From Deltaproteobacteria bacterium (GTDB lineage Bacteria > Myxococcota_A > UBA796 > SXON01): DNA of 64,000 bases. Position 1 is the first letter of the stretch; every line of letters begins with the position of its first letter. Below the pieces are notes generated by a model, which did not search any database, was not told where the DNA came from, and worked only from the letters and a program-made list of their open reading frames with translations. The DNA lies in contig BJHF01000015.1 in the NCBI GenBank assembly GCA_014191855.1, positions 1 through 64,000 of the forward strand, written 5' to 3'. Below are positions 1 to 64,000 of the stretch, piece after piece. Position numbers and translations under genes: made by a program.

Positions 1-130
1 ACCCGCGGTCGATCCGCCACCGCCCTTGTCTTCAGCAACCTCCCTTGCGGCGGCCCACCCGCCGCGTCACATTCCCGGAGCCGCCATCTTTTCCGGACAA
101 AACCCGCCATCTTTTCCGGACGCCACACCG
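1..130 (+). mobile_element. Possible remnant end of an IS21-like insertion sequence
   Basis: Two perfect 18-bp direct repeats, CCGCCATCTTTTCCGGAC, lie at 81-98 and 104-121. Read on the other strand they begin GTCCGGAAAAGATGG, the kind of tandem terminal repeat seen at the ends of IS21-family elements (family knowledge from memory, not a search). Frame 1 from the window edge reads RSATALVFSNLP, which resembles the SNLP stretch near the C-terminus of the IS21 ATPase IstB, but then loses similarity and stops at about 138. I infer a decayed istB tail plus an IS end; the bulk of the element, if any, lies left of the window. The alternative is an unrelated regulatory repeat. Confidence 0.33.
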
Positions 131-494
131 TGTTGTAGCGACAGAGCCCTGGATAGCCAGCCTACAACCTTGACCGTCGTAAGCGCGTGGCCGATCTGGG
201 GCAGTCGAGTCCGCCTCGTTGGCCGACGCGCTGAGTTGAGTCGAGCTGAATGGCCGATGAAGGCCGGTACAGGCGCCCGATGCGCACGCCTGCCCGGGCT
301 GAGCCCGTCCCCACGCCCACGAGGCGTGCGCGCGCACCGACAAAGCTACGTTTTACGCGGGTCGCCGCCAGCCACCGCGCGGGCAATGCCAAACAGCTTG
401 ACTCGACTCTTTCTCCCGGCCAAGTAGGCGAACTCGACTTCGGGCCTGCGGCGGTTGCGGATGTCGCGACACATTCGTGACTCATAGGCGGAGC
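131..494. other. Stretch without a recognisable gene
   Basis: No reading frame here has a recognisable domain, a credible start with a ribosome-binding site, or the codon pattern of the neighbouring genes. The open frames on both strands look like chance high-GC frames. No tRNA or terminator was seen. It separates the possible IS remnant from the first repeat downstream of the acetyltransferase gene. Confidence 0.5.
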
Positions 495-544
495 GCGATG
501 CGTCGCGACGCTCGTTGGACCAGGGTCGTGGCCTGTCGCATCGC
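495..544 (-). repeat. 50-nt palindrome-ended repeat, copy 1
   Basis: The ends are GCGATGCG (495-502) and CGCATCGC (537-544), a perfect 8-bp inverted repeat around 34 nt. The inside is also conserved with the other copies: on the minus strand it carries GGCC at element positions 12-15, CCCTGG at 20-25 and GTCGC at 36-40. It lies 28 nt beyond the stop codon of the acetyltransferase gene that ends at 573. Orientation is given relative to the copy at 3438. Function is inferred: terminator, REP-like element or small mobile palindrome. Confidence 0.75.
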
Positions 545-550
545 CCAGGC

Positions 551-578
551 GGGCGGACACGGGGGTACGCCCCTACAG
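551..578 (-). repeat. GTAGGGGCG-type hairpin repeat, copy 1, overlapping a stop codon
   Basis: On the minus strand this reads CTGTAGGGGCG, then ACCCCC and a GTCCGCCC tail. It can form a hairpin (GGGG, GTA loop, CCCC). The TAG stop of the acetyltransferase gene (573-575) lies inside it. A related copy at 3590-3622 is placed in the same way on another gene. The motif looks like the GTAGGGGCG palindromic repeats found dispersed in many environmental bacterial genomes; this recognition is from memory. Confidence 0.5.
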
Positions 579-1688
579 GTTCGCGCCGTAGATCCGGTAC
601 GTCTTGTAGATTTTCCCGCCCATCTTCTCAATCGCGCCGCGCATGCGATGGTTGTCCTCCAAAACCCAGCTCGCTTCCGCCCCCTTCACGCCGGCTTTTT
701 GACCGGCCTCCCAGGTGCGCTTGTAGAGCGGCGCGCCCAAGGGAAGGTGCTGGAACTTCTTGCGGATACCGAGGGTGAACACCCGCAATTGGTCCACCTT
801 GGAGGGCTTCGTGAACCAGTGGATCCAACCGAAGGGGAACAACGACCCGTTCATGGGTTTGACCACCTGGTTGAAGTCGGGCAGCGTCAGGGAGAAGCCT
901 GCGATCTCGTCGTTCACGAACGCAAAATAGCAGTACCTCGGATCCACCATGTCTTTGAGGCCCTTGGCGACCTTGAGAAACTCCTCGTCCGTGAATTTCA
1001 CGAAGCCCCAATTCTCGGCCCAGGCCTCGTTGTAGATCAGGTGGCAGAGCTTCACTTCTTCGTCGTACTTCTTCAGGTTCACCGGCCGGATCGTAATCTC
1101 CGGGTGCTTCTTCTCGAAGCGCTCCGCGATGGCGCCCACGCGGTCGGGGATGGGCCCATCATTCGCCATCCAATAGGCGTACATGTCCTTCTCTTTGGTG
1201 AGCCCCAGCGCTTCGTAGTGTTGCACGTACCACGGCGGGTTCCACACCATCATCACCAGCGGGTCGCTGTCGAACCCATCGATCAGGAGCGTGCACTCGT
1301 GGTTGGAATTGAAGTTGAAGGGGCCGAGGGCGCGGGTCATGCCGCGCTCGCGAAGCCAGGCGGTGGCCGCCCCGAACAGCGCGCGGCTCACCTCGCGATC
1401 GTCGGCGAACTCGAAGAAGCCGAAGAAACCCTCGCCCGGGTGCCCGGCTACGTAGGCGTTGTCGATCTGCGCGGAGATGGTGCCGACCGCCTCGCCGTTC
1501 CGCCACGCGATGAAGCACTGCACGTGGGCGACGGAGAAGTACGGGTTCTGCGCGGGATCCAGGAACTGCTTCCGCTCGAAGCGCAGCGGCGGCACCCAGT
1601 GCGGATCGCCCTTGTAGAGCTTGAACCAAACATCCATGAACGCCGTCGCGTCCGCGGGGAGAGAGATGGGGCGAACCTCGACCGTCAT
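573..1688 (-). CDS. GNAT-like N-acetyltransferase family protein
   Basis: 371 residues, ATG start. The C-terminal third has the look of a GNAT acyl-CoA transferase: a stretch WVLEDNHRM followed by AIEKMGGKIYKTYRIY, as in family members that acetylate amines or amino acids. The N-terminal third (VEVRPISLPADATAFMDVWFKLYKGDP, in two runs) also matches the opening of large two-domain GNAT proteins. No substrate can be assigned. The protein is soluble, with no signal peptide. The stop codon lies inside a GTAGGGGCG-type repeat, so the last residues may have been rewritten by repeat insertion. The next minus-strand gene upstream is the dihydrouridine synthase, whose stop (1708) is 19 nt before this start, so the two may be co-transcribed. 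Confidence 0.7.
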   Translation of the reverse strand: MTVEVRPISLPADATAFMDVWFKLYKGDPHWVPPLRFERKQFLDPAQNPYFSVAHVQCFIAWRNGEAVGTISAQIDNAYVAGHPGEGFFGFFEFADDREVSRALFGAATAWLRERGMTRALGPFNFNSNHECTLLIDGFDSDPLVMMVWNPPWYVQHYEALGLTKEKDMYAYWMANDGPIPDRVGAIAERFEKKHPEITIRPVNLKKYDEEVKLCHLIYNEAWAENWGFVKFTDEEFLKVAKGLKDMVDPRYCYFAFVNDEIAGFSLTLPDFNQVVKPMNGSLFPFGWIHWFTKPSKVDQLRVFTLGIRKKFQHLPLGAPLYKRTWEAGQKAGVKGAEASWVLEDNHRMRGAIEKMGGKIYKTYRIYGANL

Positions 1689-1707
1689 GGCGCCGGCTTA
1701 ACGAGGA

Positions 1708-2790
1708 TTACGTCGACGCGCGGTCGCGTTGGGCGGCCCACGCGGCGGATTGATCCGCCCCGACGGGGAGGTCGTGCACGGGCACCGCTGTGTGCGCGAA
1801 CGGCCGGCCGCGCTTGATCTCTTCCTCGCACAACCAGTCGAAGTAGCGGTTGGTGTGCCCGATCGCGTCGTCAATGGTCTGGGCGTGCAGGAACGCCACG
1901 CGCAGCTCGCTTCCATGCGGGAGGCCGTGCGTGAAGTAGTTCGCGATCTTCTTCATGCGCCCGAGCACGCCGCGGTCGGTCTTGAACTCGGCGCGGATGC
2001 CCTCGAAGTACCGAAGGAGCACCTTGCGCTTCTCGTCGGCGTCCACCACCACCTCGGGCAGGCCCAGGAGCTGCGCGTGGATCTGCTTGAACACCCACGG
2101 GTTCTTGATGGCGCCGCGGCCGATCATGATCCCGTCCACGCCCGTGTCGCGAAACATCGCCCGGGCTGAGGCGATGTCCACGATGTCGCCGTTGCCAACC
2201 ACGGGGATCTTCACGCGCGACTTCGTTTCCGCGATCTTGTCCACCGCGCGTACCCCGCCGTACTGGTCCGTGCGCGTACGCCAGTGGATCGCGAGCGCTT
2301 CCACGCCTTCCTCCTGGCACATGCGCCCGATGTAGGGGGCGTTGCGCAGCCCGGCGTCGTAGCCGCTGCGCATCTTCACGGTGAGCGGAATCTTCACCGC
2401 CGCCCGCACCGACTTCACGATCTGCCGGGCCAGCTCCGGCTCGCGAAGCAGGGAGCTGCCGCCGCTGTGGGCGCACACCTTCTTGCTCGGGCAGCCGAAG
2501 TTGAGATCGACGATATCCGCCCCTGCATCCTCAATCGCCCGCGCCGCCTCCGCCATCGCCTCAGGGTTGCGACCGTAGATCTGGATCGCGACGGGATGCT
2601 CGTCGGGATCGAAGCGAGCCATCATCTCGGCCTTCGGAATGCCGCGCCGAAGGGCTTCGCCCGCGATGAACTCGGTAACGGTGAGGCCTACCGCGCCGAT
2701 GCTCCGGACCAGGCGCCGGAACGTGAGATCCGTGACGCCCTCCATGGGCGCGAGCACGAGGTTCGGCTCGATCCGGAGGTGCCGGATCAT
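1708..2790 (-). CDS. dus: tRNA-dihydrouridine synthase (DusB-like)
   Basis: 360 residues. Reduces specific uridines in tRNA to dihydrouridine using FMN and NAD(P)H. Visible family marks: N-terminal LAPMEGVTD at the FMN site, the catalytic cysteine in NFGCPSKKV, RSGYD after the KMR strand, a WRTRT segment in place of the usual HGRTR, GNGDI, and the phosphate-binding MIGRGAIKNPW. Length is normal for the family (about 320-360). I chose the ATG at 2790 because conserved sequence starts right after it (MIRHLRIEPN); an in-frame ATG at 2838 would add 16 residues. The gene is divergent from the one starting at 2863, with 72 nt between. Which Dus subgroup it belongs to cannot be settled by eye. Confidence 0.92.
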   Translation of the reverse strand: MIRHLRIEPNLVLAPMEGVTDLTFRRLVRSIGAVGLTVTEFIAGEALRRGIPKAEMMARFDPDEHPVAIQIYGRNPEAMAEAARAIEDAGADIVDLNFGCPSKKVCAHSGGSSLLREPELARQIVKSVRAAVKIPLTVKMRSGYDAGLRNAPYIGRMCQEEGVEALAIHWRTRTDQYGGVRAVDKIAETKSRVKIPVVGNGDIVDIASARAMFRDTGVDGIMIGRGAIKNPWVFKQIHAQLLGLPEVVVDADEKRKVLLRYFEGIRAEFKTDRGVLGRMKKIANYFTHGLPHGSELRVAFLHAQTIDDAIGHTNRYFDWLCEEEIKRGRPFAHTAVPVHDLPVGADQSAAWAAQRDRAST

Positions 2791-2862
2791 GTAGTGGTTC
2801 GGGATCACGGGGCGGAAGGTGCCCGCTCGTGGGCCCATCGTCAAGGTGATAGCGGCCCCGCC

Positions 2863-3417
2863 ATGACGCCGAAAGCCCAATCCGTGACCGCGACCGGGGA
2901 TCCCGACGACTTCCAGCCGCCCCGCGCCTTCCGCGCCGACACCTTCCCGGACGGCCACACGCGCCTGGTGGTGAGCGTGCCGCAAGAAGAGCTTCGCGCG
3001 ACACATCTCGCGCTGCTCGCTTCGCTTTCAGGCAAGTTGGGGCTCCGGTATGTGCAGCTCACGGACCGCCTCACGGGGCAGCTACCCGCGCCGATCGGCC
3101 GCGTGGCGATGGACGTGCGCCCGGACCGGCTCGTCGCGGCCCTCGAAGCCCGCCCGGAGCTGGTGTGGGCCGACGGGCGCCACCAGCTTTGGGTGCGCGG
3201 CTCACTGGGAGAAACCGTGATCCTCGATGAGATGGGGCTCCTTCACTGCGCCCCAGACGACCCCTCGTTCCGCGATGCCCTCGACGCGCTGGCGATCCCC
3301 GAGGGGCGCCCAAAGATGATGGACAACCGGGATTACGTGAAGGTTACGTTCCTCGCGGAGGCGGATGCGCAGGAGGCGAGCTTGTGGGAGGAGTTGAAGC
3401 TGTTGAAGTGGAAGTAG
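2863..3417 (+). CDS. Conserved hypothetical protein
   Basis: 184 residues, ATG start 72 nt from the divergent dus gene. It begins MTPKAQSVTATGDPDDFQ and has no signal peptide or membrane segment. The sequence looks like a mixed alpha/beta soluble protein (LVVSVPQEEL, GRVAMDVRPD, ETVILDEMG). I recognise no domain. Base and codon use match the neighbours, and frame integrity over 184 codons supports a real gene. The stop is TAG within AGTAGGGGAG, and a copy of the 50-nt repeat begins 20 nt after it. Confidence 0.6.
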   Translation: MTPKAQSVTATGDPDDFQPPRAFRADTFPDGHTRLVVSVPQEELRATHLALLASLSGKLGLRYVQLTDRLTGQLPAPIGRVAMDVRPDRLVAALEARPELVWADGRHQLWVRGSLGETVILDEMGLLHCAPDDPSFRDALDALAIPEGRPKMMDNRDYVKVTFLAEADAQEASLWEELKLLKWK

Positions 3418-3437
3418 GGGAGGGGGCGGCGATCAGG

Positions 3438-3487
3438 GCGATGCGCGCGGCCAGGTAGCGTTGTCAGGCGCGGTCGCGGCGCATCGC
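3438..3487 (+). repeat. 50-nt palindrome-ended repeat, copy 2
   Basis: Perfect 9-bp inverted repeat GCGATGCGC (3438-3446) and GCGCATCGC (3479-3487), 50 nt overall. It sits between two convergent genes ending at 3417 (+) and 3616 (-). It shares internal bases with the minus strand of copy 1 (GGCCA at element positions 12-16, GTCGCG at 36-41), and shares even flanking AACGC with the reverse complement of the copy at 8795. It was chosen as the reference orientation. Confidence 0.78.
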
Positions 3488-3589
3488 AACGCGATCGTGA
3501 GGCCGCCAGGTCTCGGTGGTCACGATGGCGAGGATGAGGTCGGGGGGGGGTGAGGTCAGCGGCCATGTTCTGGTTACGGTGGCGGCGTG

Positions 3590-3622
3590 GGGCGGGCAAG
3601 GGGCGCACCCCGCTCCTACGGC
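3590..3622 (-). repeat. GTAGGGGCG-type hairpin repeat, copy 2, overlapping a stop codon
   Basis: The plus strand runs GGGCGGGCAAGGGGCGC then ACCCCGCTCCTAC. The minus strand therefore starts GTAGGAGCGGGG and can pair GGGGT/GCCCC-type arms. The TAG stop of the membrane-protein gene at 3616-3618 is the TAG of this motif, as in copy 1 at 551-578. The rest of the 3418-3615 convergent gap holds only this and the 50-nt repeat. Confidence 0.45.
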
Positions 3623-4020
3623 AACATCTCCAACCCCAGCATCAACGCAAAGATCGCCCCCAACATCGAAGCCATCCCGATCCACGGGTGCGCCGCCCAC
3701 AACGCGGCCTTGGCGCGCGGGGATCGCGAGGTCGCCCACCCCGCCGTCATGAGCCCCGCGATGCCGAGCCCCACCCAGAAGTGAACGCTGTCGGTCACCT
3801 CCAGGTCCTCGCGCAGCAGGACGACCGACACGGGCCCGCCCACCGCCGCGAGGACCACGAGGGCCCACGCGCGAGGAGCCCAGGCACGATGGGCAATCCG
3901 GCTCGCGGCGGCGTCCGGTCGCTTGCGGCGGCTCCGCAAACCCACAAAGCCTACCCACACGACGCCGACACAAGCGACGATGGCCAGCGCCGGATGCCCG
4001 TACACGAGAACCTCGTTCAC
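3616..4020 (-). CDS. Small integral membrane protein, DUF4079-like
   Basis: 134 residues, GTG start forming a GTGA overlap with the coaC stop, so it is translationally coupled. Four hydrophobic segments are visible: ALAIVACVGVVWVGFVGL near residues 10-27, ALVVLAAVGGPVSVVLL, FWVGLGIAGLMTAGW, and WIGMASMLGAIFALMLGLEML at the end. Histidines sit in or near the segments (YGHPAL, VHFWVG, AAHPWIG), a pattern like cytochrome-b561-type DUF4079 proteins; the haem role is inferred. It is the last gene of a three-gene operon with coaC and a hydrolase lipoprotein. The stop codon falls inside a GTAGG repeat. Confidence 0.65.
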   Translation of the reverse strand: MNEVLVYGHPALAIVACVGVVWVGFVGLRSRRKRPDAAASRIAHRAWAPRAWALVVLAAVGGPVSVVLLREDLEVTDSVHFWVGLGIAGLMTAGWATSRSPRAKAALWAAHPWIGMASMLGAIFALMLGLEMLP

Positions 4021-4544
4021 GCGCCCGCCGCCTCCACCGCCGCGAGGATGTCCGCCGGCTCGGCGAGCCCGCCCGGGCCTACGTCCCCACACGCGAGGCG
4101 CTTCTCCGTGGGCGCGACGATGACGTAGCGCTCGAGCTCCTCCAGCCAGCGCAGGTTGCGGATGACCACCGGGTTGAGCCACATCTCGGTGTTCATCGCC
4201 GGCGCTACAACCACGCGCCGGCCCCGCGGCAGCGCCATCAGCACCGTGCTCAGCGCATCATCCGCGAGCCCGCACGCCAGCTTGCCCAGCACGTTCGCGC
4301 TCGCCGGCGCCACGACCGCAACCTCGCCCCACTTGGCCCACTCGATGTGGGCCAGGGGATCCGCGAAGGTGTCAGTGAGCACGGCGTGGCCCGACATCGC
4401 CTCGAACGAGAGCGCGCCGACGAACCGGGTTGCGTTGGCGGTCATCACCACCCTCACGGAGTGTCCGCGCTTTACGGCGAGTGATACCAACTCCGCCGCC
4501 CGGTAGGCTGCGATCCCCCCGGTAACGCCGAGCAGCACGTTCAT
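4017..4544 (-). CDS. coaC: Phosphopantothenoylcysteine decarboxylase (standalone CoaC domain)
   Basis: 175 residues, ATG start in an ATGA overlap with the upstream lipoprotein gene. An FMN-dependent enzyme of coenzyme A synthesis that decarboxylates 4'-phosphopantothenoylcysteine. Family marks: LLGVTGGIAAYRAAEL at the N-terminus, the catalytic histidine in HIEWAKW, APASANVLGKLACGLADD, the diagnostic PAMNTEMW, and the cysteine of LACGDVGPGGLAE in the substrate clamp. It ends where the decarboxylase domain ends. The usual C-terminal CoaB ligase half of bifunctional CoaBC (about 400 residues) is missing and is not next door. Confidence 0.87.
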   Translation of the reverse strand: MNVLLGVTGGIAAYRAAELVSLAVKRGHSVRVVMTANATRFVGALSFEAMSGHAVLTDTFADPLAHIEWAKWGEVAVVAPASANVLGKLACGLADDALSTVLMALPRGRRVVVAPAMNTEMWLNPVVIRNLRWLEELERYVIVAPTEKRLACGDVGPGGLAEPADILAAVEAAGA

Positions 4545-6415
4545 TTGGGCAGCTCCACTTCGCCGTAGGCAGCGCTCTCCAGAAAATCCTTGTAGAGGTC
4601 CTTCGCGTCTTTGTCGTAGTAGATCGCGAAGTGGCCCTCCTCCGGGTACTGGGCGAGCCCGGCGGTTACGCGGCTCGCGTCCCATCCCTCGACATTGTCC
4701 TTCGCAGGGAATTTATCCGCGCCCAAGTCGCGCAAGTCGAAGCCGGCCGGCTCGGCATACATCGTGCCTACGACGGGGAGGTGTGCGGCCGTCGCAAGCG
4801 ACTCGATGGTGACGGGGGGCGTGAACGTGTCGAGCAGGCCCTCGGTGAGCAGCACGGGCACTGGGCGCACGCCCGGCCAGGGTGGCTCCTCGGCGAACCA
4901 ACTGCTCGCGTAGTTGAGGGGGTCGGTGGGCTCGCTGAGCATCTGCACCAGCGCCAGCACCGGGTGCAGCGTCGTGAGCGTGCCGGCTTCGACGCCCACC
5001 GCAGCGGCGAGGATCGGCTCGATGGCGATCGGATCCACCTTCAGGAGCGCCGAGGCCGCCGTTCCCCCGCCCGCTTCGGAGAGCCCCACCGCCCGACAGT
5101 CCGCCGACAACCACGAGGCGCCCAGCGCCCCGACCATCGCGCCCTGGCTGTGGCCGAAGAAGGTGAGGTTGTCGTTGTCGATGTACACCGGCTCCGCACC
5201 AACGCGGAAGTCCGCGCCGGCTTCGGCCAGCCGCGCCGCCAGCCAGATCTGGTCCGCCGCGCCCTGCCGGAAGCTGGTGCGCCCCGCCTCGGGGTTCGTG
5301 TAGTTGAACGTGTCCAGCTCGGCGCTCGTCGTCGGCGTTGCCCGGTCGTCGTGGAGCGGCTGCGCGATTCCGAACATCGCGACGCCGCGGTTCGCCATCG
5401 CAGGCCCCTCCGCGGCGCTGCCTGTGGCGAACGAGAGGTGGTCCCCCCCCGTGCCGTGGCTGTAGATCACGAGCGGCCAGCCCTCCGCCGGCACCGGATC
5501 GGTTGGCACGGTGAGCCCGAACTTTACGCGCTCCCACCCCTGCACCAGCGGGCGCCCGAACGCGTCAAACACGAAGCCGCCGCCCGTGTCGCGATACGGT
5601 CGCTCGCCCTCCTGCCAGATCGGTACGGTTACGTGACCCTCATAGAGCCGGTAGTAGCTGGCTTCTTCGAGCAGGGTGATCTCCGACTCCCACGCTGGCC
5701 TGCCCACGCGACCCGACTGGATCTGCCACGCCACTCGTGCCAGCTCCGACACTGGATCCTGCGTGGTGAACACGGTTGCGGCCGCCACGTGCGTGCTGGG
5801 GATGCTGCGCCACTCGAGGGTTTCGACCAGATCGGCCCAGTAGGGATCATCGGCCCACCCGGCCGGCATCTCGCTGATGGAAGCGAGCGGCGGCCGCAAC
5901 ACCAGCGCGTACTTCGTGGCCGCCCGAAGGGGAAAGCCGGGGAGCGGGGCCACCGCGAGCAGGTTCTCCGCGCCGTACTGGTCCGGCGTGTCGCGAAGCT
6001 CGGAGATGACCGGGATGAGCTGCCCGCGAAACGGGCTGGTCGGGTCGATGTCCAACAGCAGAACGGGCGAGTCGTCGGCGAGGCTGTCCTCGGGAGAGGG
6101 GAACGCGCCCATGTCGGGCGGCTCGGCAAAACGAAGGTAGATCGGGCTGTTGGTGCCCCACCCGTCGAGCGTTGCGGCGAGCGCGATGTACGACTCGAAA
6201 ATGGGCACGTCGTCGGCGCCTGGGAACGCGCTCAGGTCGGGATGCCCGTTGACCAGGCGGGAATCGGCGGGGAACGGGGTATCCCAGAAGCCCTCGCCGC
6301 TCAGGATGGGGGCCACGCCGCCTTCGGGAGGCGCGGAATCGACGCACGCGGCAAGCAGCAGGAACATGCCTGCCCAGCGTAGCCCGGCGCCGCCCCCGGA
6401 GATAGCCGCGCGCAT
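4541..6415 (-). CDS. Lipoprotein with alpha/beta-hydrolase fold
   Basis: 624 residues from the ATG at 6415. The leader is RWAGMFLLLAAC with a lipobox ending at LAAC, so it is probably anchored in the outer membrane or periplasm. A serine-hydrolase nucleophile elbow is visible as FFGHSQGAMVGAL, preceded by an oxyanion region PLVIYSHGTGGDH, and a late histidine in YPEEGHFAIYYD could complete the triad. The N-terminal 300 residues form a large cap or extra domain. Substrate unknown; an esterase or lipase is likely. The first codons overlap the divergent purC start (6414). Other starts are possible at 6427 and 6367; the last would give the very short leader common in this genome and free the promoter region. 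First gene of the operon with coaC. Confidence 0.78.
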   Translation of the reverse strand: MRAAISGGGAGLRWAGMFLLLAACVDSAPPEGGVAPILSGEGFWDTPFPADSRLVNGHPDLSAFPGADDVPIFESYIALAATLDGWGTNSPIYLRFAEPPDMGAFPSPEDSLADDSPVLLLDIDPTSPFRGQLIPVISELRDTPDQYGAENLLAVAPLPGFPLRAATKYALVLRPPLASISEMPAGWADDPYWADLVETLEWRSIPSTHVAAATVFTTQDPVSELARVAWQIQSGRVGRPAWESEITLLEEASYYRLYEGHVTVPIWQEGERPYRDTGGGFVFDAFGRPLVQGWERVKFGLTVPTDPVPAEGWPLVIYSHGTGGDHLSFATGSAAEGPAMANRGVAMFGIAQPLHDDRATPTTSAELDTFNYTNPEAGRTSFRQGAADQIWLAARLAEAGADFRVGAEPVYIDNDNLTFFGHSQGAMVGALGASWLSADCRAVGLSEAGGGTAASALLKVDPIAIEPILAAAVGVEAGTLTTLHPVLALVQMLSEPTDPLNYASSWFAEEPPWPGVRPVPVLLTEGLLDTFTPPVTIESLATAAHLPVVGTMYAEPAGFDLRDLGADKFPAKDNVEGWDASRVTAGLAQYPEEGHFAIYYDKDAKDLYKDFLESAAYGEVELPK

Positions 6416-7142
6416 GCTCGACCTCACCCCCGATCGTCTGGTTTACGAAGGCAAAGCCAAGCAGGTCTACCGCGCGGACAACGCGGACGAGATCGTGATC
6501 CACTACAAGGACGACGCCACGGCGTTCAACGGCGTGAAGAAGGCGCAGATCGCCGACAAGGGCGTGATCAACTGCAAGTTGAGCGCCTTCTTCATGGAGC
6601 GGATGGGGGCCGCGGGCGTGCCGACGGCATTCCTTCGCCAGATCGGGCCGCGCGATCAGCTCTGCCGCAAGGTGGAGATCATCCCGGTGGAGCTGGTGGT
6701 GCGCAATGTGGTGGCCGGCTCGCTGGCCAAGCGGCTCGGCCAGCCGGAGGGGGCGAAGCTGGCGCGGCCGTTGCTTGAGCACTTCTACAAGTCCGACGAG
6801 CTGAACGACCCGCAGATCAACGAAGAAGGCGCGGTGCTGATGGGCTACGCAAAGGCGTGGGAGCTGGCCGCGATGCGCGAGTATTCGCTGATCGTCAACG
6901 AGCAGCTCCAGGCGTTTTGGGGCGGCCTCGGCGTGGACCTGGTGGACTTCAAGCTGGAGTTTGGCCGCTTCCATGGGCAGGTGGTGCTGGCCGACGAGAT
7001 CACGCCCGACGGCAGCCGGCTCTGGGAGCGCGGCACCGGCCGCAAGCTCGACAAGGACGTGTTCCGTCGCGACCTCGGCGATCTGAGCGACACGTATCGT
7101 GAGGTATATCGCAGGGTGTTCGGCGAATCGCTACCCGGCTGA
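6414..7142 (+). CDS. purC: Phosphoribosylaminoimidazole-succinocarboxamide synthase
   Basis: 242 residues, the normal size of the short bacterial enzyme. It joins aspartate to CAIR with ATP in purine synthesis. Family marks: YEGKAKQVY at the ATP site, DDATAFNGVKK, the VVRNVVAGSLAKR signature, GVDLVDFKLEFGR and ADEITPDGSRLW. The ATG at 6414 is used because VYEGKAKQVY starts 8 residues later, as in homologues. It is divergent with, and slightly overlapping, the lipoprotein gene start. No other pur gene is nearby. Confidence 0.96.
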   Translation: MLDLTPDRLVYEGKAKQVYRADNADEIVIHYKDDATAFNGVKKAQIADKGVINCKLSAFFMERMGAAGVPTAFLRQIGPRDQLCRKVEIIPVELVVRNVVAGSLAKRLGQPEGAKLARPLLEHFYKSDELNDPQINEEGAVLMGYAKAWELAAMREYSLIVNEQLQAFWGGLGVDLVDFKLEFGRFHGQVVLADEITPDGSRLWERGTGRKLDKDVFRRDLGDLSDTYREVYRRVFGESLPG

Positions 7143-7165
7143 GCGCGGGATCCCACTCGAAGCCC

Positions 7166-7201
7166 TTGACGATCCCAGGTGGCCGCGCATAGCGTATGCG
7201 C
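7166..7201 (+). promoter_or_regulatory. Probable ccdAB promoter and operator palindrome
   Basis: A perfect inverted repeat GCGCATA-GCG-TATGCGC lies at 7185-7201. A -35-like TTGACG is at 7166-7171 and a weaker -10-like TAGCGT at 7190-7195 (18-nt spacing). CcdA antitoxins bind palindromes over their own promoter, so this fits autoregulation. The ATG at 7196 is inside the palindrome, and a transcript starting about 7 nt after the -10 would begin at the ATG at 7202, giving a leaderless or nearly leaderless message. The palindrome is seen; promoter activity is inferred. Confidence 0.55.
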
Positions 7202-7477
7202 ATGTCGAACGCGCATGCCCGTCCGTCCACACACACCCACGCCCAAGCTCGCGGCCCCGGCAAGCAAGCCGTCAATCTCACCGTCAGCGCGCACCTCCTC
7301 GAAGAGGCGCGTGAGCTGGGCATTCCGCTGTCCAGCGTGCTTGAGGAAGCCTTGCGGGAGAAGGTCGCGGCCGCGCGGCAGGAGCGCTGGTTGCGGGAGA
7401 ATCGGGATGCGCTGGCCGACTACAACGAGCGGGTGGAGCGCGAGGGCGCCTTCGGCGATCAATTCGGCAACATCTGA
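7202..7477 (+). CDS. ccdA: CcdA-like antitoxin
   Basis: 91 residues from ATG 7202; the ATG at 7196 adds two. Residues about 22-60 (KQAVNLTVSAHLLEEARELG) form the ribbon-helix-helix DNA-binding region typical of CcdA. The C-terminal half (RQERWLRENRDALADYNERV) is the flexible toxin-binding tail with the conserved W...N..A...YN..V pattern. It neutralises the CcdB toxin encoded next and represses the pair through the palindrome just upstream. Its stop and the ccdB start overlap as TGATG. The first 20 residues are rich in His, Pro and Thr, an unusual extension. Confidence 0.9.
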   Translation: MSNAHARPSTHTHAQARGPGKQAVNLTVSAHLLEEARELGIPLSSVLEEALREKVAAARQERWLRENRDALADYNERVEREGAFGDQFGNI

Positions 7478-7791
7478 TGGCGCGGTACGATGTTTTTCGG
7501 AACGCCGCGCCCCGTGGCGGGCGGGACACGCCCTTCTTGTTGGATGTGCAGGCCGATCTCCTGTCGTCGCTCTGCACGCGTGTGGTCGTGCCCCTGCGCC
7601 TGGCCTCGGGGATCCCGCGCCCGGCGCGTACGCTTCAGCCCTGCTTCACGGTGGGCGGCGTGGACGTGGTGATGGATACTCCCGCCATCGTTGGAGCGCC
7701 GGTCGGCGCGCTTGGGGAGCGGGTGGGTTCGCTTGCGCCGGATGGCGCGGTGATCCTGGCCGCGATTGATTTGTTGCTAACGGGGGCGTGA
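7477..7791 (+). CDS. ccdB: CcdB-like toxin (gyrase inhibitor family)
   Basis: 104 residues, the family's normal length. It starts MARYDVFRN, continues with PFLLDVQADLL and VVPLRL, and ends with the long C-terminal helix VILAAIDLLLTGA, all characteristic of CcdB. F-plasmid CcdB poisons DNA gyrase through its last residues Trp-Gly-Ile. Here the tail is TGA, with no aromatic residue at that place, so gyrase poisoning may be weak or lost, as in some chromosomal copies (inference). Coupled to ccdA by a 1-base overlap. Convergent with vapC, 34 nt apart. Confidence 0.9.
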   Translation: MARYDVFRNAAPRGGRDTPFLLDVQADLLSSLCTRVVVPLRLASGIPRPARTLQPCFTVGGVDVVMDTPAIVGAPVGALGERVGSLAPDGAVILAAIDLLLTGA

Positions 7792-7825
7792 GCGGGTGAG
7801 CACTCGTCGCGGCCGATCTCCCAGA

Positions 7826-8224
7826 TCAGCCAACCAGGCGTACGAGTCCGCTGTCTCGAATGCGGCGGTCGATGGTGAGGAGGGGCAGGTTCAGCACGCG
7901 CGCGGTGGCGACGATGATCCGGTCCCCCGGATCCCGGTGGAAGGTGTCCGGTAAGGCGGCCACCTCCGCCGCGATCGCTGGACTGATCGCGATGCTCGTC
8001 ACCAGGGGTGGCGATGTGGCCAGCGTAAGCCACTCCTCCAGCGGCAGCGCGGGCGTGAGTCGCCCCAATGAAACCAGCGTTGCGATCTCCCAGAGTACGA
8101 TGTCTGGAACTGCGAGGGGAGCGGCGGCGCTGACGGTGGCGAGCGCAGCGGCGATGGCGGGGGGAAGCCGCTCCGGCTCGCTGAGCCACCACACCAGAAC
8201 GTGCGTATCGGCCACGAACCTCAC
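7826..8224 (-). CDS. vapC: PIN-domain toxin (VapC family)
   Basis: 132 residues. A PIN-fold ribonuclease with the expected acidic residues: Asp in FVADTHVLVWW near the start, Glu in LWEIATL, Asp in RDPGDRIIVATA and a final Asp in LLTIDRRI. The RDPxDR..VATA stretch marks the subgroup usually paired with Phd/YefM-type antitoxins. The start overlaps the antitoxin stop as ATGA. No truncation or missing catalytic residue is seen, so it should be active when free of antitoxin. Confidence 0.92.
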   Translation of the reverse strand: MRFVADTHVLVWWLSEPERLPPAIAAALATVSAAAPLAVPDIVLWEIATLVSLGRLTPALPLEEWLTLATSPPLVTSIAISPAIAAEVAALPDTFHRDPGDRIIVATARVLNLPLLTIDRRIRDSGLVRLVG

Positions 8225-8460
8225 GAGCCTGCCTCAGTCTCCCACGCTTCGGGCGGATACGGAGGCTCCAGCAGGTCGTCGTTACTGCGCATTGTGCCCT
8301 GAAGCCTAGCCTGCGGCGAATCCTCAGCCGAAACATAGGGAATCACATGCGCCACGGGCTTGCCTCGCTTCAGGATCAACAGGTCTCCATGGCCGGCCGC
8401 CACGCCGTCAAGGAGCGCGAGGCAGTGGGTCTTGAATTCAGTTGCGCCGACGATCTTCAT
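8221..8460 (-). CDS. Phd/YefM-type antitoxin
   Basis: 79 residues. It begins MKIVGATEFKTHCLALLD and has the ILKRGKPVAHVIP strand typical of Phd/YefM DNA-binding domains. The C-terminal half (DDLLEPPYPPEAWE) is the acidic, aromatic segment that would bury the PIN toxin's active site. It is first in a two-gene operon with the PIN toxin. The promoter ends almost at its start codon (see 8461-8496), so no Shine-Dalgarno sequence can lie on the transcript. Confidence 0.9.
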   Translation of the reverse strand: MKIVGATEFKTHCLALLDGVAAGHGDLLILKRGKPVAHVIPYVSAEDSPQARLQGTMRSNDDLLEPPYPPEAWETEAGS

Positions 8461-8496
8461 GTGACCAGTCTATACGACCAGTCGCCATATTGTCAA
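8461..8496 (-). promoter_or_regulatory. Promoter and repeated operator of the phd-vapC operon
   Basis: On the minus strand a consensus -35 TTGACA (8496-8491) is followed after 16 nt by TATAGA (8474-8469). Two identical GACTGGTC boxes (8483-8476 and 8470-8463) flank and overlap the -10. Each is itself a near-palindrome (GAC/GTC arms), which suits a Phd-type dimer binding twice, 13 nt apart. A start site 7-9 nt after the -10 falls at about 8462-8460, on the start codon. The boxes are seen; regulation and leaderless initiation are inferred. Confidence 0.68.
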
Positions 8497-8576
8497 CCCC
8501 ACGTGCGCTCCCGGTCAAACGCTCGTGTGGCTGATCGAACACGGCGAACCTCGTCTACGCTCGGGTGGAGGTGTTC

Positions 8577-8786
8577 ATGTTCGCTCTCCTCTTCGCCATC
8601 GCCCCCGCGCTCGCCACCGGCCCCGAAGTTCACGTCACCGGCACGGAGCGTGTCACCCCGCCGGTGCCGCACCCGCAGGTCGCCATCGTGATCGCGAAGC
8701 AACACATGGTTCCGCATACGACGCTTACGTTGGAGCGCAGCTTCTTGCCGAACGTCGTGGTGAGCGCGCAGCAGAAGCCGTTCTGA
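8577..8786 (+). CDS. Small secreted protein of unknown function
   Basis: 69 residues from ATG 8577, with GGAGG 6 nt upstream at 8567-8571. The first 16 residues, MFALLFAIAPALATGP, form a signal peptide with an Ala-Thr-Gly cleavage region. The mature part is short and beta-rich (EVHVTGTERVTPPVPH). No family recognised. It is convergent with acs and followed by a 50-nt repeat. Its small size makes it the least secure coding call here, but the leader and ribosome-binding site support it. Confidence 0.5.
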   Translation: MFALLFAIAPALATGPEVHVTGTERVTPPVPHPQVAIVIAKQHMVPHTTLTLERSFLPNVVVSAQQKPF

Positions 8787-8794
8787 ACGGCGTT

Positions 8795-8845
8795 GCGATG
8801 CGCGGCGGGTAGCGCCTGGCAACGCTACGGGGCCCCGCGCATCGC
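8795..8845 (-). repeat. 50-nt palindrome-ended repeat, copy 3
   Basis: Perfect 11-bp inverted repeat GCGATGCGCGG (8795-8805) and CCGCGCATCGC (8835-8845), 51 nt overall. Its reverse complement aligns closely with the copy at 3438, sharing GTAGCGTTG, CAGGCGC and the flanking AACG. It lies between convergent genes, and its right arm forms the last codons of acs (ends 8825). So acs may have gained its C-terminal residues from the element. Confidence 0.76.
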
Positions 8846-10732
8846 CCCGCTGGGTTGTGCCGCTTGGATCAGGGCCTCGACGATCGCCGGATCGGCGAGC
8901 GTGCTCGTGTCGCCGAGCTGGTCCGGTTCGCCCGCCGCAATCTTCCTCAGGATGCGGCGCATGATCTTGCCCGAGCGTGTTTTTGGCAGGCCGGGTACGA
9001 TCGTGATGTGGTCCGGCGTGGCGATGGGGCCGATCTCGCGCCGCACTTGCTCGCGGAGCGCCGCGATCTCGGCGGAGTATCCGTCCTTGAGGATCACCCA
9101 GGCCCAGATGCCTTCGCCCTTGATCTGGTGCGGGAATCCCACCACCGCCGCCTCGGCCACCGCCGGGTGGGTAACGAGCGCGCTCTCCACTTCCGCGGTG
9201 CCGATGCGGTGGCCGGCGACATTGAGCACGTCGTCTACGCGGCCGGTGATCCAGTAATAGCCATCTTCGTCGCGACGGCAGCCATCGCCCGTAAAATAGA
9301 GTCCGGGGTAGGTGGAGAAGTAGGTGGCGACGAAGCGAGCGTGGTCGCCCTGGATGGTTCGGGCTTGGCCGGGCCACGAGCCGGCGAGGCACAGATTTCC
9401 CGAGCCGGGTCCGGAAATCACGTGTCCGCTTGCGTCTACGAGCACAGGACTTACCCCAAACAACGGAAGTCCCGCCGAGCCGGGCTTGCTCCCGTGCGCG
9501 CCGGGAAGGGACGTGATCATGATCCCGCCCGTCTCCGTTTGCCACCAGGTATCCACCACGGCCCGCTGTTTTTCGCCGACGACGTCGTGATACCAGGTCC
9601 AAACCTCGGGGTTGATCGGCTCCCCGACCGTGCCGAGGATTCGCACCGTTGGCGGCGGCTTCACCCAGGAATCGCCCTCGCGAAGGAGCGCGCGTAGGGC
9701 GGTCGGTGCGGTGTAGAACGAGGTGGCCCCGACGTCGGCACACACCTGCCAGTAGCGACTCGCGTCGGGAAAATTGGGCAGGGACTCGAACATCACGGTG
9801 GTCACGCCGTTTGCGAGCGGACCGTAGACAATATAACTGTGTCCCGTGATCCACCCACAATCGGCGGCGCAGAAGTGTACGTCCCCAGGCTTGGCGTCGA
9901 ACACCCAGCGGAAGGTGCTGTTGGCATAGGTCAGGTATCCACCCGTGGTGTGAACCAGCCCTTTGGGTTTTCCGGTGGAGCCGGAGGTGTAGAGGATGAA
10001 CAAGGGATCTTCGGTGTCCATCCACTCGGCGGGGCAGACGGAACGCTGCTTCAGTTCTTCGTCCGCGAGCCAGTGATCCCGCCCCTCCACCCAAGCGACG
10101 GGGGCGCCAGTGCGCTTCACGACCAGCACGGTATCGCACACGGCTTCGGCCGCCTCGTCCGCGATGTGTTTGAGCGGGATATGCCGGGGGCCGCGCACGC
10201 CCTCGTCGGCCGTGACGAGCACCCGTGCGCCGGCATCCTTGATGCGTTCACGGAGCGCATTCGCCGAGAATCCGGCGAACACCACCGAGTGCACCGCGCC
10301 GATGCGGGCGCAGGCCAGCATGGTCATGGCCAGCTCGGGCACCATCGGGAGGTAGATGCACACCCGGTCGCCGCGCCGGACACCATGCGCTTTCAGCACG
10401 TTGGCGATGCGGGCCACGCGCGCGCCGAGCTGCCCGAACGTGATCGACTCGTAGCGGCCCGACTCATTGGCCGCCCAAATGATCGCCGTGCGCTCCGGCG
10501 GGTGGCGATCGATGCAGTTGTAGGCCACGTTGAGTCGGCCGTTGGTGAACCACGCCACGTCGGCGCCCTCGCCTTTCACGACGTTCGTCCACGGGTGGAA
10601 CCAGGCCAGCCGCTCCGCTTCCTTCGCCCAGAACCCGGCGGGGTCGGCCGCGGAGTCCGCGTACATGAGGTCGTACGCTTCCCGGCTGGGGACAAAGGAC
10701 CGCGCGACGAGGCTGGGCTTGGGGGGGAGCAT
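8825..10732 (-). CDS. acs: Acetyl-CoA synthetase
   Basis: 635 residues from ATG 10732. An AMP-forming enzyme that activates acetate to acetyl-CoA through acetyl-AMP. Visible marks: the ATP signature [17 protein letters not shown], CoA-site [21 protein letters not shown], the hinge region [20 protein letters not shown], and the C-terminal [11 protein letters not shown] whose lysine is essential for adenylation and is the usual site of regulatory acetylation. Length is normal (about 650). An upstream in-frame extension to 10852 lacks conservation. The 3' end overlaps a 50-nt repeat. The gene lies 40 nt downstream of an unknown gene and may share its transcript. Confidence 0.96.
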
Positions 10733-10772
10733 GTCGCGGAGCTTAGCCGGCGGCGAACCGGAGGGTCGGCGC

Positions 10773-11969
10773 TCAGTCGTCGAGGAAGGCGGTTTGCGAC
10801 TCCCCGACGTCCTTTCCGTAGGGCCCGAGGCTGTAGGGCCCTGGCGCGACACCGCGAAGCAGGGCGATGGCCGGCGCCCGCAGGAACGGAAGGCGGTATT
10901 TGAGCTCGAGCGTGTGGTTGGGGGTAGGAACGTCGCTGCAGGAATACCGCCGACTCGGCGCCGTCCACCAGGACCTCGCGAGGGGCAACGGGCACTTCGA
11001 GAGGATCAAGGCGTTGGTGATCGAGGTGGCCAACGCCGAATGGTCCGCCTCCCCCGGCCAGGGCCGCTCCACCTCGTGGCGGAGGATCAGGCCCGAGGAG
11101 ACCCCTTCGAAGATAGCGGCGCACGCGCCAGGCAGCTCGTCGGAGCGGCGGGCGATCGTGGCGGCGAGCTCAGCGTCCACCCCCGACGCGAAAACCGCGG
11201 CCTCCGCCAGGATCGCGACGGTCAGCGCGTCGCGGTCGGCCTCGGTCCATCCCCGCGTCGGCACCGACTCAAGCGGGCGCTCAGCCATCGCGCGCGCGGC
11301 CACACGATCTTCCATGCCGAGGATCTGAATCGCCACCTTGGTTCCGACCAGGGTGTCGGTGGAGGCCAGGAGGCTCGCGAGGTGCTCCGCCTCGGCCATC
11401 GCCACCCCCAGCTCGCCCGCGTGGTACCCCTGCGCGACCCGCACCTTCGCCACCCACAGCAGCAGGCCGAATTCGGGGAACGGCGTGTCGGCGGCGCAAC
11501 CGCTGGCGCGAGCGGCAACGTGACCGGCGAACGGGTCGGTACCATCCCACGTCCAGTGATCGAAGCGGCGAAGGTCAGCCAGGAAGGAGACGTCGTAGGC
11601 GCCCGTGAGCTCGGGGTGGTCGAGCCACTCCTCTCCCGTGCGAAAGGACTCCAGCGGCGCGAAGGCCCCCGCAGTGGCCCACGGGGCGGGGGCCATCCCC
11701 GGCAGCTCGTGGTCGGCGCCAACGAGTAGATTCAGGGTGGGAGCGGCATCGGCCGTGGTGCCTCTCCCCTTGAAGAAGCCGAGCTTCCCGAGGCGGTCGA
11801 GGTCGGCGAGGAGGGCTTCGCCCCCGCCGCTGCGCAGCCGTGGAGGCGGAAGCTGATCTTCGATGACCAGGGGCGCCACGCGGCTGCCAGCGAGCAGGAG
11901 CACCACGGTACCGACGAGCGCGCCGCGGAGGAGGCTGCCGAGCAACGGGGTCGGGGGGGCTTCGGACAC
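10773..11969 (-). CDS. Hypothetical protein with N-terminal membrane anchor
   Basis: 398 residues, GTG start. One hydrophobic segment near residues 15-30 ([19 protein letters not shown]) could be a signal anchor or uncleaved signal. The rest is a soluble, helix-rich domain with many Ala/Leu/Glu ([25 protein letters not shown]). No domain recognised. Two cysteines near ASGCAAD and GACAAIF and a SKCPL site may matter if the protein is periplasmic. It lies 58 nt after the 12028-12627 gene on the same strand and 40 nt before acs, so it may be co-transcribed with the HscC operon. Confidence 0.6.
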
Positions 11970-12027
11970 CGGGCGAGGGTACCACGGCGCTTGCGTGGCG
12001 CAGGGCCGTCCGTCGGATCGCCTCCGC

Positions 12028-12627
12028 CTACGTTGCCACGTCCGGCGCCCACCGCGCCTTCAGCCCTTCGCTCCACGCGAGCAGCGGCGCCAGCGCGATC
12101 GTCGTCAGCTCGTGCGAGTAGGCACGCACGATGGGAATCAGGGAATGTTGGAGTCGGCGATCGACGAGCGAATCCCGCTGCATCAGCACCCCGCCCACCC
12201 AAACGACCCGGCCCTCGGTGAAGGCGTGCGGCACCCGCTGGGCGGGGTTCGGCGCGTTGTCGTCGAGCGCCCACGCCTTGAACGCCCGGAGGCCCACCCG
12301 GGTGGGGGGCGCTTTGCGCATCGCCCACACCCGCTCGGCAACTTCGCTCATGCGGAAGGGGTTCTGTCGCAGCACGACATCGTCGCTGAACAGGACCGCC
12401 CCCGGCGCGATGACCGTGCCCGCCTCCCAGGCGGCGTTGTTCGCCATCAATACCCAACCCCAGTCTACGTCACCCTTCGTCCACAGCTCGGCGGCGTGCG
12501 TGCCGTTGAACACCGGGTCCGCTGCGGCCCAGGTCGGTGGCGTCGGGAACCACTCGGGCGGCGGAAGGCGCGGGCGCTTGGCCCACGCGGCGCGCATCTC
12601 CGCGAGCTCATCGCCCCACGAGCTCAA
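12028..12627 (-). CDS. Hypothetical protein of the HscC-like operon
   Basis: 199 residues. The start is TTG, overlapping the hscC stop as TTGA; an in-frame ATG at residue 11 is the alternative. Soluble, with no signal. Rich in Trp ([34 protein letters not shown] later). No domain recognised. Its tight coupling to an Hsp70 and a J-like protein suggests a client or cofactor of that chaperone system, by position only. Confidence 0.6.
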
Positions 12628-14360
12628 GGTTCATCCGGCCGAAGTGAGGGATGGCTCAGCACGATCGCGAGGGTGGAGGCTGCTTGTGCGGCGGCTTCGG
12701 CGTCCTGCCGGGCGAGGGCGTCTTCGAAGCTGAACAGAGGCCCATCGAGTCGGGCGCGCTGCTCGGGGGAGAGTCGGGCGTGGCGGGTGTGGGCGAGCTC
12801 CAGCAACAGCCGGTTTGGCAGGAGATCGCGAGGATGAACCTTGAGCGTGGCCAGCGCGGCGATCGCGGCATCGCGCTGCGCGGGCGTGAGGCGACCCGCG
12901 TGTTGCTCGATCACCAGGTTCGCGACCTTGCCGGTGGATACCGTGGTGGCCTCAACTTCGAGCAGGCCGTTCAAGTCGTGCGCAAAGGAGAGGTCGATCG
13001 CCTGGTTGGGGCCATCCTTGTCGTCGCTGGTGGGCAGCCCGGCGACCACAAACTGGCCGAGAAGGCGATTTTCCTCGACGAGCCGGTGGTCGCCCTGGAA
13101 CACGCGCACGGTGACGGTGTGCTGCTTGGGGTGCACCGTGTACACCCGCTCGACGCGGCGGATCGGCAGTGTGCTGTTGCGATGCAGCACGGGCATGAAG
13201 TAGCCGTCGTGGTGGCGATCCTTGCCCTCGCGGGTAACGGCGACGCCGAGGCTGTGCGCCAAGACGTCGGTGACGATCACGTCGCCGGTGCGCGAATCCC
13301 CGGTGACAAGGCCGGCTTCCAGCGCCGCGCCGAGGGCGACGACGAGGTCGGGGTCGGGCCCTTCCACGGGGGACCGACCGAATCTCTCGGTGACGCGTCG
13401 GCGAATCAGCGGCATTCGACTGGCACCACCGGCCAGCAACACCTCCTCCACGGACTCCGCGCGCCATCCGGCCCGCGCCAGCGCGTCGGCTACGCAAGCC
13501 ATCACGCGCTCGACCAGCGGCGTGCACAGCCTCTCGAACAAGGCGCGGCTCACGATGCGACGCGGGCCCGGGGTCCAGTGGCTTGGGTCGGGACCTGGCA
13601 GCATGAGCTGCGCGGCGTCGGCAAAAGCGAGGGCGTGTTTGGTCTCTTCGCACGCTTCGCGCAGGAGGGCGTAGACGGGGCCGCCGCTCGCCGGCTCCGG
13701 TGGCAAGCCCGCTTCCGACGCGGCCCATGCCGCGAGCGCATCCGTGAAGTCCTCCCCGCCGAGCCGCCCGTTTCCCGCGGTGCCCACCACCTGGATCACG
13801 CCCTCGAACACCTCCAGCAACGTTACGTCGAAGGTGCCGCCGCCGAGATCGAGCACGGCCACCCGGCGCTCCCGCGTCGGGTCGAGCGCGCCGTACGCGA
13901 TCGCCGCAGCGGTGGGCTCGTTCACGATGCGCACGACCTCCAGGCCCGCCAGCTCCGCCGCGGTTTTGGTGGCCGCGCGCTGGGGCTCCTGGAAGTAGGC
14001 GGGCACCGTGATCACGGCGCGCCGGACCGGCTCGCCCAACGACCTCGTGGCAATCGCGGCCGCCTCGCGCAAAACAAGCGCCGAAAGCTCCGTTGCGCCG
14101 AGTGTGAGCGACCCGAGCTGCCAGGTGCGCTCCGTGCCCATGTCGCGCTTGAAGGCGCGCACACCGGAGTGGGGCGCGCGTGCGAGCCGAGCGGCGGCCG
14201 CGGCGCCGACGAGCAGCATCCCCGCTTCGTCGATCGCCACGGCCGAGGGCAACAAGGCCGAGCCCGCCTCGTCGCGCAGCACCTCGGCGCCGCGCTCGCC
14301 GAGCACCGCCACGACGGTGTTCGTGGTGCCGAGATCGATGCCGATCACGCGGTCCGTCAT
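12624..14360 (-). CDS. hscC: Hsp70 chaperone of the HscC type
   Basis: 578 residues from ATG 14360. The nucleotide-binding domain shows [35 protein letters not shown]-type [12 protein letters not shown] and [16 protein letters not shown], and [11 protein letters not shown]. It resembles E. coli HscC more than Dna[39 protein letters not shown] and [12 protein letters not shown] have clear HscC counterparts as I recall them. The substrate-binding domain is short and there is no long C-terminal lid, also as in HscC (about 556 residues). HscC is a specialised, J-protein-dependent Hsp70. The start forms an ATGA overlap with the J-like gene; the stop overlaps the next gene. Confidence 0.87.
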
Positions 14361-15886
14361 GCGCTCTCCGCCCGCGGAAAGCCGGCGCGGCGGAGGTGGG
14401 CGGCATCGATCGCGAGCAGGTCGTTCCAACGGAACAGGAACATCTGGTCGATCGCGACGCTGACGTGGCGGAGGTACAAGGTGTCGGCGATCACGGCCAG
14501 CTCGTGTAACCACGCGCCGTGGCGGCGTTGCATCGCGAAGCACATCTGGCGCGCCCAGGCTTGATCGGCTTCGGGGAGCGGCATGGCCTCCACTTCGACC
14601 GGGATCGCCTTGAACTTGGCGTGCTCGGCCATCCACCAGCGAACGGCGAGGATCGCCGCGAAGGTTCCGACCCCCTTGGTGAACGCCGCCATCGCCAGGC
14701 CCGCGAGCACGAGGACGACGAGCAGGGCCGCGCTCGGCTCCTGGCGCCGGCGCGCGTCGGCCGCCGCTTGCTCCCGCATCAACCGGTCATGCGCCGCCCG
14801 CCGCCTCATCTCCACATCCACGGCTTCCAGCTCCCCGATCAGCTCCGCCCGATCGCCGACCGCCGGCACCTTTCCCTCATAGAACGCGATCCTCCCGGTA
14901 ACGTGCATCAGCGTGCGGTCGCAGGCCGTCACCAACATCGGTTGGGGCCCCGCGAGGCGATCGAGCACTTCGGCGAGCTTGGGCTCCGCGCTGCGCAGGG
15001 TCCAGAACGCCAAAAGCACCCCCTCCGCGCTCAGCGAACCCTCAACGCCATACACGGACTGCACACACTCCACCAGTGCCCGCGGAACGCGGGGATCCGC
15101 GGCCGATCGTCGGCAAGCCAGGTTGACGACCACCGTGCGCTCCAGCCGCTCCCGGTGCTCGTCGCCGAGGGGGAGGTGCACGTCCTGGAGCCACGCGAGC
15201 TGCCCTTCAAGCTCGGCTTCAGGCACGCTCCACGACGCCATCCCGAGCAACAGCTCGTAGCGCCCGAATGCGACCTGCGGGATCGCGGCCACGAGGCCCG
15301 CGCCTACGTCCTTCCAGTGCGCCCAGGCCGCATCGATCTCCCGGGCCGCCAAAAGCGCGTCCATCCGGGCCACATCGATCGGGGTGCCGTACTCGCCGCG
15401 GCGAAGCTCGGCGGCCAGCTCGGGCCACCCCCCCAGGGCGAGGCGGCTGTCGATGCCGAACGCGATCCGGCTCGCGGCGTAGGCGTACGGCCCGGGGCTG
15501 CCACCCACCAGCAGCCGAACCAGCCGCGATCGAACCGAATCCGGATCGAGTGCGCCTTCCGTTGCGAGCTCCATCACGACGGATGTAGCGTCGTCGGGGT
15601 GGAGCGCAAGCTCGGCCCGCAAGCTCGCCAGGGTGAGGTCACCCTCCCGCAGCCACCGCGTCCAGTCCTCGGCGGTGCGGGCCGGCGCGGGCGCGGGCGC
15701 GGCGTTTCCCGCTTCGATCCTTGCCGTCGCCTCGGTGAACGCCGCTTGCACGATCTGGAACCCCTCCGGGTCGGATTCCGGCTTGTGCAGGCGCAGCAGA
15801 CGGGCGTAGGCGCGGCGGAGGGCCTTCAGATCGACGAGCGCCTCGTCGCCGAACAGCGCCACGGGATCGCGCGGCGGCAGGATCAC
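14357..15886 (-). CDS. Membrane-anchored, degenerate J-domain-like protein (possible HscC co-chaperone)
   Basis: 509 residues, GTG start in a GTGA overlap with the upstream gene. Residues about 15-50 ([20 protein letters not shown], then [11 protein letters not shown]) have the helix II-loop-helix III layout of a J domain, but the HPD tripeptide is replaced by HKPESDP, as in the divergent DjlB/DjlC partners of E. coli HscC. A long helical region follows, then a C-terminal hydrophobic stretch [15 protein letters not shown] with [15 protein letters not shown] that may anchor it in the inner membrane. It probably stimulates the adjacent Hsp70 at the membrane (inference from position and layout). 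Confidence 0.62.
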
Positions 15887-16455
15887 GGTCCCTTCCGGAT
15901 GAGCCGCCGGGTGGCCGCCAGCTCGGGCTCGATGAGCGCCAGCGTTTTTGGGACGCGGGCGCCCAGCGTCGGGATCGCCGCCTCCAACCCGGCGGAGTCC
16001 TGCAGCGAGCCAGCCAGGGCCTCCGCGAAGCGGGGATCGCACGCGTGGGGCCGACTCGGGTCGAGCAGCCACAGCAGCATCCGGTGGAGCGGCTCTCCCA
16101 GGGAATCGTGGGCTTCAACCAGCTCGATGAGCGCGGCGTACACCGTGAGGTACCGGGCGTGGAGCGGCCCAGGCTTCAGCCACGCCAAGGAGAGCCGCGC
16201 GTGGACCGCCCGGAGCGTCGCCACGTCGCGACTCCGATGCCCGCTCACCAGCTCGGCGAGCGTGGACCATTGCGATGTGTGCCCTCGGGAAAAACGGGCA
16301 ATCACCGATGCTGAGATCTGTTCAGCCGATCCCTGCGGGTGATCGCGGTAGGTCGTGATCTGCCAGGCGAAGCCCGAAGGGTCCGCCACCGGGGGCGCGC
16401 TGCCCAGCGCAGCGAGCACAAGCTCGGGTGGCGCGGGGCGGGCGGGCGTGGACAT
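15883..16455 (-). CDS. Hypothetical protein, first gene of the HscC-like operon
   Basis: 190 residues, ATG start. Soluble and helix-rich, with no signal peptide. It contains RDHPQGSAEQIS and HSR-type segments but no domain I recognise. The stop overlaps the J-like gene start as GTGA, so at least four genes (16455 down to 12028) are translationally coupled. Helical-repeat character (LRAVHARLSLAWLKPG, YLTVYAALIELVEAHDS) would fit a scaffold or client-binding protein, which is speculation. Confidence 0.6.
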   Translation of the reverse strand: MSTPARPAPPELVLAALGSAPPVADPSGFAWQITTYRDHPQGSAEQISASVIARFSRGHTSQWSTLAELVSGHRSRDVATLRAVHARLSLAWLKPGPLHARYLTVYAALIELVEAHDSLGEPLHRMLLWLLDPSRPHACDPRFAEALAGSLQDSAGLEAAIPTLGARVPKTLALIEPELAATRRLIRKGP

Positions 16456-16495
16456 GGCCGCAGAAGCTAACGGGTGGGGTGCGCCCCCGCGCCAC

Positions 16496-16969
16496 TCACT
16501 GCACCCAGGCCCCGCTCCACACGTCGCTGCACTGCATGCTCGTCCAGCTCCCGGAAAACGCGGTTCCAGGCTCGGTCAGCGTCGCGGTGAGGTCGATGCC
16601 GCCGAACGCGCAGCGAACCTCGAGCTGGTCGGCGGTGCAGGTGAGCGCGTAACCCGTGCCGTCGCCATCCCAGGACACGCGGGCGAGGTGCTCGTCTGGA
16701 GACAAGCACTCTACGTCTACGCTCGCCCCGGTGGCCGTTTCGAGGCCGCCCATGCAGAGCGCGTCCTCCCCAGCCACCGTGAGGGACCACGTGCCCTCGG
16801 CCAGTCCGCAGGCCGGAGGCTCGCCGCCCGTTCCCGCGGCCGAATCGGTGGTTTCCCCGGTTTCGCCGTTGAGGTTGATCGGCGCACACGCGACGGCGAG
16901 GAGCAGCAGCGGGGCCAGGGTCGGGGGCACCCCCAAAGCTAGCACGGCTGGGCGAGGCCCGCGGCCCAT
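16496..16969 (-). CDS. Lipoprotein of unknown function
   Basis: 157 residues from ATG 16969. The leader APLLLLAVACAP gives a lipobox AVAC near residue 28, then a Thr/Asp/Gly-rich linker (GETGETTDSAAGTGG). The mature domain is beta-rich with several cysteines (PACGLAEGTW, DALCMGG, VECLSP, LTCTADQ, VRCAFGG, MQCSDVW), likely disulfide-bonded and about 100 residues. The layout GTWSLTVAG...SGSWTSMQCSD suggests a small beta-barrel or sandwich. No family recognised. It lies 40 nt upstream of the HscC-like operon start, on the same strand. Confidence 0.65.
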   Translation of the reverse strand: MGRGPRPAVLALGVPPTLAPLLLLAVACAPINLNGETGETTDSAAGTGGEPPACGLAEGTWSLTVAGEDALCMGGLETATGASVDVECLSPDEHLARVSWDGDGTGYALTCTADQLEVRCAFGGIDLTATLTEPGTAFSGSWTSMQCSDVWSGAWVQ

Positions 16970-17015
16970 GTGCGTGGTCAGGCCGGGTTGCGGGGCCTCG
17001 CGGTCGCCGCCGGGG

Positions 17016-17567
17016 CTACCCCCCGAACCCCAAGCCAACGCACGCCAGCGCTCTCCCGCTCGGGGCCGACCAGTCCCAACTGAGCGTGTCGTCGCCCTGC
17101 AGAATGTTTCCCGACGCGTAGGACGAGGAGAACGTCCAGCCGAAGCGCAGGCCGAGGAGCGTGTGGAGCTTTCCCTCACCGAGCTCCACGCCCAGCATCG
17201 AGTGACTGCCGAGGCCCATGACCAGCGCGGCGTCGGCGAGATCGGGGAGGCCGAGGCGCGCGTGGGCTCCCAAGCCGAATTCGACGAAGCCGACGCCGAA
17301 GCGCCACCGCGGGCCGATCTCCAGTTCCCCGGTCCACGTCGTGCCGTCAAAATCCAGACCGGGAGCTTCGTACCGCATGGTCTCGTGGTTGACGCCGCCA
17401 AACACCCGCAGATCGAACTCGGAGAGACGGAGCGCGGGCCCGTCCACAAACGCAGCCCCCCCCAGTTGGTACATCGTTTCGCCCCGTTCGTTGTAGTTCG
17501 GGTCATAGGAGTAGGCGCTGAACCCGCCCGCCGTGACCAACGGGACGCCGAGAAAGAGATGGATCAT
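17016..17567 (-). CDS. Probable outer-membrane beta-barrel-like protein
   Basis: 183 residues, ATG start in an ATGA overlap with the interrupted DUF2330 gene. The N-terminus MIHLFLGVPLVTAGGFS could serve as a signal peptide, though it is weak. The body alternates aromatic and polar residues in strands with glycine turns (TWTGELEIGPRWRFGVGFVE, ALVMGLGSHSMLGVELG, LHTLLGLRFGWTFSSSYAS), typical of small outer-membrane barrels. Being coupled to the DUF2330 reading frame suggests the two were made together; since the upstream gene now has a stop, coupling may be disturbed. Confidence 0.58.
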   Translation of the reverse strand: MIHLFLGVPLVTAGGFSAYSYDPNYNERGETMYQLGGAAFVDGPALRLSEFDLRVFGGVNHETMRYEAPGLDFDGTTWTGELEIGPRWRFGVGFVEFGLGAHARLGLPDLADAALVMGLGSHSMLGVELGEGKLHTLLGLRFGWTFSSSYASGNILQGDDTLSWDWSAPSGRALACVGLGFGG

Positions 17568-18820
17568 CGCGACCTCCGGCGGAGCGCCCCGAGGAGCACC
17601 AGCCCGCCGAGCAGCCCCACGGGCGCCAGCGAGAGCTGAATGCCCGTCACCGCCGCGCGATCCGCGTCAAGGCAGGTTCCCGGCGGGTTCTCCACGAGGC
17701 CCTTGCCGCAGATGGGGAAGCTGGCTTCCAGCTTGTCCGCGTGCTGGATGTAGCGGATCTGCTCGGCCTGACCGGCGATCCCCGAAGCGTACAGCGCCAC
17801 ATCCACCGTGGCCTGCTCTGGCGTGTAGCGCAGCCGCATTCGCGACAGATGCCCGTGGTAGTCCAGGAGCCCGAGCGCGGCCAGCTCCTCTGGAGTCAGG
17901 CCGTCCGAAGTCGTGCAGGGATCGCAGTTTGCCGTGAGGTCCCAACTGTACTCTTGAACCCAGCCGGCCTCACCGCCCAGGGCCAGATCCAACTGCTCCG
18001 CGTAGTAGGCGCCAATGTCGTCGCCATCCGGGCGCATGCACTCGTCGGTAACGATGCCCTCGGGGTAGTTGCTGATCGCCACCTCGCCCTGGGAAGGGTC
18101 TCCCAGCGCGAACACCGTGACGTCCTGCGAACCCTCGGCGGAGATCGTGCCGATCCGGATGGGGAGCGACCAGCTCGTGGCGGCGTAGCGGAGCTGGATG
18201 GGCGGGAGCCACGCTGTTTCGGTGGGGGCCTCCGAAAGTACGATTTTGGCGGCCAGAAAATAGCTGCCGGCGTCGATGTACTCCTGGAGGATGGCTTGGC
18301 CGCCGGCGGGGAGGGCGTACCCATTGTCATCCAGCCAGAGCTCGAGCGAGGCGGACTCCTCCGCGCTGAGCACCACGAACGTGTAGCCGGCCGCCGTGAA
18401 CTAGGACTCCACGGTCACGCTGCCTTCCGCAGTTTCGTCGCCGAAGCCGCCGCCGGAGACCTCGTAGCTTTGGTCGCACCCGAGCACGGCGCCGCAGCCG
18501 CCCAGGGAGTAGCTGACGTTCACCACGTCGTCGCAGGTGTAGGCCACCTCGCGGGGAACGGACCACGCGTCCACGCGGGCGATCAGGGATTCGTCCACCG
18601 TGCCCACGTCGTCCGCGGTGAGCACCTCGGGGACCGGCAAGATCAGCGCGAAGTCCGCCGCGTTCCCGTTGTAGTCCATCGCGAGCGTGAGGGTGGTGAT
18701 CGCGCCGTCGTTCGCCATCACCACCCGGCTGGAGGTGTTGGCCAGGAGCGCCCCATCGCCGCCGACGAAAGTGCCGCAGAAGGCGGAGGCCTGGGACGCG
18801 GCGAAGAGGAGCGAGAACAT
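17564..18820 (-). pseudogene. DUF2330 family secreted protein interrupted by an in-frame TAG
   Basis: From ATG 18820 the frame encodes a signal peptide (MFSLLFAASQASAFC) and the DUF2330 start FCGTFVGGDGALL with ALILPVPEVL, then stops at TAG 18401-18403 after 139 residues (ending GSVTVES). The same frame resumes at once with FTAAGYTFVVLSAEES and runs 278 codons to 17564, ending in a hydrophobic segment GLLGGLVLLGALRRRSR, a C-terminal anchor or sorting tail. Nothing else is disturbed, so one base change (for example GAG to TAG) explains it. TAG is an ordinary stop in neighbouring genes. A sequencing error or readthrough cannot be excluded. An in-frame ATG at 18376 could restart the second part without its signal peptide. 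Confidence 0.8.
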
Positions 18821-18843
18821 CGGCGCAGTGTACACTCCCAGGG

Positions 18844-20391
18844 ATGCTGTGCTTCGCCCTGTTCGCGTGTGTCGAGAGCCCAACCCTGGGGACCGATGCG
18901 GTTGACGCTGCCGGGGTGGCGGACACGGCTGACGACACGGCGCAAGACTCGGGGGTCGATTCGGGTGGCGAAACCGTGCACCCCTCGGACGTGGACGTGC
19001 TGATCATCGGCGCCGGTCCGGCGGGGCTGGCGGCCGCGATCGAAGCCGCCGCGAGCGGCGCTTCGGTGCAGCTCCTGGAGCGGGAGGCGCAGGTCGGCGG
19101 CGCCGCGAACCTTGCGGGCGGGCTGATGATGTTCTCGGGCACGCCGGAGCAGGTGGCCGAGGGCATCACCGACTCTCCGGAGCAGCTCCTGTCGGAGTGG
19201 AGCCATATTACCGGCGGGATCACGAGCGACGAGTGGGTTCAGTATTTTGCGGCGCACAACGTCGATCATGTCCATGACTGGCTGACTGGCCTTGGCGGCA
19301 CCTTTGGTTCGATGATGCCGGATCCTTCGGCGGGCACGACGACCCGGGTGCACCAGTTGAACGGCGACGGCGCGGCGCTGGTGGGGCTTTTGGAGGGGGC
19401 CATGCCGCCGACGTCCGTAAATTTTCGGGCCGAGGCGAACGATCTCGTCGTGGACGAAGGCGGGGAGGTGGTGGGGGTTGAATGGACCGATCTCGACGAT
19501 GGCAGCGTGCACACGACGTACGCCGGCGCGGTCATCGTCGCGACCGGCGGGTTCATGCACAACCTTGAGCGGGTGCGGGCGATTCGTCCCGATCTCGCCG
19601 AGCTGGATGTGCGGATCAGCGCCTTTTCCGGAGCGGACGGCAACGGGTCGGCGCTCTTGGAGGCGCACGGCGCGGCGACCCAAAACCTGCCGGCCCTTGG
19701 ATTGTACGCCCACGCGGCTCCGCACCCGTTCAACCCCGAGGGCGAGGTGATGGCGTCGTTCTTGCCGATGGTGCCGTGGTTCAACGCCAACACCGAGCGC
19801 TTCGTCGATGAGTTCAGCGCCAACAGCTTTCGAACGGGAACGCTCCGGTCCCAACAGGCGGGCGGCGTGGCGTGGATGGTCGTGAACGGGGCGGTGCTCG
19901 AAAACGCGGAATTCAGCGACCTTGAGGATGCCACCGTGTCCGTAACGATCGACGATATGCTCGCCTCGGGCCTGGCGCGCAAGGCCGACGGGCTATTCGA
20001 TCTGGCGGTCGCCGTTGACCTGAACCCGGCGCTCCTGGAAGCGGCCCTGGACGCCTGGAACCTCGGCGCCACGGGGGCGGCTGCGGATCCGTTTCGTTCG
20101 GCGGATTTTCCCGGTTTTGAGATGAACGATGGCCCGTGGTACGCGCTCCCCGTCGCCATCACCTCGGCCAAAAGCTTCGGCGGCGTGGACGTCGACCTCG
20201 CCGGCCGCGTCGTCGGACTGGATGGAGAGGTGATCCCGGGGGTGTACGCAGCCGGGGAGGTGTCGGGGATGGCCGGCGGCTCGCTGGTCGGCGACTACGG
20301 GTTTACCGGCTCGCTGAGCGCGGTGTTGTTGTCGGGCAGGGTGGCGGGGGCGGCGGCGGCGGTGGAGGCGGTGGAGGCGGCGGGAGAGTGA
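18844..20391 (+). CDS. FAD-dependent oxidoreductase lipoprotein (fumarate reductase/flavocytochrome c-like)
   Basis: 515 residues. The leader is MLCFALFAC, a minimal lipoprotein signal, followed by an acidic linker (DTADDTAQDSGVDSGG). The catalytic domain starts at about residue 50 with DVDVLIIGAGPAGLAAAIEA, the FAD-binding Rossmann fold, then LLEREAQVGGAANLAGG. It continues through IVATGGFMHN to a C-terminal VYAAGEVSGMAGGSLVGDYG, the second flavin-contact motif of the FAD_binding_2 family (fumarate reductase, KstD, UrdA types). No haem motif is present, so the electron partner is unknown. It is divergent from the DUF2330 gene with only 23 nt between start codons. Confidence 0.85.
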   Translation: MLCFALFACVESPTLGTDAVDAAGVADTADDTAQDSGVDSGGETVHPSDVDVLIIGAGPAGLAAAIEAAASGASVQLLEREAQVGGAANLAGGLMMFSGTPEQVAEGITDSPEQLLSEWSHITGGITSDEWVQYFAAHNVDHVHDWLTGLGGTFGSMMPDPSAGTTTRVHQLNGDGAALVGLLEGAMPPTSVNFRAEANDLVVDEGGEVVGVEWTDLDDGSVHTTYAGAVIVATGGFMHNLERVRAIRPDLAELDVRISAFSGADGNGSALLEAHGAATQNLPALGLYAHAAPHPFNPEGEVMASFLPMVPWFNANTERFVDEFSANSFRTGTLRSQQAGGVAWMVVNGAVLENAEFSDLEDATVSVTIDDMLASGLARKADGLFDLAVAVDLNPALLEAALDAWNLGATGAAADPFRSADFPGFEMNDGPWYALPVAITSAKSFGGVDVDLAGRVVGLDGEVIPGVYAAGEVSGMAGGSLVGDYGFTGSLSAVLLSGRVAGAAAAVEAVEAAGE

Positions 20392-20450
20392 CGGGCGCCA
20401 AGCTCCGGCGCCTCGACTCCTACTGACGAACGCCATACCGGTTGCCCCAC

Positions 20451-22037
20451 ATGCACTCCACGTTCCCCCCTGGCTTGGACGCGCCCGCGGATTTTGACCG
20501 CGCCATGCTCGACATCCGACGGCTCCGAGCGTGGCTGAGATTTGACCTGCCGGACGGACTCCGCGACGAGACGTTTGAACGCTTGCGGAGCGCCGAGCGC
20601 CACCTCGCGGATCTGGTGCTTGCGTGGGTAGATCTGGGCGGGGCGGTCGCGCTGGACGCGCCCGCGGGATGGTCGGATGGCGAGGGCACCGGGGCGGCGG
20701 CGGCGACGCACACAGATGCGTCCGAGCCGGAGGTGGACCAAGCCTCGGACGCAATCCTGGACCCGCTCGCCGCGGAGCAGGACGCTGCGACGGTGGAGGC
20801 GGTGCCGCTCGTGCACACGCCGGCGCCTGCTCCTGCCGATCCGCCGCCCGCTCCCGCCGAGCCCCCGGCCTCCCCGCTCGCGCCGGCAACGCCCGTTGAA
20901 CCTGCGGCCCCGCCTGCCCCCGCCCCCGCCCCCGCCCCGCCCCGCCCGCCCTCGCCACCAGTGGAGATGGCAGCGGCTGCCGCGATGCTCTCGCGTTGGG
21001 GCATGGGCCCGGAGCTGCCCCCGTTCCCCCCACCCAAGCCGCCACCGGCGCGCTCCCTCACGGAGCTCCTCAAGCTCGCCCAAGCGCCGGGCTTCGCCGG
21101 GATCGCGGCGTTCGTCGCCACGCACCACGAGTGGGTCGGGCTGGACGCGGCCACCCAGGTGCGCTTGCTCGAGTTCTGCGGCGCGCGAGTGCGCATGGAG
21201 CAGGAAGCCGGGGCAAAGGGGGGGGATAAGCTGGTGAATCAACTCACCAGCTTCGCCAGACTCCAGCGCCCCGGCCGCGCCCACGGCCTCGCTCTCGACC
21301 ACCGCCCTCAGCACGGCTCGTGGGCGAAGGACGCGCAGGCGCACCTCGCGGCGATCACCCCGCCGCCGGCGCCACCCCGCGCCGTTGGCGACGAGGTGGC
21401 GCTTGCGGAGATCGGCGAGCGGGTGCGGGCGTTTGTGGACGCCGATGAGCACGGCGCCCTCACCGACGCGGTCCGCGCCGCCGTCCCTGCGCGCATTGCG
21501 ATCGCCTACGGGGCGGGGCTCAGGAAAGATCACCCCAAGCTGGTGAACCTTCTGCGCGAGCATCCTCATCTGCTCGGGGATCCGGCGTTCAAGAAGCTGC
21601 GCCGCGCCATCCGCGATCTCGACGATAGCGACGAGGAACGCGCGGGCCGCACCGGCGACAAGCTGCCGGCCGACTGGCCCCACGCGGGCCTCACCCGTGG
21701 CAAACGCGCGGTGATGATCGGGGGGGATCCTCGGGAACCACAGCAGAGCAAGGTGCGCGAGGCGTTCTGGTTCGCCTCGCTGGACTGGGAGCAGACGGAA
21801 TTCTCCCGCAACTCGGTCCAGCGGGTGCGCAGCAGCGTGGAGTCGGGCGGCGTGGACATCGTGCTGGTGCTGCATCGCTGGTGTGGGCACGACGTCGATG
21901 CGATCTTGCAGCCCGCCTGCGAGGCGGCCGGGGTGGTGTTCGTTCCGGTGCAGCGCAGCTACGGCGTGACTGGGATCCGGCTGGCGATCGAGCAGTTCGG
22001 CGCGGCTGCTGCGGCGAAAGTGTCGAAACGAGGCTGA
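20451..22037 (+). CDS. Multidomain protein with Pro/Ala linker and C-terminal DUF2325-like domain
   Basis: 528 residues from ATG 20451. Residues 1-60 form a helical N-terminal domain (DFDRAMLDIRRLRAWLRFDL). About residues 110-170 are a Pro/Ala linker (long runs of PAPAPA type). A helical middle follows (SLTELLKLAQAPGFAGIAAF). The C-terminal 110 residues, beginning RGKRAVMIGGDPREPQQ and ending FVPVQRSYGVTGIRLAIEQF, look like DUF2325, a Rossmann-like domain. It holds VLHRWCGHDVDAI, where Cys and His may bind metal. Cytoplasmic. Function unknown. A TTG at 20442 is an alternative start. Followed by a 50-nt repeat before a convergent gene. Confidence 0.65.
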   Translation: MHSTFPPGLDAPADFDRAMLDIRRLRAWLRFDLPDGLRDETFERLRSAERHLADLVLAWVDLGGAVALDAPAGWSDGEGTGAAAATHTDASEPEVDQASDAILDPLAAEQDAATVEAVPLVHTPAPAPADPPPAPAEPPASPLAPATPVEPAAPPAPAPAPAPPRPPSPPVEMAAAAAMLSRWGMGPELPPFPPPKPPPARSLTELLKLAQAPGFAGIAAFVATHHEWVGLDAATQVRLLEFCGARVRMEQEAGAKGGDKLVNQLTSFARLQRPGRAHGLALDHRPQHGSWAKDAQAHLAAITPPPAPPRAVGDEVALAEIGERVRAFVDADEHGALTDAVRAAVPARIAIAYGAGLRKDHPKLVNLLREHPHLLGDPAFKKLRRAIRDLDDSDEERAGRTGDKLPADWPHAGLTRGKRAVMIGGDPREPQQSKVREAFWFASLDWEQTEFSRNSVQRVRSSVESGGVDIVLVLHRWCGHDVDAILQPACEAAGVVFVPVQRSYGVTGIRLAIEQFGAAAAAKVSKRG

Positions 22038-22054
22038 GTCCGCGCGGCGGCGCT

Positions 22055-22103
22055 GCGATGCGTTCCGAGGCGGCCTGACCACGGGATCGGGCCGCAGCAT
22101 CGC
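22055..22103 (-). repeat. 50-nt palindrome-ended repeat, copy 4
   Basis: Perfect 7-bp inverted repeat GCGATGC (22055-22061) and GCATCGC (22097-22103), 49 nt overall. The minus strand carries GGCCCGATCCC and TGG in the places where copy 5 has GGCCCGACCCC and TGG. It lies in the 122-nt gap between convergent genes ending at 22037 and 22160; nothing else is seen in that gap. Confidence 0.72.
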
Positions 22104-22159
22104 CCCACCGCATTCTCGGCGTGCTCGCGCTCCTCGTGGCCGGGTGCCGCCGGGGCACG

Positions 22160-23782
22160 TCAACGCGGAGCCGATCGAGGCCCTCCTGGGCGAGGGGTCG
22201 TTTTCACTTCCACAAGGTGCACGCACACGTGCCCGACGCACCGGTCGCGGAGCCGATCGCGATCGCGCCACTGGAGCAGCGGCGCACATTGTTGGTTTTG
22301 GACGTAGATCACCGGCATGCCGGTGGGCGCGGGGGCCGACGCAATGGGCGCCGGCGGCGTCACCCCCACCGGGGCCACGGTGACCGGGCGGAAGTGCTCG
22401 GTCGCGGTGCCTGCGATGGGGCGGCCGCCGACCAGCGCCATGAGGGCATAGGTAGATGGAGGCAGGCCGGGAGCGGGCCACACCGCCACGGGGCCGGTTG
22501 CGGGCAGGAGCGCGCGCAGCGAGGCCACGTCGATGGATGCGGCCGGCAGGGGCCACGGGCTTGGCGCGAAGAAGAGGCCTTCCACGAGCGCAAGGGGCGC
22601 GAGGAGCGCGGTTGCCCGCCAGCGGTGCGCCAGCGCGCCCGCCGCCAACGCCAGCGGGATCGTTGCCCCGACCAGAAACCTCCCGGTGGATTGCATGCTG
22701 CGAAGGCCGGGAAATAGCTGGGCCAGCGCCCAGGGGAGCGGCACGCCGGTGCCGCCCGAATCGGAGAGGCGCAGCTCGTTTCCGAGACCAAGGAGCGTGC
22801 ACAAGAGCCCGCCGAGCACGAGCGGCCGTATCCGCGCGCCCCCGGCCAAGCCGCCGGCCAGCCCGAGCGCCAGGCACACCCAGCCCAGGAACGCGATGTT
22901 GTAGACCGCCATGGGCGGCCAGCACGCGCCAATGGCCAGGTCGATCGGGCCCGTTCGCAGCGAGGCCAGCCGCGCGCCGGCGCTCACGTGGCCAGCCAGC
23001 GGCGCCACCAGCTGCAAGAGCGCCGGTTGGGCAGGGGTCGCGGTCATGGGCTGCCCGAACATCGTCTCCGCTACGACGGCGGGCGCGTAGTACACGGAGA
23101 CGGGAATACCAGCCAGCACCGCCGCGAGGAGCGTAGCGCCGGCCGGGCGCCAGCCGCGCCATGCGGCGACCGTCAGCGCCAGCGCTGCCGCTGTGACGAG
23201 CTGGTAGGGGGAGGTGAAGCCCGCGAGCAAGAGCCCGGCGAAGCCCAACGCCCAGCTTGCGCGCCCCGCGCCGAGCGCGCCGATCACCGCCAAGGCGATC
23301 GGCAGGTAGGCATGTTGTTCGTGGCGCCCCCCTGCGGCTTCCGTGAGCGTGATTGGGCTGACGATGCACAACGTCGCCGCGACCGCGCGCCCCCGCAGGC
23401 CCTGGCCGAGCCTCGCCGCCAGCCCGGCGACGCCCACCCCCCCCGCGGCCAGCCACACCGTGCGGGTAAGCTCCAGCGCCGTTCCGGGCTCGCAGAGCGT
23501 GCGAAACACGACGCCGATCACCAGCGAGGGCACCGCGAGCAGTCGGATCGGGGCGCCCTCTGGCCAGAGCAGACTGGGAATCCGCGACCAGGAGCCGTGG
23601 TACGCAGCGTCGATCGCGAGGGCGTGCAGGCCGGAGTTGCCGTCCAAGGGGAACAACGAGGGTTGCACCGAGAGCGGCCAGCGCACGACGATCGCGAGGA
23701 ACAACGACAACGCGGCGAGCATGAGCCAGCCCCGCCATCCCGACGCCTCGCCCGGGGGGCGCTCTGCCTCAAAGTCCGGCAC
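22160..23782 (-). CDS. Polytopic membrane protein, glycosyltransferase-like
   Basis: 540 residues with roughly ten hydrophobic segments. The first follows a short charged N-terminus (GWLMLAALSLFLAIVVRWPL). The loop after it contains FPLDGNSGLHALAIDAAYHG, with an acidic residue in the position where GT-C glycosyltransferases such as PMT or YfhO-like proteins carry their catalytic Asp. Further clues are EQHAYLPIALAVIGA and a C-terminal periplasmic domain with four cysteines (QNQQCAPLLQ, LRDRCVGHVCVHLV). I infer a lipid-linked-sugar transferase but cannot prove it. It starts 3 nt after the upstream lipoprotein gene's stop, so the two form an operon. Confidence 0.62.
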   Translation of the reverse strand: MPDFEAERPPGEASGWRGWLMLAALSLFLAIVVRWPLSVQPSLFPLDGNSGLHALAIDAAYHGSWSRIPSLLWPEGAPIRLLAVPSLVIGVVFRTLCEPGTALELTRTVWLAAGGVGVAGLAARLGQGLRGRAVAATLCIVSPITLTEAAGGRHEQHAYLPIALAVIGALGAGRASWALGFAGLLLAGFTSPYQLVTAAALALTVAAWRGWRPAGATLLAAVLAGIPVSVYYAPAVVAETMFGQPMTATPAQPALLQLVAPLAGHVSAGARLASLRTGPIDLAIGACWPPMAVYNIAFLGWVCLALGLAGGLAGGARIRPLVLGGLLCTLLGLGNELRLSDSGGTGVPLPWALAQLFPGLRSMQSTGRFLVGATIPLALAAGALAHRWRATALLAPLALVEGLFFAPSPWPLPAASIDVASLRALLPATGPVAVWPAPGLPPSTYALMALVGGRPIAGTATEHFRPVTVAPVGVTPPAPIASAPAPTGMPVIYVQNQQCAPLLQWRDRDRLRDRCVGHVCVHLVEVKTTPRPGGPRSAPR

Positions 23783-23785
23783 AGA

Positions 23786-24433
23786 CTATCCGGGGGGCGT
23801 TGCCGGCACCGGCGCGCCGCCCGGTGCGCCGCCCCCACCCCCCCCGGCCCCCGGAGCAGCGCCACCCGGCGTGCCTGGCGGCGGCTCTGGTTTGGGCGCG
23901 GTGGCCATCGGCGAGTCTGCAGGGGGCGGTAGGGGGTGCTCCATGTCAAACACGAGCTTGTCCGTGCCGTCGAACTTCAGCGCCGCGGGGGCGCACGTGT
24001 TCTTGTCTTTCGGATCCGGGCCATCCCCGGCCTCGTCGAACCACGCACACGCCCACACCGGGCCCTTTGCGTAGCCCTTGGGGGCGGTGAGGGTAACGGA
24101 GGGGCCAGTCAGCCGCTCCTGTGCGATCGGCTGCGGACGACCGTCTTCGCCTGCGACCAGGAAGTCGAGGTTCGCCGAAGGTGCTCCCTTGAGCTGCACC
24201 GGAATCTCGACGGTCTTGCCGTCGGTCGCGAGCTTCGCGATCCCGGCCGGGATGTCGGGAGTGGCGGGCGGCGTTTGGCCCTGCCCTTGGCCGCCTCCGG
24301 CCGATCCGGCGGTGCCTTGATCGCCGGGTCCGGGGGTAGCGGGTGCCATGCCTGCGGGGGGCTGCCCCGGCGGTGTGGCCCCGGGGTCGGGTTCGGATGC
24401 GCAGCCAAGAAACGCTGTGAGCAGGAGGAGCAT
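23786..24433 (-). CDS. Proline- and glycine-rich lipoprotein
   Basis: 215 residues from ATG 24433. The leader MLLLLTAFLGCASEP has a lipobox FLGC. A Pro/Gly-rich linker (PGATPPGQPPAGM onward, about 45 residues) precedes a compact beta domain at about residues 58-165 (IPVQLKGAPSANLDFLVAG, VTLTAPKGYAKGPVWACAW), and a second Pro/Gly tail ends the protein. Two Cys in WACAWFDEAG and NTCAPAAL may pair. No family recognised. Operonic with the membrane protein downstream. It is divergent from the next lipoprotein, with a 94-nt shared promoter region. Confidence 0.65.
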   Translation of the reverse strand: MLLLLTAFLGCASEPDPGATPPGQPPAGMAPATPGPGDQGTAGSAGGGQGQGQTPPATPDIPAGIAKLATDGKTVEIPVQLKGAPSANLDFLVAGEDGRPQPIAQERLTGPSVTLTAPKGYAKGPVWACAWFDEAGDGPDPKDKNTCAPAALKFDGTDKLVFDMEHPLPPPADSPMATAPKPEPPPGTPGGAAPGAGGGGGGAPGGAPVPATPPG

Positions 24434-24527
24434 GGGCGGGAACGTACCACGGCGCACCACGCGCTGCCCGAGGGCGTTCACTCAGGAAGTCGTTGCCCAA
24501 CCCGGGCCTGCCGCGTACACTCGCGGC

Positions 24528-25496
24528 GTGCCCCTCCCGCTCCGGCTGCTCCCGTTCTCGTTGCTTCTTGCTTGTGATCCCAGCGAGGCGGTGGAGTCGG
24601 GCACCGGCGGAAACGCCGACTCGGGCCCGGTGGGCGATCCCGCCACCGTATCGCTCGCGGGCGAGTGCGCGATGGACGTGGACTTTGGTGGATTCACGGT
24701 CACGGACAATGGGGAGACGACCGACGTGGCGGGGAAAGTGGCGGACGGCGTGGTGCCGATCGCGGTGCTTGAGCCGATCGCGACGGAGGGGGACTGCCAG
24801 GTGCTCCGGCAGAACAACCCCCATTGCGAGCCTACGTGTGATCCGGGTCAAACCTGTGATTTTGACGGCCTGTGTGTGCCCTACCCGATCAACCAGGATC
24901 TCGGGACGGTCACCATCACCGGCCTGGTGGACGCGGTGACGATGGAGCCGGCGTTTCCGGGAAACACCTACTACAACAGCACCGCGTTGCCCCACCCGGC
25001 GATCACGGCCGATGTCGCTGTTCGTCTTGGCATGCCGGCCGGTGCGTACGGACCAGCGGAGCTGTTTGGCGTGGGCTTCGAGTCGTTGGTCGTCTCCGAT
25101 GCGGGGTGGTCGATCACGGAGGGCGCCGACCTCGTCGTGGGTTGGGCGGCACCCAAGAGCGCCGCGCCGCGCTCGGAGGTGGTGCTCTCGGTGAGCATCG
25201 ACCAGCATGGCGTTTCCCCGAGCTCGTTGCGCTGTGTGTTCGCCGACACGGGCTCGGGAACCGTGCCGGCGGCCGCGATCACCGCGTTGGTGGGCGCAGG
25301 CGTCACCGGCTTTCCGAACGGCGCGCTGGAGCGGCGCACGGTGGACAAGGCGGTGGCCGGCGCCGGTTGTTTCGACTTCGCGCTCCGGTCGCCCCGCACG
25401 GTGCAGGTGGATGTGGGCGGGCACACGCCTTGCGTTTCGACGGTGGACTGCCCCGACGGCCAAACGTGCAACGAGGAGCTCCAGACATGCCAATGA
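24528..25496 (+). CDS. Lipoprotein, first of three coupled surface lipoproteins
   Basis: 322 residues, GTG start. The leader LRLLPFSLLLACDPSEA has lipobox LLAC with Asp at +2. The mature protein is beta-rich. Near residues 95-120 a Cys cluster (HCEPTCDPGQTCDFDGLCV) resembles the small disulfide knots in extracellular proteins, and a second (TPCVSTVDCPDGQTCNEE) sits at the C-terminus. These are like the DxxxCPxGxxC repeats of myxobacterial surface proteins. The stop overlaps the next gene as ATGA. Function unknown; probably surface-exposed. Confidence 0.7.
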   Translation: MPLPLRLLPFSLLLACDPSEAVESGTGGNADSGPVGDPATVSLAGECAMDVDFGGFTVTDNGETTDVAGKVADGVVPIAVLEPIATEGDCQVLRQNNPHCEPTCDPGQTCDFDGLCVPYPINQDLGTVTITGLVDAVTMEPAFPGNTYYNSTALPHPAITADVAVRLGMPAGAYGPAELFGVGFESLVVSDAGWSITEGADLVVGWAAPKSAAPRSEVVLSVSIDQHGVSPSSLRCVFADTGSGTVPAAAITALVGAGVTGFPNGALERRTVDKAVAGAGCFDFALRSPRTVQVDVGGHTPCVSTVDCPDGQTCNEELQTCQ

Positions 25497-27052
25497 GCCG
25501 CTGGGTGTGGGCGCTCGCCGCCCTGGGGTGCGGCGAGGAAGCCGCGGATTCGGGTCCGGCGGACGAGCCGGAGGTGATCCTCGACATGGACTGGACGCTG
25601 GAGCCAACGGAGCTCACGTTTGGGGAGGTCGCGCTGGGGGCGCCGGCTACGACGGAACTGTCGCTGACGAACACCGGGGAGTCGGACTTCTCGATTTTCG
25701 GTTTTCAGTCCGACACAAGCCTCGTCGCGGTGTCCGCCACGACGGGGGCGCCGGTGGCCCCGGGCGAGAGCACGCCGATCACGGCCGACTGGACCCCGCT
25801 GACGGACGACAACCTGCGCGGCACGCTCACCCTGCTGTTGTCGGGGAGCGAAGGGCTGATCTCGGTTCCGGTGGAGATCCGGGGCACGGCGGCGGGCCCG
25901 GTGGCGAACCTGTCCGTGGACACTGAGGATCTCGGAAGCGTGATCCTGGGGTGCACCCGGAGCGCGACGGTGCGGGTGGCGAACGACGGGAACGCGCCGC
26001 TCCAGGTGGAGTCGTTGGCGCTGGATGGCTCCGTGGGATTCAGCCTCGACACCGGCAGCGAGCCCTTCCCTTGGGCCCTGGCTGCCGACGAAGTACGTAC
26101 CTTCACCGTGAGCTTCAGCCCGTACGACCAAGGCGACATCCTCGCCTCGCTGACGTTGGTCTCCGACGACCCGTTCAACCCGGAGCTGGCCGTACAGCTC
26201 GCGGCTCAGGGCGCCGCGGGTACCGAGGTTCGCGACACCTGGGATGTCCCGCCGGGCGAAAATGTGACGGGCTTGTTCGCGGTGAACGAGGTGGTGAACA
26301 GCACGTATCGCGACCGCTTCCAGGAGGCGCTCCCGGTGTTTTTTGAGACGCTGCGCGCGGCGGGGGTGCCGTTCAGGGTGTCCTTCATTCACAGTCAAAC
26401 CGGCGTGGTCGATGGCAGCGAGCTCTACATCGATGAAACGGAGGATCCCGAGGATGCCACCGAGATCGCGATCGCCATGGTGGCCGCGGCCGCCGGGGAT
26501 AACGACTACCTGCTCAACACCCTGGAGCTGGCGATCGGCCAGAACACGGAGTGGCTGCTCGACGACGATGAGAATTGGGAGACTTCGAAGCTCAACCTCG
26601 TCGGCATCAACATGGATCAGGAGCAAAGCTCCGGAAACGCCACCCTGTACGTTTCTCATTATCAGGCGTACAAAGAAGACCCGGCGGACATCGCCGTGCA
26701 CGCGATCGGCGGAGACAGCCCTGGGGGCTGCCCCGGCGCGGAGGCGTTCACCCCGTTTTCGGACGCGGCTGCGGCCACGGGCGGCGTGTTCCTGAGCATC
26801 TGCGAGGCGGACTGGACGACGCACATGGAAACCCTGGCGCTGGCGTTCCTCGGTGAGGGCCAGGTGTCCTTCGCGTTGAGCGAGGTGCCCGCCGAATGGA
26901 GCATCGAGGTGTATGTGGACGGGGGGCCGGAGCTCACCGGATGGACGTACAACGCCGACTCCAACCGCGTGAGCTTCGATGAGGACGCCTACCCCAACGA
27001 GGGGTCGGAGCTACGAATTCAATACTATGTGGATGAGGAGTGCCCGGAGTGA
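25493..27052 (+). CDS. Lipoprotein with choice-of-anchor D (ASH-like) domains
   Basis: 519 residues from ATG 25493 (ATGA overlap). The leader MSRWVWALAALGCGEEA has lipobox ALGC. Two Ig-like choice-of-anchor D/ASH repeats follow: residues about 35-130 (LTFGEVALGAPATTELSLTN) and about 135-245 (GCTRSATVRVANDGNAPLQV, then VSFSPYDQGD). The C-terminal half (VVNSTYRDRFQEALPVFFE, IHSQTGVVDGSELYID, and so on) looks like a von Willebrand A-type alpha/beta domain in layout, but I do not see a clean DxSxS site. The usual family theme is cell-surface binding or display. Coupled to the genes on both sides. Confidence 0.74.
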   Translation: MSRWVWALAALGCGEEAADSGPADEPEVILDMDWTLEPTELTFGEVALGAPATTELSLTNTGESDFSIFGFQSDTSLVAVSATTGAPVAPGESTPITADWTPLTDDNLRGTLTLLLSGSEGLISVPVEIRGTAAGPVANLSVDTEDLGSVILGCTRSATVRVANDGNAPLQVESLALDGSVGFSLDTGSEPFPWALAADEVRTFTVSFSPYDQGDILASLTLVSDDPFNPELAVQLAAQGAAGTEVRDTWDVPPGENVTGLFAVNEVVNSTYRDRFQEALPVFFETLRAAGVPFRVSFIHSQTGVVDGSELYIDETEDPEDATEIAIAMVAAAAGDNDYLLNTLELAIGQNTEWLLDDDENWETSKLNLVGINMDQEQSSGNATLYVSHYQAYKEDPADIAVHAIGGDSPGGCPGAEAFTPFSDAAAATGGVFLSICEADWTTHMETLALAFLGEGQVSFALSEVPAEWSIEVYVDGGPELTGWTYNADSNRVSFDEDAYPNEGSELRIQYYVDEECPE

Positions 27053-28191
27053 TGACGATGACGTTCCTGCTGCTCGCGTGTGACACCAACCCTGCCGACA
27101 GCGGCGCCGCCGAAACCGCGGATACCGGGAGCCCCGATACGGCGGATTCGGCAGACACCGGAGCGGAGTCGGGGGACAGCGCCGGGGACTCGGGAGACAC
27201 GGCGGATACCGCGGATACCTCCGAAACGGACTGGTGCACCGCTTCCGTGGTGCAGTTCGCGGGGAGCGACGGCGTCGTGGAGGACGTGACCGCCTCGTTC
27301 TTGTCCGGCGCGTATCTGACCCTGGACGCCCCCGGCACCCTGCACGTGTGTCCGGGAACCTGGTACTCACGCGTGCTCGTTCGCGCGGCCATCGTGGTGG
27401 AGGGGCACGGGGCCACGCCGGCGGACACGGTGATGTCGGGCGGGGAGAGCGGGACCATCCTCGATGTGCTCGGCCCGGTCGGCACGCTGGAGGTGCGAAA
27501 CGTCACCCTCGACCGTGGTGTGGGCCTGGACGTGGACCACAACTCGGGCGGCGGCGGCATCTATTGCGAGGGGGAGGGGACAGTGCTGGCGGAGGACGTC
27601 GTGTTCTCCAACAACTTCGCAAACGACGGCCCGGGGCTCTACGTGCGGTACTGTGAAACGACGGTGACCCGCTCGGAGTTCGTGGACAACATCGCGGAGG
27701 ACGACGGCGGTGCCGCAACGATCTGGTACGCCAACGCCGCGTTCGACGAGGTGACCTTTACCAGGAACACGGCGCTGGACGGAGGCGCCTTGTGTGTATT
27801 TTACGGGTCCGCGACCGTGACCAACAGCGTGATCGAGGGGAACCAGTCGGAGCACTTCGCCGGCGGCGTGTGGACGAACGAGAGCACGCTGTTCATGTCC
27901 GACACCCGCATCGCCGACAACCACAACACGGTGGACAATGGCGGCGGCCTGCTTTTGGCGGGCGAGGGCACGCTGGAACGGGTGACGTTCGAGGACAACG
28001 AAGCGCCGCGCGGCGGTGGGTTGTTCGTGTATTACGAGTCGATCGTCACCTGCACGAATTGTTCGTTCGCGGGGAACGTGGCGGAAGACGTGTACGTGGC
28101 CGACTACAGCTCCGCCGGCGGCGTGTCGCTCACGGGCTCAGACGACTGGTCGTTCAGTTGCGCAAGCAATGTGTGCACGACGACGGAGTGA
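27052..28191 (+). CDS. Lipoprotein with right-handed beta-helix
   Basis: 379 residues, ATG start in a TGATG overlap. The leader MTMTFLLLACDTN is followed by a 40-residue Asp/Thr/Ser/Ala linker (repeats of TADT and SGDS type). The mature part is a parallel beta-helix of the pectate-lyase-like/polymorphic-membrane-protein kind: successive rungs such as GGGIYCEGEGTVLAEDVVFS, GLYVRYCETTVTRSEF, GALCVFYGSATVTNSVI and GGLLLAGEGTLERVTFEDNE, each with the GG..., V/T.F..N rhythm. No catalytic residues of a polysaccharide lyase were identified, so a surface adhesin or structural role is as likely as an enzyme. Last gene of the lipoprotein trio. Confidence 0.8.
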   Translation: MTMTFLLLACDTNPADSGAAETADTGSPDTADSADTGAESGDSAGDSGDTADTADTSETDWCTASVVQFAGSDGVVEDVTASFLSGAYLTLDAPGTLHVCPGTWYSRVLVRAAIVVEGHGATPADTVMSGGESGTILDVLGPVGTLEVRNVTLDRGVGLDVDHNSGGGGIYCEGEGTVLAEDVVFSNNFANDGPGLYVRYCETTVTRSEFVDNIAEDDGGAATIWYANAAFDEVTFTRNTALDGGALCVFYGSATVTNSVIEGNQSEHFAGGVWTNESTLFMSDTRIADNHNTVDNGGGLLLAGEGTLERVTFEDNEAPRGGGLFVYYESIVTCTNCSFAGNVAEDVYVADYSSAGGVSLTGSDDWSFSCASNVCTTTE

Positions 28192-28202
28192 AGGGGGCGG
28201 TC

Positions 28203-28252
28203 GCGATGCCGGGCGACGGCCCTTGGCCCAGGGGTCGGGCCTTGGGCATCGC
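28203..28252 (-). repeat. 50-nt palindrome-ended repeat, copy 5
   Basis: Perfect 8-bp inverted repeat GCGATGCC (28203-28210) and GGCATCGC (28245-28252), exactly 50 nt. The inside can fold further (GGCCC against GGGCC). It aligns base for base with copy 1 over CCCTGG, CC, AA and GTCGC on the minus strand. It occupies most of the 70-nt gap between convergent genes ending at 28191 and 28262, where a bidirectional terminator would be expected. No T-tract is present. Confidence 0.76.
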
Positions 28253-28261
28253 CCGAACCGG

Positions 28262-29245
28262 TCAAACGCTACACCAAACCTCCATCGCGAACGCCTCCAC
28301 ACCCAGGCGATCCAGCGCGGCGACGCCTTCCCGAATTCGAGGGTCGTCGGGCGCATAGAGCCCGATCACCGAGCCATCTCCACCGGCGCCGGAGAACTTT
28401 GCGCCGAGGGCCCCGGCCTGCCGAAGCGCGCGTACGGCCTTCACCAGACCCGGGGCGCGAAGCTCCGGAAAGGCGGGCATGAGCTCCTCCTCGTAGATCT
28501 CCTGACATACATCCATCGACCTGCCGAGCGCGCCCAAGTCCCCCTCGTACAACGCATCTCGGGCGCTGCGAGCCTGCTCGCCGAATCCGTCGAGGGCGCC
28601 GCGCACGGCCCCCACTCGCCGGACACCCTCCCAGTCACGCACCGCCACTTCGCCGCGGTAGTGGCGGCCGAGGGTGCTCAAAATCGCAGGCGTATCGCGC
28701 GGCGTTCGGAAGCTGCCCACCGCCAGCGCAAGGTGGGCCGGGAGCAGATCCACGCCCACCTCATCTCCGGAGAAACGCAGGTACAAGGGGACCCCCCACG
28801 CGCAGGCGAGGGGATCCAGCCGGCCGCAGCCGATCCCGCACACGTCGTGTTCGGCCCGATAGGCGAGCTCGGCCGCTTCGGGCGTGGAGACTACCTGGCC
28901 GCAAAGCTCGGCGAACGCCCGCACCAGGGCCACGCACACCGCGGCCGAGGATGAAAATCCCCTCCCGGCGGGCAGCTCGCCTTCGATGTGGATCGCTCCG
29001 GTAACTGGCCGCTGCCACACCTCTGATACGAGGCTGGCGACCGCCGGGACGAATCGGAGCGCCCCTGGTTCTTCGCCCGCTTGCCATGCGATCGCCTTCC
29101 CTTCCAGCACCGCGGTGGCCGACAGCGTGGAGGCCGCTTTGCTGCGGACCCGCACAAATCGGTCCATGGGGACAACAATTGCCGCACCGCCCGCCCAGTC
29201 GTTGTGTTCGCCGACCAGGCAAACCCGGCCGGGGACCGAGATCAT
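28262..29245 (-). CDS. GHMP-family small-molecule kinase
   Basis: 327 residues, ATG start in an ATGA overlap with the ATP-grasp gene. GHMP motifs: motif 1 PGRVCLVGEHNDWAGG (residues 5-20, like the galactokinase signature), motif 2 LPAGRGFSSSAAVCVAL (91-107) for ATP phosphate binding, and motif 3 LGAKFSGAGGDGSVIGL near the C-terminus. It phosphorylates a hydroxyl of a sugar, mevalonate-type alcohol or amino acid; the substrate cannot be read from the sequence. Position after an ATP-grasp ligase suggests a shared small-molecule pathway. Last gene of the serA operon. Confidence 0.83.
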   Translation of the reverse strand: MISVPGRVCLVGEHNDWAGGAAIVVPMDRFVRVRSKAASTLSATAVLEGKAIAWQAGEEPGALRFVPAVASLVSEVWQRPVTGAIHIEGELPAGRGFSSSAAVCVALVRAFAELCGQVVSTPEAAELAYRAEHDVCGIGCGRLDPLACAWGVPLYLRFSGDEVGVDLLPAHLALAVGSFRTPRDTPAILSTLGRHYRGEVAVRDWEGVRRVGAVRGALDGFGEQARSARDALYEGDLGALGRSMDVCQEIYEEELMPAFPELRAPGLVKAVRALRQAGALGAKFSGAGGDGSVIGLYAPDDPRIREGVAALDRLGVEAFAMEVWCSV

Positions 29246-30090
29246 GAGCCGCCACCCAGGGTGCGCGCGATGGCATCGGCAAAGCGGCCCGGGGCGAGCG
29301 GATGGGCACGAAGGAACAACTCGGGTTCGATGAGCTCCACCTCGACCAATTTGGGTCCGCGCTCGGTCTCGATCCAGTCCACCCGCGCGTACAGGCCGGC
29401 TTCGGGGCAGGCGCGCAGCACGGCTTCGCTCTCGGCGATCACGTCGGGGTTGGGCACGGTGGCGGCTACGGTTCCGCCGTGCTCCTCATGCACCAGGAAG
29501 TGCCCTTCGGCCGCGCGTTTCCGCACCGAGTGGCTGTACACCCCGTTGAAGAACACACACGACACTTCGCCTTCGTGGCACACATCGTCGAGGAAGGGCT
29601 GCACCAGGTACTCGCCCTCGGGGAGCCCCTCGAAGCTGCGGGCAGCAAAGAAGGCTTCGCTGCGAACGCGCCGGGTGCCGAGCCCGGCGGCCGACACGCA
29701 CGGTTTCACCACGACTTCCTCCCAACCCGTCGCCTCGGCCACCTCCGCGAGCGCCTCCCGTGGCGAAAACACCGTGGGGATGATCGGCACGCCGGCCTCG
29801 GCCAACTCCAGCAGGTAATGTTTGTCGCTGTTCCAGCGGATCAATCCCAGCGGGTTGTGAAGCGGCGCGAGCGGGCCAATCCGATCGAGGAAGGCCGCTG
29901 ATCGCAAGTGGTAATTCCACGGGGAGCGCACGATCCATGCGGCGATGTCGGCGTTGCGTTCGGCGTGCTCCCAGGGCACGAAGCGCACCTCGATCCCCCG
30001 CTCGCGCAGCGGCGCAACGACCAACAGGTCGTCGTGGGTTCCGTGGACTCGTGCTTCGTCCGTAATAAACGCGATTACCCGGCGCGTCAC
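29242..30090 (-). CDS. ATP-grasp domain protein
   Basis: 282 residues, GTG start in a GTGA overlap with the metalloprotease-like gene. ATP-grasp features: RWNSDKHYLLELAEAGVP before the lid, EEVVVKPCVSAAGLGTRRV (ATP-binding lysine and glycine-rich loop), GEYLVQPFLDDV, and the metal-binding end YARVDWIETERGPKLVEVEL with IEPELFL. Closest in look to RimK/glutathione-synthase-type ligases that join a carboxylate to an amine via an acyl-phosphate. Substrates unknown. The adjacent kinase and SerA suggest an amino-acid-derived product. Confidence 0.8.
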   Translation of the reverse strand: MTRRVIAFITDEARVHGTHDDLLVVAPLRERGIEVRFVPWEHAERNADIAAWIVRSPWNYHLRSAAFLDRIGPLAPLHNPLGLIRWNSDKHYLLELAEAGVPIIPTVFSPREALAEVAEATGWEEVVVKPCVSAAGLGTRRVRSEAFFAARSFEGLPEGEYLVQPFLDDVCHEGEVSCVFFNGVYSHSVRKRAAEGHFLVHEEHGGTVAATVPNPDVIAESEAVLRACPEAGLYARVDWIETERGPKLVEVELIEPELFLRAHPLAPGRFADAIARTLGGGS

Positions 30091-31148
30091 CGCTTCATCC
30101 CGAGCAGCTTGCCACTCCCGCCGGTGCCCCCGGTGACCGGGCGGTTCAGCACCAGGTCCTTGCCCTTGGCGAAGCCGGCCGACGAAGCGGCATCTCCGCT
30201 GCGGATGGTGTAGCTCACCGATCGCAGCCGCCCGTGGCGCTCGCCGAGGAAGCGCTCGGTGCCGGGGTCCTTCACCCACACGAGGCCTTCTTCCTGATTT
30301 TTCTTCGCACCCGCCGCGAGGCGATCCGCGAACCCGCGAACGACGCCGCCAACATAGCGGGCGTGATCCCCGGCGCCGGAGAGGAACAGCTCGTGGCGCT
30401 CCTTGAGCCAGAGCCGCTCCGCCGTGTCCACCAACCAGTCGTGCACCCAGGCCGCCATGTCCACGTTGCCTGGGGTGCCGCACACTTCAAGCTGGGTCTT
30501 CCAACTGTCGCTGGCGACGTCGAAGGTCTGTACCCAGATGGTCTCGACGAAGAAGTGGGTGTTGAGCAGGTTGGAGAGCTGCCGCCACCAGGCGGCCACG
30601 CGGCCGGTAGGCTTCCCGAGGTGGCGCCAGGTGTAGGTGCTCGGCGTCAAGTCGAGGTTGTGCACCAACAACAGGCGGCGGGCCTCGTTCATCGCCGCCT
30701 CGGCCTCGTGGCGATTCTCGCTCCCCGCCAACGCGAGCAACTTTTCCACGCGGCGGTGAATGCGCGCGTCCGCTTCGGATGGCGCGGGCATTCCGGCCGC
30801 CGCCGCATCGACGCCCATCCGCGCGCATACCTGCCGAAACGCGGGACCGTGCGCCGTTTCGTCGATGGCACCCAACACCTCGTGCGCGTACTGGTGCGCG
30901 ATCTCGTGGCGGAGCACCTCCACAACCACGCCCCAGGGCTGTTTGTGGATCAGGGCCCGCGACAACGCGATCGTGCGGGTGCTCATCGTCCAGCGCCCGA
31001 GGTGCTCGGCGGAGTCGATGAGCTCGAAGGTGGGGATCCGCAGCGCGCGGTGGAGGTGGTACTCGTTCACGCGGCGCCACTCCGAAACGATGGCGCGGAG
31101 GTAGCGAGGCTCAAGGTGGCGGGGCCAAACCGGAGGGGCGTCCGTCAC
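30087..31148 (-). CDS. SprT-like metallopeptidase-DUF2786 protein
   Basis: 353 residues, GTG start 2 nt after the serA stop. The N-terminal domain carries the zincin motif VEVLRHEIAHQYAHEVLG (HExxH with the histidines at residues 81 and 85), with a possible third ligand in ETAHGPAF, as in SprT-like proteins. Residues about 130-170 (RIHRRVEKLLALAGSENRHE, then MNEARRLLLVHNLDL) match DUF2786, a helical domain usually found with such peptidases. The C-terminal part is probably the matching DUF7168-like region. Cytoplasmic. SprT-like proteases can act on DNA-protein crosslinks, but the role here is unknown. GTGA overlap with the ATP-grasp gene. Confidence 0.8.
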   Translation of the reverse strand: MTDAPPVWPRHLEPRYLRAIVSEWRRVNEYHLHRALRIPTFELIDSAEHLGRWTMSTRTIALSRALIHKQPWGVVVEVLRHEIAHQYAHEVLGAIDETAHGPAFRQVCARMGVDAAAAGMPAPSEADARIHRRVEKLLALAGSENRHEAEAAMNEARRLLLVHNLDLTPSTYTWRHLGKPTGRVAAWWRQLSNLLNTHFFVETIWVQTFDVASDSWKTQLEVCGTPGNVDMAAWVHDWLVDTAERLWLKERHELFLSGAGDHARYVGGVVRGFADRLAAGAKKNQEEGLVWVKDPGTERFLGERHGRLRSVSYTIRSGDAASSAGFAKGKDLVLNRPVTGGTGGSGKLLGMKR

Positions 31149-31150
31149 GG

Positions 31151-32464
31151 CTACTCCACGATCATCTGGCGCAGGGCCCGGATGGTCTCGGCGTCCCCGG
31201 TGAGGTCGGCGGCGTGGGCGGTGAAGTCGCGGAGCTGGGCGTGCGTGAGCGGCTTGTCGAGGGCGAGCAGATCGTACGCGACGCCGAACGACTCGAAGTC
31301 CTGGTGCACCGTGGAGAGGTTGCTCGCGCCGGCCTCGAAGATCGCGTCCTGGATGGCCTTTCGCGATCCGCGAACGGTGCTGTGCGTAACGGCGAGCAGG
31401 GCATTTCCCGGCGCGAGGTCGGAGAGGCCGAGCGTGAGCCGGGGGCGAAGGACACAATCGCGAATGGCGCCGGTGCGGCTGAACGCACGGACGGTCTGGG
31501 CGACGCGGCGGGCAATGCGGGGCTGAGCGTCGAGGGTGGCCGCGCCGAGGTGCGGCGTGGTCGCGACGCGCGGTTCGCCGGCATAGGGGTTCGACCAGGG
31601 GCCGGAGCCACGCGGCTCCTCCGGGTACACGTCTACCGCAGCGCGGCGCACCTCCTGGGCCGAGATCGCGGCCAACAGGTCGGCGGGCTCGTAGAGGAAG
31701 CCCCGGGCGAGGTTCAGGAACAGGCGAGGGGACTCGCCTGGGCGCTCGACGGCGAGCTGCGCAAAGTGTTCGCGCTGGAGCAACGCACGGTTGCTGCGCC
31801 CCCCCACATCTTCCGCGCTCACGTGCACAGAAACGCAGTCGCTGCGGCGAAAGAGCGCGTCGATCGTGGGGAGCGACTCCCAACCCATCTCGGTGCCGAC
31901 CTCGCGTGCCACCTCGCGGGTGTCGTGAAACACGACGCTCATACCCAGCCCTTCGGCGGCGCGGGCGGTGGCCCGGCCGATGTTCCCAAGCCCCAGCACC
32001 CCGAGCACGCGGCCCTGGATCTCAAAACGTTCGTCTTGCGACTTGTCGAAGCCGCCGGCGCGGGTGTGATCGTAGGTTTCGTAGAGGCGCCGCGAGAGCG
32101 CGATGAGGTGGGCGATCGCCAACTCAACGACGCTGCGCCCGTTGCTCACCGGATCGTTGAACACCAGCACGCCGTTGTCGGCGCACGCGCGCTTGTCCAC
32201 GCTGTCATCCCCGATGCAACAGAGCTGCACCGCCATCAGCGCGGGCGCGGCCTCCACCACGGCGCGCGTAACGGGCACTCGGCTCCGCTTGAACAGGATG
32301 TCGTGCCCGCCATCGCGCAGCCACTGCGCCAGCGTGGCCTCGTCGGGCACCTCGGCGCGGCGATCGACCGTGATCCCCTGGGCGACGAGGAGCGCGTCGA
32401 GCGCGGGGTCGGGCGACTCGACGACGAGCGCTTTCTGCAAGGGACCGGGATGAAATCGCGTCAT
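31151..32464 (-). CDS. serA: D-3-phosphoglycerate dehydrogenase
   Basis: 437 residues. Oxidises 3-phosphoglycerate with NAD in serine synthesis. The NAD Rossmann motif is VLGVLGLGNIGRATARAAEG. The catalytic residues are Arg in FLNLARGFLYEPADL, Glu in VDVYPEEPRG, and His in TPHLGAATLDA. The signature NGRSVVELAIAHLIALSR lies before the nucleotide domain. The C-terminal 90 residues (NALLAVTHSTVRGSRKAIQD onward) could be an ACT-like regulatory domain, which in this family binds serine. Lead gene of a four-gene operon (32464-28262). A different 2-hydroxyacid substrate remains possible. Confidence 0.86.
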   Translation of the reverse strand: MTRFHPGPLQKALVVESPDPALDALLVAQGITVDRRAEVPDEATLAQWLRDGGHDILFKRSRVPVTRAVVEAAPALMAVQLCCIGDDSVDKRACADNGVLVFNDPVSNGRSVVELAIAHLIALSRRLYETYDHTRAGGFDKSQDERFEIQGRVLGVLGLGNIGRATARAAEGLGMSVVFHDTREVAREVGTEMGWESLPTIDALFRRSDCVSVHVSAEDVGGRSNRALLQREHFAQLAVERPGESPRLFLNLARGFLYEPADLLAAISAQEVRRAAVDVYPEEPRGSGPWSNPYAGEPRVATTPHLGAATLDAQPRIARRVAQTVRAFSRTGAIRDCVLRPRLTLGLSDLAPGNALLAVTHSTVRGSRKAIQDAIFEAGASNLSTVHQDFESFGVAYDLLALDKPLTHAQLRDFTAHAADLTGDAETIRALRQMIVE

Positions 32465-32504
32465 GGCGCGCGCGGCTAACCCACCGCGGGCCCGGACGCG
32501 GCGT

Positions 32505-33851
32505 TCACCGTGCGGCGATCGATACGACGGTGAACCCAGGGAGGGAGGCCTGCGCGACCACCAATGCGCTCACGACGTCTCCGGCGTGGACGCTGAGCGT
32601 GACATCGAGGCCCGCGTATCGGACCGCCCAGCGCGCGCCCTCGAGCATCAGGCCCGGGCTCGCGGGCGGGCTCTCCACGATGGCCGGCGCACGGATCGCC
32701 GCCGCCGCGCGTTTCGCCGCCGCCAATGCGGCACGCTCCGCCGCGGCCGCTTCGTTTGCAGCGCGCGCCGCTGCCGCTTCCTCTGCGGCGGCCTCGGCAC
32801 GCGCCGCCTCCCGGGCGGCCTCGCGGCGCATGGCTTCCTCCCGCGCGGCCTCCCGCTCGGCGGCCGCCTTCGCCGCCGTGGCCGCTTCTGCCGCGGCTTC
32901 CGCTTCGCGTTTCGCGGCTGTGGCGGCCGCCTCCAGCTCCGCTTCACGCGCCAACGCTGCCATCAATTCAGGGTCCGCTGCGCGCCACGCCGGGGCGCGG
33001 GTGCGCCGCGCCGCAGGAGCGCTCGGCGCCGGCGCGCTCGGCGGGGGGGAAGGCGCGCTTACCTCAAAAGGACGGCTTTCCGTGCGGATGATCCGCTCCC
33101 GAGAGGTTCGCTCGCGCCTGGGCGCATTCAGGAACCGCTGCATCTCCTCTTCGCGTTCGGTGAGCGGGCGCGCCGGGAACGGTCGTGGCTCGATGGTGCG
33201 GACGGCCGATGCCGGTTCGTTCGCCCGGAAGGCGAGTACTCCCCACGCCAGCCTCGGGCCGCGAGGCTCCGGGGAGGGCGCCGCCGATGGAGCCTGGGGC
33301 GGGCCTGCCGGGGGCGAACCGGCTACCGGCGCGCCCACTTCGGGCGCAGCCGACGGCGCGACCCGGCGGATGACCGACCCACCATCTCGCTGCGCTTTGC
33401 GGACCACCACGGGGCCGACCACCTGGCGTTCCCGGCGCGGCGGTAGGGAAGGTTCGCGCACTGGGCCGCGGATCCACTCCTCTTCTTCGGCCGACAGGTG
33501 CACCTTCGGGCTCGGCCTGAAGGCGGGGATACCAAGCCTTTTGCGCTCGCCCTGCACGGCTTCGGGGGTAACGCGCGCGTCGCGCGCGATGGCGCCATCG
33601 GGCTCCTTGCCGAGCCGGCTGCGGAAGCGCACCAGCGCCGGCACCCCATCGCGGCCCAGGGACTCGCCGCGCACCCGGATGCTCGCGCGCGCCAAGGCCC
33701 GCCGCAGTCGACGCGGGTTGGTGCCGAATTCCGCCGCAACTTTGCGGAGGGATTCGCCCGCCCGCAAGCGCGCCAACACCAATGCCCAGCGCGGATCCTC
33801 GTTCATCGGCCCAGCTCCCACGGAGCCGGGCGCCTTCCTGGCCCCCGACAT
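32505..33851 (-). CDS. Putative DNA-binding protein with Ala/Glu-rich coiled coil
   Basis: 448 residues from ATG 33851 (another ATG at 33806). Residues about 16-60 (WALVLARLRAGESLRKVAAE, FGTNPRRLRRALARA) look like a helix-turn-helix, and residues about 70-110 (RSRLGKEPDGAIARDARVTP) like a second, similar one. A Pro-rich linker follows, then about 100 residues of Ala/Glu/Arg coiled coil (EAAREEAMRREAAREAARAE). A 50-residue C-terminal domain ends it (WAVRYAGLDVTLSVHAGDVV). Layout suggests a nucleoid- or partition-type protein. No family recognised. Lies 40 nt upstream of serA and 116 nt from the divergent sigma factor gene. Confidence 0.58.
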   Translation of the reverse strand: MSGARKAPGSVGAGPMNEDPRWALVLARLRAGESLRKVAAEFGTNPRRLRRALARASIRVRGESLGRDGVPALVRFRSRLGKEPDGAIARDARVTPEAVQGERKRLGIPAFRPSPKVHLSAEEEEWIRGPVREPSLPPRRERQVVGPVVVRKAQRDGGSVIRRVAPSAAPEVGAPVAGSPPAGPPQAPSAAPSPEPRGPRLAWGVLAFRANEPASAVRTIEPRPFPARPLTEREEEMQRFLNAPRRERTSRERIIRTESRPFEVSAPSPPPSAPAPSAPAARRTRAPAWRAADPELMAALAREAELEAAATAAKREAEAAAEAATAAKAAAEREAAREEAMRREAAREAARAEAAAEEAAAARAANEAAAAERAALAAAKRAAAAIRAPAIVESPPASPGLMLEGARWAVRYAGLDVTLSVHAGDVVSALVVAQASLPGFTVVSIAAR

Positions 33852-33967
33852 GGATTCCCCGTCTTGAGTGGCCGCTAACCTGCGGCGAGCCCGCATCGTG
33901 CGCGGGATAGACTTCTGCCTAGAATTTCTTTCGGCGCCGCGGCGCTCAGGGGTCGGACCCACGCACG

Positions 33968-34522
33968 ATGACCATCTCCGACGCCGACCTCAGCGAGCTG
34001 TACATGCGCTACGCCCCGATCCTCCACGCCCGCGCCCGCGGCATCCTCGGCGATGACGCGGAGGCCGGTGATGCGGTTCAAGAGACCTTCGCCCGGGTGA
34101 TCCGGGCCGGTGAGCGGTTCCGCAACGAGTCGTCGCCGCTCACGTGGATGTACCAGATCAATACGAATTGGTGCCTCAACCGCCTGCGGGACCGCAAGGG
34201 GCACCAGCGGAAACATGACGAGCGACGTGCTGAAATCATGCCTCGGGGGGAGGAGCCGGAGCTGGACGTGAGCCGGTTGGACGACCACCGGATTCGGGAC
34301 CTGCTGGTGGAGGAGGAGGCGGAGACGCAACGCATCGTTATCGCCCTGTTCTTTGACGACATGACGCGCGAAGAAGCGGCGGTGGCGGTCGGGATCTCGG
34401 TGCCGACCCTCCGAAAGCGGCTGGACGCGTTCCTCCGCCGCGCCCGCCGGTCGCTTGGGGTGGTGGTGGCCAGCGCTGTGGTGGTGTGGTTCGCCTGGTC
34501 TGCGCTCGGGGGTGGCCAATGA
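33968..34522 (+). CDS. ECF-type sigma-70 factor with a C-terminal membrane segment
   Basis: 184 residues. Region 2 covers about residues 8-75 (LYMRYAPILHARARGILG, DAVQETFARVIRAGERF) and region 4 about residues 112-160 (TREEAAVAVGISVPTLRKRL). Directly after region 4 comes LGVVVASAVVVWFAWSAL (residues 163-180), a clear transmembrane helix with an Arg-rich cytoplasmic flank and a tiny GGGQ tail. Sigma factors are normally soluble, so this one may be tethered to the inner membrane and need release, or the helix may bind the neighbouring membrane protein. The stop overlaps the next gene as ATGA. Confidence 0.86.
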   Translation: MTISDADLSELYMRYAPILHARARGILGDDAEAGDAVQETFARVIRAGERFRNESSPLTWMYQINTNWCLNRLRDRKGHQRKHDERRAEIMPRGEEPELDVSRLDDHRIRDLLVEEEAETQRIVIALFFDDMTREEAAVAVGISVPTLRKRLDAFLRRARRSLGVVVASAVVVWFAWSALGGGQ

Positions 34523-35253
34523 GCCGCCTCAACGATGGATCCCGACCCTCCCGGCTGCGGATCGGGCAACACCTCGCCGGGGAAGCGCCATTGGCGCCGG
34601 ATGAAGCGCAGAGCCCAGCGGTCGATGTGTGGAAGGCCGAGGTGGCCGGGACCGTGCCACCCGCGTTCGACGCCGAGAAGCTGCGGGAGTTGGCCAAAAA
34701 GCTCCCCGAGCAGGAGCCGGGGGGCGGCACCGTCGTACCGCTTTTCCGGCGGGTGGCGCCGATCGCTGCGCTGTGCTTCGCGATGGCAGCGGCGCTGTTG
34801 TTCCTCGTTCGCCCGCCGCCGAGCCGCGGCCACCGCAGCAAGGGCGAGGTAACGCTTGATGTGCGGGTGAACCGCGAAGGCACCACCCTGCCTTCCGGCG
34901 TGGACATTCCGGTTCGGTCGGGCGATCGCCTGCAGTTCGTCTATCAGCCCGGCGCGAACAATAGCGTCGTGATCGTAGGCGTGGACGGCTCGGGCTCGGT
35001 TCAAACCTACTGGCCCGACGAAGGGGACGCGCCGGTGCTGGTGGTTCCTGGCGAGGCCCACCTTCTCGAGGGGAGCATCCTGCTCGACGGCGCGGAAGGG
35101 CCCGAGGTGTTCGTTGCGGGCTTCGGCGTCGAATCGGCGGAGGCGGTCGCAGAGGAGGTGCGCGCGGCGTTCGCTTCGGGGGGCGTCGAGGCGGTTGTGG
35201 CGCTGGAAGAGGCGCATCCGGGCCTGGCCGTATTGGTGCTGGAGAAGGAGTGA
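34519..35253 (+). CDS. Single-pass membrane protein with DUF4384-like domain, possible anti-sigma partner
   Basis: 244 residues. Residues 1-75 are cytoplasmic by the positive-inside rule and include DAEKLRELAKKLPEQEPGG. A transmembrane helix lies at about residues 79-97 (VAPIAALCFAMAAALLFLVR). The periplasmic part contains VRSGDRLQFVYQPGANNSVV then VDGSGSVQTYWPDE, as in DUF4384 domains often found beside caspase-like proteins. Topology (short cytoplasmic domain, one helix, periplasmic sensor) is that of a transmembrane anti-sigma factor, but no zinc-finger motif is seen. Overlaps the sigma gene (ATGA) and the caspase gene (GTGA). Confidence 0.7.
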   Translation: MSRLNDGSRPSRLRIGQHLAGEAPLAPDEAQSPAVDVWKAEVAGTVPPAFDAEKLRELAKKLPEQEPGGGTVVPLFRRVAPIAALCFAMAAALLFLVRPPPSRGHRSKGEVTLDVRVNREGTTLPSGVDIPVRSGDRLQFVYQPGANNSVVIVGVDGSGSVQTYWPDEGDAPVLVVPGEAHLLEGSILLDGAEGPEVFVAGFGVESAEAVAEEVRAAFASGGVEAVVALEEAHPGLAVLVLEKE

Positions 35254-36830
35254 GCCTCGTCCTCGCCAGCATCCTCGGCGTGGGCCTCGCGGCGGCCGAG
35301 GTTCAGCGCTTCGCCGTCGTGGTGGGGAACAACGAGGGCGCCGTCGGCAATGCACGCCTGTACTTCGCCGAGCAGGACGCGAGGAAGGTGCAGGGGGTGC
35401 TCACCGAGCTCGGCGGCGTTTCGCTGATGAACACCCGATCGCTCTACGGAAAGGGGCGGGGGGACCTGCTCAAGGTGATGGCAGACCTTCAAGGCCCCAT
35501 CGCGAGCGCCCGCCAGAATGGCAACGAGACGGTGCTGTATTTTTTCTACTCCGGCCACGCCGACGACAAGAACCTGCAGCTCGGCCGCACCGACGTGAGC
35601 TGGAGCGAGCTGGGCACGCTCCTTGAGAAGTCCGGCGCCGACGTGCGGGTGGCGTTCGTGGATGCGTGCCAGTCGGGCACGATGACCCGGCGGAAGGGCG
35701 GCATCCGCGCTCCGGGCTTCGTGTTTGAGTTGCAGGAACGGCTCGACGCGCGCGGCTCGGTGATCATCACGAGCAGCGGTGGCGACGAAGCGAGCCAGGA
35801 GTCCGACGAGATCGGCGGCTCCTACTTCACTCATTTTCTCGCCTCGGGGCTCTCGGGCAACGCGGACGACGACGGCGACGGGCGCGTGACGCTGAGCGAA
35901 ACCTACCGCTATGTGTACCACGAGACCGTGTACCGGACGTCTGCGACGCGTACCGGCACCCAGCACCCGACCGGCGCCTGGGATCTCTCGGCGAACGGCG
36001 AGGTGGTCATCACCGAGCTAGGCCGAGCCGGCACCGGGACGCTCCAGCTCCCGGCCTCGAACCCGGGCACCTTCGCAGTGTTCGACGTAGACCGGCGCAT
36101 GTACGTCTCCGAAGTGGCGGTAACCGGCATGGACCGGCAGATCTCGCTCCGGCCCGGGGCGTACCTCGTACAGAAGCGCCTCCCGACGCACCTTGCGGTC
36201 GCGCAGGTCCGGATCGGCGCCTCGACCGTGGTGCGGGTGGACGGTGCGCAGTTCAAGGATGGCGAGTATGAAGACGACGTGGCGAAGGGAACGATCAACG
36301 CCACGATCCGCGAAGCGAAGCGCCCGAAGCTGGCCTTGCACCTCATCACGGGCGGCCGGGCGTTCTCCGATCCGACGATCGCGTCAGCGTATTTCCCAAG
36401 CACGGCGGCGGCGGGGCTTGAGGGACGCTTCGGCTGGCGGGACGGGAAGTACCTGAGCGCGGACTTCCTTGCGGGGAGCGGAGCGGGAACGCTGGAGATC
36501 GAGGGGTTGGGCTACCCCGTGAACATCGAGTTGGACTCGGCCACCTTCGCGGCGGGTGCCGGTTGGCGCACCCCCGAGTTCATCGTACAGGCTGGCGGCG
36601 GCCTGCATCTCCAGGCCTTCTGGCTTCGGCGGCGGTTCCCCGATGAGGGGGTGGCGGATCAGGAGCTGTTCTCCGTAGCGCCCGGGCTCTCGGGCTGGTT
36701 TGGTGTTCACCCCGGACAGTTCGAAGCGGAGCTCCAGCTTCGTGTGCATTACCTGCCCTTCGTCGTCGATGGCCGCGACAACGGAATGGGCTTCTCCGAG
36801 CTCCTGCTCGGCCTCGGCTACCGGTTCTAA
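35250..36830 (+). CDS. Secreted caspase-family peptidase fused to a probable outer-membrane barrel
   Basis: 526 residues, GTG start. Signal peptide at residues 1-16 (LVLASILGVGLAAAEV). Caspase (C14) domain at about residues 18-250: RFAVVVGNNEG, the catalytic His103 in YFFYSGHADD and Cys140 in VAFVDACQSG, then ITSSGGDEASQES. A canonical EF-hand loop lies at residues 206-217 (DDDGDGRVTLSE). Residues about 258-350 form a PEGA-like beta domain. Residues about 359-526 have amphipathic strands with tight turns and end LGLGYRF, a terminal Phe as in BAM-inserted barrels. I infer a calcium-responsive cysteine peptidase held at the outer membrane. Third gene of a coupled operon led by a sigma factor. 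Confidence 0.83.
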   Translation: MSLVLASILGVGLAAAEVQRFAVVVGNNEGAVGNARLYFAEQDARKVQGVLTELGGVSLMNTRSLYGKGRGDLLKVMADLQGPIASARQNGNETVLYFFYSGHADDKNLQLGRTDVSWSELGTLLEKSGADVRVAFVDACQSGTMTRRKGGIRAPGFVFELQERLDARGSVIITSSGGDEASQESDEIGGSYFTHFLASGLSGNADDDGDGRVTLSETYRYVYHETVYRTSATRTGTQHPTGAWDLSANGEVVITELGRAGTGTLQLPASNPGTFAVFDVDRRMYVSEVAVTGMDRQISLRPGAYLVQKRLPTHLAVAQVRIGASTVVRVDGAQFKDGEYEDDVAKGTINATIREAKRPKLALHLITGGRAFSDPTIASAYFPSTAAAGLEGRFGWRDGKYLSADFLAGSGAGTLEIEGLGYPVNIELDSATFAAGAGWRTPEFIVQAGGGLHLQAFWLRRRFPDEGVADQELFSVAPGLSGWFGVHPGQFEAELQLRVHYLPFVVDGRDNGMGFSELLLGLGYRF

Positions 36831-36834
36831 TCCC

Positions 36835-37755
36835 ATGATCCTCTCTCCCCTCCTGCTCCTTGGTGCCCTGGGCTGCGGCAATGTCAGCAACGACATCTTC
36901 GACGACGACGTAGACTTCGCGGCGGCGCTCCCCGAGGAGTCCCGACAAACGCTCAGCTTTTCGGACGACACCACCGACGAGGCCGGGCGTGGCCTCGGGG
37001 AGCGCGCCGACCTCGTGGAGCTTTCCGTGGCGGTGGCCGGTGGCGTGAACGCCTATGTGTTCGCCGTGCTTGGCGTCGTAGACGCGGCCATCGAGCTGCC
37101 GCCCTCGGAGCGTACAGAGGATACCCGGCGTTGGGGGCCTCATACGGGTGAGTGTGGTGTTGACTTCACGCTGTTGATGTCGCGCTCAGCCGGCGTGTAC
37201 GACTGGAGTGTTTCGGGCCATGCGGCGGGCACCGAGGACGCGGTGCTGCTGTACGGCACCCACTTCGCGGGCACGAGCGTGGCCGCGGGCGACGGCCGCT
37301 TCGTTTGGGACCATAGCCGCTGGAACGAGTGGTGTGCCGGCACGGAAACGGGCCTGGTCGAGGTTGCCTACGACAATCGCGACGGCGTTGATCTCGTCGT
37401 GGGTGTGAACGGTTGGACGACCACGAGCGGCGACGTGGAGGACTGGACCTACGCCTACCGCCGCACCGGGAGCCTCGGCGACTTCCAGTACCGGACGGTC
37501 ACCGATCTGGAAGGTGATGGCAGCGAAGAGCTCGCAAATGTTGCCGTGCGAGATCGCTGGATCCCCGGCGAAGGTGGCCGGTCAGACGCGACAGTCACCG
37601 GCGGTGCCTTCGGGGAGGATCCGTGGGTATGGAGCCAGTGTTGGGGCCCCACGGGGCGCCTCCTCTGGCAGGAGGACTCTCTGGCGATCACCGAGCAGGT
37701 CGGCGTTGCGGCGGCGTGCGCGTTCACGGACGTGGCGGGGGTCGACCGGATCTGA
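36835..37755 (+). CDS. Lipoprotein of the caspase operon
   Basis: 306 residues, ATG start 4 nt after the caspase stop. The leader LSPLLLLGALGCGNVS has lipobox ALGC. The mature part begins acidic (DIFDDDVDFAAALPEE) and is beta-rich, with three or four Cys (GECGVDFTLL, NEWCAGTETG, WSQCWGPTG, AAACAFTD) suggesting disulfides. It has WTYAYRRTGS-type strands and no recognised domain. Its place in the operon makes it a candidate substrate, inhibitor or surface partner of the caspase-barrel protein (inference only). Confidence 0.68.
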   Translation: MILSPLLLLGALGCGNVSNDIFDDDVDFAAALPEESRQTLSFSDDTTDEAGRGLGERADLVELSVAVAGGVNAYVFAVLGVVDAAIELPPSERTEDTRRWGPHTGECGVDFTLLMSRSAGVYDWSVSGHAAGTEDAVLLYGTHFAGTSVAAGDGRFVWDHSRWNEWCAGTETGLVEVAYDNRDGVDLVVGVNGWTTTSGDVEDWTYAYRRTGSLGDFQYRTVTDLEGDGSEELANVAVRDRWIPGEGGRSDATVTGGAFGEDPWVWSQCWGPTGRLLWQEDSLAITEQVGVAAACAFTDVAGVDRI

Positions 37756-37770
37756 GGGAGGAGGCCCCGC

Positions 37771-39036
37771 TCAGCGCGCCGCGCGCAGCGCCGTGATCGC
37801 CGCCACCGTCGCGGCCGCTTCTGGCGACGCCAGCGCCGTCGTGACGCGCTTCGCGGCTTCGTCGATCCGGCGCAACGCGCGTTGCCGATGCGGATCCTCC
37901 TGGTCCAACGCGGCGAAGAGGTGTGCCCACGCGTGATCGAGGGCGTCGCCGAGGTCGCGGCGCACAGGCTCCGGGTCGACGTCGAGCGCGATGCGCGTTT
38001 CCAAGGCCAGAAGCTTGGTTTCCGGGCCGGAGGTTCGCTCTGCGCGCCGCCACGCCTCCCAGGCCCCCGTGGCGCTCGCGGCTCGCCGGGCCGGCCCAAT
38101 CCGTCGGCCCTGGCGCAGCATGGAGACGACCGCGGTGATCCCCAGCCCCGCGATGATCGAGATGTCGAGCGCGGGAATCCCGGAGTGGATGAACAGCGGA
38201 ATCTGCGCGACGCCGCCGGCCACCATCGCCGGAAGGAACGTGGGCGACACCGCCGACGTCGCGACGACTTCCGCCTGCAGGCCGGCGCGCTCCGCCTGGG
38301 TGCGCAGGCGTAAGCTCCGCGCGGGCTCGGTTACGGGGGCCCAGATCCATTGCCCCGGCCGCTCGGATGCGCGTTCCACGTCGCGGAGACGCGTCCCGGT
38401 TCGCGCCGCAACGCGCGCGAGCAAGGGGGCGTTTCCTGCCGGGAGCCGCACCATCACGACGGAAGGTGGGGGCGATGCACGTGAGGCGGCGGAGATGACG
38501 GGGCTGCTCGACTCCGGCGACCGCTGCGTGCGCACGGGGGCAGCAGGGGGCATCGCGGGAGCCGGGCCGGGCGCCCCCAGGACGTCGGCGAGGGAAACCT
38601 CCCGAAGCTGGCCTTCTGCCAGACCGAGAGGTGCGTAGCGGATGACGCCGGCCGCATCCACCACCAGATCGGCGGCGGTCGCTCGGTGGAGGTTCACGCC
38701 TGCGGCCACCAACCAGCCGGCAAGCGAAGCGCGGGCGTCGTCGTCGAGGGCTTCGAGCAACGCGGGGCCGTGCACGCGGGGGCGCACCCAGGCTGGCCAA
38801 CCGTCGATATCCACCCAATCCAGCTCGGGGTGCGCTGCGATTCCGGCGTTGCGTCGGGCTTCGCGGCCCCCAAGCCACGCCTCGCGTGCCCCGGCCCGTA
38901 GCCGTAGATGGGCGTTCGGCAGGATCAGCTCCGTGTCGCCGTCGTCATCAAGGGAGAAGGCCAGAAACCCCGGCGGCGCCGGGACCGCCGACCGCACGCG
39001 CCGGTCGCCGACGCGACGCCCTGGCCCTAGCTCCAC
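37771..39036 (-). CDS. Hypothetical membrane-associated protein
   Basis: 421 residues, GTG start sharing one base with the hydrolase stop (TAGTG). Residues about 20-180 are soluble, with HRATAADLVVDAAGVIRYAP, a layout faintly like a kinase-type fold but without catalytic motifs. A Pro/Ala/Ser linker follows. Near residue 285 there are two hydrophobic stretches (MVAGGVAQIPLFIH, ISIIAGLGITAVVSML) that could form a hairpin in the membrane. A helical C-terminal domain ends it (RRDLGDALDHAWAHLFAALD). No family recognised. Last of a three-gene operon. Confidence 0.58.
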   Translation of the reverse strand: MELGPGRRVGDRRVRSAVPAPPGFLAFSLDDDGDTELILPNAHLRLRAGAREAWLGGREARRNAGIAAHPELDWVDIDGWPAWVRPRVHGPALLEALDDDARASLAGWLVAAGVNLHRATAADLVVDAAGVIRYAPLGLAEGQLREVSLADVLGAPGPAPAMPPAAPVRTQRSPESSSPVISAASRASPPPSVVMVRLPAGNAPLLARVAARTGTRLRDVERASERPGQWIWAPVTEPARSLRLRTQAERAGLQAEVVATSAVSPTFLPAMVAGGVAQIPLFIHSGIPALDISIIAGLGITAVVSMLRQGRRIGPARRAASATGAWEAWRRAERTSGPETKLLALETRIALDVDPEPVRRDLGDALDHAWAHLFAALDQEDPHRQRALRRIDEAAKRVTTALASPEAAATVAAITALRAAR

Positions 39037-39878
39037 TATTCCTCCTGGCAATCCTGGCGAATCCAGCATTCCAACCACGGGCGGAACGTCTCCGCGTCCG
39101 TCTCGAGGGTCTCCGCATGGTCGGCCCCCGGGTTCAGGAGCAGCTTCTTCGTGGTGGCCGCGGCACCGTCGTACACCATCTGGGCGTGCTCGGGCTGGAT
39201 GTAGGTGTCCTCCGCGCCGTGGCTGACGAGGTACGGCACCTCGGGTGGCATCTTGCGAACGGCGGCGACGTTGTCGAAGTTCTCTTCGAAGAACCAACCG
39301 CTTGGGAGATCCATCGTCGTGCCGTCGTCCAGCATCTTCTGGGTGTTGGCGAACATGTCCTGGGTGATGAGCACACGCGGCGGCGTGGCCACGAGGTTGT
39401 GCACGGACACGAACCCGCCGAGGGAGAGCCCGATGTAGACGAGATCGGTGCTCGGGAGCTCCGTCGTGTCCTCCACGTGCTCGATCGCAGCAGCCCCATC
39501 GGCGATCACCCCGTCAAAATCCGGGTCGCCCGCGGAGCGTCCGTAGCCGCGGTAGTCGAAGATGAACACTTCGTAGCCGCTCTCCCAGTAGAAGCCGACG
39601 TCGGCCCAGTATTCATCGATGTTCGCGGCGTTTCCGTGGAAATAGACGACGACATCGCGAGTGGTATTGCGCTCGCCTGGGACGCACTCCGCATCGCCCT
39701 CGTGCGCCTGATGGGCCCAGGCTCCGTAGAGGGTGCCCGCCTCGCCCTCGAATGACACCAACTCCTGGCAGTCGGAGGGGATGATCTCGCCGCCGAGCGC
39801 GTACGCGTCTGTCGCCTCGGGATTGAAGAAGAAACCGTCGAGCCGGTAGCAGCCGGAGAGCAGGATCAGGAACATCAT
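39036..39878 (-). CDS. Alpha/beta-hydrolase lipoprotein
   Basis: 280 residues, ATG start in an ATGA overlap. The leader MMFLILLSGCYRL has lipobox LSGC. A serine hydrolase fold is clear: VVVYFHGNAANIDEYW (oxyanion region), FIFDYRGYGRSAGDPD, the nucleophile elbow VYIGLSLGGFVSVH, YLVSHGAEDTYIQPEH with the acid, and the catalytic His in NPGADHAETLE. Resembles BAAT/esterase-type hydrolases of the YfhR/ABHD kind. Substrate unknown. It acts in the periplasm or at the outer membrane. Confidence 0.82.
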   Translation of the reverse strand: MMFLILLSGCYRLDGFFFNPEATDAYALGGEIIPSDCQELVSFEGEAGTLYGAWAHQAHEGDAECVPGERNTTRDVVVYFHGNAANIDEYWADVGFYWESGYEVFIFDYRGYGRSAGDPDFDGVIADGAAAIEHVEDTTELPSTDLVYIGLSLGGFVSVHNLVATPPRVLITQDMFANTQKMLDDGTTMDLPSGWFFEENFDNVAAVRKMPPEVPYLVSHGAEDTYIQPEHAQMVYDGAAATTKKLLLNPGADHAETLETDAETFRPWLECWIRQDCQEE

Positions 39879-40546
39879 TTATCGCCTCCGCCGAAGGTGA
39901 TCCCATACGCGAACTGCAGCTCGACCGCGCCCATCGTTCCTGGGGCCGCGTATTCGGGAACGATGGGCACGCCGCTCTCCCAGGGGTCGAGCCACTTCAG
40001 CTCGATGTCCACGTGGCTGCGGCCCACGCCGAAGCGATTACCTAGAATAAACCCTCCGATACCGTGGAACGTCTCCGCCGGCTCCAGGAAGCCGGTGAAC
40101 CCCGTGTAGACCGTGTGCTGCGTGGTTTTGCCGTAGTCCCAGCCGGCGAGGAGCGTGGGTTGCATGAAGAACCGGAAGCCACCCTCGGGCGCGCGGTCGG
40201 GATCAAGATCCCCGGCGGCCCCGAGCAGGGTGAGATCGACCATCAGCCGCGGCCGCGCGCCGGCGGGGGCCAAGAGCTGCTGCGAAGCGCCGACTTCGCC
40301 GGCCCCGATCGCGAACATCAGCGCGGCTGTGGGGTGGAACGCGGCGTGAACATTGGTCGTTTCGGTTACCCCAACGGTGGCCCCCAGCGTGGAGAGCGGG
40401 ATCGGGATCGGCGCCCCGAACACCTCGGTGATCGGGCCCCCGACGGAGAGCGCGACATCCACGTTACCTTTGCCGATCGGGCGAATTCCGTGGGTGGTGG
40501 AGCAGCCCGCTGCGAGCACGAGGCCCGCGCACAAGACACGTTGCAT
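39875..40546 (-). CDS. Outer-membrane beta-barrel-like protein with lipoprotein leader
   Basis: 223 residues. The leader LCAGLVLAAGCSTTHG has lipobox AAGC. The body is strands with Gly turns (KGNVDVALSVGGPITEV, STLGATVGVTETTNVHAAF, RPRLMVDLTLLGAAGD, GFRFFMQPTLLAGWDYG), a pattern of small outer-membrane barrels, ending AVELQFAYGITFGGGDK. The pairing of a lipid anchor with a barrel is unusual; the leader could also be an ordinary signal peptide cut elsewhere. First gene of the operon with the hydrolase and the unknown membrane protein; 35 nt from the divergent acyltransferase gene. Confidence 0.6.
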   Translation of the reverse strand: MQRVLCAGLVLAAGCSTTHGIRPIGKGNVDVALSVGGPITEVFGAPIPIPLSTLGATVGVTETTNVHAAFHPTAALMFAIGAGEVGASQQLLAPAGARPRLMVDLTLLGAAGDLDPDRAPEGGFRFFMQPTLLAGWDYGKTTQHTVYTGFTGFLEPAETFHGIGGFILGNRFGVGRSHVDIELKWLDPWESGVPIVPEYAAPGTMGAVELQFAYGITFGGGDK

Positions 40547-40581
40547 GCCTTCCCTTATCGCCCGCGGGGTACGTTGGCCCG

Positions 40582-41127
40582 GTGTTGCCCTGGTTGATCA
40601 GCGTCGCAGTCCGGGTGCTCGCGGCGACCTGGCGCGTGGAGCGGCCGCCGTGGCCCGTTGAGGGGCCCTGTGTCGTCGCCCTGTGGCACGGGCACCAGCT
40701 CCCCATGATCGCGCTACATCGAGGGCGAAACCTCGTGGCGATGACCAGCCTGTCTCGCGATGGGGGGCTGGTTGCTGCGGTGCTCACTCGTCTCGGGTAT
40801 TCAGTCCTGCGTGGATCCTCCTCCCGCGGCGGCGCGGAGGCGCTCATGGCGTGCGTGCTCGCGCTGCGGGAGGGGCGCTCCCCGGCGCTGGCGGTGGACG
40901 GGCCTCGTGGCCCGGCCGGAAGCGTGGCGCCGGGAGCAGAAGCCCTGGCGCGGGCGGGTCGGGTGCCCGTCGTGTTTGGGCGGGTGCTCGCCGCCGGCTG
41001 GCGCGCGCGGAGCTGGGACCGGTTCCTCGTGCCGTGGCCCTTTGCAAAGGTAGTCCTTGAATACGGGCTTTGGAGCACGGAAGATGGCCCGCTGGAGGCT
41101 GCGATGGCGCGGTTCCGCGAGCCTTAG
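40582..41127 (+). CDS. Lysophospholipid acyltransferase-like protein (DUF374)
   Basis: 181 residues, GTG start. DUF374 features: VVALWHGHQLPMIALHRGRN (with the His replacing the HX4D of classical acyltransferases), VAMTSLSRDGGLVAAVLTRLGY and the glycine-rich VLRGSSSRGGAEAL, then AVDGPRGPAGSVAPGA. Members act on lipid A-like or other glycolipid acyl acceptors at the inner membrane. The gene is monocistronic and convergent with the next gene (13 nt apart). Normal family length is about 200. Confidence 0.83.
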   Translation: MLPWLISVAVRVLAATWRVERPPWPVEGPCVVALWHGHQLPMIALHRGRNLVAMTSLSRDGGLVAAVLTRLGYSVLRGSSSRGGAEALMACVLALREGRSPALAVDGPRGPAGSVAPGAEALARAGRVPVVFGRVLAAGWRARSWDRFLVPWPFAKVVLEYGLWSTEDGPLEAAMARFREP

Positions 41128-41140
41128 ACGGTCCCGAAGC

Positions 41141-41443
41141 TCAGGCGTCCCAGCGCAGCTTCACCCGGAAGTGCCCCTGTTCCGGGGTGCGTGCGAGCGC
41201 GACCCGGGCGTTCCCGTCCACGATCACGCCGAACTCGATCTCCATGACGACGGGCGGAGAATCGCCTCCCATCGACAACGCGCTCCCCATCCGTTCCGCG
41301 GCCGCCGCGATGATCGCCATGGTTCCATCGAGGATCTGATCGGGGTGGGAGTTGGAGCCGACGGCGTTTTTATCAACTCCTCCCTTGTTTTCTGTGTCGA
41401 CGAGCAACACCACGCGGTCGGAAATGCGAGACTCAAGAAGCAT
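41141..41443 (-). CDS. Small protein resembling trypsin-co-occurring domain 1
   Basis: 100 residues from ATG 41443. It ends with MEIEFGVIVDGNARVALART and HFRVKLRWDA, which recalls the C-terminal VEFG...F.V.L.W strand pair of the Trypco1/CU044_2847 family, small beta proteins often encoded beside trypsin-like proteases or NTPases in conflict-type loci. No protease is adjacent here. The region ILDGTMAIIAAAAERMG forms the preceding helix. 36 nt from the divergent methyltransferase start. Assignment is by pattern memory only. Confidence 0.5.
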   Translation of the reverse strand: MLLESRISDRVVLLVDTENKGGVDKNAVGSNSHPDQILDGTMAIIAAAAERMGSALSMGGDSPPVVMEIEFGVIVDGNARVALARTPEQGHFRVKLRWDA

Positions 41444-41479
41444 GCGAACTCTGGCGAGCGTGGTACGTAGCGCCGCGAC

Positions 41480-42283
41480 ATGTCTTCCGCACCCCTCGCC
41501 GACTCCCCTTGGTGGGCGCTTCGCTATGAAGCCCTCGCCGCGCTCGATCCCGCGCTCTTGGGCGTGGTCGATGACCGCACGGAGGCCGAGGTCGTGTTCC
41601 TCGAAGGGCTCCTGGAGCTGGGTCCCGAGGGCCGGGTGCTCGATGTGGGCTGTGGTGGTGGTCGGCACGCGATCTCCTTCGCTGAGCGGGGTCACTCCGT
41701 TACGGGGGTTGATCTCTCGCCCCGAATCCTGAGGGTGGCGCGGGATCAATGGGATGAGCGCAACCCCGGCCTGAAGGGGCCGGTGTGGATGCCGGGCGAC
41801 ATGCGCTGGCTGCCGAGCTGCGAGCCGGTCGACGCCGCGGTGTTCCTCGATGGTGCTTTCGGATTGTTCGACGACCCGGCCGACCACCTCAAGGTGCTTT
41901 CCTCCGCGGCCGAGCACCTCCGACCGGGCGGAAAGCTGGTGATCCAGGCGCCGAATCCGTATCACTGGGCGGGACGGCCACGCGCGCAGCACCTCCCGCC
42001 CGGCGCGCTAGCGGAGGGGATGGACGTGATCCGCACCAGCCGGTTCGACGCCGACGAGGGGCGCGTGGAGGAGCGGATCGTATGTTTCAAGGCGGGGAAG
42101 CGCCACGAGCCGCCCACGCAGAGCCTGCGCGCCTTCACGCCACCGGAGCTGGTGGAGATGCTCCTCGCCGCCGGCTTCACCACCGTGGATGTGTATGGCA
42201 GCGAAGGGTGGGCGGTGCCGGAAGAGCCGATGCCGGTCCACGCCACGGACAGCGTGTGGTTGTGGGTGTGCGCGAGCCTGTGA
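41480..42283 (+). CDS. Class I SAM-dependent methyltransferase
   Basis: 267 residues. The SAM-binding motif I is RVLDVGCGGGRHAISFAERG (residues about 52-71), with the acidic VTGVDLSPRIL as motif II, and DAAVFLDGAFGLFDDPADHL near motif IV; AEHLRPGGKLVIQAP is the typical post-motif helix-strand. The C-terminal part (TPPELVEMLLAAGFTTVDVY) is standard for the ubiquinone/menaquinone-type methyltransferase superfamily. The substrate is not deducible. It is followed 34 nt later by the alkaline phosphatase on the same strand. Confidence 0.85.
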   Translation: MSSAPLADSPWWALRYEALAALDPALLGVVDDRTEAEVVFLEGLLELGPEGRVLDVGCGGGRHAISFAERGHSVTGVDLSPRILRVARDQWDERNPGLKGPVWMPGDMRWLPSCEPVDAAVFLDGAFGLFDDPADHLKVLSSAAEHLRPGGKLVIQAPNPYHWAGRPRAQHLPPGALAEGMDVIRTSRFDADEGRVEERIVCFKAGKRHEPPTQSLRAFTPPELVEMLLAAGFTTVDVYGSEGWAVPEEPMPVHATDSVWLWVCASL

Positions 42284-42317
42284 TTCGGGGGTAGACTGGG
42301 CGCCTTCCGAGCGCTGC

Positions 42318-44309
42318 ATGCGGGCTTCGTTGCTGGTGTTGGTGGCGTTGGGCTGTTCGACAGAAGTGCGTGTGCCCGGCGTGGGCTCCGATCCCTACGA
42401 CAGCGGGACGGAATGGAGCCCACCGGAGACCGGCGACACGGGGGACAGCGCCGAGCCGGCGGACACGGCGGACACTTCGGACTCGGGGAGCGACAGCGGC
42501 GAGCCGGCGGACACGGCCGACACCGGCGATACGGGCACCGCCGTTCTCGGGCCCGCCGTCGTCTTGTTCATCGGCGACGGCATGGGCTTTGAGCACGTTC
42601 GCGGGGGCGGAATGTATGCCTCGGGCGCAGCGGGCTCGTGCTCGATGGAGACCCTTCCGTTCCACGGGCGCCTGCGCACCGCTTCGCTGTCGGGCACCAC
42701 GGACTCGGCGGCGAGCGCTACCGCCATGGCGACGGGCGCGAAGACCTACAACGACATGCTTGGCCTCGATCGCGATGGTTTGAGCGTTGAGAACCTCGTG
42801 GAGCACGCGCGGGCCGCGGGCATGTCGGTGGGTGTGGTGACAACGGACAAGACGACCGGGGCGACACCATCGGGGTTCGTGGTGCACGTGGAGGACCGGG
42901 GAGACGCCTCGACGATCGCCGAGGCGTTCGTGGCAAGCCTGCCGGATCTCCTGTTCGGCGGCAGCTACGGGGACTTTGAGCCGCTGCTCGCGGCCAGCGG
43001 GGCTCAGGTGGTCACCGACTCGACGCTGCTCGCGGCCGCAAGCCCAGACGGGCGCCCCCTGCTCGGCCTCTTCGCGGACACCACCTTCCCGTACGTGGCC
43101 GACGTTTACCCGTCGGGAACGCCGACGCTCGCCGAGATGACCCAGAAGGCGCTCGACTGGCTGGACGACGACCCTGAGGGCTTCTTCTTGCTCGTTGAGG
43201 GCGCGCGCATCGACCACGCGAGCCACAGCAACAGCGAAGAACGGGTGTTCGACGAGGTGCTCGCGCTCGATGACGCGGTCGCGACAGCGTTAGCTTGGTC
43301 GGGCTCGCGCGACCTCACGATGATCGTCACCGCAGACCACGAGTGTGGGGGCCTCGAAGTCACCGGCACTTCCGCGGCTGGCGTGACGCCGACGAGCGCC
43401 TGGCGCTGGGCGCAGCACACGAACGCGGATGTGCCGATCTACGCGACCGGCACGCTTACGACGCTCTTCGACGGCGAGCGGCTCGATCAGCTCTGGGTGC
43501 ACGCGGCCCTGGAGGCGACGATCAACGGCGACAGCGCGGTTTCAACACCGACGATCCCGCTCCTGGCGGATGGCACAACCGCCGACCTCGGCGCGGTCGT
43601 CGTCGCGCAGGCGTGGCCGACCACGTTCGGCGCCGGCTACAACCAGCTCGACGCGCTCCGCGTCACGGCCGATGCCGACGGCCTCTGGGTGGGCGTCGAC
43701 GGCGTGTACGAGCGCGGTGAGAACGCGGTTTTGGTGCTGGTGGACGTCGACTACGGCGCGGGAACCGGCCTGGGCGGCGACCTCTCGCTGGTAGATGGCG
43801 TCGGCGCCTTGGATTTCGCGCTCTCGACGCTCGACGTGAGCCCGGAGCTCGTGGATCTGGGCTTCGACGTGGCCTTCGGCGCGCTCGGTGCCGAGGAGGT
43901 GGGGCTCACCATGACCAGCGATGGCGCCGGCCTTCGCGGCTTCTCCGGGGCGCTCGGCGCCATTGACGACCTGGGCTGGCTCCCCGGTGTGAGCAACTTC
44001 GACGACGGCAACGTCGCGAACGGTGCGGCTGCGTCGGATGCAGGCGCCACCGGGCTCACGGAGAACGGCTTTGAGGCGCTGATCCCGTGGTCCAGCGTTT
44101 TCCCGACGGGCCTTCCGGCTGCCGGAACGACCGTCGCGGTGTCCGTCGTGCTCGTGAACAACGCGGGGGACTACGCCAGTAACCAGGCGCTCCCGCCCCT
44201 CGCCGTGGCGGATGAACCCGGCGCCGGAACCGTGAGCCTCGCGCAGGTGGTCACGTTGGCGGTCGATGGGCTGGGCGCCCCGGTCGGCACGGCGAGCGTC
44301 GTGCCCTGA
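42318..44309 (+). CDS. Alkaline phosphatase-family lipoprotein
   Basis: 663 residues. The leader MRASLLVLVALGCSTEV has lipobox ALGC, then a 50-residue acidic Thr/Ser linker (TGDTGDSAEPADTADTSD and similar). The phosphatase domain shows VVLFIGDGMGFEH (first metal Asp), SGTTDSAASATAMATGAKT with the catalytic Ser of TDSAAS, VEGARIDHASHSNSEERVF and IVTADHECGGLEV, the full Zn/Mg site set of PhoA-type enzymes. About 220 C-terminal residues form an extra beta-rich domain (VGVDGVYERGENAVLVLVD). It hydrolyses phosphate esters outside the cell or in the periplasm. Convergent with the DUF4863 gene, 3 nt apart. Confidence 0.9.
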   Translation: MRASLLVLVALGCSTEVRVPGVGSDPYDSGTEWSPPETGDTGDSAEPADTADTSDSGSDSGEPADTADTGDTGTAVLGPAVVLFIGDGMGFEHVRGGGMYASGAAGSCSMETLPFHGRLRTASLSGTTDSAASATAMATGAKTYNDMLGLDRDGLSVENLVEHARAAGMSVGVVTTDKTTGATPSGFVVHVEDRGDASTIAEAFVASLPDLLFGGSYGDFEPLLAASGAQVVTDSTLLAAASPDGRPLLGLFADTTFPYVADVYPSGTPTLAEMTQKALDWLDDDPEGFFLLVEGARIDHASHSNSEERVFDEVLALDDAVATALAWSGSRDLTMIVTADHECGGLEVTGTSAAGVTPTSAWRWAQHTNADVPIYATGTLTTLFDGERLDQLWVHAALEATINGDSAVSTPTIPLLADGTTADLGAVVVAQAWPTTFGAGYNQLDALRVTADADGLWVGVDGVYERGENAVLVLVDVDYGAGTGLGGDLSLVDGVGALDFALSTLDVSPELVDLGFDVAFGALGAEEVGLTMTSDGAGLRGFSGALGAIDDLGWLPGVSNFDDGNVANGAAASDAGATGLTENGFEALIPWSSVFPTGLPAAGTTVAVSVVLVNNAGDYASNQALPPLAVADEPGAGTVSLAQVVTLAVDGLGAPVGTASVVP

Positions 44310-44312
44310 CCG

Positions 44313-44768
44313 CTACTCGAAGATGATCTCGCCGCCCGGCAGGAAGTAGAGGATCAACATCCGTCCGCCCGCGACGGTCGGCACGTGCCGGCTCCCCGGG
44401 GGGTAGGCGATGAACCGGCAGCGCCGCCCATCGAACGTCGGCTCCCCGGCGAGGTCGATGCAGAGCTCCACCTCGCCCTTGGGGTGGGTGTGGGCGCCGC
44501 TCGCCGGCCCGTTCATGTCCACCGCGTCGATGCTGTGGCCGTGGGAATCCGCTTTGGTGATCCGTCCAAATCGGACGCCACCGCCTTCCTTCGGCGTGAG
44601 CCAACCCGCGGCGTGTGCGGCGAGGCTCGCAGCCTCAAGCTGGTCCGTGTTCAGCACCTCGAGGGCCGCTTCAAGCGCGGCCGTGTCCGCGCAGCCCATC
44701 CGGGCCACGACGGCGCCGATCGGCGCGCAGAGCGCCAACAAGCCCTCTTTGGTGACCTCGGGGCCCAT
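44313..44768 (-). CDS. DUF4863 family protein (4-hydroxylaminobenzoate lyase-like)
   Basis: 151 residues, starting directly after the actF stop with no gap. Conserved run: RITKADSHGHSIDAVDMNGP, AHTHPKGEVELCIDL, DGRRCRFIAYPPGSRHVPTV and MLILYFLPGGEIIFE. The last two match the cupin-like DUF4863 family, whose named member is a 4-hydroxylaminobenzoate lyase. The histidines of SGAHTHP and the Glu of GEVELC are probable metal ligands. Its role in a respiratory operon is unclear; it may only be co-transcribed. Confidence 0.8.
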   Translation of the reverse strand: MGPEVTKEGLLALCAPIGAVVARMGCADTAALEAALEVLNTDQLEAASLAAHAAGWLTPKEGGGVRFGRITKADSHGHSIDAVDMNGPASGAHTHPKGEVELCIDLAGEPTFDGRRCRFIAYPPGSRHVPTVAGGRMLILYFLPGGEIIFE

Positions 44769-46106
44769 TCAGTGCGCGTGCGCGCCGTGATGCACGTGCA
44801 CGTGGACATCGTCCGGGTGCTCGTTCATGAACGGGTCGCTCACCGGCACCGCCGGCACCCGCGCCAGCACGTTCGCGACCACGGTGACGAAGCCAGCCAC
44901 GAAGCCGAGGACGATGCCAATCTCAACCGGGCTGATGGGGAGGCTGTTCTTGGTCCAGACCTGCGGCATGATCAGCAGGAAGCGCTCCAGGAACACGCCC
45001 GTTGCGATGACCATGGCCACCGCCGCCAGCGACTTCGGCGTCTTCTTGATCCCGCGGCTCAACAGCACGGTGAACGGGATGAAGAAGCACATCGAGATCA
45101 CCACCTTGGCGAGGGGTGCCCAGGGATCGAGGTACATCCGGAGGATCAAGTACCAGGTCTCCTCCGGCATGTTCCCGAACCAGATCGGCAGGAGCTGCGC
45201 GAAGAAGTTGTAGGTCCAGAAGATGCAGAGCGCGAACATGAGCTTGCCGAGGTCGTGGTACCGCTTCGGCGCCAGCAGGTGCTCGATCTGCAACCAGCCG
45301 CGGAAGAGCACGCTGATGATGCAGATCCAGTTGATGGCCAGCCACAGGCTCGACACGAAGATCCACGCCGGGAACATGTTCGCCGCCCAGTGCGGGGCGA
45401 GGGACATCACGGCATCCACCGCGAACAAGCTGAAGAAGATGGCGTAGCAGATCACGATGACCGGCGCGAGGCGCACGTTCTTGTTGTAGGTGTCCTCCAC
45501 TTCAACGGCGCGACCGCGCCAGCCGCCCGTGAAGTTCGCCCAGAAGCCGGGAACCTTGGCGCCGAGGCTCTCGGCGGCCACGCCCATGTCGGCGCGCAGG
45601 CTGTTGCGGATGAAGAGGAAGTCCAGCACCATGAGCACGCCGAGCATCGCGAGCTGGCGGGCCACAAAGAAGTTCGGCTGAAGCCAAACGGCCTTGTGCG
45701 GGGGCATCTCCTCGTGAGTCCACGGAAAGATGTCGAGACCACCGCCAAGCAGGAAGATGGCGTAGATCGCGTACGTTACCGGCATGAAGAACCAGAACGA
45801 CTCGGCGATCCGCTTGAACGGGCGCCCCCAGCGGCCGAGCGTGATCGTTTGGATCACGGAGAACATGAGCCCGCCCTGCGCGACGCCCATGAAGTACACA
45901 ATGCACACCAGGAGCACGCCGAGGGTGCGATGCGAGTCGGTACTCAGCCCATAGGCGAGGGACGCGAGCCCGATGAGGGAGCCCACCAGGCCAAACGTCT
46001 TCACGCCGGGCGGCACAACATGCGGGGTTCCCGCAATGGTATCGGCGACGTCGGGCCCGTTGCCCACGACGCGGCGTGTGGCGGCGATGATGTCAACGTT
46101 GCTCAT
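44769..46106 (-). CDS. actF: Alternative complex III subunit ActF
   Basis: 445 residues from ATG 46106, which shares one base with the actE stop; a GTG at 46109 is also possible. About ten transmembrane helices. Strong ActF-type stretches: FMGVAQGGLMFSVIQTITLG, WGRPFKRIAESFWFFMPVTY, DIFPWTHEEMPPHKAVWLQP and MFPAWIFVSSLWLAINWICI. With ActC it forms the membrane core of the quinol:cytochrome c oxidoreductase that replaces cytochrome bc1. It ends with a His-rich tail (VHVHVHHGAHAH). Start and stop are tightly packed with neighbours. Confidence 0.92.
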   Translation of the reverse strand: MSNVDIIAATRRVVGNGPDVADTIAGTPHVVPPGVKTFGLVGSLIGLASLAYGLSTDSHRTLGVLLVCIVYFMGVAQGGLMFSVIQTITLGRWGRPFKRIAESFWFFMPVTYAIYAIFLLGGGLDIFPWTHEEMPPHKAVWLQPNFFVARQLAMLGVLMVLDFLFIRNSLRADMGVAAESLGAKVPGFWANFTGGWRGRAVEVEDTYNKNVRLAPVIVICYAIFFSLFAVDAVMSLAPHWAANMFPAWIFVSSLWLAINWICIISVLFRGWLQIEHLLAPKRYHDLGKLMFALCIFWTYNFFAQLLPIWFGNMPEETWYLILRMYLDPWAPLAKVVISMCFFIPFTVLLSRGIKKTPKSLAAVAMVIATGVFLERFLLIMPQVWTKNSLPISPVEIGIVLGFVAGFVTVVANVLARVPAVPVSDPFMNEHPDDVHVHVHHGAHAH

Positions 46107-46801
46107 CACGGAGTCCCGGGGGCGGGGGTGGAGGCGTCGGTCGGCGCCGGGGTTGGCGCGACGAAGGCGGCGTTGGGGAGTGTGCGAATGTAGGCCACGA
46201 TCGCCCAGCGCTCCGCGTCGGTGAGCAGCGGCCCGTAGGCGGGCATGCCCGCGCCAATCGCGGCTACGACCGCCGGGCGCTCCTTGGAGGCCCCAAGGGA
46301 GCCGTTGCCGCCGTTTCGGATCGTCGTGTAGACGTACCCGTCGGAGAGCGTCTTGATCCGGCTCATGTCACCCGAGAGGTTCGGCGCCATCATCATGAAG
46401 CGGCGGATCCCTTTTTCGGCGTCGTTGTAGGTCACAGGGCCGTTCCCCGTGCCCTCGAGGCCGTGACAGGGGGCGCAGTTCACGCGGAACAGCTCCGTTC
46501 CCGTCGCAACGTGGTTCGGGTCCTTCGCGTATGGATCGGTGAGGGCATCGGTGCCCACCGTGTCGAGGCGCGAGGCGGGTGCGACGACGGCGTTCTGGTA
46601 GTAGCCCGCCGCCATCGGACGAGGGAACGAGTCGGAGACGCGCGCGACCGTGTCGGCCGGCTGGGGCTTCATGGCCCACTCGTAGGCCTTGAACATGTGC
46701 GCATCGATCATGTCGATGTCCCAGGGCGAGGCCCACGCCATTCCGCCCACGGCGAGCAGCCCGAGGGCGCTCCACCGGAATCGGTTCATGCGATCAGCCA
46801 T
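46106..46801 (-). CDS. actE: Alternative complex III subunit ActE, monohaem cytochrome c
   Basis: 231 residues from ATG 46801 (8-nt overlap with actD). The signal region WSALGLLAVGGMAWASP suits export or anchoring. One haem c site, CAPCHG, lies in FRVNCAPCHGLEGTGNGPV; the likely distal ligand is a Met in RRFMMMAPNL or AGMPAYG. The C-terminus (TLPNAAFVAPTPAPTDAST) is a Pro/Thr/Ala-rich tail. It carries electrons from the pentahaem ActA or Fe-S centres to the terminal acceptor. A second ATG at 46789 and a GTG at 46813 are alternative starts. Confidence 0.88.
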   Translation of the reverse strand: MADRMNRFRWSALGLLAVGGMAWASPWDIDMIDAHMFKAYEWAMKPQPADTVARVSDSFPRPMAAGYYQNAVVAPASRLDTVGTDALTDPYAKDPNHVATGTELFRVNCAPCHGLEGTGNGPVTYNDAEKGIRRFMMMAPNLSGDMSRIKTLSDGYVYTTIRNGGNGSLGASKERPAVVAAIGAGMPAYGPLLTDAERWAIVAYIRTLPNAAFVAPTPAPTDASTPAPGTP

Positions 46802-47342
46802 GCGTGCCTCCACCGGTGACCTCGACGGCTCCGGAGTTTTGGAGAATGTGGGCGATCTTCTCGGCGTGTGCGCCGGTGCGCTCGAACACGATGCCGAAGC
46901 AGTCGTTCGAGAAGCGTGGATCTTCCGTTTCTTTCGGCAGCTTGGTCGCGGGGAGACCGCAGAAGTACAAGAGCGCGAACAGCGTGAACATCGAAGCCCA
47001 GAGGATGGTGCCTTCGAAGGTGATGACCAGAAACGGCGGGATGGACACCAGCGGCTTGCCGCCGGGGATGATCATGGGCCAGTTGGAGTGCGTGAGCGAG
47101 GCCAACGAGAACACCATCGACCCGCCAAGAATTCCGCCCGTCAGCGTGAACCAGCGCACGGGGCTCGGCTCCTGCTGGCCGTACATGATCTCTTCGATCT
47201 CATGGCGGGGGATGGGGCTGAGCACGGTGAAGTCCCGAAACCCAGCCTTGTGCAGGTCGTGGATGCCCTGAAGCAGGCTGTCCAGGTGCTTGTACACCGC
47301 CTTTACGGGCGTGCCGGTGGCGGCGAGGGCGTGAGCGCTCAT
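46794..47342 (-). CDS. actD: Alternative complex III subunit ActD (DUF3341)
   Basis: 182 residues. Two transmembrane helices near residues 68-90 and 105-130 (WFTLTGGILGGSMVFSLASL; FLVITFEGTILWASMFTLFA) follow a soluble N-terminal segment (AVYKHLDSLLQGIHDLHKAG, FTVLSPIPRHEIEE). The run FSNDCFGIVFERTG lies after the helices. These are the DUF3341 marks of ActD. It holds the peripheral domain to the membrane core. Overlaps actC (ATGA) and actE. Confidence 0.92.
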   Translation of the reverse strand: MSAHALAATGTPVKAVYKHLDSLLQGIHDLHKAGFRDFTVLSPIPRHEIEEIMYGQQEPSPVRWFTLTGGILGGSMVFSLASLTHSNWPMIIPGGKPLVSIPPFLVITFEGTILWASMFTLFALLYFCGLPATKLPKETEDPRFSNDCFGIVFERTGAHAEKIAHILQNSGAVEVTGGGTHG

Positions 47343-48673
47343 TTGGCAGCAGCCTCCTGATCATGCTTCAGCGGCGGACGCAAGGTCTCCTTGACCTCGG
47401 CGATGGCCACGCTCGGCATGATCTTGGCGAACAGAAGGAACCACAGGAAGAACCAGGCGAACGAGAAGATCAGGATGCCGATCTCGATGTAGGTCGGCAG
47501 GTAGTAGGCCCAGGAGCCCGGGTCGAAGCTGTGGGCGAGTGAGCTGGCGATGATGTTGAAGCGCTCGAACCACATGCCGATGTTGATCACGATGCTGACG
47601 AGAAACAGTCCCATGAACGAGGTGCGAACCTTCTTGAACCACCACAACAGCGGTACGATGTTGTTGCACAGCACCATCATCCCGAACACCCACCAGTACT
47701 TGCCCACCACGCGGTCGACGAACACCGCCCACTCGTAGGGATTATCCGAGTACCACGCCACGAAGTACTCGGTGCCGTAGGCGTACGTGAGGATGCCGCC
47801 CGTGAACATGCAGAGCTTCGCGAGGTGCTCGAAGTGCCACACGTGGATGTACGCCTCCAGCTTGAACAGCTTGGTGAGCGGCAACATCAGCGTGATGACC
47901 ATCGCGCAGCCCGAGAAGATGGCTCCGGCGACGAAGTAGGGCGGGAACAACGTGCTGTGCCAGCCGGGCGTATCTGCCATCGCGAAGTCCCAGGACACGA
48001 CGCTGTGCACCGAGAGCACGAGCGGCGTGGCGAGCGCGGCGAAGAAGCCGTAGGCTGCCATGTAGTGGTGCCACTGCTTGTCGGTGCCACGCCAGCCCAA
48101 CGACATCGCCCCGTACAGCTTCTTGGTGAGGCCGCGGGTGTTGTCGCGAACCGCGGCGATGTCCGGTACCAGGCCGATGAAGAAGAACACCGTGGAAACC
48201 GTGAAGTACGTGCTGATCGCAAACACGTCCCACATCAGCGGTGACTTGAAGTTCTGCCAGAGCTGGCGCTGGTTCGGGTAGGGGAACAGCCAGTAGGCCT
48301 GCCACGCCCGACCCACGTGGATCGCGGGGAACAACGCGGCGGTCATGACCGCGAAGATCGTCATGGCCTCGGCGGCCCGGTAGATTCCAGTACGCCAGCG
48401 GCTGCGGGTGAGGAACAGGATCGCGCTGATCAGCGTGCCGGCGTGGCCGATGCCGACCCAAAACACGAACGTCGTGATGTACACGCCCCAGAAGACCGGG
48501 GGGTGGTACCCGGCGACGCCGAGGCCCCAAACGAGCTGCATGCCCCAACAGAAGGCGCCGAACGCCAAGCCGGCGCCGACCAGCCCCATCATTCCGTACC
48601 AGGCCATGCCTGGCGAGAACAAGGGCCGCATGACATCGCGGTTTACCTGTGCGTACGTGAGGTCTTTGGACAT
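47339..48673 (-). CDS. actC: Alternative complex III subunit ActC (NrfD-like)
   Basis: 444 residues, about ten transmembrane helices, NrfD family. Characteristic stretches: VFWGVYITTFVFWVGIGHAG, RWRTGIYRAAEAMTIFAVMT, WLFPYPNQRQLWQNFKSPL, WDVFAISTYFTVSTVFF and KLFKLEAYIHVWHFEHLAK. With ActF it contains the quinol-binding region and possible proton paths. ATG start in a TGATG overlap with actB. Confidence 0.94.
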   Translation of the reverse strand: MSKDLTYAQVNRDVMRPLFSPGMAWYGMMGLVGAGLAFGAFCWGMQLVWGLGVAGYHPPVFWGVYITTFVFWVGIGHAGTLISAILFLTRSRWRTGIYRAAEAMTIFAVMTAALFPAIHVGRAWQAYWLFPYPNQRQLWQNFKSPLMWDVFAISTYFTVSTVFFFIGLVPDIAAVRDNTRGLTKKLYGAMSLGWRGTDKQWHHYMAAYGFFAALATPLVLSVHSVVSWDFAMADTPGWHSTLFPPYFVAGAIFSGCAMVITLMLPLTKLFKLEAYIHVWHFEHLAKLCMFTGGILTYAYGTEYFVAWYSDNPYEWAVFVDRVVGKYWWVFGMMVLCNNIVPLLWWFKKVRTSFMGLFLVSIVINIGMWFERFNIIASSLAHSFDPGSWAYYLPTYIEIGILIFSFAWFFLWFLLFAKIMPSVAIAEVKETLRPPLKHDQEAAAK

Positions 48674-51600
48674 CAGCCTTCCTCCCCGTGGCCTGCGTGA
48701 GCTGCCGGTTCCGCGCCGTGACCGGCCGGCTCCGCGCCGTGCTCGGCGGGCTCCGCTCCATGGCCGCCGTGGTGACCCACGTTGACCGGGCGATTGTGGT
48801 TCACCCGGGCGAGATAGCGCACGCCCGGCTTGGTGTTGAGCTCCCCGAGCAGCGTGTAGGCGCGCGGGCTCTCTCCGAGCTTACGCACCGTGCCGTCCAG
48901 ATCGAGCCAGTTCCCGAAGGTGATGGCTTCGGTCGGGCAGGCGGCCGCGCAAGCGGTCAGCTTCCGCAGCGCCTCGTCCGGAACGCGGTGCTTCGTCGCG
49001 TCGATCGGGCGGCTTGCATCGGTGCGCTCGGCGAACGCGACGTCGCGATACGCATCCTTGGCTGCACGGACGCGCTGCACGCAGAACGTGCACTTCTCCA
49101 TGACGCCCATCTCGCGGGTGCTGAGATCGGGGTTCAGCATCAGGTGGTAGCTTTCGGGCCACTCCCACGTGTGGTAGTTGAAGCGGCGGGCCGCGTATGG
49201 GCAATTGTTCGCGCAGTACCGAGTGCCGACGCAGCGATTGTAGATCATCGCGTTGAGGCCATCGAGGTTGTGGTACGTCGCGAGGACGGGGCACACGCCC
49301 TCGCACGGCGCGTGTGCGCACTGTTGACACACCGCCGGCAGGTACCGCACGTCGGGGTTCTCGCCTTCACCCTCGAAGAACCGGTCCATCCGGATCCACG
49401 TCATCTCGCGGCCCTTGCGGAGCTGATCGGGGCCGACGAACGGGATGTTGTTTTCGAGCGCGCAGGCCACCTGACACGCACCGCAGCCGTTGCAGGCGTT
49501 GGTGTCGAACACGGTGAAGAACCGGTAGGTGGGGTGCTGCGGCTCCGGGTACATGTCCACCGGGCCGGCGGCCTTCACCCGCTCGTCAACCGGCGGGTGG
49601 TGAATCGGGACGATCGAACCGGGCTCGCCCGCGAGGTTCTTCACCGCGTCGTCCGGGTTCACCGCCACGGCGATGCTCCGGCCATCCTGGTTCATGCTGC
49701 CGCACAGCGTGTGAACGCCGCTCTTCCCGGCCACGCGGGCCACCGTGGCAACTGCACCCGACAGCACGAGCGCCCCCGAAGCTGCGTCGGTGGCGGCGCT
49801 CAGCAACGCGTAGGCGTTGGCGCCGCGATCCTTGGCGTAACGACCTACCTTTTTGCCGTTGCCCAGCATCACGGCGATGGTGTCTTCCCGAACCGTCGGC
49901 GCGCCGAACCAGCCGACTTGCATCGAGCCCTTGTCGGTTTTCACCTCGACCATGTCCTGCTCGCCGAGCCCCATCGACGCCGCCGTCTTCGGGTTGATCT
50001 CGGCCCAAGTGGTCCAGAAGAAGGTGCTCACCGGGTCGGGGAGCTCCTGGGCCCACGGCACGTTCGCCCAGCGGCCATCCGCGAGATGCGAGGGGAACAG
50101 CACCACGGCCTTCGCCCCGTCGGCCAAGCCAGCCCCGACCTCGGGCAGCGTGGCGAGGATCCAGGTTGGCGAACCACGGGGGGGCGGGCGCACGGATACG
50201 CCCTTGGCGCGAATCCCCGTCCACCACGAGTCTGCGTTGTCCTCAACCGGCTTGAGCAGGCCGATCCAGCGCGCCCTGATGAACTCGGCGAAGGAAGGGG
50301 CGCTCGCCGCGAGCACGGCGGGGTCTGCAGTTGCTACGAGCGGCGTGGCCAGCCCTGGCGCGGCGCCGTCGACCAAGGCGGCCGGAGCGTCCGTGGTGGC
50401 GGTAACGACGGGTGGCGGCGGGTTGGCCTTCAGAAGAGTGAGCAGCACGTCGCCCAGGCCGAGCGAAGACTTCAGGGCCACCATGCTCGGCTGGCCGAGC
50501 ACGTGCAGGCCAGCTTCCACGTTCGCGTCTGTCCACTGCTCCAGTCCAGATCCCGTTGGAAGGAGCAGGGTTTTGTCGTTGGAGCTGTCGTCTGGCTCGT
50601 TGGCGAGTTGTACCACGAGGTCGGCTTTGGTCAGCGCTTCGGCCGCCGCAAGCTCGGTGGGCGCGGCGTGAACCAGATCCACCCCGTCCAGGAACAACAC
50701 CCCGATCTTGCCGGCCGCGAGGTCGGCCACGAGCGCCTGCACGTCGGCGAAGCTGTTGACCTGGCCCGGCCGGAAGCCCCGCCCGAGCCGCACGGTCTTG
50801 CCAACGTTTCCGAGCACTTCGTTGCAGAGGAGCGTCGCGACGGCCAACGCGGTTGCGTCCGGGCCGCTCGTCGTCGGACCGCCCGGGAGGACGACCGACG
50901 TGTCCTTGGCGAGTGCTTCCGCCGTTTCCGTCAGGCGGCTCTCGGCGATCCCGCTGGCCGCGCACGCTGCGGCCACATCGATGTTCGCCAGCAGCGCAGC
51001 GGCCGGCCCAGTGTAGCCCTTGGCCGCTGCCGCCAGCTTCGCCAGCGCGAACGCCACCTTCGCCTCCGTGCCCGGCACTGGGGCGAGCCATGTGTCGGCC
51101 ACCGCAGAGGAAACGCCGAGGCGCGGCTCGATCGCCACGAAGCGGGTGGTGAAGCCATCCTGCGTGGGATCCTTGGCCTTGGCCCAGCCCTTCATCATCC
51201 CCATGGATCCGAAGGCGGTGCCGAGGAAATCGAAGCCGAAGCTCACGATGGTGCGGGCTTCCGCGAGCTCGTACACCGGCAACTCGTCGACGCCGTACGC
51301 GCTGCGGGTGGCCGCCAATAGCGACTCCACGCCGAGCGGCTCCCAGTGCACCCGGCGCAGGCCCGATCGCGCCAATCCTTCGAGCAGCGCCGCGGCGCTA
51401 CCCGTCCGATAACGGCCGAGCCAGGCCACGCTTTTGCCGGCCGCCGTGGCGGCGGTCATCGCGTCGGTGACGCGCTTGAGCGCCTCTTCCCACGCGACGG
51501 GGTTCCGACCGTCGGTGGGCCCATCGACGCGATCGGGGCCGTATGCGGCCACGAGATCGAAATGCCCCTTCGTGCACAGGCCCGGGCCCGTTGGGTGGTC

Positions 51601-51846
51601 GGGGTTGCCCTCGACGTTCACCACGCGACCGTCCTTGTTGCGGGCGACCAACCCGCAGGCGGTGGCGCACCCGTTGCACAACGAGGCGTAGTACGTGGCG
51701 AGGCCCGGTTGTACGTTCTCCGGGTTCACCACATAGGGCAACACTTCTTCCTGCGGCACCTTGTAGTCGTAGGTGCACGCGGCAGCGGTGGCGGTCGTTG
51801 CTACAGCCCCGACCTTGAGGAAGTCGCGGCGGTTGAGTCCTTCCAT
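48673..51846 (-). CDS. actB: Alternative complex III subunit ActB, iron-sulfur protein
   Basis: 1057 residues. Tat signal NRRDFLKVGAVATTATAAAC, also a lipobox (AAAC), so probably a Tat lipoprotein. Domain 1 (about 40-720) has the fold of molybdopterin oxidoreductases but in this family binds no Mo cofactor. Here it keeps an N-terminal cysteine set, C57, C60, C64 and C91 (LCNGCATACG ... GLCTKG). Domain 2 (about 780-1010) carries the FeS ferredoxin clusters: NACNGCGACQVAC, CQQCAHAPCEGVCP, RYCANNCPYA, EKCTFCVQRV and AACPTEAI. The C-terminus repeats HGAEPA units rich in His. It transfers electrons from quinol to the haems. Confidence 0.93.
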   Translation of the reverse strand: MEGLNRRDFLKVGAVATTATAAACTYDYKVPQEEVLPYVVNPENVQPGLATYYASLCNGCATACGLVARNKDGRVVNVEGNPDHPTGPGLCTKGHFDLVAAYGPDRVDGPTDGRNPVAWEEALKRVTDAMTAATAAGKSVAWLGRYRTGSAAALLEGLARSGLRRVHWEPLGVESLLAATRSAYGVDELPVYELAEARTIVSFGFDFLGTAFGSMGMMKGWAKAKDPTQDGFTTRFVAIEPRLGVSSAVADTWLAPVPGTEAKVAFALAKLAAAAKGYTGPAAALLANIDVAAACAASGIAESRLTETAEALAKDTSVVLPGGPTTSGPDATALAVATLLCNEVLGNVGKTVRLGRGFRPGQVNSFADVQALVADLAAGKIGVLFLDGVDLVHAAPTELAAAEALTKADLVVQLANEPDDSSNDKTLLLPTGSGLEQWTDANVEAGLHVLGQPSMVALKSSLGLGDVLLTLLKANPPPPVVTATTDAPAALVDGAAPGLATPLVATADPAVLAASAPSFAEFIRARWIGLLKPVEDNADSWWTGIRAKGVSVRPPPRGSPTWILATLPEVGAGLADGAKAVVLFPSHLADGRWANVPWAQELPDPVSTFFWTTWAEINPKTAASMGLGEQDMVEVKTDKGSMQVGWFGAPTVREDTIAVMLGNGKKVGRYAKDRGANAYALLSAATDAASGALVLSGAVATVARVAGKSGVHTLCGSMNQDGRSIAVAVNPDDAVKNLAGEPGSIVPIHHPPVDERVKAAGPVDMYPEPQHPTYRFFTVFDTNACNGCGACQVACALENNIPFVGPDQLRKGREMTWIRMDRFFEGEGENPDVRYLPAVCQQCAHAPCEGVCPVLATYHNLDGLNAMIYNRCVGTRYCANNCPYAARRFNYHTWEWPESYHLMLNPDLSTREMGVMEKCTFCVQRVRAAKDAYRDVAFAERTDASRPIDATKHRVPDEALRKLTACAAACPTEAITFGNWLDLDGTVRKLGESPRAYTLLGELNTKPGVRYLARVNHNRPVNVGHHGGHGAEPAEHGAEPAGHGAEPAAHAGHGEEG

Positions 51847-51857
51847 CGTGGCTCCCG

Positions 51858-52541
51858 CTACTTGTGACAGGTCCAGCAGTCCTTCAGCTCAGCGCGCCGA
51901 AGTTCTGCCTTGGTTCCGTAATTGTCGTCGATACTGGGGTGCTGCGCGTGGCAGTCCAAGCACCAGCCCATCTTGAGGGTGGCGACCCGTTGGTTCACGG
52001 TCATTTCCTGAACTTCCCCGTGGCACTCTTGGCACTGCACGCCAGCGACCACGTGGCGCTTGTGCGAGAAGTACACGTAGTCCGGCAGGTCGTGCACCTT
52101 CTTCCAGGGGATCGCTTCGCCCTTCGCCCAGTAGTCCTTCAGCTTCTCGAGCTCGGGGCGATCCGTCGTATCCACCAGTGCGTGGCACCCCATGCACACG
52201 TTCTCCGCCGGTACGCCCGCATGAACGCCCTTTCGCGCGTTGCTGTGGCAGTACGAGCAGTCCATCCCCAGGTCCTTCACGTGGCGGGTGTGGGTGAACG
52301 CGATCGGCTGCTCGATGGCCTGATCCGGCGGCTCACCGACCGTGACGACGAGCCCTTCCGGGAGGACTTCCATCTTCTTGAGGTCGAACAGCTCGGGCGG
52401 CAGGAGGTTCTTCATCCCGAGGGTGAAGGTCTCTTCCGGATCGGCGGCCTCGGCGCTGGCCTTTGAGGCGCATCCCGCCAACCCGATCGCCACGCTCATC
52501 GTGAGCGTGAACGCCAGGCAGGCGCGGGTCAGCTTTAGCAT
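51858..52541 (-). CDS. actA: Alternative complex III subunit ActA, pentahaem cytochrome c
   Basis: 227 residues. The leader has lipobox GLAGC (Cys24). Five CXXCH haem sites are CSYCH (95), CMGCH (116), CQECH (170), CLDCH (194) and CWTCH (222), with extra His ligands in FTHTRHVKD and FSHKRHVVAG. The start ATG 52541 has a strong GGAGGA ribosome site at 52550-52545. It accepts electrons from ActB and passes them toward ActE or soluble cytochrome. First of the six act genes, which run tightly to 44769. Confidence 0.94.
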   Translation of the reverse strand: MLKLTRACLAFTLTMSVAIGLAGCASKASAEAADPEETFTLGMKNLLPPELFDLKKMEVLPEGLVVTVGEPPDQAIEQPIAFTHTRHVKDLGMDCSYCHSNARKGVHAGVPAENVCMGCHALVDTTDRPELEKLKDYWAKGEAIPWKKVHDLPDYVYFSHKRHVVAGVQCQECHGEVQEMTVNQRVATLKMGWCLDCHAQHPSIDDNYGTKAELRRAELKDCWTCHK

Positions 52542-52596
52542 CTTTCCTCCAGCCAAGGAGCCGGTGGGACGGAGGGGAGGGGAGGGTCGGAAGGGG

Positions 52597-52617
52597 GCGG
52601 AGCCTAATGTGCTCCGC
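52597..52617 (-). other. Intercistronic hairpin before actA
   Basis: A perfect 7-bp stem, GCGGAGC (52597-52603) and GCTCCGC (52611-52617), around a 7-nt loop, in the 140-nt gap between the cytochrome gene and actA. No T-tract follows on the minus strand, only C-rich sequence, so a classic intrinsic terminator is unlikely. It may set mRNA processing or dampen readthrough between the cytochrome and the act genes. Confidence 0.4.
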
Positions 52618-52681
52618 GGGGTGGTACAAGGGTGTGCGCGGGGATCCTGTGGCGACGGGGGTCGCGAGAGCCCAAGCGACG

Positions 52682-53191
52682 TTACTTCTTGTGGAAGTCG
52701 GCTTCGATGAAGGCGAGAACCTCCCAGGCCTGATCGTCGGTGAGACCGAGCGGGGCCATGGAGGTGCCCTGAATTCCGTTCAGGATGATCCAGTGCTTCA
52801 CGCCAACCGTCGTGGCATCCCAACGCTCGTTCCAGGTGAACTGGGCGGGCTTCTGGGGCAGCGCACCGCCGGCGATACCATCGCCCGCGCCCGTTTCGCC
52901 GTGGCACGTGGCGCACTTGGACCACTGGGCCTTTCCGGCGGCAATGGCGGCCGCATCGCCCGACTTCGGGTTCGGAGTTGCATCGGCCCCGGCTGCCTTC
53001 GCCTTCTCGTACGCTGCGCTCGCGAGCTCATCGGGCGTGTAGGGGCCGCTGGCTGCCGGCGCCGCGGGGGGGGGCGTCGGGGCCGGGGGGGGCTCCGCTG
53101 CCTTCGGCGGTTCAGCAGGTTTGACGTCGGGCTTGGGGGCTTCGCTGCCGCCGCAGGCGAGCAGCGAGGCCAGGAGGAGCAGGGAGGACAT
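52682..53191 (-). CDS. Monohaem cytochrome c lipoprotein
   Basis: 169 residues from ATG 53191. The leader MSSLLLLASLLACGGSE has lipobox LLAC. A 35-residue Pro/Ala/Glu/Lys linker (KPDVKPAEPPKAAEPP) follows, then a cytochrome c domain with KCATCHGETGAGDG and a likely Met ligand in GTSMAPLGLTDDQAW. It is like class I cytochromes that ferry electrons between ActABCDEF and an oxidase, here tethered to a membrane. Lies upstream of actA in the same direction, so probably in the same operon. Confidence 0.88.
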   Translation of the reverse strand: MSSLLLLASLLACGGSEAPKPDVKPAEPPKAAEPPPAPTPPPAAPAASGPYTPDELASAAYEKAKAAGADATPNPKSGDAAAIAAGKAQWSKCATCHGETGAGDGIAGGALPQKPAQFTWNERWDATTVGVKHWIILNGIQGTSMAPLGLTDDQAWEVLAFIEADFHKK

Positions 53192-53272
53192 GCGCGAACC
53201 TCGGGGGAGGGCGCCGCGTCTAGCCGATCTGTGCGCCGTCGCCAAGGTGCTTGAGGGTGGTGATTTTCACTC

Positions 53273-53464
53273 TCACAGGAAGCCGACGGGGCGCAGCGCG
53301 TACATCGCCGCCATCAGGGCGTTGAAGGCATCTTCTTCGTCTTCCACGCCGTTGATGTCCTCGATGGAAGCCAGCACGGTCTCGATCGGGTACTGTCGAA
53401 GCGTCGCGAGCGCGCTTTCCTCGGCGATGATCGCGGCCGCCGTTGCCGCGTCGAGCTTGTACAT
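53273..53464 (-). CDS. Small acidic hypothetical protein
   Basis: 63 residues. Sequence begins MYKLDAATAAAIIAEESALA, an amphipathic helix, and continues TLRQYPIETVLASIEDINGV with an acidic EDEEDAFNAL. No signal or membrane segment, no domain recognised. An ATG start and the unbroken acidic, helical character support it, but its length makes it uncertain. It is 81 nt upstream of the cytochrome gene on the same strand. The 53465-53749 gap beyond it holds nothing I recognise. Confidence 0.45.
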   Translation of the reverse strand: MYKLDAATAAAIIAEESALATLRQYPIETVLASIEDINGVEDEEDAFNALMAAMYALRPVGFL

Positions 53465-53749
53465 GGGGGTCCTGGGGTCGCGGGGGGCATATCGCGGCTG
53501 GCGGGGGGCGGCGGGCTCTTGGCTCCGGGCTGCGGGAGCGCGCATCCGAATTGCGACAGATCGGGCCCTCCGTCGAACACAAGGCGGCGGGCGACGCCCA
53601 ATTCTTGGCGTTGGTCCGTGCCTTGCTCCACCGCGGCGAGCGCTCGCGCCACAGTCCTCGCAAATTCCAGGGGATACCTCGCGAAGTGTCTCAAGTCGCT
53701 GGGGATGCCTCCCACGCCGGGTTAGGGTGGACGTCTTCCGAGCTGCGCC

Positions 53750-54163
53750 GTGCTGACCGCCCTCCTCCTGGCCTGCGTCCACTCGAGTGCGACCGACGTC
53801 CCCGAACCGGTCGGGGAGGCCCTGGCTGCGGAGGCTCCGCCGCTCATGCCTCCGCTCATGGTGCCGCGAGATCCGGGCTTCTCGATGCCGATCGAGGCGA
53901 GGATCGAGGGCATGGGCAGCGCCGGAGAATGCAGCGCTGACGCGGAGTGTGCGACGGCGGGCTGCTCTGCGGAGGTGTGCGTGTCGGCCGTTCGCGCGCC
54001 CGATGTGGTGACGACCTGCGAGATCCTGCCGATCGTGTCGGAGCTGAAGGCGTGCACGTGCCAGGAGGGGATGTGCCGCTGGGTTCACGAGGCGGGAGCT
54101 CGACCGTTGGGGCTTCCGCGGACGTTGCCCGAGGCGGGGACTGCCGCCGAGGGAGGTCGATAG
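53750..54163 (+). CDS. Lipoprotein with eight-cysteine cluster
   Basis: 137 residues, GTG start. The leader MLTALLLACVHSS has lipobox LLAC. A mature region of about 50 residues carries eight cysteines (GECSADAECATAGCSAEVCV, then VTTCEILP, KACTCQEGMCRWV), the pattern of the eight-cysteine-cluster domain seen in secreted delta-proteobacterial proteins. No enzymatic motif. It probably forms a small disulfide-bonded surface domain; function unknown. Confidence 0.7.
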   Translation: MLTALLLACVHSSATDVPEPVGEALAAEAPPLMPPLMVPRDPGFSMPIEARIEGMGSAGECSADAECATAGCSAEVCVSAVRAPDVVTTCEILPIVSELKACTCQEGMCRWVHEAGARPLGLPRTLPEAGTAAEGGR

Positions 54164-54205
54164 CGCGCCTGGCGGCCGATTGGGGCCCAGCGCCACCCCT
54201 CCCCC

Positions 54206-54358
54206 ATCCCCCGGGAGCGCCTCACAGCGTTCGCTGACAGCGTGGTGGCGGGTACGCCCATCCTCGCGCTCGATGCCAAGGCTGCGGAATGGCTGGGCGT
54301 CGAGCGAGCTCGCATCGACGCTGCGGGCGTGCCCATAGACCTCGCCGTTGCCGCCTGA
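54206..54358 (+). pseudogene. Remnant of a PIN-domain (VapC-type) toxin gene
   Basis: A frame without its own start reads RERLTAFADSVVAGTPILAL then DAKAAEWLGVERARIDAAGV and ends PIDLAVAA at TGA 54356-54358. This fits the middle of a VapC toxin (leader of the PILPFDxxAA...ALxxAGxPI...DLxIAA block), missing about three residues before the Asp, the N-terminal catalytic Asp region and the C-terminus. It lies 4 nt from the tRNA-Leu 3' end, a usual hot spot for insertion and decay. Recognition is by pattern only. Confidence 0.42.
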
Positions 54359-54361
54359 AGC

Positions 54362-54447
54362 TGGTGGGGGCGGTGGGACTTGAACCCACAAGAGTATACA
54401 CTCGGGGGATTTTGAATCCCCTGCGTCTGCCATTCCGCCACGCCCCC
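54362..54447 (-). tRNA. tRNA-Leu (anticodon CAA)
   Basis: The minus strand folds as a class II tRNA. Acceptor GGGGGCG pairs with CGCCCCC; D-arm TGGCGGAATGGCAGACGCA; anticodon stem GGGGA / TCCCC around TTCAAAA, giving anticodon CAA (reads UUG). A long variable arm (CGAGTGTATACTCTTG) is typical of Leu. T-arm GTGGG-TTCAAGT-CCCAC. The 3' ACCA is encoded. 86 nt. It is isolated, with no other tRNA in the window. Confidence 0.95.
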
Positions 54448-54530
54448 GGGCGCAACGTGAACGAAGCTTTTACACCCCGGCCGCCGGATGGCAACCCGGG
54501 AGGCTACGATAGCGCGCGGAGGCGCGGGCG

Positions 54531-55349
54531 ATGAAGAAGGTGATGTTCGGCTTGGTCCTGCTCGCTGGCTGCGATCCGCAAAAGATCGCGCTGGGCCAGG
54601 GTGGCGCGGATGACGCGCGGCTGTTTGCCGACGTGTATACGTGGCAGTGCGAGGAGCGCAGCGACACGGAAACGCTTCTTTACGACGGGGTTTTCAGCTA
54701 TCAGGTCGCGCTGGAGTACGCGCCCGATGATCTGACGGCCCGGGAGCTTCCCGCGAGCGGGTGCACGAGCGGCCTCGACATGTTCCCGAGCGATGCGGGC
54801 AGCGAGGGCACCAACATCCCTGAGGTGGGCAACCCGACCTGGTCGAATGGAGACCTGAGCGGCACGCTCCTCAACGAATCCGCGGGTTTCTACTTTGATG
54901 ACGTGTATGGCGACGTGCAGAACTGCACCTACGCCGAGGATCTCATCGGAGAGGGAACGAAGCTCTCGGACGCCGGCTCCTTCTCCGGGGCAACGACCCC
55001 CCCGGCCGGCACGTTGGACAACGTGGAGATCAGCAACTACGACGAGTCAACCGGTCTCACCTTCGGCGAAACGGTCGATGTTTCCTGGACGATGAAGGGC
55101 TGGGACGACGCCTGGGTGCAGATCCGAACGGAGTCGATGGGCGAGCTCGCAGACTCGGTGACGTGCAACACCGGCGGTGCGAACAGCTACACCGTGGATG
55201 AGGACGTATGGTCACTCATGAACAGCGCGGTGGAGGCCGACGTCACGAACCTCTTCGTCACGGTTCAGAACGCCAGCACGGTGACGACCGAGGACGGACA
55301 GAAAATCGAGGTGATCACCCGGGTGGTGCACGCCGCCGTCGTTCGTTAG
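54531..55349 (+). CDS. Lipoprotein of unknown function
   Basis: 272 residues. The leader MKKVMFGLVLLAGCDPQ has lipobox LAGC with Asp at +2. The mature part is acidic and beta-rich (YTWQCEERSDTETLLYDGVF, VDVSWTMKGWDDAWVQIRTE), with four Cys (WQCEE, SGCTSG, QNCTYA, VTCNTG) likely disulfide-bonded. No domain recognised. Monocistronic or coupled loosely to the next gene (10 nt gap). Expressed away from the adjacent divergent tRNA gene. Confidence 0.7.
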   Translation: MKKVMFGLVLLAGCDPQKIALGQGGADDARLFADVYTWQCEERSDTETLLYDGVFSYQVALEYAPDDLTARELPASGCTSGLDMFPSDAGSEGTNIPEVGNPTWSNGDLSGTLLNESAGFYFDDVYGDVQNCTYAEDLIGEGTKLSDAGSFSGATTPPAGTLDNVEISNYDESTGLTFGETVDVSWTMKGWDDAWVQIRTESMGELADSVTCNTGGANSYTVDEDVWSLMNSAVEADVTNLFVTVQNASTVTTEDGQKIEVITRVVHAAVVR

Positions 55350-55359
55350 CTGAGGGTCG

Positions 55360-56139
55360 ATGTCTGGTTCCGTCGTGCTCGTGGTCGATCCTGTCGCCCA
55401 GACCGCCGAGCGCGTTGCGCTGGCGCTTGCGGGCACGCGTTTTTCAGTCCGGGTGGTGAGGGATGCGGTGGAGGCCGAGGCGGCGTTGGATGGGGATCCC
55501 ATCGTTGCCGTCCTGTCTGCCATCACGCTGCCGCGCGGGAATGCCTATGAGCTGGCGAAGCACGTGCGCGCGAAGCACCCCGAGGCGGCGGTATTGCTGG
55601 TTTCCGGTGGATTCGACGTGTACAACGCCGAGCGGGCAGCCGAGGCGGGCGTCGTTGGGCGGCTGTCGCGCCCGTTCTCGGTAGAGGCCGTCCGGCGCCA
55701 CCTGGAAAGCGCGCTCGGCCCGCTGGGCGCGGAGGACGACCAGATCCTCGACGCTTCAGCGTCGCTCGAGCCGCTGCCGGAGGTTGAGCCCGATCGGCCG
55801 GCGCCGCCACCGCGCGTCGCCTCTCCGGCCCCGTTGCCGCCGCCCGAGCCAGCGCCGCCGATCGCCGACGAGCGCATAGCGTCCTTCCTTCCTCGTGATT
55901 GGCGCGTGCTGCCGCCGGTCGCGGTGGATCCGGCGGTGGTTGGCCCCGCCATGGAGCGCGCGATCCTGGCCATCCTGCCCGAGGTGGTCGAAGCGGTGCT
56001 CAACAAGGCGATCGCCACCTCGCCGGCCTTCCGGGAGATGGTCGAAGTGGCGGTTGAAGAGGCGCTGCGTGAAGAGCTGCCTTCGATCGCGCGGCGCGTG
56101 ATCCGCGAGCGGATGGCGGAGATCGAGCGCGGCCACTAG
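55360..56139 (+). CDS. Pseudo-receiver protein with C-terminal PopZ-like helix domain
   Basis: 259 residues. Residues 1-120 have a response-regulator fold (VVLVVDPVAQTAERVALALA, DAVEAEAALDGDP, VLLVSGGFDVYNA), but the phosphoacceptor site reads VLSAITLPRG, where an Asp is expected at the Ala, and the usual lysine of the KPF turn is Arg (SRPFS). So phosphorylation is unlikely. A Pro-rich linker (residues about 130-165) leads to a helical C-terminus (ILAILPEVVEAVLNKAIATS ... LPSIARRVIRERMAEIER) that resembles the oligomerising end of PopZ/DUF2497 proteins. Possibly a polar scaffold. Sits 49 nt before valS. Confidence 0.62.
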   Translation: MSGSVVLVVDPVAQTAERVALALAGTRFSVRVVRDAVEAEAALDGDPIVAVLSAITLPRGNAYELAKHVRAKHPEAAVLLVSGGFDVYNAERAAEAGVVGRLSRPFSVEAVRRHLESALGPLGAEDDQILDASASLEPLPEVEPDRPAPPPRVASPAPLPPPEPAPPIADERIASFLPRDWRVLPPVAVDPAVVGPAMERAILAILPEVVEAVLNKAIATSPAFREMVEVAVEEALREELPSIARRVIRERMAEIERGH

Positions 56140-56168
56140 GCTCGCGGCCGGGCGGTCGTGTTAGGCGC

Positions 56169-56187
56169 GGGGCCCGTTTGAGGCCCC
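56169..56187 (+). other. Hairpin over the valS ribosome-binding region
   Basis: GGGGCC (56169-56174) pairs with GGCCCC (56182-56187) around a 7-nt loop. The stem ends one base before the valS ATG at 56189. GAGG within the loop-stem edge is the only Shine-Dalgarno-like sequence, so the hairpin could mask it and lower translation. No T-box features (no specifier or antiterminator) are seen. Regulation is inferred. Confidence 0.35.
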
Positions 56188-56188
56188 G

Positions 56189-58801
56189 ATGTCGACCGCC
56201 GCGCCCGAGCTCCCGCAGTACTACGATGCCCACGCCGCCTTTGCCCGGTACGCAGAGGCCTGGGAGAAGTCTGGGGTCTACAGTCCGAATCCGGAGGCTC
56301 CAGGCGAGCCGTACAGCATCGTCATCCCGCCGCCGAACGTCACCGGCAGCCTGCACATGGGCCACGCGCTCAACAACACGCTCCAGGATGTGCTGATCCG
56401 GTACAAGCGGATGGATGGCTTCAACGCGGTGTGGATCCCGGGCACCGATCACGCGGGCATCGCCACGCAGTGGATCGTAGAAAAGCAGCTTCGTGCAAAG
56501 GGGATCGACCGTCGTGAGCTGGGTCGGGAGAAGTTCCTTGAGTGTGTGTGGGAGTGGAAGGAGCACTCGGGCGGCACCATCGTGCGGCAGCTCAAGCGGC
56601 TGGGCGTGAGCTGCGATTGGTCGCGTGAGCGCTTTACGATGGACGAGGGGCTCACCCGCGCCGTGCGTGAGTCGTTCGTGAAGATGTACGAAGAAGGCCT
56701 CATCTACCGGGCCACGCGGCTCATCAACTGGGACCCGGTCGGGCTCACGGCGATTTCGGACCTCGAAGTGGAGACGGAGGAGAACGTTCAGGGCGAGCTG
56801 TGGAGCTTCGCCTACCCGCTCTCCGACGGTAGCGGCGAGATTGTTGTCGCGACGACGCGTCCCGAGACGATGCTCGGGGACACGGCAGTGGCCGTTCATC
56901 CGCAGGATCCGCGGTATCGGCACCTGATCGGCAAGACGGTGCGGCACCCGCTCCTGGACCGCGCCATCCCCATCGTTGGCGATGCGATCCTGGTCGATCC
57001 TGCTTTTGGGAGCGGCGCCGTGAAGGTAACGCCGGCGCACGACTTCAATGATCACGAGGTCGGCAAGCGCCACAACCTCCCGATGCTCACAATCTTCACG
57101 CTCGATGCGAAGGTAAACGAGATCGGCGGGAAGTACGCCGGGCTTGACCGCTTCGAAGCCCGCAAGCAGATCAAGATCGACCTGGAGGCGTTGGGGCTCT
57201 TTCGCGGCGCGCAGCTCAACGTGATGACCCTCCCGAAAAGCCAGCGTTCCGGGGCGATCGTCGAGCCGATGGTCTCGACGCAGTGGTTCGTGAAGATGAA
57301 GCCACTTGCTGCGCCGGCGCTCGCGGCGGTCGAGAACGAATTCACCACGTTCCACCCGCGCCAGTGGGAGAACACCTACTACGCGTGGCTGCGGGACATC
57401 AAGGACTGGTGCATCTCAAGGCAGCTCTGGTGGGGGCACCGGATCCCGGCGTGGCACTGCGCGGATTGCAAGGCCACCACCGTGTCGCGTGACGTCGTGA
57501 CCGTTTGCGGCACCTGCGCGAGCATGAACGTGGCGCAGGACGAAGACGTGCTCGACACCTGGTTCAGCTCGGCCTTGTGGCCGTTCTCGACGCTGGGGTG
57601 GCCGGAAAAGACGGCCGACCTGGCGAAGTGGTACCCGACGAGCGTGCTGATCACCGGCTTCGACATCATCTTCTTCTGGGTCGCCCGGATGATGTACTCC
57701 GGCATCCACCAGATGGGGTCGGTGCCCTTCAAGGACGTGTACATCCACGGCCTCGTGCGCGACGAGCACGGCGACAAGATGTCGAAGACCAAGGGAAACG
57801 TGGTGGATCCGCTGATCGCCATCGAGAAGCACGGCACCGACGCGTTCCGGATGACCCTGACTTCGCTCGCAGGGCTCGGTCGCGACCTGCTCTGGAGCGA
57901 CAAGAACGTGGAGGCGTGGACGCGCTTCCAGAACAAGGTGTGGCAGTCCTTCCGTTTCCTGCGCATGCACGTGGACGAAAAGCCTGCCTTCGCCGAGCCG
58001 GGTCCGATGGACCGATGGATCCTTGCCCGCGCGGGCGTGGCGGTTGGGAACGTGCGCGCCGCGATCGACAGCTACCGGTTCAACGATGCGACGACCGAGC
58101 TGCATCGCTTCATCTGGTACGAGCTCTGCGACTGGTACCTCGAGTTCTCCAAAGCCGCCCTCTACGGCGAGGACGAAGCGGCGAAGGCCGCCGCGAAGCA
58201 CACCTTGTGGACGGTCTACTCGACGGTGGCGCGGCTCTTGCACCCGTTCATGCCGTTCCTTGCGGAGGAGCTGTGGCAGAACCTGCCGGGGAGCGCAGGG
58301 AGCGTGGTAACGGCAGCATACCCGCGGGTTTCTGACTTCCCGGCGGCGGACAGCACGCTCGACGAGGTGGCCCTGCTCCAGGAAGCGATCGTGGCGGTGC
58401 GCCGCGTTCGGGCTGAGAAGGAGCTCTCTGGAAAGGTCCCCCTGGAGCTGGTTTCACACGGGCTTGGGGCCCTGCCGCGGTACCACGCTGTGCTCGAGGA
58501 CCTCGCGAACGTAACCGTGGTGGCCGGCGACAAGCCCGAGGCGGCGGCAACGGTGGTGATCCTTGGGATCGAAGGGTGGATTCCGCTGGCGGGGGTGCTC
58601 GATCTCGACAAGGAGCGCGAGCGCCTGGGCGGTCAGATCGCGAAGGCCCAGAAGTCGGTGGACTTCCTGCGGGGACTCCTCGGCAATGAGGGCTTCGTCG
58701 GGAAGGCCAAGCCCGAGCTGCTGGCGAGCCGCCGCGGGGAATTGGCCGCCGATGAGGCGAAGCTCGCGACGCTCACCGCGGCGTTGGTCGCTTTGGGCTG
58801 A
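56189..58801 (+). CDS. valS: Valyl-tRNA synthetase
   Basis: 870 residues, within family range. Class I synthetase that charges tRNA-Val. HIGH motif as PPPNVTGSLHMGHALNNTL (residues about 50-68); editing (CP1) domain with TTRPETMLGDTAVAVHPQD; signature GTDHAGIATQ; KMSKS as DEHGDKMSKTKGNVVDPL; anticodon-binding helices (RFIWYELCDWYLEFSK); and a C-terminal coiled-coil arm starting DLDKERERLGGQIAKAQKSV. The last 29 nt overlap the convergent Rieske gene's 3' end. Confidence 0.97.
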   Translation: MSTAAPELPQYYDAHAAFARYAEAWEKSGVYSPNPEAPGEPYSIVIPPPNVTGSLHMGHALNNTLQDVLIRYKRMDGFNAVWIPGTDHAGIATQWIVEKQLRAKGIDRRELGREKFLECVWEWKEHSGGTIVRQLKRLGVSCDWSRERFTMDEGLTRAVRESFVKMYEEGLIYRATRLINWDPVGLTAISDLEVETEENVQGELWSFAYPLSDGSGEIVVATTRPETMLGDTAVAVHPQDPRYRHLIGKTVRHPLLDRAIPIVGDAILVDPAFGSGAVKVTPAHDFNDHEVGKRHNLPMLTIFTLDAKVNEIGGKYAGLDRFEARKQIKIDLEALGLFRGAQLNVMTLPKSQRSGAIVEPMVSTQWFVKMKPLAAPALAAVENEFTTFHPRQWENTYYAWLRDIKDWCISRQLWWGHRIPAWHCADCKATTVSRDVVTVCGTCASMNVAQDEDVLDTWFSSALWPFSTLGWPEKTADLAKWYPTSVLITGFDIIFFWVARMMYSGIHQMGSVPFKDVYIHGLVRDEHGDKMSKTKGNVVDPLIAIEKHGTDAFRMTLTSLAGLGRDLLWSDKNVEAWTRFQNKVWQSFRFLRMHVDEKPAFAEPGPMDRWILARAGVAVGNVRAAIDSYRFNDATTELHRFIWYELCDWYLEFSKAALYGEDEAAKAAAKHTLWTVYSTVARLLHPFMPFLAEELWQNLPGSAGSVVTAAYPRVSDFPAADSTLDEVALLQEAIVAVRRVRAEKELSGKVPLELVSHGLGALPRYHAVLEDLANVTVVAGDKPEAAATVVILGIEGWIPLAGVLDLDKERERLGGQIAKAQKSVDFLRGLLGNEGFVGKAKPELLASRRGELAADEAKLATLTAALVALG

Positions 58802-59771
58802 GCGCTTCGGTCCACCACCGCTGGAAGGCCTCTACGCCCCGCTCGTGCTTGGGCGAGAGGCTCCCCGTTCGGTAAACACCGGCCGCCAGGTTGCGCTGCA
58901 CGGCCTCGACCATGCGGCGATCTTCCAGGGTTACCCGGTGGGACATCGCGACCGTTTCGTCGCGGTCGGCCACGCTCGTGCCTTCCGCGAACAGGTAGGT
59001 GTACTCGACGACACAGCGTCCCGGCCCGTCGGGCAGCACCCGCTCCAGGTTCATACCAGATCGGTACACGTTCACGGCCACGTTGGGCCACAACCACACC
59101 CAGCGGCCGCCGTTCGCCCCCTCTCCCTGAACCTCCGCTGCATGGCTCACCCAGGCCGCTCCCACGTGCACATGGTACGATGCGACGTTCACCTCGCGGG
59201 CCAGCTCGGGATGCAGGTATGGGATGTGGTGCCCTTCGAGGTAGTTCTCGGCGTACGTCTTCCAGTCGCAAGCCAGGGGGTGGCGCACGAGACGATCAAA
59301 CCGGAAGTCTTCGATCGGCACGCCGGCGAGGGGCGAGAGGTCGGGGAGCGGCGGGAGCGCGGTGCCGAGAAAGACGAAGACCAACCCTTGTACTTCTGTC
59401 GTTTGGATCGGAAACAGGCCGCTCGCCCCGGGATCGCCGCCGAAGTCGGGGGCGCGGAGGAGCCGCCCGTCGAGGCCGTACGTCCAGCCGTGGTACGGGC
59501 AAACGAGGTGGGTACACTGCGGGCTTTCGTCGTTCCACACCAGCGGCGAGGCGCGGTGGCGGCACACGTTGTGGAAGCCGCGCAGCGCGCCGTCCTCCCC
59601 GCGCACGAGGAGGATCGGCCAGCCGGCGAGCGTGGTGGCGAGGGTGGCGCCAGGCGCCGGCAGGCGGCTCGAATGGGTGACGAGCTGCCAGGTGCTCCCG
59701 AAGACCGCCGTGCGCTCGGTCAGCGGGGGCGAAACATAGGCGCTCGCGGGCAGGGTTTCGAGGATGGGCAC
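58773..59771 (-). CDS. Rieske [2Fe-2S] aromatic ring-hydroxylating oxygenase, alpha subunit-like
   Basis: 332 residues, GTG start at 59771. Rieske centre: CRHRASPLV and CPYHGWTYGLDG give the C-x-H ... C-x2-H ligands. The mononuclear iron site is ENYLEGHHIPYLHPELA (two His), with DWKTYAEN before it. Family members hydroxylate aromatic acids, choline, carnitine or betaines; with no beta subunit or reductase beside it, a choline/GbcA-like demethylase is as likely as an aromatic oxygenase. The ATG-to-stop is intact, but the 3' end overlaps valS by 29 nt in a convergent arrangement. Confidence 0.87.
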   Translation of the reverse strand: MPILETLPASAYVSPPLTERTAVFGSTWQLVTHSSRLPAPGATLATTLAGWPILLVRGEDGALRGFHNVCRHRASPLVWNDESPQCTHLVCPYHGWTYGLDGRLLRAPDFGGDPGASGLFPIQTTEVQGLVFVFLGTALPPLPDLSPLAGVPIEDFRFDRLVRHPLACDWKTYAENYLEGHHIPYLHPELAREVNVASYHVHVGAAWVSHAAEVQGEGANGGRWVWLWPNVAVNVYRSGMNLERVLPDGPGRCVVEYTYLFAEGTSVADRDETVAMSHRVTLEDRRMVEAVQRNLAAGVYRTGSLSPKHERGVEAFQRWWTEALSPKRPTPR

Positions 59772-59806
59772 CCGCCCACTTAGCCGACCGCCCGATAGGA
59801 GGGTCC

Positions 59807-60661
59807 ATGCGATCGTGCGCGATGACGATGTTGCTTGTGCTTGGCTGTTCAACCGGCGCCGAAGATTCGTCGGTCCCCGACGATTCGGGGGATAGCGGCG
59901 CTTTCGACACAAGTGACAGTGGTGGCGGCGACACCGCCGACACGGCGGACACCGGAGACGTGGTTCTTCCGGGTGATTTGCGTCTGGCGATTCCCGCGTA
60001 CGCGTACCCCGGTACCGACGCCTGGAGCGGGTTCGTTGCGGGGGCGGCCGCAACCGGCGGTTTCATCGTGATGAACCCGGCGAGCGGTCCGGGCAGCGTG
60101 ATCGACGAGGCCTACGTGAGCGCCGTGGCCGAAGCGCAGGCCCAGGGGGTGATCGTGCTCGGCTACGTGCCGACGGGGTACGGCCTGCGCGAGGCCGACG
60201 AGGTGGATGGAGACGTGAACCAGTACGCGTTCTGGTACGGCGTAGATGGCATCTTTTTCGACGAGGTCGCGGAGGACTGCCCTGCGTTCGCCCCGTGGTA
60301 TGCGGAGCGCGCCGAGGCTGCGAACGTCCTCGACGCGGACGGCGACGCCTTCCTCGCCTACAACCCGGGGGTCATCACGTGCGCGGACTACCTGGAGGCG
60401 GCCGACGTGCTCGTCGTCGCGGAGGATCAGCTTGGGTACCTGCACGACTTCGAGGCCGCGGATTGGATGGCCGCCTACGACCCCGGGCGCTTCTGGCTGC
60501 TCGCCCATGACACCGGCGCCTCGGTGCTGGGCGACACCCTCCAGTGGGTTCGCGACAACGGGATCGGATGGGTGTACCTGACGAATGACCGCATGCCGAA
60601 CCCCTGGGACGCGCTACCCTCGTATTGGGACGACGAGGTCGCGGCGGTCTCCGCCGACTGA
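59807..60661 (+). CDS. Spherulin-4-like (spherulation-specific family 4) lipoprotein
   Basis: 284 residues. The leader MRSCAMTMLLVLGCSTG has lipobox VLGC, then an acidic linker (DSSVPDDSGDSGAFDTSDSG). The catalytic-like domain, residues about 50-284, starts RLAIPAYAYPGTDAWSGFV and has FIVMNPASGPGSVIDEAYVS, VIVLGYVPTGYG and WYGVDGIFFDEVAEDCP. This is the spherulin-4/PF12138 pattern, a TIM-barrel related to glycoside hydrolases; the Asp and Glu of FFDE are the expected active-site acids. Probably a secreted glycosidase acting on amino-sugar polymers. Divergent from the Rieske gene. Confidence 0.82.
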   Translation: MRSCAMTMLLVLGCSTGAEDSSVPDDSGDSGAFDTSDSGGGDTADTADTGDVVLPGDLRLAIPAYAYPGTDAWSGFVAGAAATGGFIVMNPASGPGSVIDEAYVSAVAEAQAQGVIVLGYVPTGYGLREADEVDGDVNQYAFWYGVDGIFFDEVAEDCPAFAPWYAERAEAANVLDADGDAFLAYNPGVITCADYLEAADVLVVAEDQLGYLHDFEAADWMAAYDPGRFWLLAHDTGASVLGDTLQWVRDNGIGWVYLTNDRMPNPWDALPSYWDDEVAAVSAD

Positions 60662-60675
60662 CGCGGCGTCGCAGC

Positions 60676-62010
60676 TCAGATCGTGCGGACCTTCTTTGCC
60701 AGCTCCGGCGCCGCCGCGCGCGCCTTTACCGTCGCGTTGCGGGCGTCCACGATCCAGCGGGAGTGTTTCAGGACGAAGTCCCAATCGAAGCTGCGGTGAT
60801 CGGTGATGACCACCACCGCGTCGGCCTCGGAGAGCGTGGCCGCCGTGAGTGCAACGCTCTGGTATTGCCGCTCCTCGATGGCCAGGCGCGCGACGAAGGG
60901 GTCGTGATACGAAACGTTCGCCTGCTTCCGGGCCAGGTGGGTGATCACCTCCAACGCCGGCGACTCCCGCATGTCCGAGATGTCTGGCTTGTACGCCACG
61001 CCGAGGATCAGCACCCGGCTTCCCTTCACCGCGCGCTCGGCGTCGTTGAGCACGTCGGTGAGCACCTCCACCACGTGGTCGGGCATCTTGGAGTTGATCG
61101 CATCCGCCAGCTCCACGAACCGGGCAGTGAAGTTGTGAGCCCGTAGCTTCCAGGCCAGGTAATGCGGATCGATGGGGATGCAGTGCCCCCCGAGTCCCGG
61201 CCCGGGTTTGAATGGCATGAAGCCGAACGGCTTGGTGGAGGCCGCCTCGATCACCTCCCACACGTCCAGCCCGAGCTGTCGGCAGATGAGCGCGAACTCG
61301 TTGACAAGGGCGATGTTGACCATTCGAAAGGTGTTTTCGAGCAGCTTCACCGTCTCTGCCGTCGCCGGTGTGCTCACGCGGTGCACGTGGTCGCAGCAGC
61401 GGCGGTACAACGCTTCTGCGGCGTTGCCGCAGAGCGGCGAGCAGCCGCCGACGACCTTCGGCGTGTTGCGAATTCCGTACTTCGGATTCCCCGGATCCAC
61501 GCGCTCGGGCGAGAAGGCAACCGCCACATCCACCCCGACGGTGAGCCCCCGCTCCTCCAACATCGGCACGAGCAGCTCCTCGGTCGTGCCAGGGTAGGTG
61601 GTGCTTTCCAGTACGAACAACTGCCCTTTCCGTGCGTGGGCGCTCACCGCTTGCCCGGCGGCGACGATGTACGAGATGTCCGGATCCTTGGTCTTGCGAA
61701 GCGGCGTGGGTACGCAGATGACCACCGCGTCCGCCCGGGCGACGACCCTCGCGTCGATCCCCGCAACGAACCCCGCTTCCCGTGCTCGGGCGAGCTGCGC
61801 GTCGGAGATGTCCCCCACGTGGGAGCGCCCCTCGTTGAGCTGGGCGCACAAGCCCGCATGAACGTCCAACCCGAGCACCTCGGCGCCCGACTCGGCGAGC
61901 TCCACACACAGGGGCAAGCCGACGTACCCAAGGCCAACGACCACGATCGTTGGGCGGGGGCCGGCGAGCCGCGCGGGTAGGGAGAGAAGCTCGGCAGAAG
62001 CGGTGGACAT
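60676..62010 (-). CDS. UDP-N-acetylglucosamine 6-dehydrogenase-like NDP-sugar dehydrogenase
   Basis: 444 residues from ATG 62010. It oxidises the C6 of a UDP-sugar to the uronic acid in two NAD steps. NAD site VVVGLGYVGLPLCVELAESG; VPTPLRKTKDPDISYI; FVLESTTYPGTTEELLVP; the catalytic Cys in GPGLGGHCIPIDPHYLAWK; and AYKPDISDMRESPALEVI in the UDP domain. The closest type is WbpA/WecC-like. Supplies uronic sugars for surface polysaccharide or lipopolysaccharide. Convergent with the spherulin gene, 14 nt apart. Confidence 0.88.
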   Translation of the reverse strand: MSTASAELLSLPARLAGPRPTIVVVGLGYVGLPLCVELAESGAEVLGLDVHAGLCAQLNEGRSHVGDISDAQLARAREAGFVAGIDARVVARADAVVICVPTPLRKTKDPDISYIVAAGQAVSAHARKGQLFVLESTTYPGTTEELLVPMLEERGLTVGVDVAVAFSPERVDPGNPKYGIRNTPKVVGGCSPLCGNAAEALYRRCCDHVHRVSTPATAETVKLLENTFRMVNIALVNEFALICRQLGLDVWEVIEAASTKPFGFMPFKPGPGLGGHCIPIDPHYLAWKLRAHNFTARFVELADAINSKMPDHVVEVLTDVLNDAERAVKGSRVLILGVAYKPDISDMRESPALEVITHLARKQANVSYHDPFVARLAIEERQYQSVALTAATLSEADAVVVITDHRSFDWDFVLKHSRWIVDARNATVKARAAAPELAKKVRTI

Positions 62011-62059
62011 GCGGTCTCCGGCGGCGGGCGTCGCTAACCCACGATAGGCGCCGCGGCTC

Positions 62060-63028
62060 ATGGCATCCGCTCGACTTCCATTGGGCACGATCGTGCGGTG
62101 GGCGCTCTCCGCGGTCGCCGTCGGCTTTGCAGCGTGGCAGCTCCGCGCGGCCTGGTCGAGCACCACGATGCCGGTGTTCGTCGGCTCCTTCAGGGGGGTG
62201 ACGGCCGTGTTGTCCATCTCCACCGCTGCGCTCCTTTGCCTCGCGACGGTCTCCACGTTCGGGCTCCGCGCGTCGCGGTTGCTGCCCACCGCCTCATTCC
62301 CGAAGCTGTGGTTGTGGTGGATGCGAGTGTGGTTCCCGTCGTATTTTTATCGCTACATCCCCGGCAAGGTGATGCTCGTCGCCGAGCGGGTGCGCCTCGG
62401 AGCGCGCCTGGGCATCCCCCCAGCCACAAGCGTGCTCCTCGTGGTGTGGGAGAGCGGCTTGCTGGTCGCAGGCAGCGCTGTATTCGGTGCCGTGGGGCTC
62501 CTCATTCGGCCGCCGGATGGCGGGTTGGTATCGCCCCCGGCGGTCGTGGCCCTCGCCGCGATTTCGCTTGTGGGATGCCTCGCGTTCCCGCTCGTTCTGC
62601 GCACGATGGTCCGCTGGTTTCCGGCCTTGGGGGCGCGGATCCCGGGCCTTGCGCTTGAGGTGCCGGCCGCTGCCCAGCTCGGCTTGATCCTCGGGAACGC
62701 GGGGTGCTGGTGCCTGCTCGGCGTTTCGTTCGCGCTCACCGCCCGCCTGTTCGAAGGCGGAGGCGACGTCGATGTGGCATCACTCGTGATCTGGTTCGTG
62801 GGATCCTACGTTGTCGGCCAGGTTTCGAGCGTTACCCCGGCGGGGATCGGCGTACGGGAGGCGGTGCTGGTCGCTGGCCTCGCGGGCATCGCGCCCGCAC
62901 CGTTGGTGCTGGCGTGGGCGATCGCCAACCGACTCGTGTTGGCCGCTGTCGAGGGCACGTTGTTGCTCGGCAGCCTCGCCCTCCCCTTTCCGCAATCTCC
63001 GCCGGACGGGGAAGAAGCCACACGTTAG
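62060..63028 (+). CDS. UPF0104 / flippase-like membrane protein
   Basis: 322 residues, ATG start, about eight transmembrane helices (IVRWALSAVAVGFAAWQL, VTAVLSISTAALLCLATV, VVALAAISLVGCLAFPLV and others). The FPSYFYRYIPGKVMLVAERV stretch and the C-terminal SSVTPAGIGVREAVLVAGLA match the lysylphosphatidylglycerol-synthetase-type flippase/UPF0104 fold. Such proteins move or modify lipid-linked sugars at the inner membrane. Divergent from the dehydrogenase by 49 nt and followed by the GT2 gene. Confidence 0.82.
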   Translation: MASARLPLGTIVRWALSAVAVGFAAWQLRAAWSSTTMPVFVGSFRGVTAVLSISTAALLCLATVSTFGLRASRLLPTASFPKLWLWWMRVWFPSYFYRYIPGKVMLVAERVRLGARLGIPPATSVLLVVWESGLLVAGSAVFGAVGLLIRPPDGGLVSPPAVVALAAISLVGCLAFPLVLRTMVRWFPALGARIPGLALEVPAAAQLGLILGNAGCWCLLGVSFALTARLFEGGGDVDVASLVIWFVGSYVVGQVSSVTPAGIGVREAVLVAGLAGIAPAPLVLAWAIANRLVLAAVEGTLLLGSLALPFPQSPPDGEEATR

Positions 63029-63051
63029 GCGCCGGCCTCCCCCGCGAGCTC

Positions 63052-64000
63052 ATGGACTACGACGAACCCCGTGCGCTCCGGCTGCTTGTGATGATGCCGG
63101 CGCTCAATGAAGCGGCAACGCTGGCAGGCGTGATCGCCCGAATCCCAAAGTCGTTCGAGGGGATAGCGGAGATCCGCGTGCTCGTCGTCGACGATGGATC
63201 CACGGACGACACGGTGGCGATTGCCCGGGCGGCGGGAGCAAGGGTGATCAGCCACGGTCGCAACCTCGGCGTTGGGATCGCCCTGCAAACCGGGCTCGCG
63301 GAGGCGCTGCGGCTGGGCGTGGACGTGGCGGTGAACATCGACTCCGATGGACAATTCGCCCCGGAAGACATCGCGAAGATCATTGTGCCAGTCGTGGAAG
63401 GGCAAGCCGATTTCGTCACCGCCTCCCGGTTCCTCGACCCTGCGCTCGTGCCCGAAATGCCGGGCGTGAAGAAGCTCGGGAACTGGGGGATGGCGCGGAT
63501 CATCAGCGGCCTCATCGGCCAGCGTTTCGAAGATGTGAGCTGCGGCTTCCGCTGCTACGGCCGGGAAGCGCTGCTTCGACTGGTGCTCCTGGGTCGCTTC
63601 ACCTACACCCAGGAGAGCTTCCTCGTGCTCTCGCAAAAAGGCCTTCGGATGCAGGAGATGCCGATGAAGGTGAGGGGAGTGCGCGAGTTCGGCAAAAGCC
63701 GCATCGCGAGCAACCTCTTCAACTACGCCTGGCGCACCCTCGGCATCATCTTCGGCTTCATTCGAGACTATTCGCCGGCGCTGCTGTTCAACAACCTCAC
63801 CGGTGCCCTCGCCCTGAGCTCGCTCGGATTCGGCGGCTTCTTCGTGTGGCATCGGCTGACGTCGGGCGCGTTCACCCCGCACATCTGGGCGGGGTTCGTG
63901 GCGGCGTTCCTGTTTGGTCTCGCGATCCTGGTGTTCAGTCTGGGTCAGGTGGCGCAGATGATCGCCCGGCTCCGCAGCGTGCAGGAGCAACAACTCTATC
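63052..64000 (+). CDS. GT2 glycosyltransferase (partial, runs off the right edge)
   Basis: At least 316 residues, no stop before the window end. The N-terminal domain is a DPM1/DolP-type GT2: LLVMMPALNEAATLAGVIAR, VLVVDDGSTDDTVAIARAAG, and the DSD metal site in VAVNIDSDGQFAPEDIAKII. SCGFRCYGREALLRLVL marks the acceptor side. From about residue 240 there are hydrophobic segments (LLFNNLTGALALSSLGFGGF, then FVAAFLFGLAILVFSLGQ), so it is a membrane-linked transferase moving a sugar from an NDP-sugar to a lipid carrier. It starts 23 nt after the flippase-like gene. Confidence 0.88.
   Translation, partial: MDYDEPRALRLLVMMPALNEAATLAGVIARIPKSFEGIAEIRVLVVDDGSTDDTVAIARAAGARVISHGRNLGVGIALQTGLAEALRLGVDVAVNIDSDGQFAPEDIAKIIVPVVEGQADFVTASRFLDPALVPEMPGVKKLGNWGMARIISGLIGQRFEDVSCGFRCYGREALLRLVLLGRFTYTQESFLVLSQKGLRMQEMPMKVRGVREFGKSRIASNLFNYAWRTLGIIFGFIRDYSPALLFNNLTGALALSSLGFGGFFVWHRLTSGAFTPHIWAGFVAAFLFGLAILVFSLGQVAQMIARLRSVQEQQLY

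Follow-up and report, generated by a model that had tools for sequence, protein, structure and literature searches.

To our knowledge, the function of bacterial metacaspases is still largely open, and it has been discussed mostly in terms of cell death. In the DegS-RseA-RseP system, an anti-sigma factor is released by regulated intramembrane proteolysis. A different protease, Craspase, cuts Csx30, which holds an ECF sigma factor; Craspase is cytoplasmic, RNA-guided and of the CHAT family, and is not known to involve membrane proteins or a barrel. It consists of the CRISPR-activated caspase Csx29 (PMC10028731, PMC9729208). The accessible text of a 2012 survey (PMC3501461) places sigma-metacaspase operons at four loci of M. 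xanthus as well as in further genera, and lists sigma-70/metacaspase operons for Myxococcus, Anaeromyxobacter, Haliangium, Sorangium, Ralstonia and Fibrobacter. The consulted part of PMC8999054 describes anti-sigma factors as commonly released by regulated proteolysis, and describes the ECF54 group with CHAT proteases nearby and without an anti-sigma factor. EACC2-caspase systems can likewise include an ECF sigma factor, but according to the part of PMC8195603 available their domains differ and they contain a DUF1822 TPR protein.

Here we describe four adjoining genes, A to D, in the window, by which we mean the whole 64,000-nucleotide stretch of DNA analysed. Like the operons of the 2012 survey, this locus combines a sigma factor and a C14 caspase in one predicted operon, and Myxococcus and Fibrobacter loci of that type were also recovered in our searches; the accessible text of PMC3501461 names no anti-sigma factor, barrel, lipoprotein, common motif or mechanism for them. 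The preliminary description of this DNA had called the combination unfamiliar, which holds for the further components, new here, and not for the sigma-metacaspase pairing, on record since 2012 (PMC3501461, as far as its accessible text goes). As in systems of the DegS-RseA-RseP type, an ECF sigma factor is accompanied by a predicted one-helix anti-sigma factor with a periplasmic domain, for which we propose a periplasmic first cut. The first protease of that type is, however, an inner-membrane serine protease, whereas an operon-encoded, outer-membrane-tied caspase is proposed here, and the sigma factor of the window, unlike that type, has its own membrane helix. As in Craspase, a caspase-like protease would be tied to an ECF sigma factor via a cleaved inhibitor. 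A caspase-fold protein likewise adjoins an ECF sigma factor in the ECF54 and EACC2 systems, although these, as outlined in the accessible parts of their sources, are arrangements different from A-B-C-D. Among the open-literature titles and abstract beginnings that were listed, neither a periplasmic caspase that cuts an anti-sigma factor nor the R-x-K-G motif presented below was found.

The four genes and their predicted products

The four genes had been read as one coupled unit, and their junctions agree with this: A shares ATGA (34519-34522) with B, B shares GTGA (35250-35253) with C, and D begins at 36835, four bases past the stop of C (Table 1). Upstream, a long minus-strand open frame (32505-33962) that matches no Pfam family diverges from the operon; downstream, another long minus-strand open frame (37771-39297) is convergent with it. 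A lipoprotein-like alpha/beta hydrolase is also encoded near the operon (39036-39878, minus strand; Hydrolase_4, 1.2e-17).

Table 1. Coordinates of the genes, domains and motifs of the A-B-C-D locus in the window
Feature	Position	Strand	Basis
Promoter-like element TTTC-N19-GTC	33925..33954	+	ahead of operon, conserved
A, ECF sigma factor, 184 aa	33968..34522	+	Pfam and TIGR02937 matches, hydropathy
C-terminal membrane helix of A	about 34454-34519	+	hydrophobic stretch
B, predicted anti-sigma factor, 244 aa	34519..35253	+	family profile, model
Predicted domains of B: cytoplasmic helical 1-62, membrane helix 74-96, periplasmic DUF4384-related beta-sandwich 110-244		+	model
R106-S-K108-G109 of B, proposed cleavage site in flexible periplasmic linker	34834..34845	+	conservation, low pLDDT
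C, secreted caspase C14 with C-terminal eight-stranded barrel, 526 aa	35250..36830	+	Pfam, model
Catalytic His103 of C	35556..35558	+	invariant in 49/49
Catalytic Cys140 of C	35667..35669	+	invariant in 49/49
R147-R-K149-G150 of C, proposed self-cleavage site after catalytic Cys	35688..35699	+	conservation, low pLDDT
EF-hand-type loop D206-E217 of C	35865..35900	+	conservation
Eight-stranded barrel of C, residues 360-526	36327..36827	+	DSSP strands on model, Foldseek
D, lipoprotein, 306 aa, lipobox Cys14	36835..37755	+	lipobox, conservation

We searched for the same gene order in other genomes, as had been suggested, and the set is kept far beyond close relatives. Matches to C occur in 68 of the 93 genomes searched, counting the window's own genome and paralogues. 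Thirty-three full-length relatives of C were taken with their surroundings. B precedes C in all 33 and A in 32, the one locus without A (L048) beginning inside B; D lies downstream of C in 24 (single-sequence search). When the best 80 of 312 relatives in named genomes were scanned, B was found to adjoin C in 77, A in 64 and both in 63. Within these 63 loci, A and B lie within 20 nt of each other in 62 (exactly -4 in 45), and the B-C junction falls between -20 and +30 in 59 (-4 in 33). This conservation of gene order excludes a chance arrangement. Sixteen of the 80 loci show no A: seven of them have 1,186 nt or less ahead of the caspase, and the other nine, all of the Myxococcus group (one is titled Comamonas), keep B and C with more than 6.9 kb upstream.

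A had been described as an ECF sigma factor with a membrane helix, and both parts of this description are supported, the former by a match to Sigma70_r2 (E 3.9e-16; 59 bits, cut-off 24) and the latter by a C-terminal hydrophobic stretch. A also scores 67.3 bits against TIGR02937 (cut-off 42.9) and 22.1 bits against Sigma70_r4_2, slightly below the cut-off of 25.7. By sequence, A is thus classed as an ECF sigma factor, a short protein with regions 2 and 4. The promoter-like element ahead of it recurs in 12 of the 14 genus- and family-level loci with a spacing of 19 in every case, at -37 to -47 in 11 loci and at -94 of the start used in L046. By comparison, 2000 crude two-base-block shuffles gave a mean of 0.29 and a maximum of 3 of 14. 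Conservation of this element ahead of A would fit self-activation by A. A promoter motif shared across a regulon, also suggested earlier, was not found except for this element preceding the operon itself.

The single membrane helix attributed to B stands, and the likeness to DUF4384 holds for relatives: DUF4384 matches 32 of 64 aligned family members and zf-HC2 12 of 64 (E up to 0.1), while the window's B has no Pfam match. The model of B (pLDDT 89.1, pTM 0.62) consists of a helical N-terminus, the membrane helix, a low-confidence linker and then a beta-sandwich, and the matches of a fold search were taken up by the periplasmic domain. Comparison of the B family profile with all PDB sequences gave six matches with E no higher than 1. 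The first five are anti-sigma chains: ChrR twice (0.009), 3hug_B (RslA), RsiW and DdvA, each of them weak alone (E 0.009 to 0.84). The zinc motif HxxxCxxC occurs in 23 of 77 B relatives, a few of which are clipped by contig ends, and it is not present in the window's B, which falls outside the class I zinc-binding anti-sigma factors. Given that the motif is missing here and found in relatives, we regard B as a relative within the family rather than as a zinc anti-sigma factor. By descent B is probably a member of an anti-sigma family, an assignment based on sequence profiles that is new here; binding and inhibition of the sigma factor are predictions. Across the 63 loci with both genes, 28 have a sigma membrane helix only, 22 a B zinc motif only, one (L125) has both and 12 have neither, where helices were called by a hydropathy threshold and the counts are uncorrected for relatedness. 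Loss of the zinc motif in B therefore appears to accompany a membrane helix on the sigma factor.

For C, the claims of a secreted caspase with intact His and Cys, an EF-hand loop and a C-terminal barrel ending in Phe are borne out, the barrel by structure prediction. C scores 32.1 bits against Peptidase_C14 (cut-off 21.4) and its catalytic dyad is invariant; the signal peptide was judged by eye. D43 and D138 are also invariant and align to metacaspase positions (acidic S1 pocket). With a caspase fold and a His/Cys dyad, C is a Peptidase C14 protein of metacaspase type, and against the EACC1-associated caspase family (NCBIfam NF047832) it scores 49.8 bits, below the cut-off of 140. In the EF-hand-type loop, every aligned sequence has D206 and E217, and at least 90% have D210, which suggests that C may depend on calcium. 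The PEGA-like domain proposed for C found no support in Pfam. Eight long strands (residues 360-525) are predicted at the C-terminus, which ends in GYRF, and Foldseek aligns this barrel with OmpA (E 2.7e-8, TM 0.70 by target). According to the structural model, the caspase of C is joined to an OmpA-like eight-stranded outer-membrane barrel, a predicted combination that is new here. Both ends of an OmpA-type eight-stranded barrel lie in the periplasm, so the protease of C should face the periplasm and not the surface. The circuit envisaged earlier, in which a sigma factor, a membrane regulator and a protease are linked, is supported in its linkage; of the outcomes named beforehand as refuting it, neither a lack of conservation beyond close relatives nor a structure prediction without a barrel was observed. 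Its placement of the peptidase on the surface is unlikely.

D had been called a Cys-containing lipoprotein, and its lipobox Cys14, read by eye, proved to be invariant in 25 of 25 sequences. Among caspases whose sequence extends to the end of the C profile, 51 of 54 have D beside them; among the others, 0 of 26 do.

An R-x-K-G motif in the loop of C and the linker of B

The motif in the C loop starts seven residues past the catalytic Cys and runs into a stretch of low confidence (residues 149-162, pLDDT under 50). Its Arg is present in 48 of 49 relatives, and its Lys and Gly in all 49. A corresponding motif is found in the B linker between membrane helix and beta-sandwich, where pLDDT is under 50 at residues 105-107: Arg is conserved in 54 of 64 family members, Lys in 55 (with Arg in 7 more) and Gly in 61, at a mean column identity of 21% across the family. 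That the C loop and the B linker have R-x-K-G in common is new here.

As a control, we took 51 PF00656 loci, which are the best-scoring ones and not every caspase found, and four of which (L187, L188, L192 and L201) duplicate loci of the named-genome set. Forty-two were readable: 15 have both the motif and B, 25 have neither, one (L196, at a contig end) has the motif alone and one (L211) has B alone. R-x-K-G was thus not found in the 25 readable caspases without B, meaning none within about 1.5 kb. The catalytic region of the remaining nine was unreadable by script; the four with B were read later and five were left unread. Of those four, L194 has R-x-K-G and L186, L190 and L228 do not, so that the full motif is present in 16 of 20 B-linked caspases, the exceptions being L186 (GIKS), L190 (RTKA), L211 (GIKG) and L228 (STKG). 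On the B side the motif is broken in L116 (RIKS), L125 (RIKA), L120 (RTSG), L154 (RSKD) and L107 (LYRT). A second control used zf-HC2 proteins, with 10 of 30 loci unreadable in both runs. Within 110 residues, the motif occurs in none of the 17 readable proteins that lack such an adjoining caspase (8 of them with a membrane helix) and in two of the three beside one, L178 having VEKG. When 53 residues were scanned, the counts were 0 of 16 for unlinked proteins and only one of three for linked ones. Loci L253 and L255 represent a further caspase type without Lys/Arg-Gly in the loop, with GLKA or GLKS in the B linker; read by eye, the Gly is seemingly lost on both the C and the B side.

Co-variation of the two motifs was assessed in a final set of 113 B-C pairs, three of which have no readable C motif and were excluded from the tables. 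Arg at P3 is present in both proteins in 75 pairs, in neither in 22, in C only in 12 and in B only in one. At P1, C and B have Lys/Lys in 90 pairs, Arg/Arg in 10, Lys/Arg in 7, Arg/Lys in 2 and Lys/Ser in one. On a tree of the catalytic domain of C with the loop removed, the P3 Arg is altered on 6 of 224 branches for C and on 16 for B, 5 of them common to both (P 5.6e-6, presuming an equal chance per branch). These five are L091, L142, L243, L190 and the stem that leads to two divergent caspase types, with L243 and L190 being parallel regains of the Arg. The P1 residue changes to Arg once in C, on a branch where B changes too, and on 6 branches in B. Two M. xanthus paralogues, L190 (RTKA in C, RLKG in B) and L186 (GIKS in C, GEKG in B), were read only after the co-variation rule had been formed. 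Discordant pairs are L138 and L151 (RQKG in C, GIKG in B) and L001 (RLKG in C, HTKG in B).

An earlier version of the branch test, with 103 pairs, gave 5 and 13 changes, 4 of them common, on 204 branches (P 4.9e-5). This set was derived from 118 pairs by dropping 16 and restoring L101 in its correct reading frame. Pairs were dropped because B was cut by contig ends (L106, L109, L115) or was in a wrong frame (L265), because gene starts were unclear (L117), as duplicates (L212, L224, L239, L244, L249), or as close Myxococcus relatives (L136, L138, L139, L145, L151). For the 113-pair set, L117 and these five Myxococcus relatives were restored and L001, L186, L190 and L194 were added, all ten being entered by eye. 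Ahead of both tests, inspection by eye led to the correction of twelve motif readings, 9 in B and 3 in C; the raw P3 table without corrections has 68 pairs with both, 10 with C only, 1 with B only and 18 with neither.

Proposed mechanism and its alternatives

On balance, we think it probable that C cuts itself and then cuts B after Lys or Arg before Gly, and that regulated proteolysis would then free A. This model is built on the computed gene order, family membership, predicted folds, and common motif with its co-variation; from these we infer localisation, cleavage, sequence of events, signal and release of A. B would be a membrane-spanning anti-sigma factor that keeps A at the inner membrane. 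C would be a metacaspase-like protease that, once exported to the periplasm, is anchored in the outer membrane through its own C-terminal barrel, with D as an outer-membrane lipoprotein partner of that barrel. Upon an envelope signal, C would activate itself by cutting its loop after Lys149, between Lys and Gly of the motif, and activated C would cut B at the equivalent bond after Lys108, in the linker exposed immediately beyond the inner membrane. The cut in B would serve as site-1 cleavage, a site-2 protease would complete the degradation of B, and freed A would transcribe its targets, its own operon among them. Site-2 protease homologues are present, but likewise in all 14 controls. For a bacterial metacaspase, the sequences thereby indicate a specific substrate and a specific bond. 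If the model is true, the first-step proteases of sigma-factor release would include caspases as a new class, with a logic parallel to that of Craspase but in the envelope, and bacterial caspases would gain a testable signalling role.

Several observations count against this model. Eleven of the 16 P3 changes in B are unmatched on the same branch of C, R-x-K-G is not universal in B-linked caspases, and the motif is broken in the B of some relatives. Some of the motif readings were corrected or entered by eye before the branch test, and the stem change of the two divergent caspase types may not concern the motif alone. Nine Myxococcus-group loci keep B and C without an adjacent A, and the window's B has no zinc motif and individually weak PDB profile matches. 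Finally, a linker next to the inner membrane may be beyond the reach of a protease anchored in the outer membrane.

An outer-membrane tether is odd for a target bond at the inner membrane; on a bolder view, only unassembled C would reach B. C would then be a sensor of outer-membrane assembly: an inserted barrel would park C at the outer membrane with D, away from B, and failed assembly would leave C in the periplasm, where it would cut B between Lys and Gly of R-x-K-G and fire the sigma factor. Such a system, if true, would be a stress response in which a protease reports its own folding. We consider this version unlikely.

It is unlikely that the sigma/anti-sigma pair merely controls expression of the caspase, which would be a downstream effector in envelope remodelling or cell death, a role put forward for Myxococcus metacaspases by the 2012 survey. 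The conserved promoter-like element ahead of the operon is in keeping with this, as is the discussion of M. xanthus metacaspases in relation to cell death (PMC3501461, accessible text), but expression control leaves unexplained why B has the motif of the caspase loop and why the two change jointly, and it sits poorly with a caspase fused to a barrel that accompanies a dedicated lipoprotein. Similarly unlikely, in our estimation, is that the B linker is an uncut pseudo-substrate that restrains or recruits the caspase, so that the states of caspase and sigma factor are coupled by binding alone. A common motif and co-variation are expected of any substrate-like contact, and B and C persist without an adjacent A in the nine Myxococcus-group loci; however, metacaspases and orthocaspases are described, in the parts of the literature consulted, as cutting after basic residues, the B linker is predicted to be disordered, as cleavage sites often are, and anti-sigma factors are commonly freed by proteolysis (PMC8999054, accessible part). 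That the sharing is coincidental, with KG forming a turn before the B beta-sandwich and R-x-K-G being a structural feature of a caspase clade, is highly improbable: the 11 unmatched B changes speak for it, and the clade-specificity of both motifs implies that part of the association is shared ancestry, but against it stand five common branch changes, two of them parallel regains of Arg (L190, L243), Arg at P1 in both proteins of one clade, and the lack of the motif in the 25 readable caspases without B.

Distribution among genomes and paralogous loci

By record titles, A-B-C is also present in Fibrobacter (L134), Gemmatimonadetes (L152), Spirochaetes (L153) and a gammaproteobacterial bin (L148), while most titled relatives are metagenome bins of 'Deltaproteobacteria', 'Proteobacteria' or Myxococcota, so that the host of the window is probably an uncultured Myxococcota bacterium. 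The gene set also occurs in Myxococcus xanthus, a genetically tractable species that is harmless. The nine Myxococcus-group loci without A are L146, L133, L135, L136, L138, L139, L145, L149 and L151. Seven of them carry RIKG in B, whereas L138 and L151 carry GIKG; in L146, an open reading frame in front resembles an epimerase-acetyltransferase by eye. The window's own genome has a second B-C cassette on contig 73 (L001, L068), with HTKG in B and RLKG in C. Caspases on its contigs 20 (L002) and 80 (L004) have no B nearby, the former being motif-less and the latter unreadable by script, and one more caspase is located on contig 13 at 21845. Loci L082, L084, L086, L100, L102 and L136 come from records titled Klebsiella pneumoniae, Bifidobacterium breve or Comamonas; these loci are Myxococcota-like and the names look wrong.
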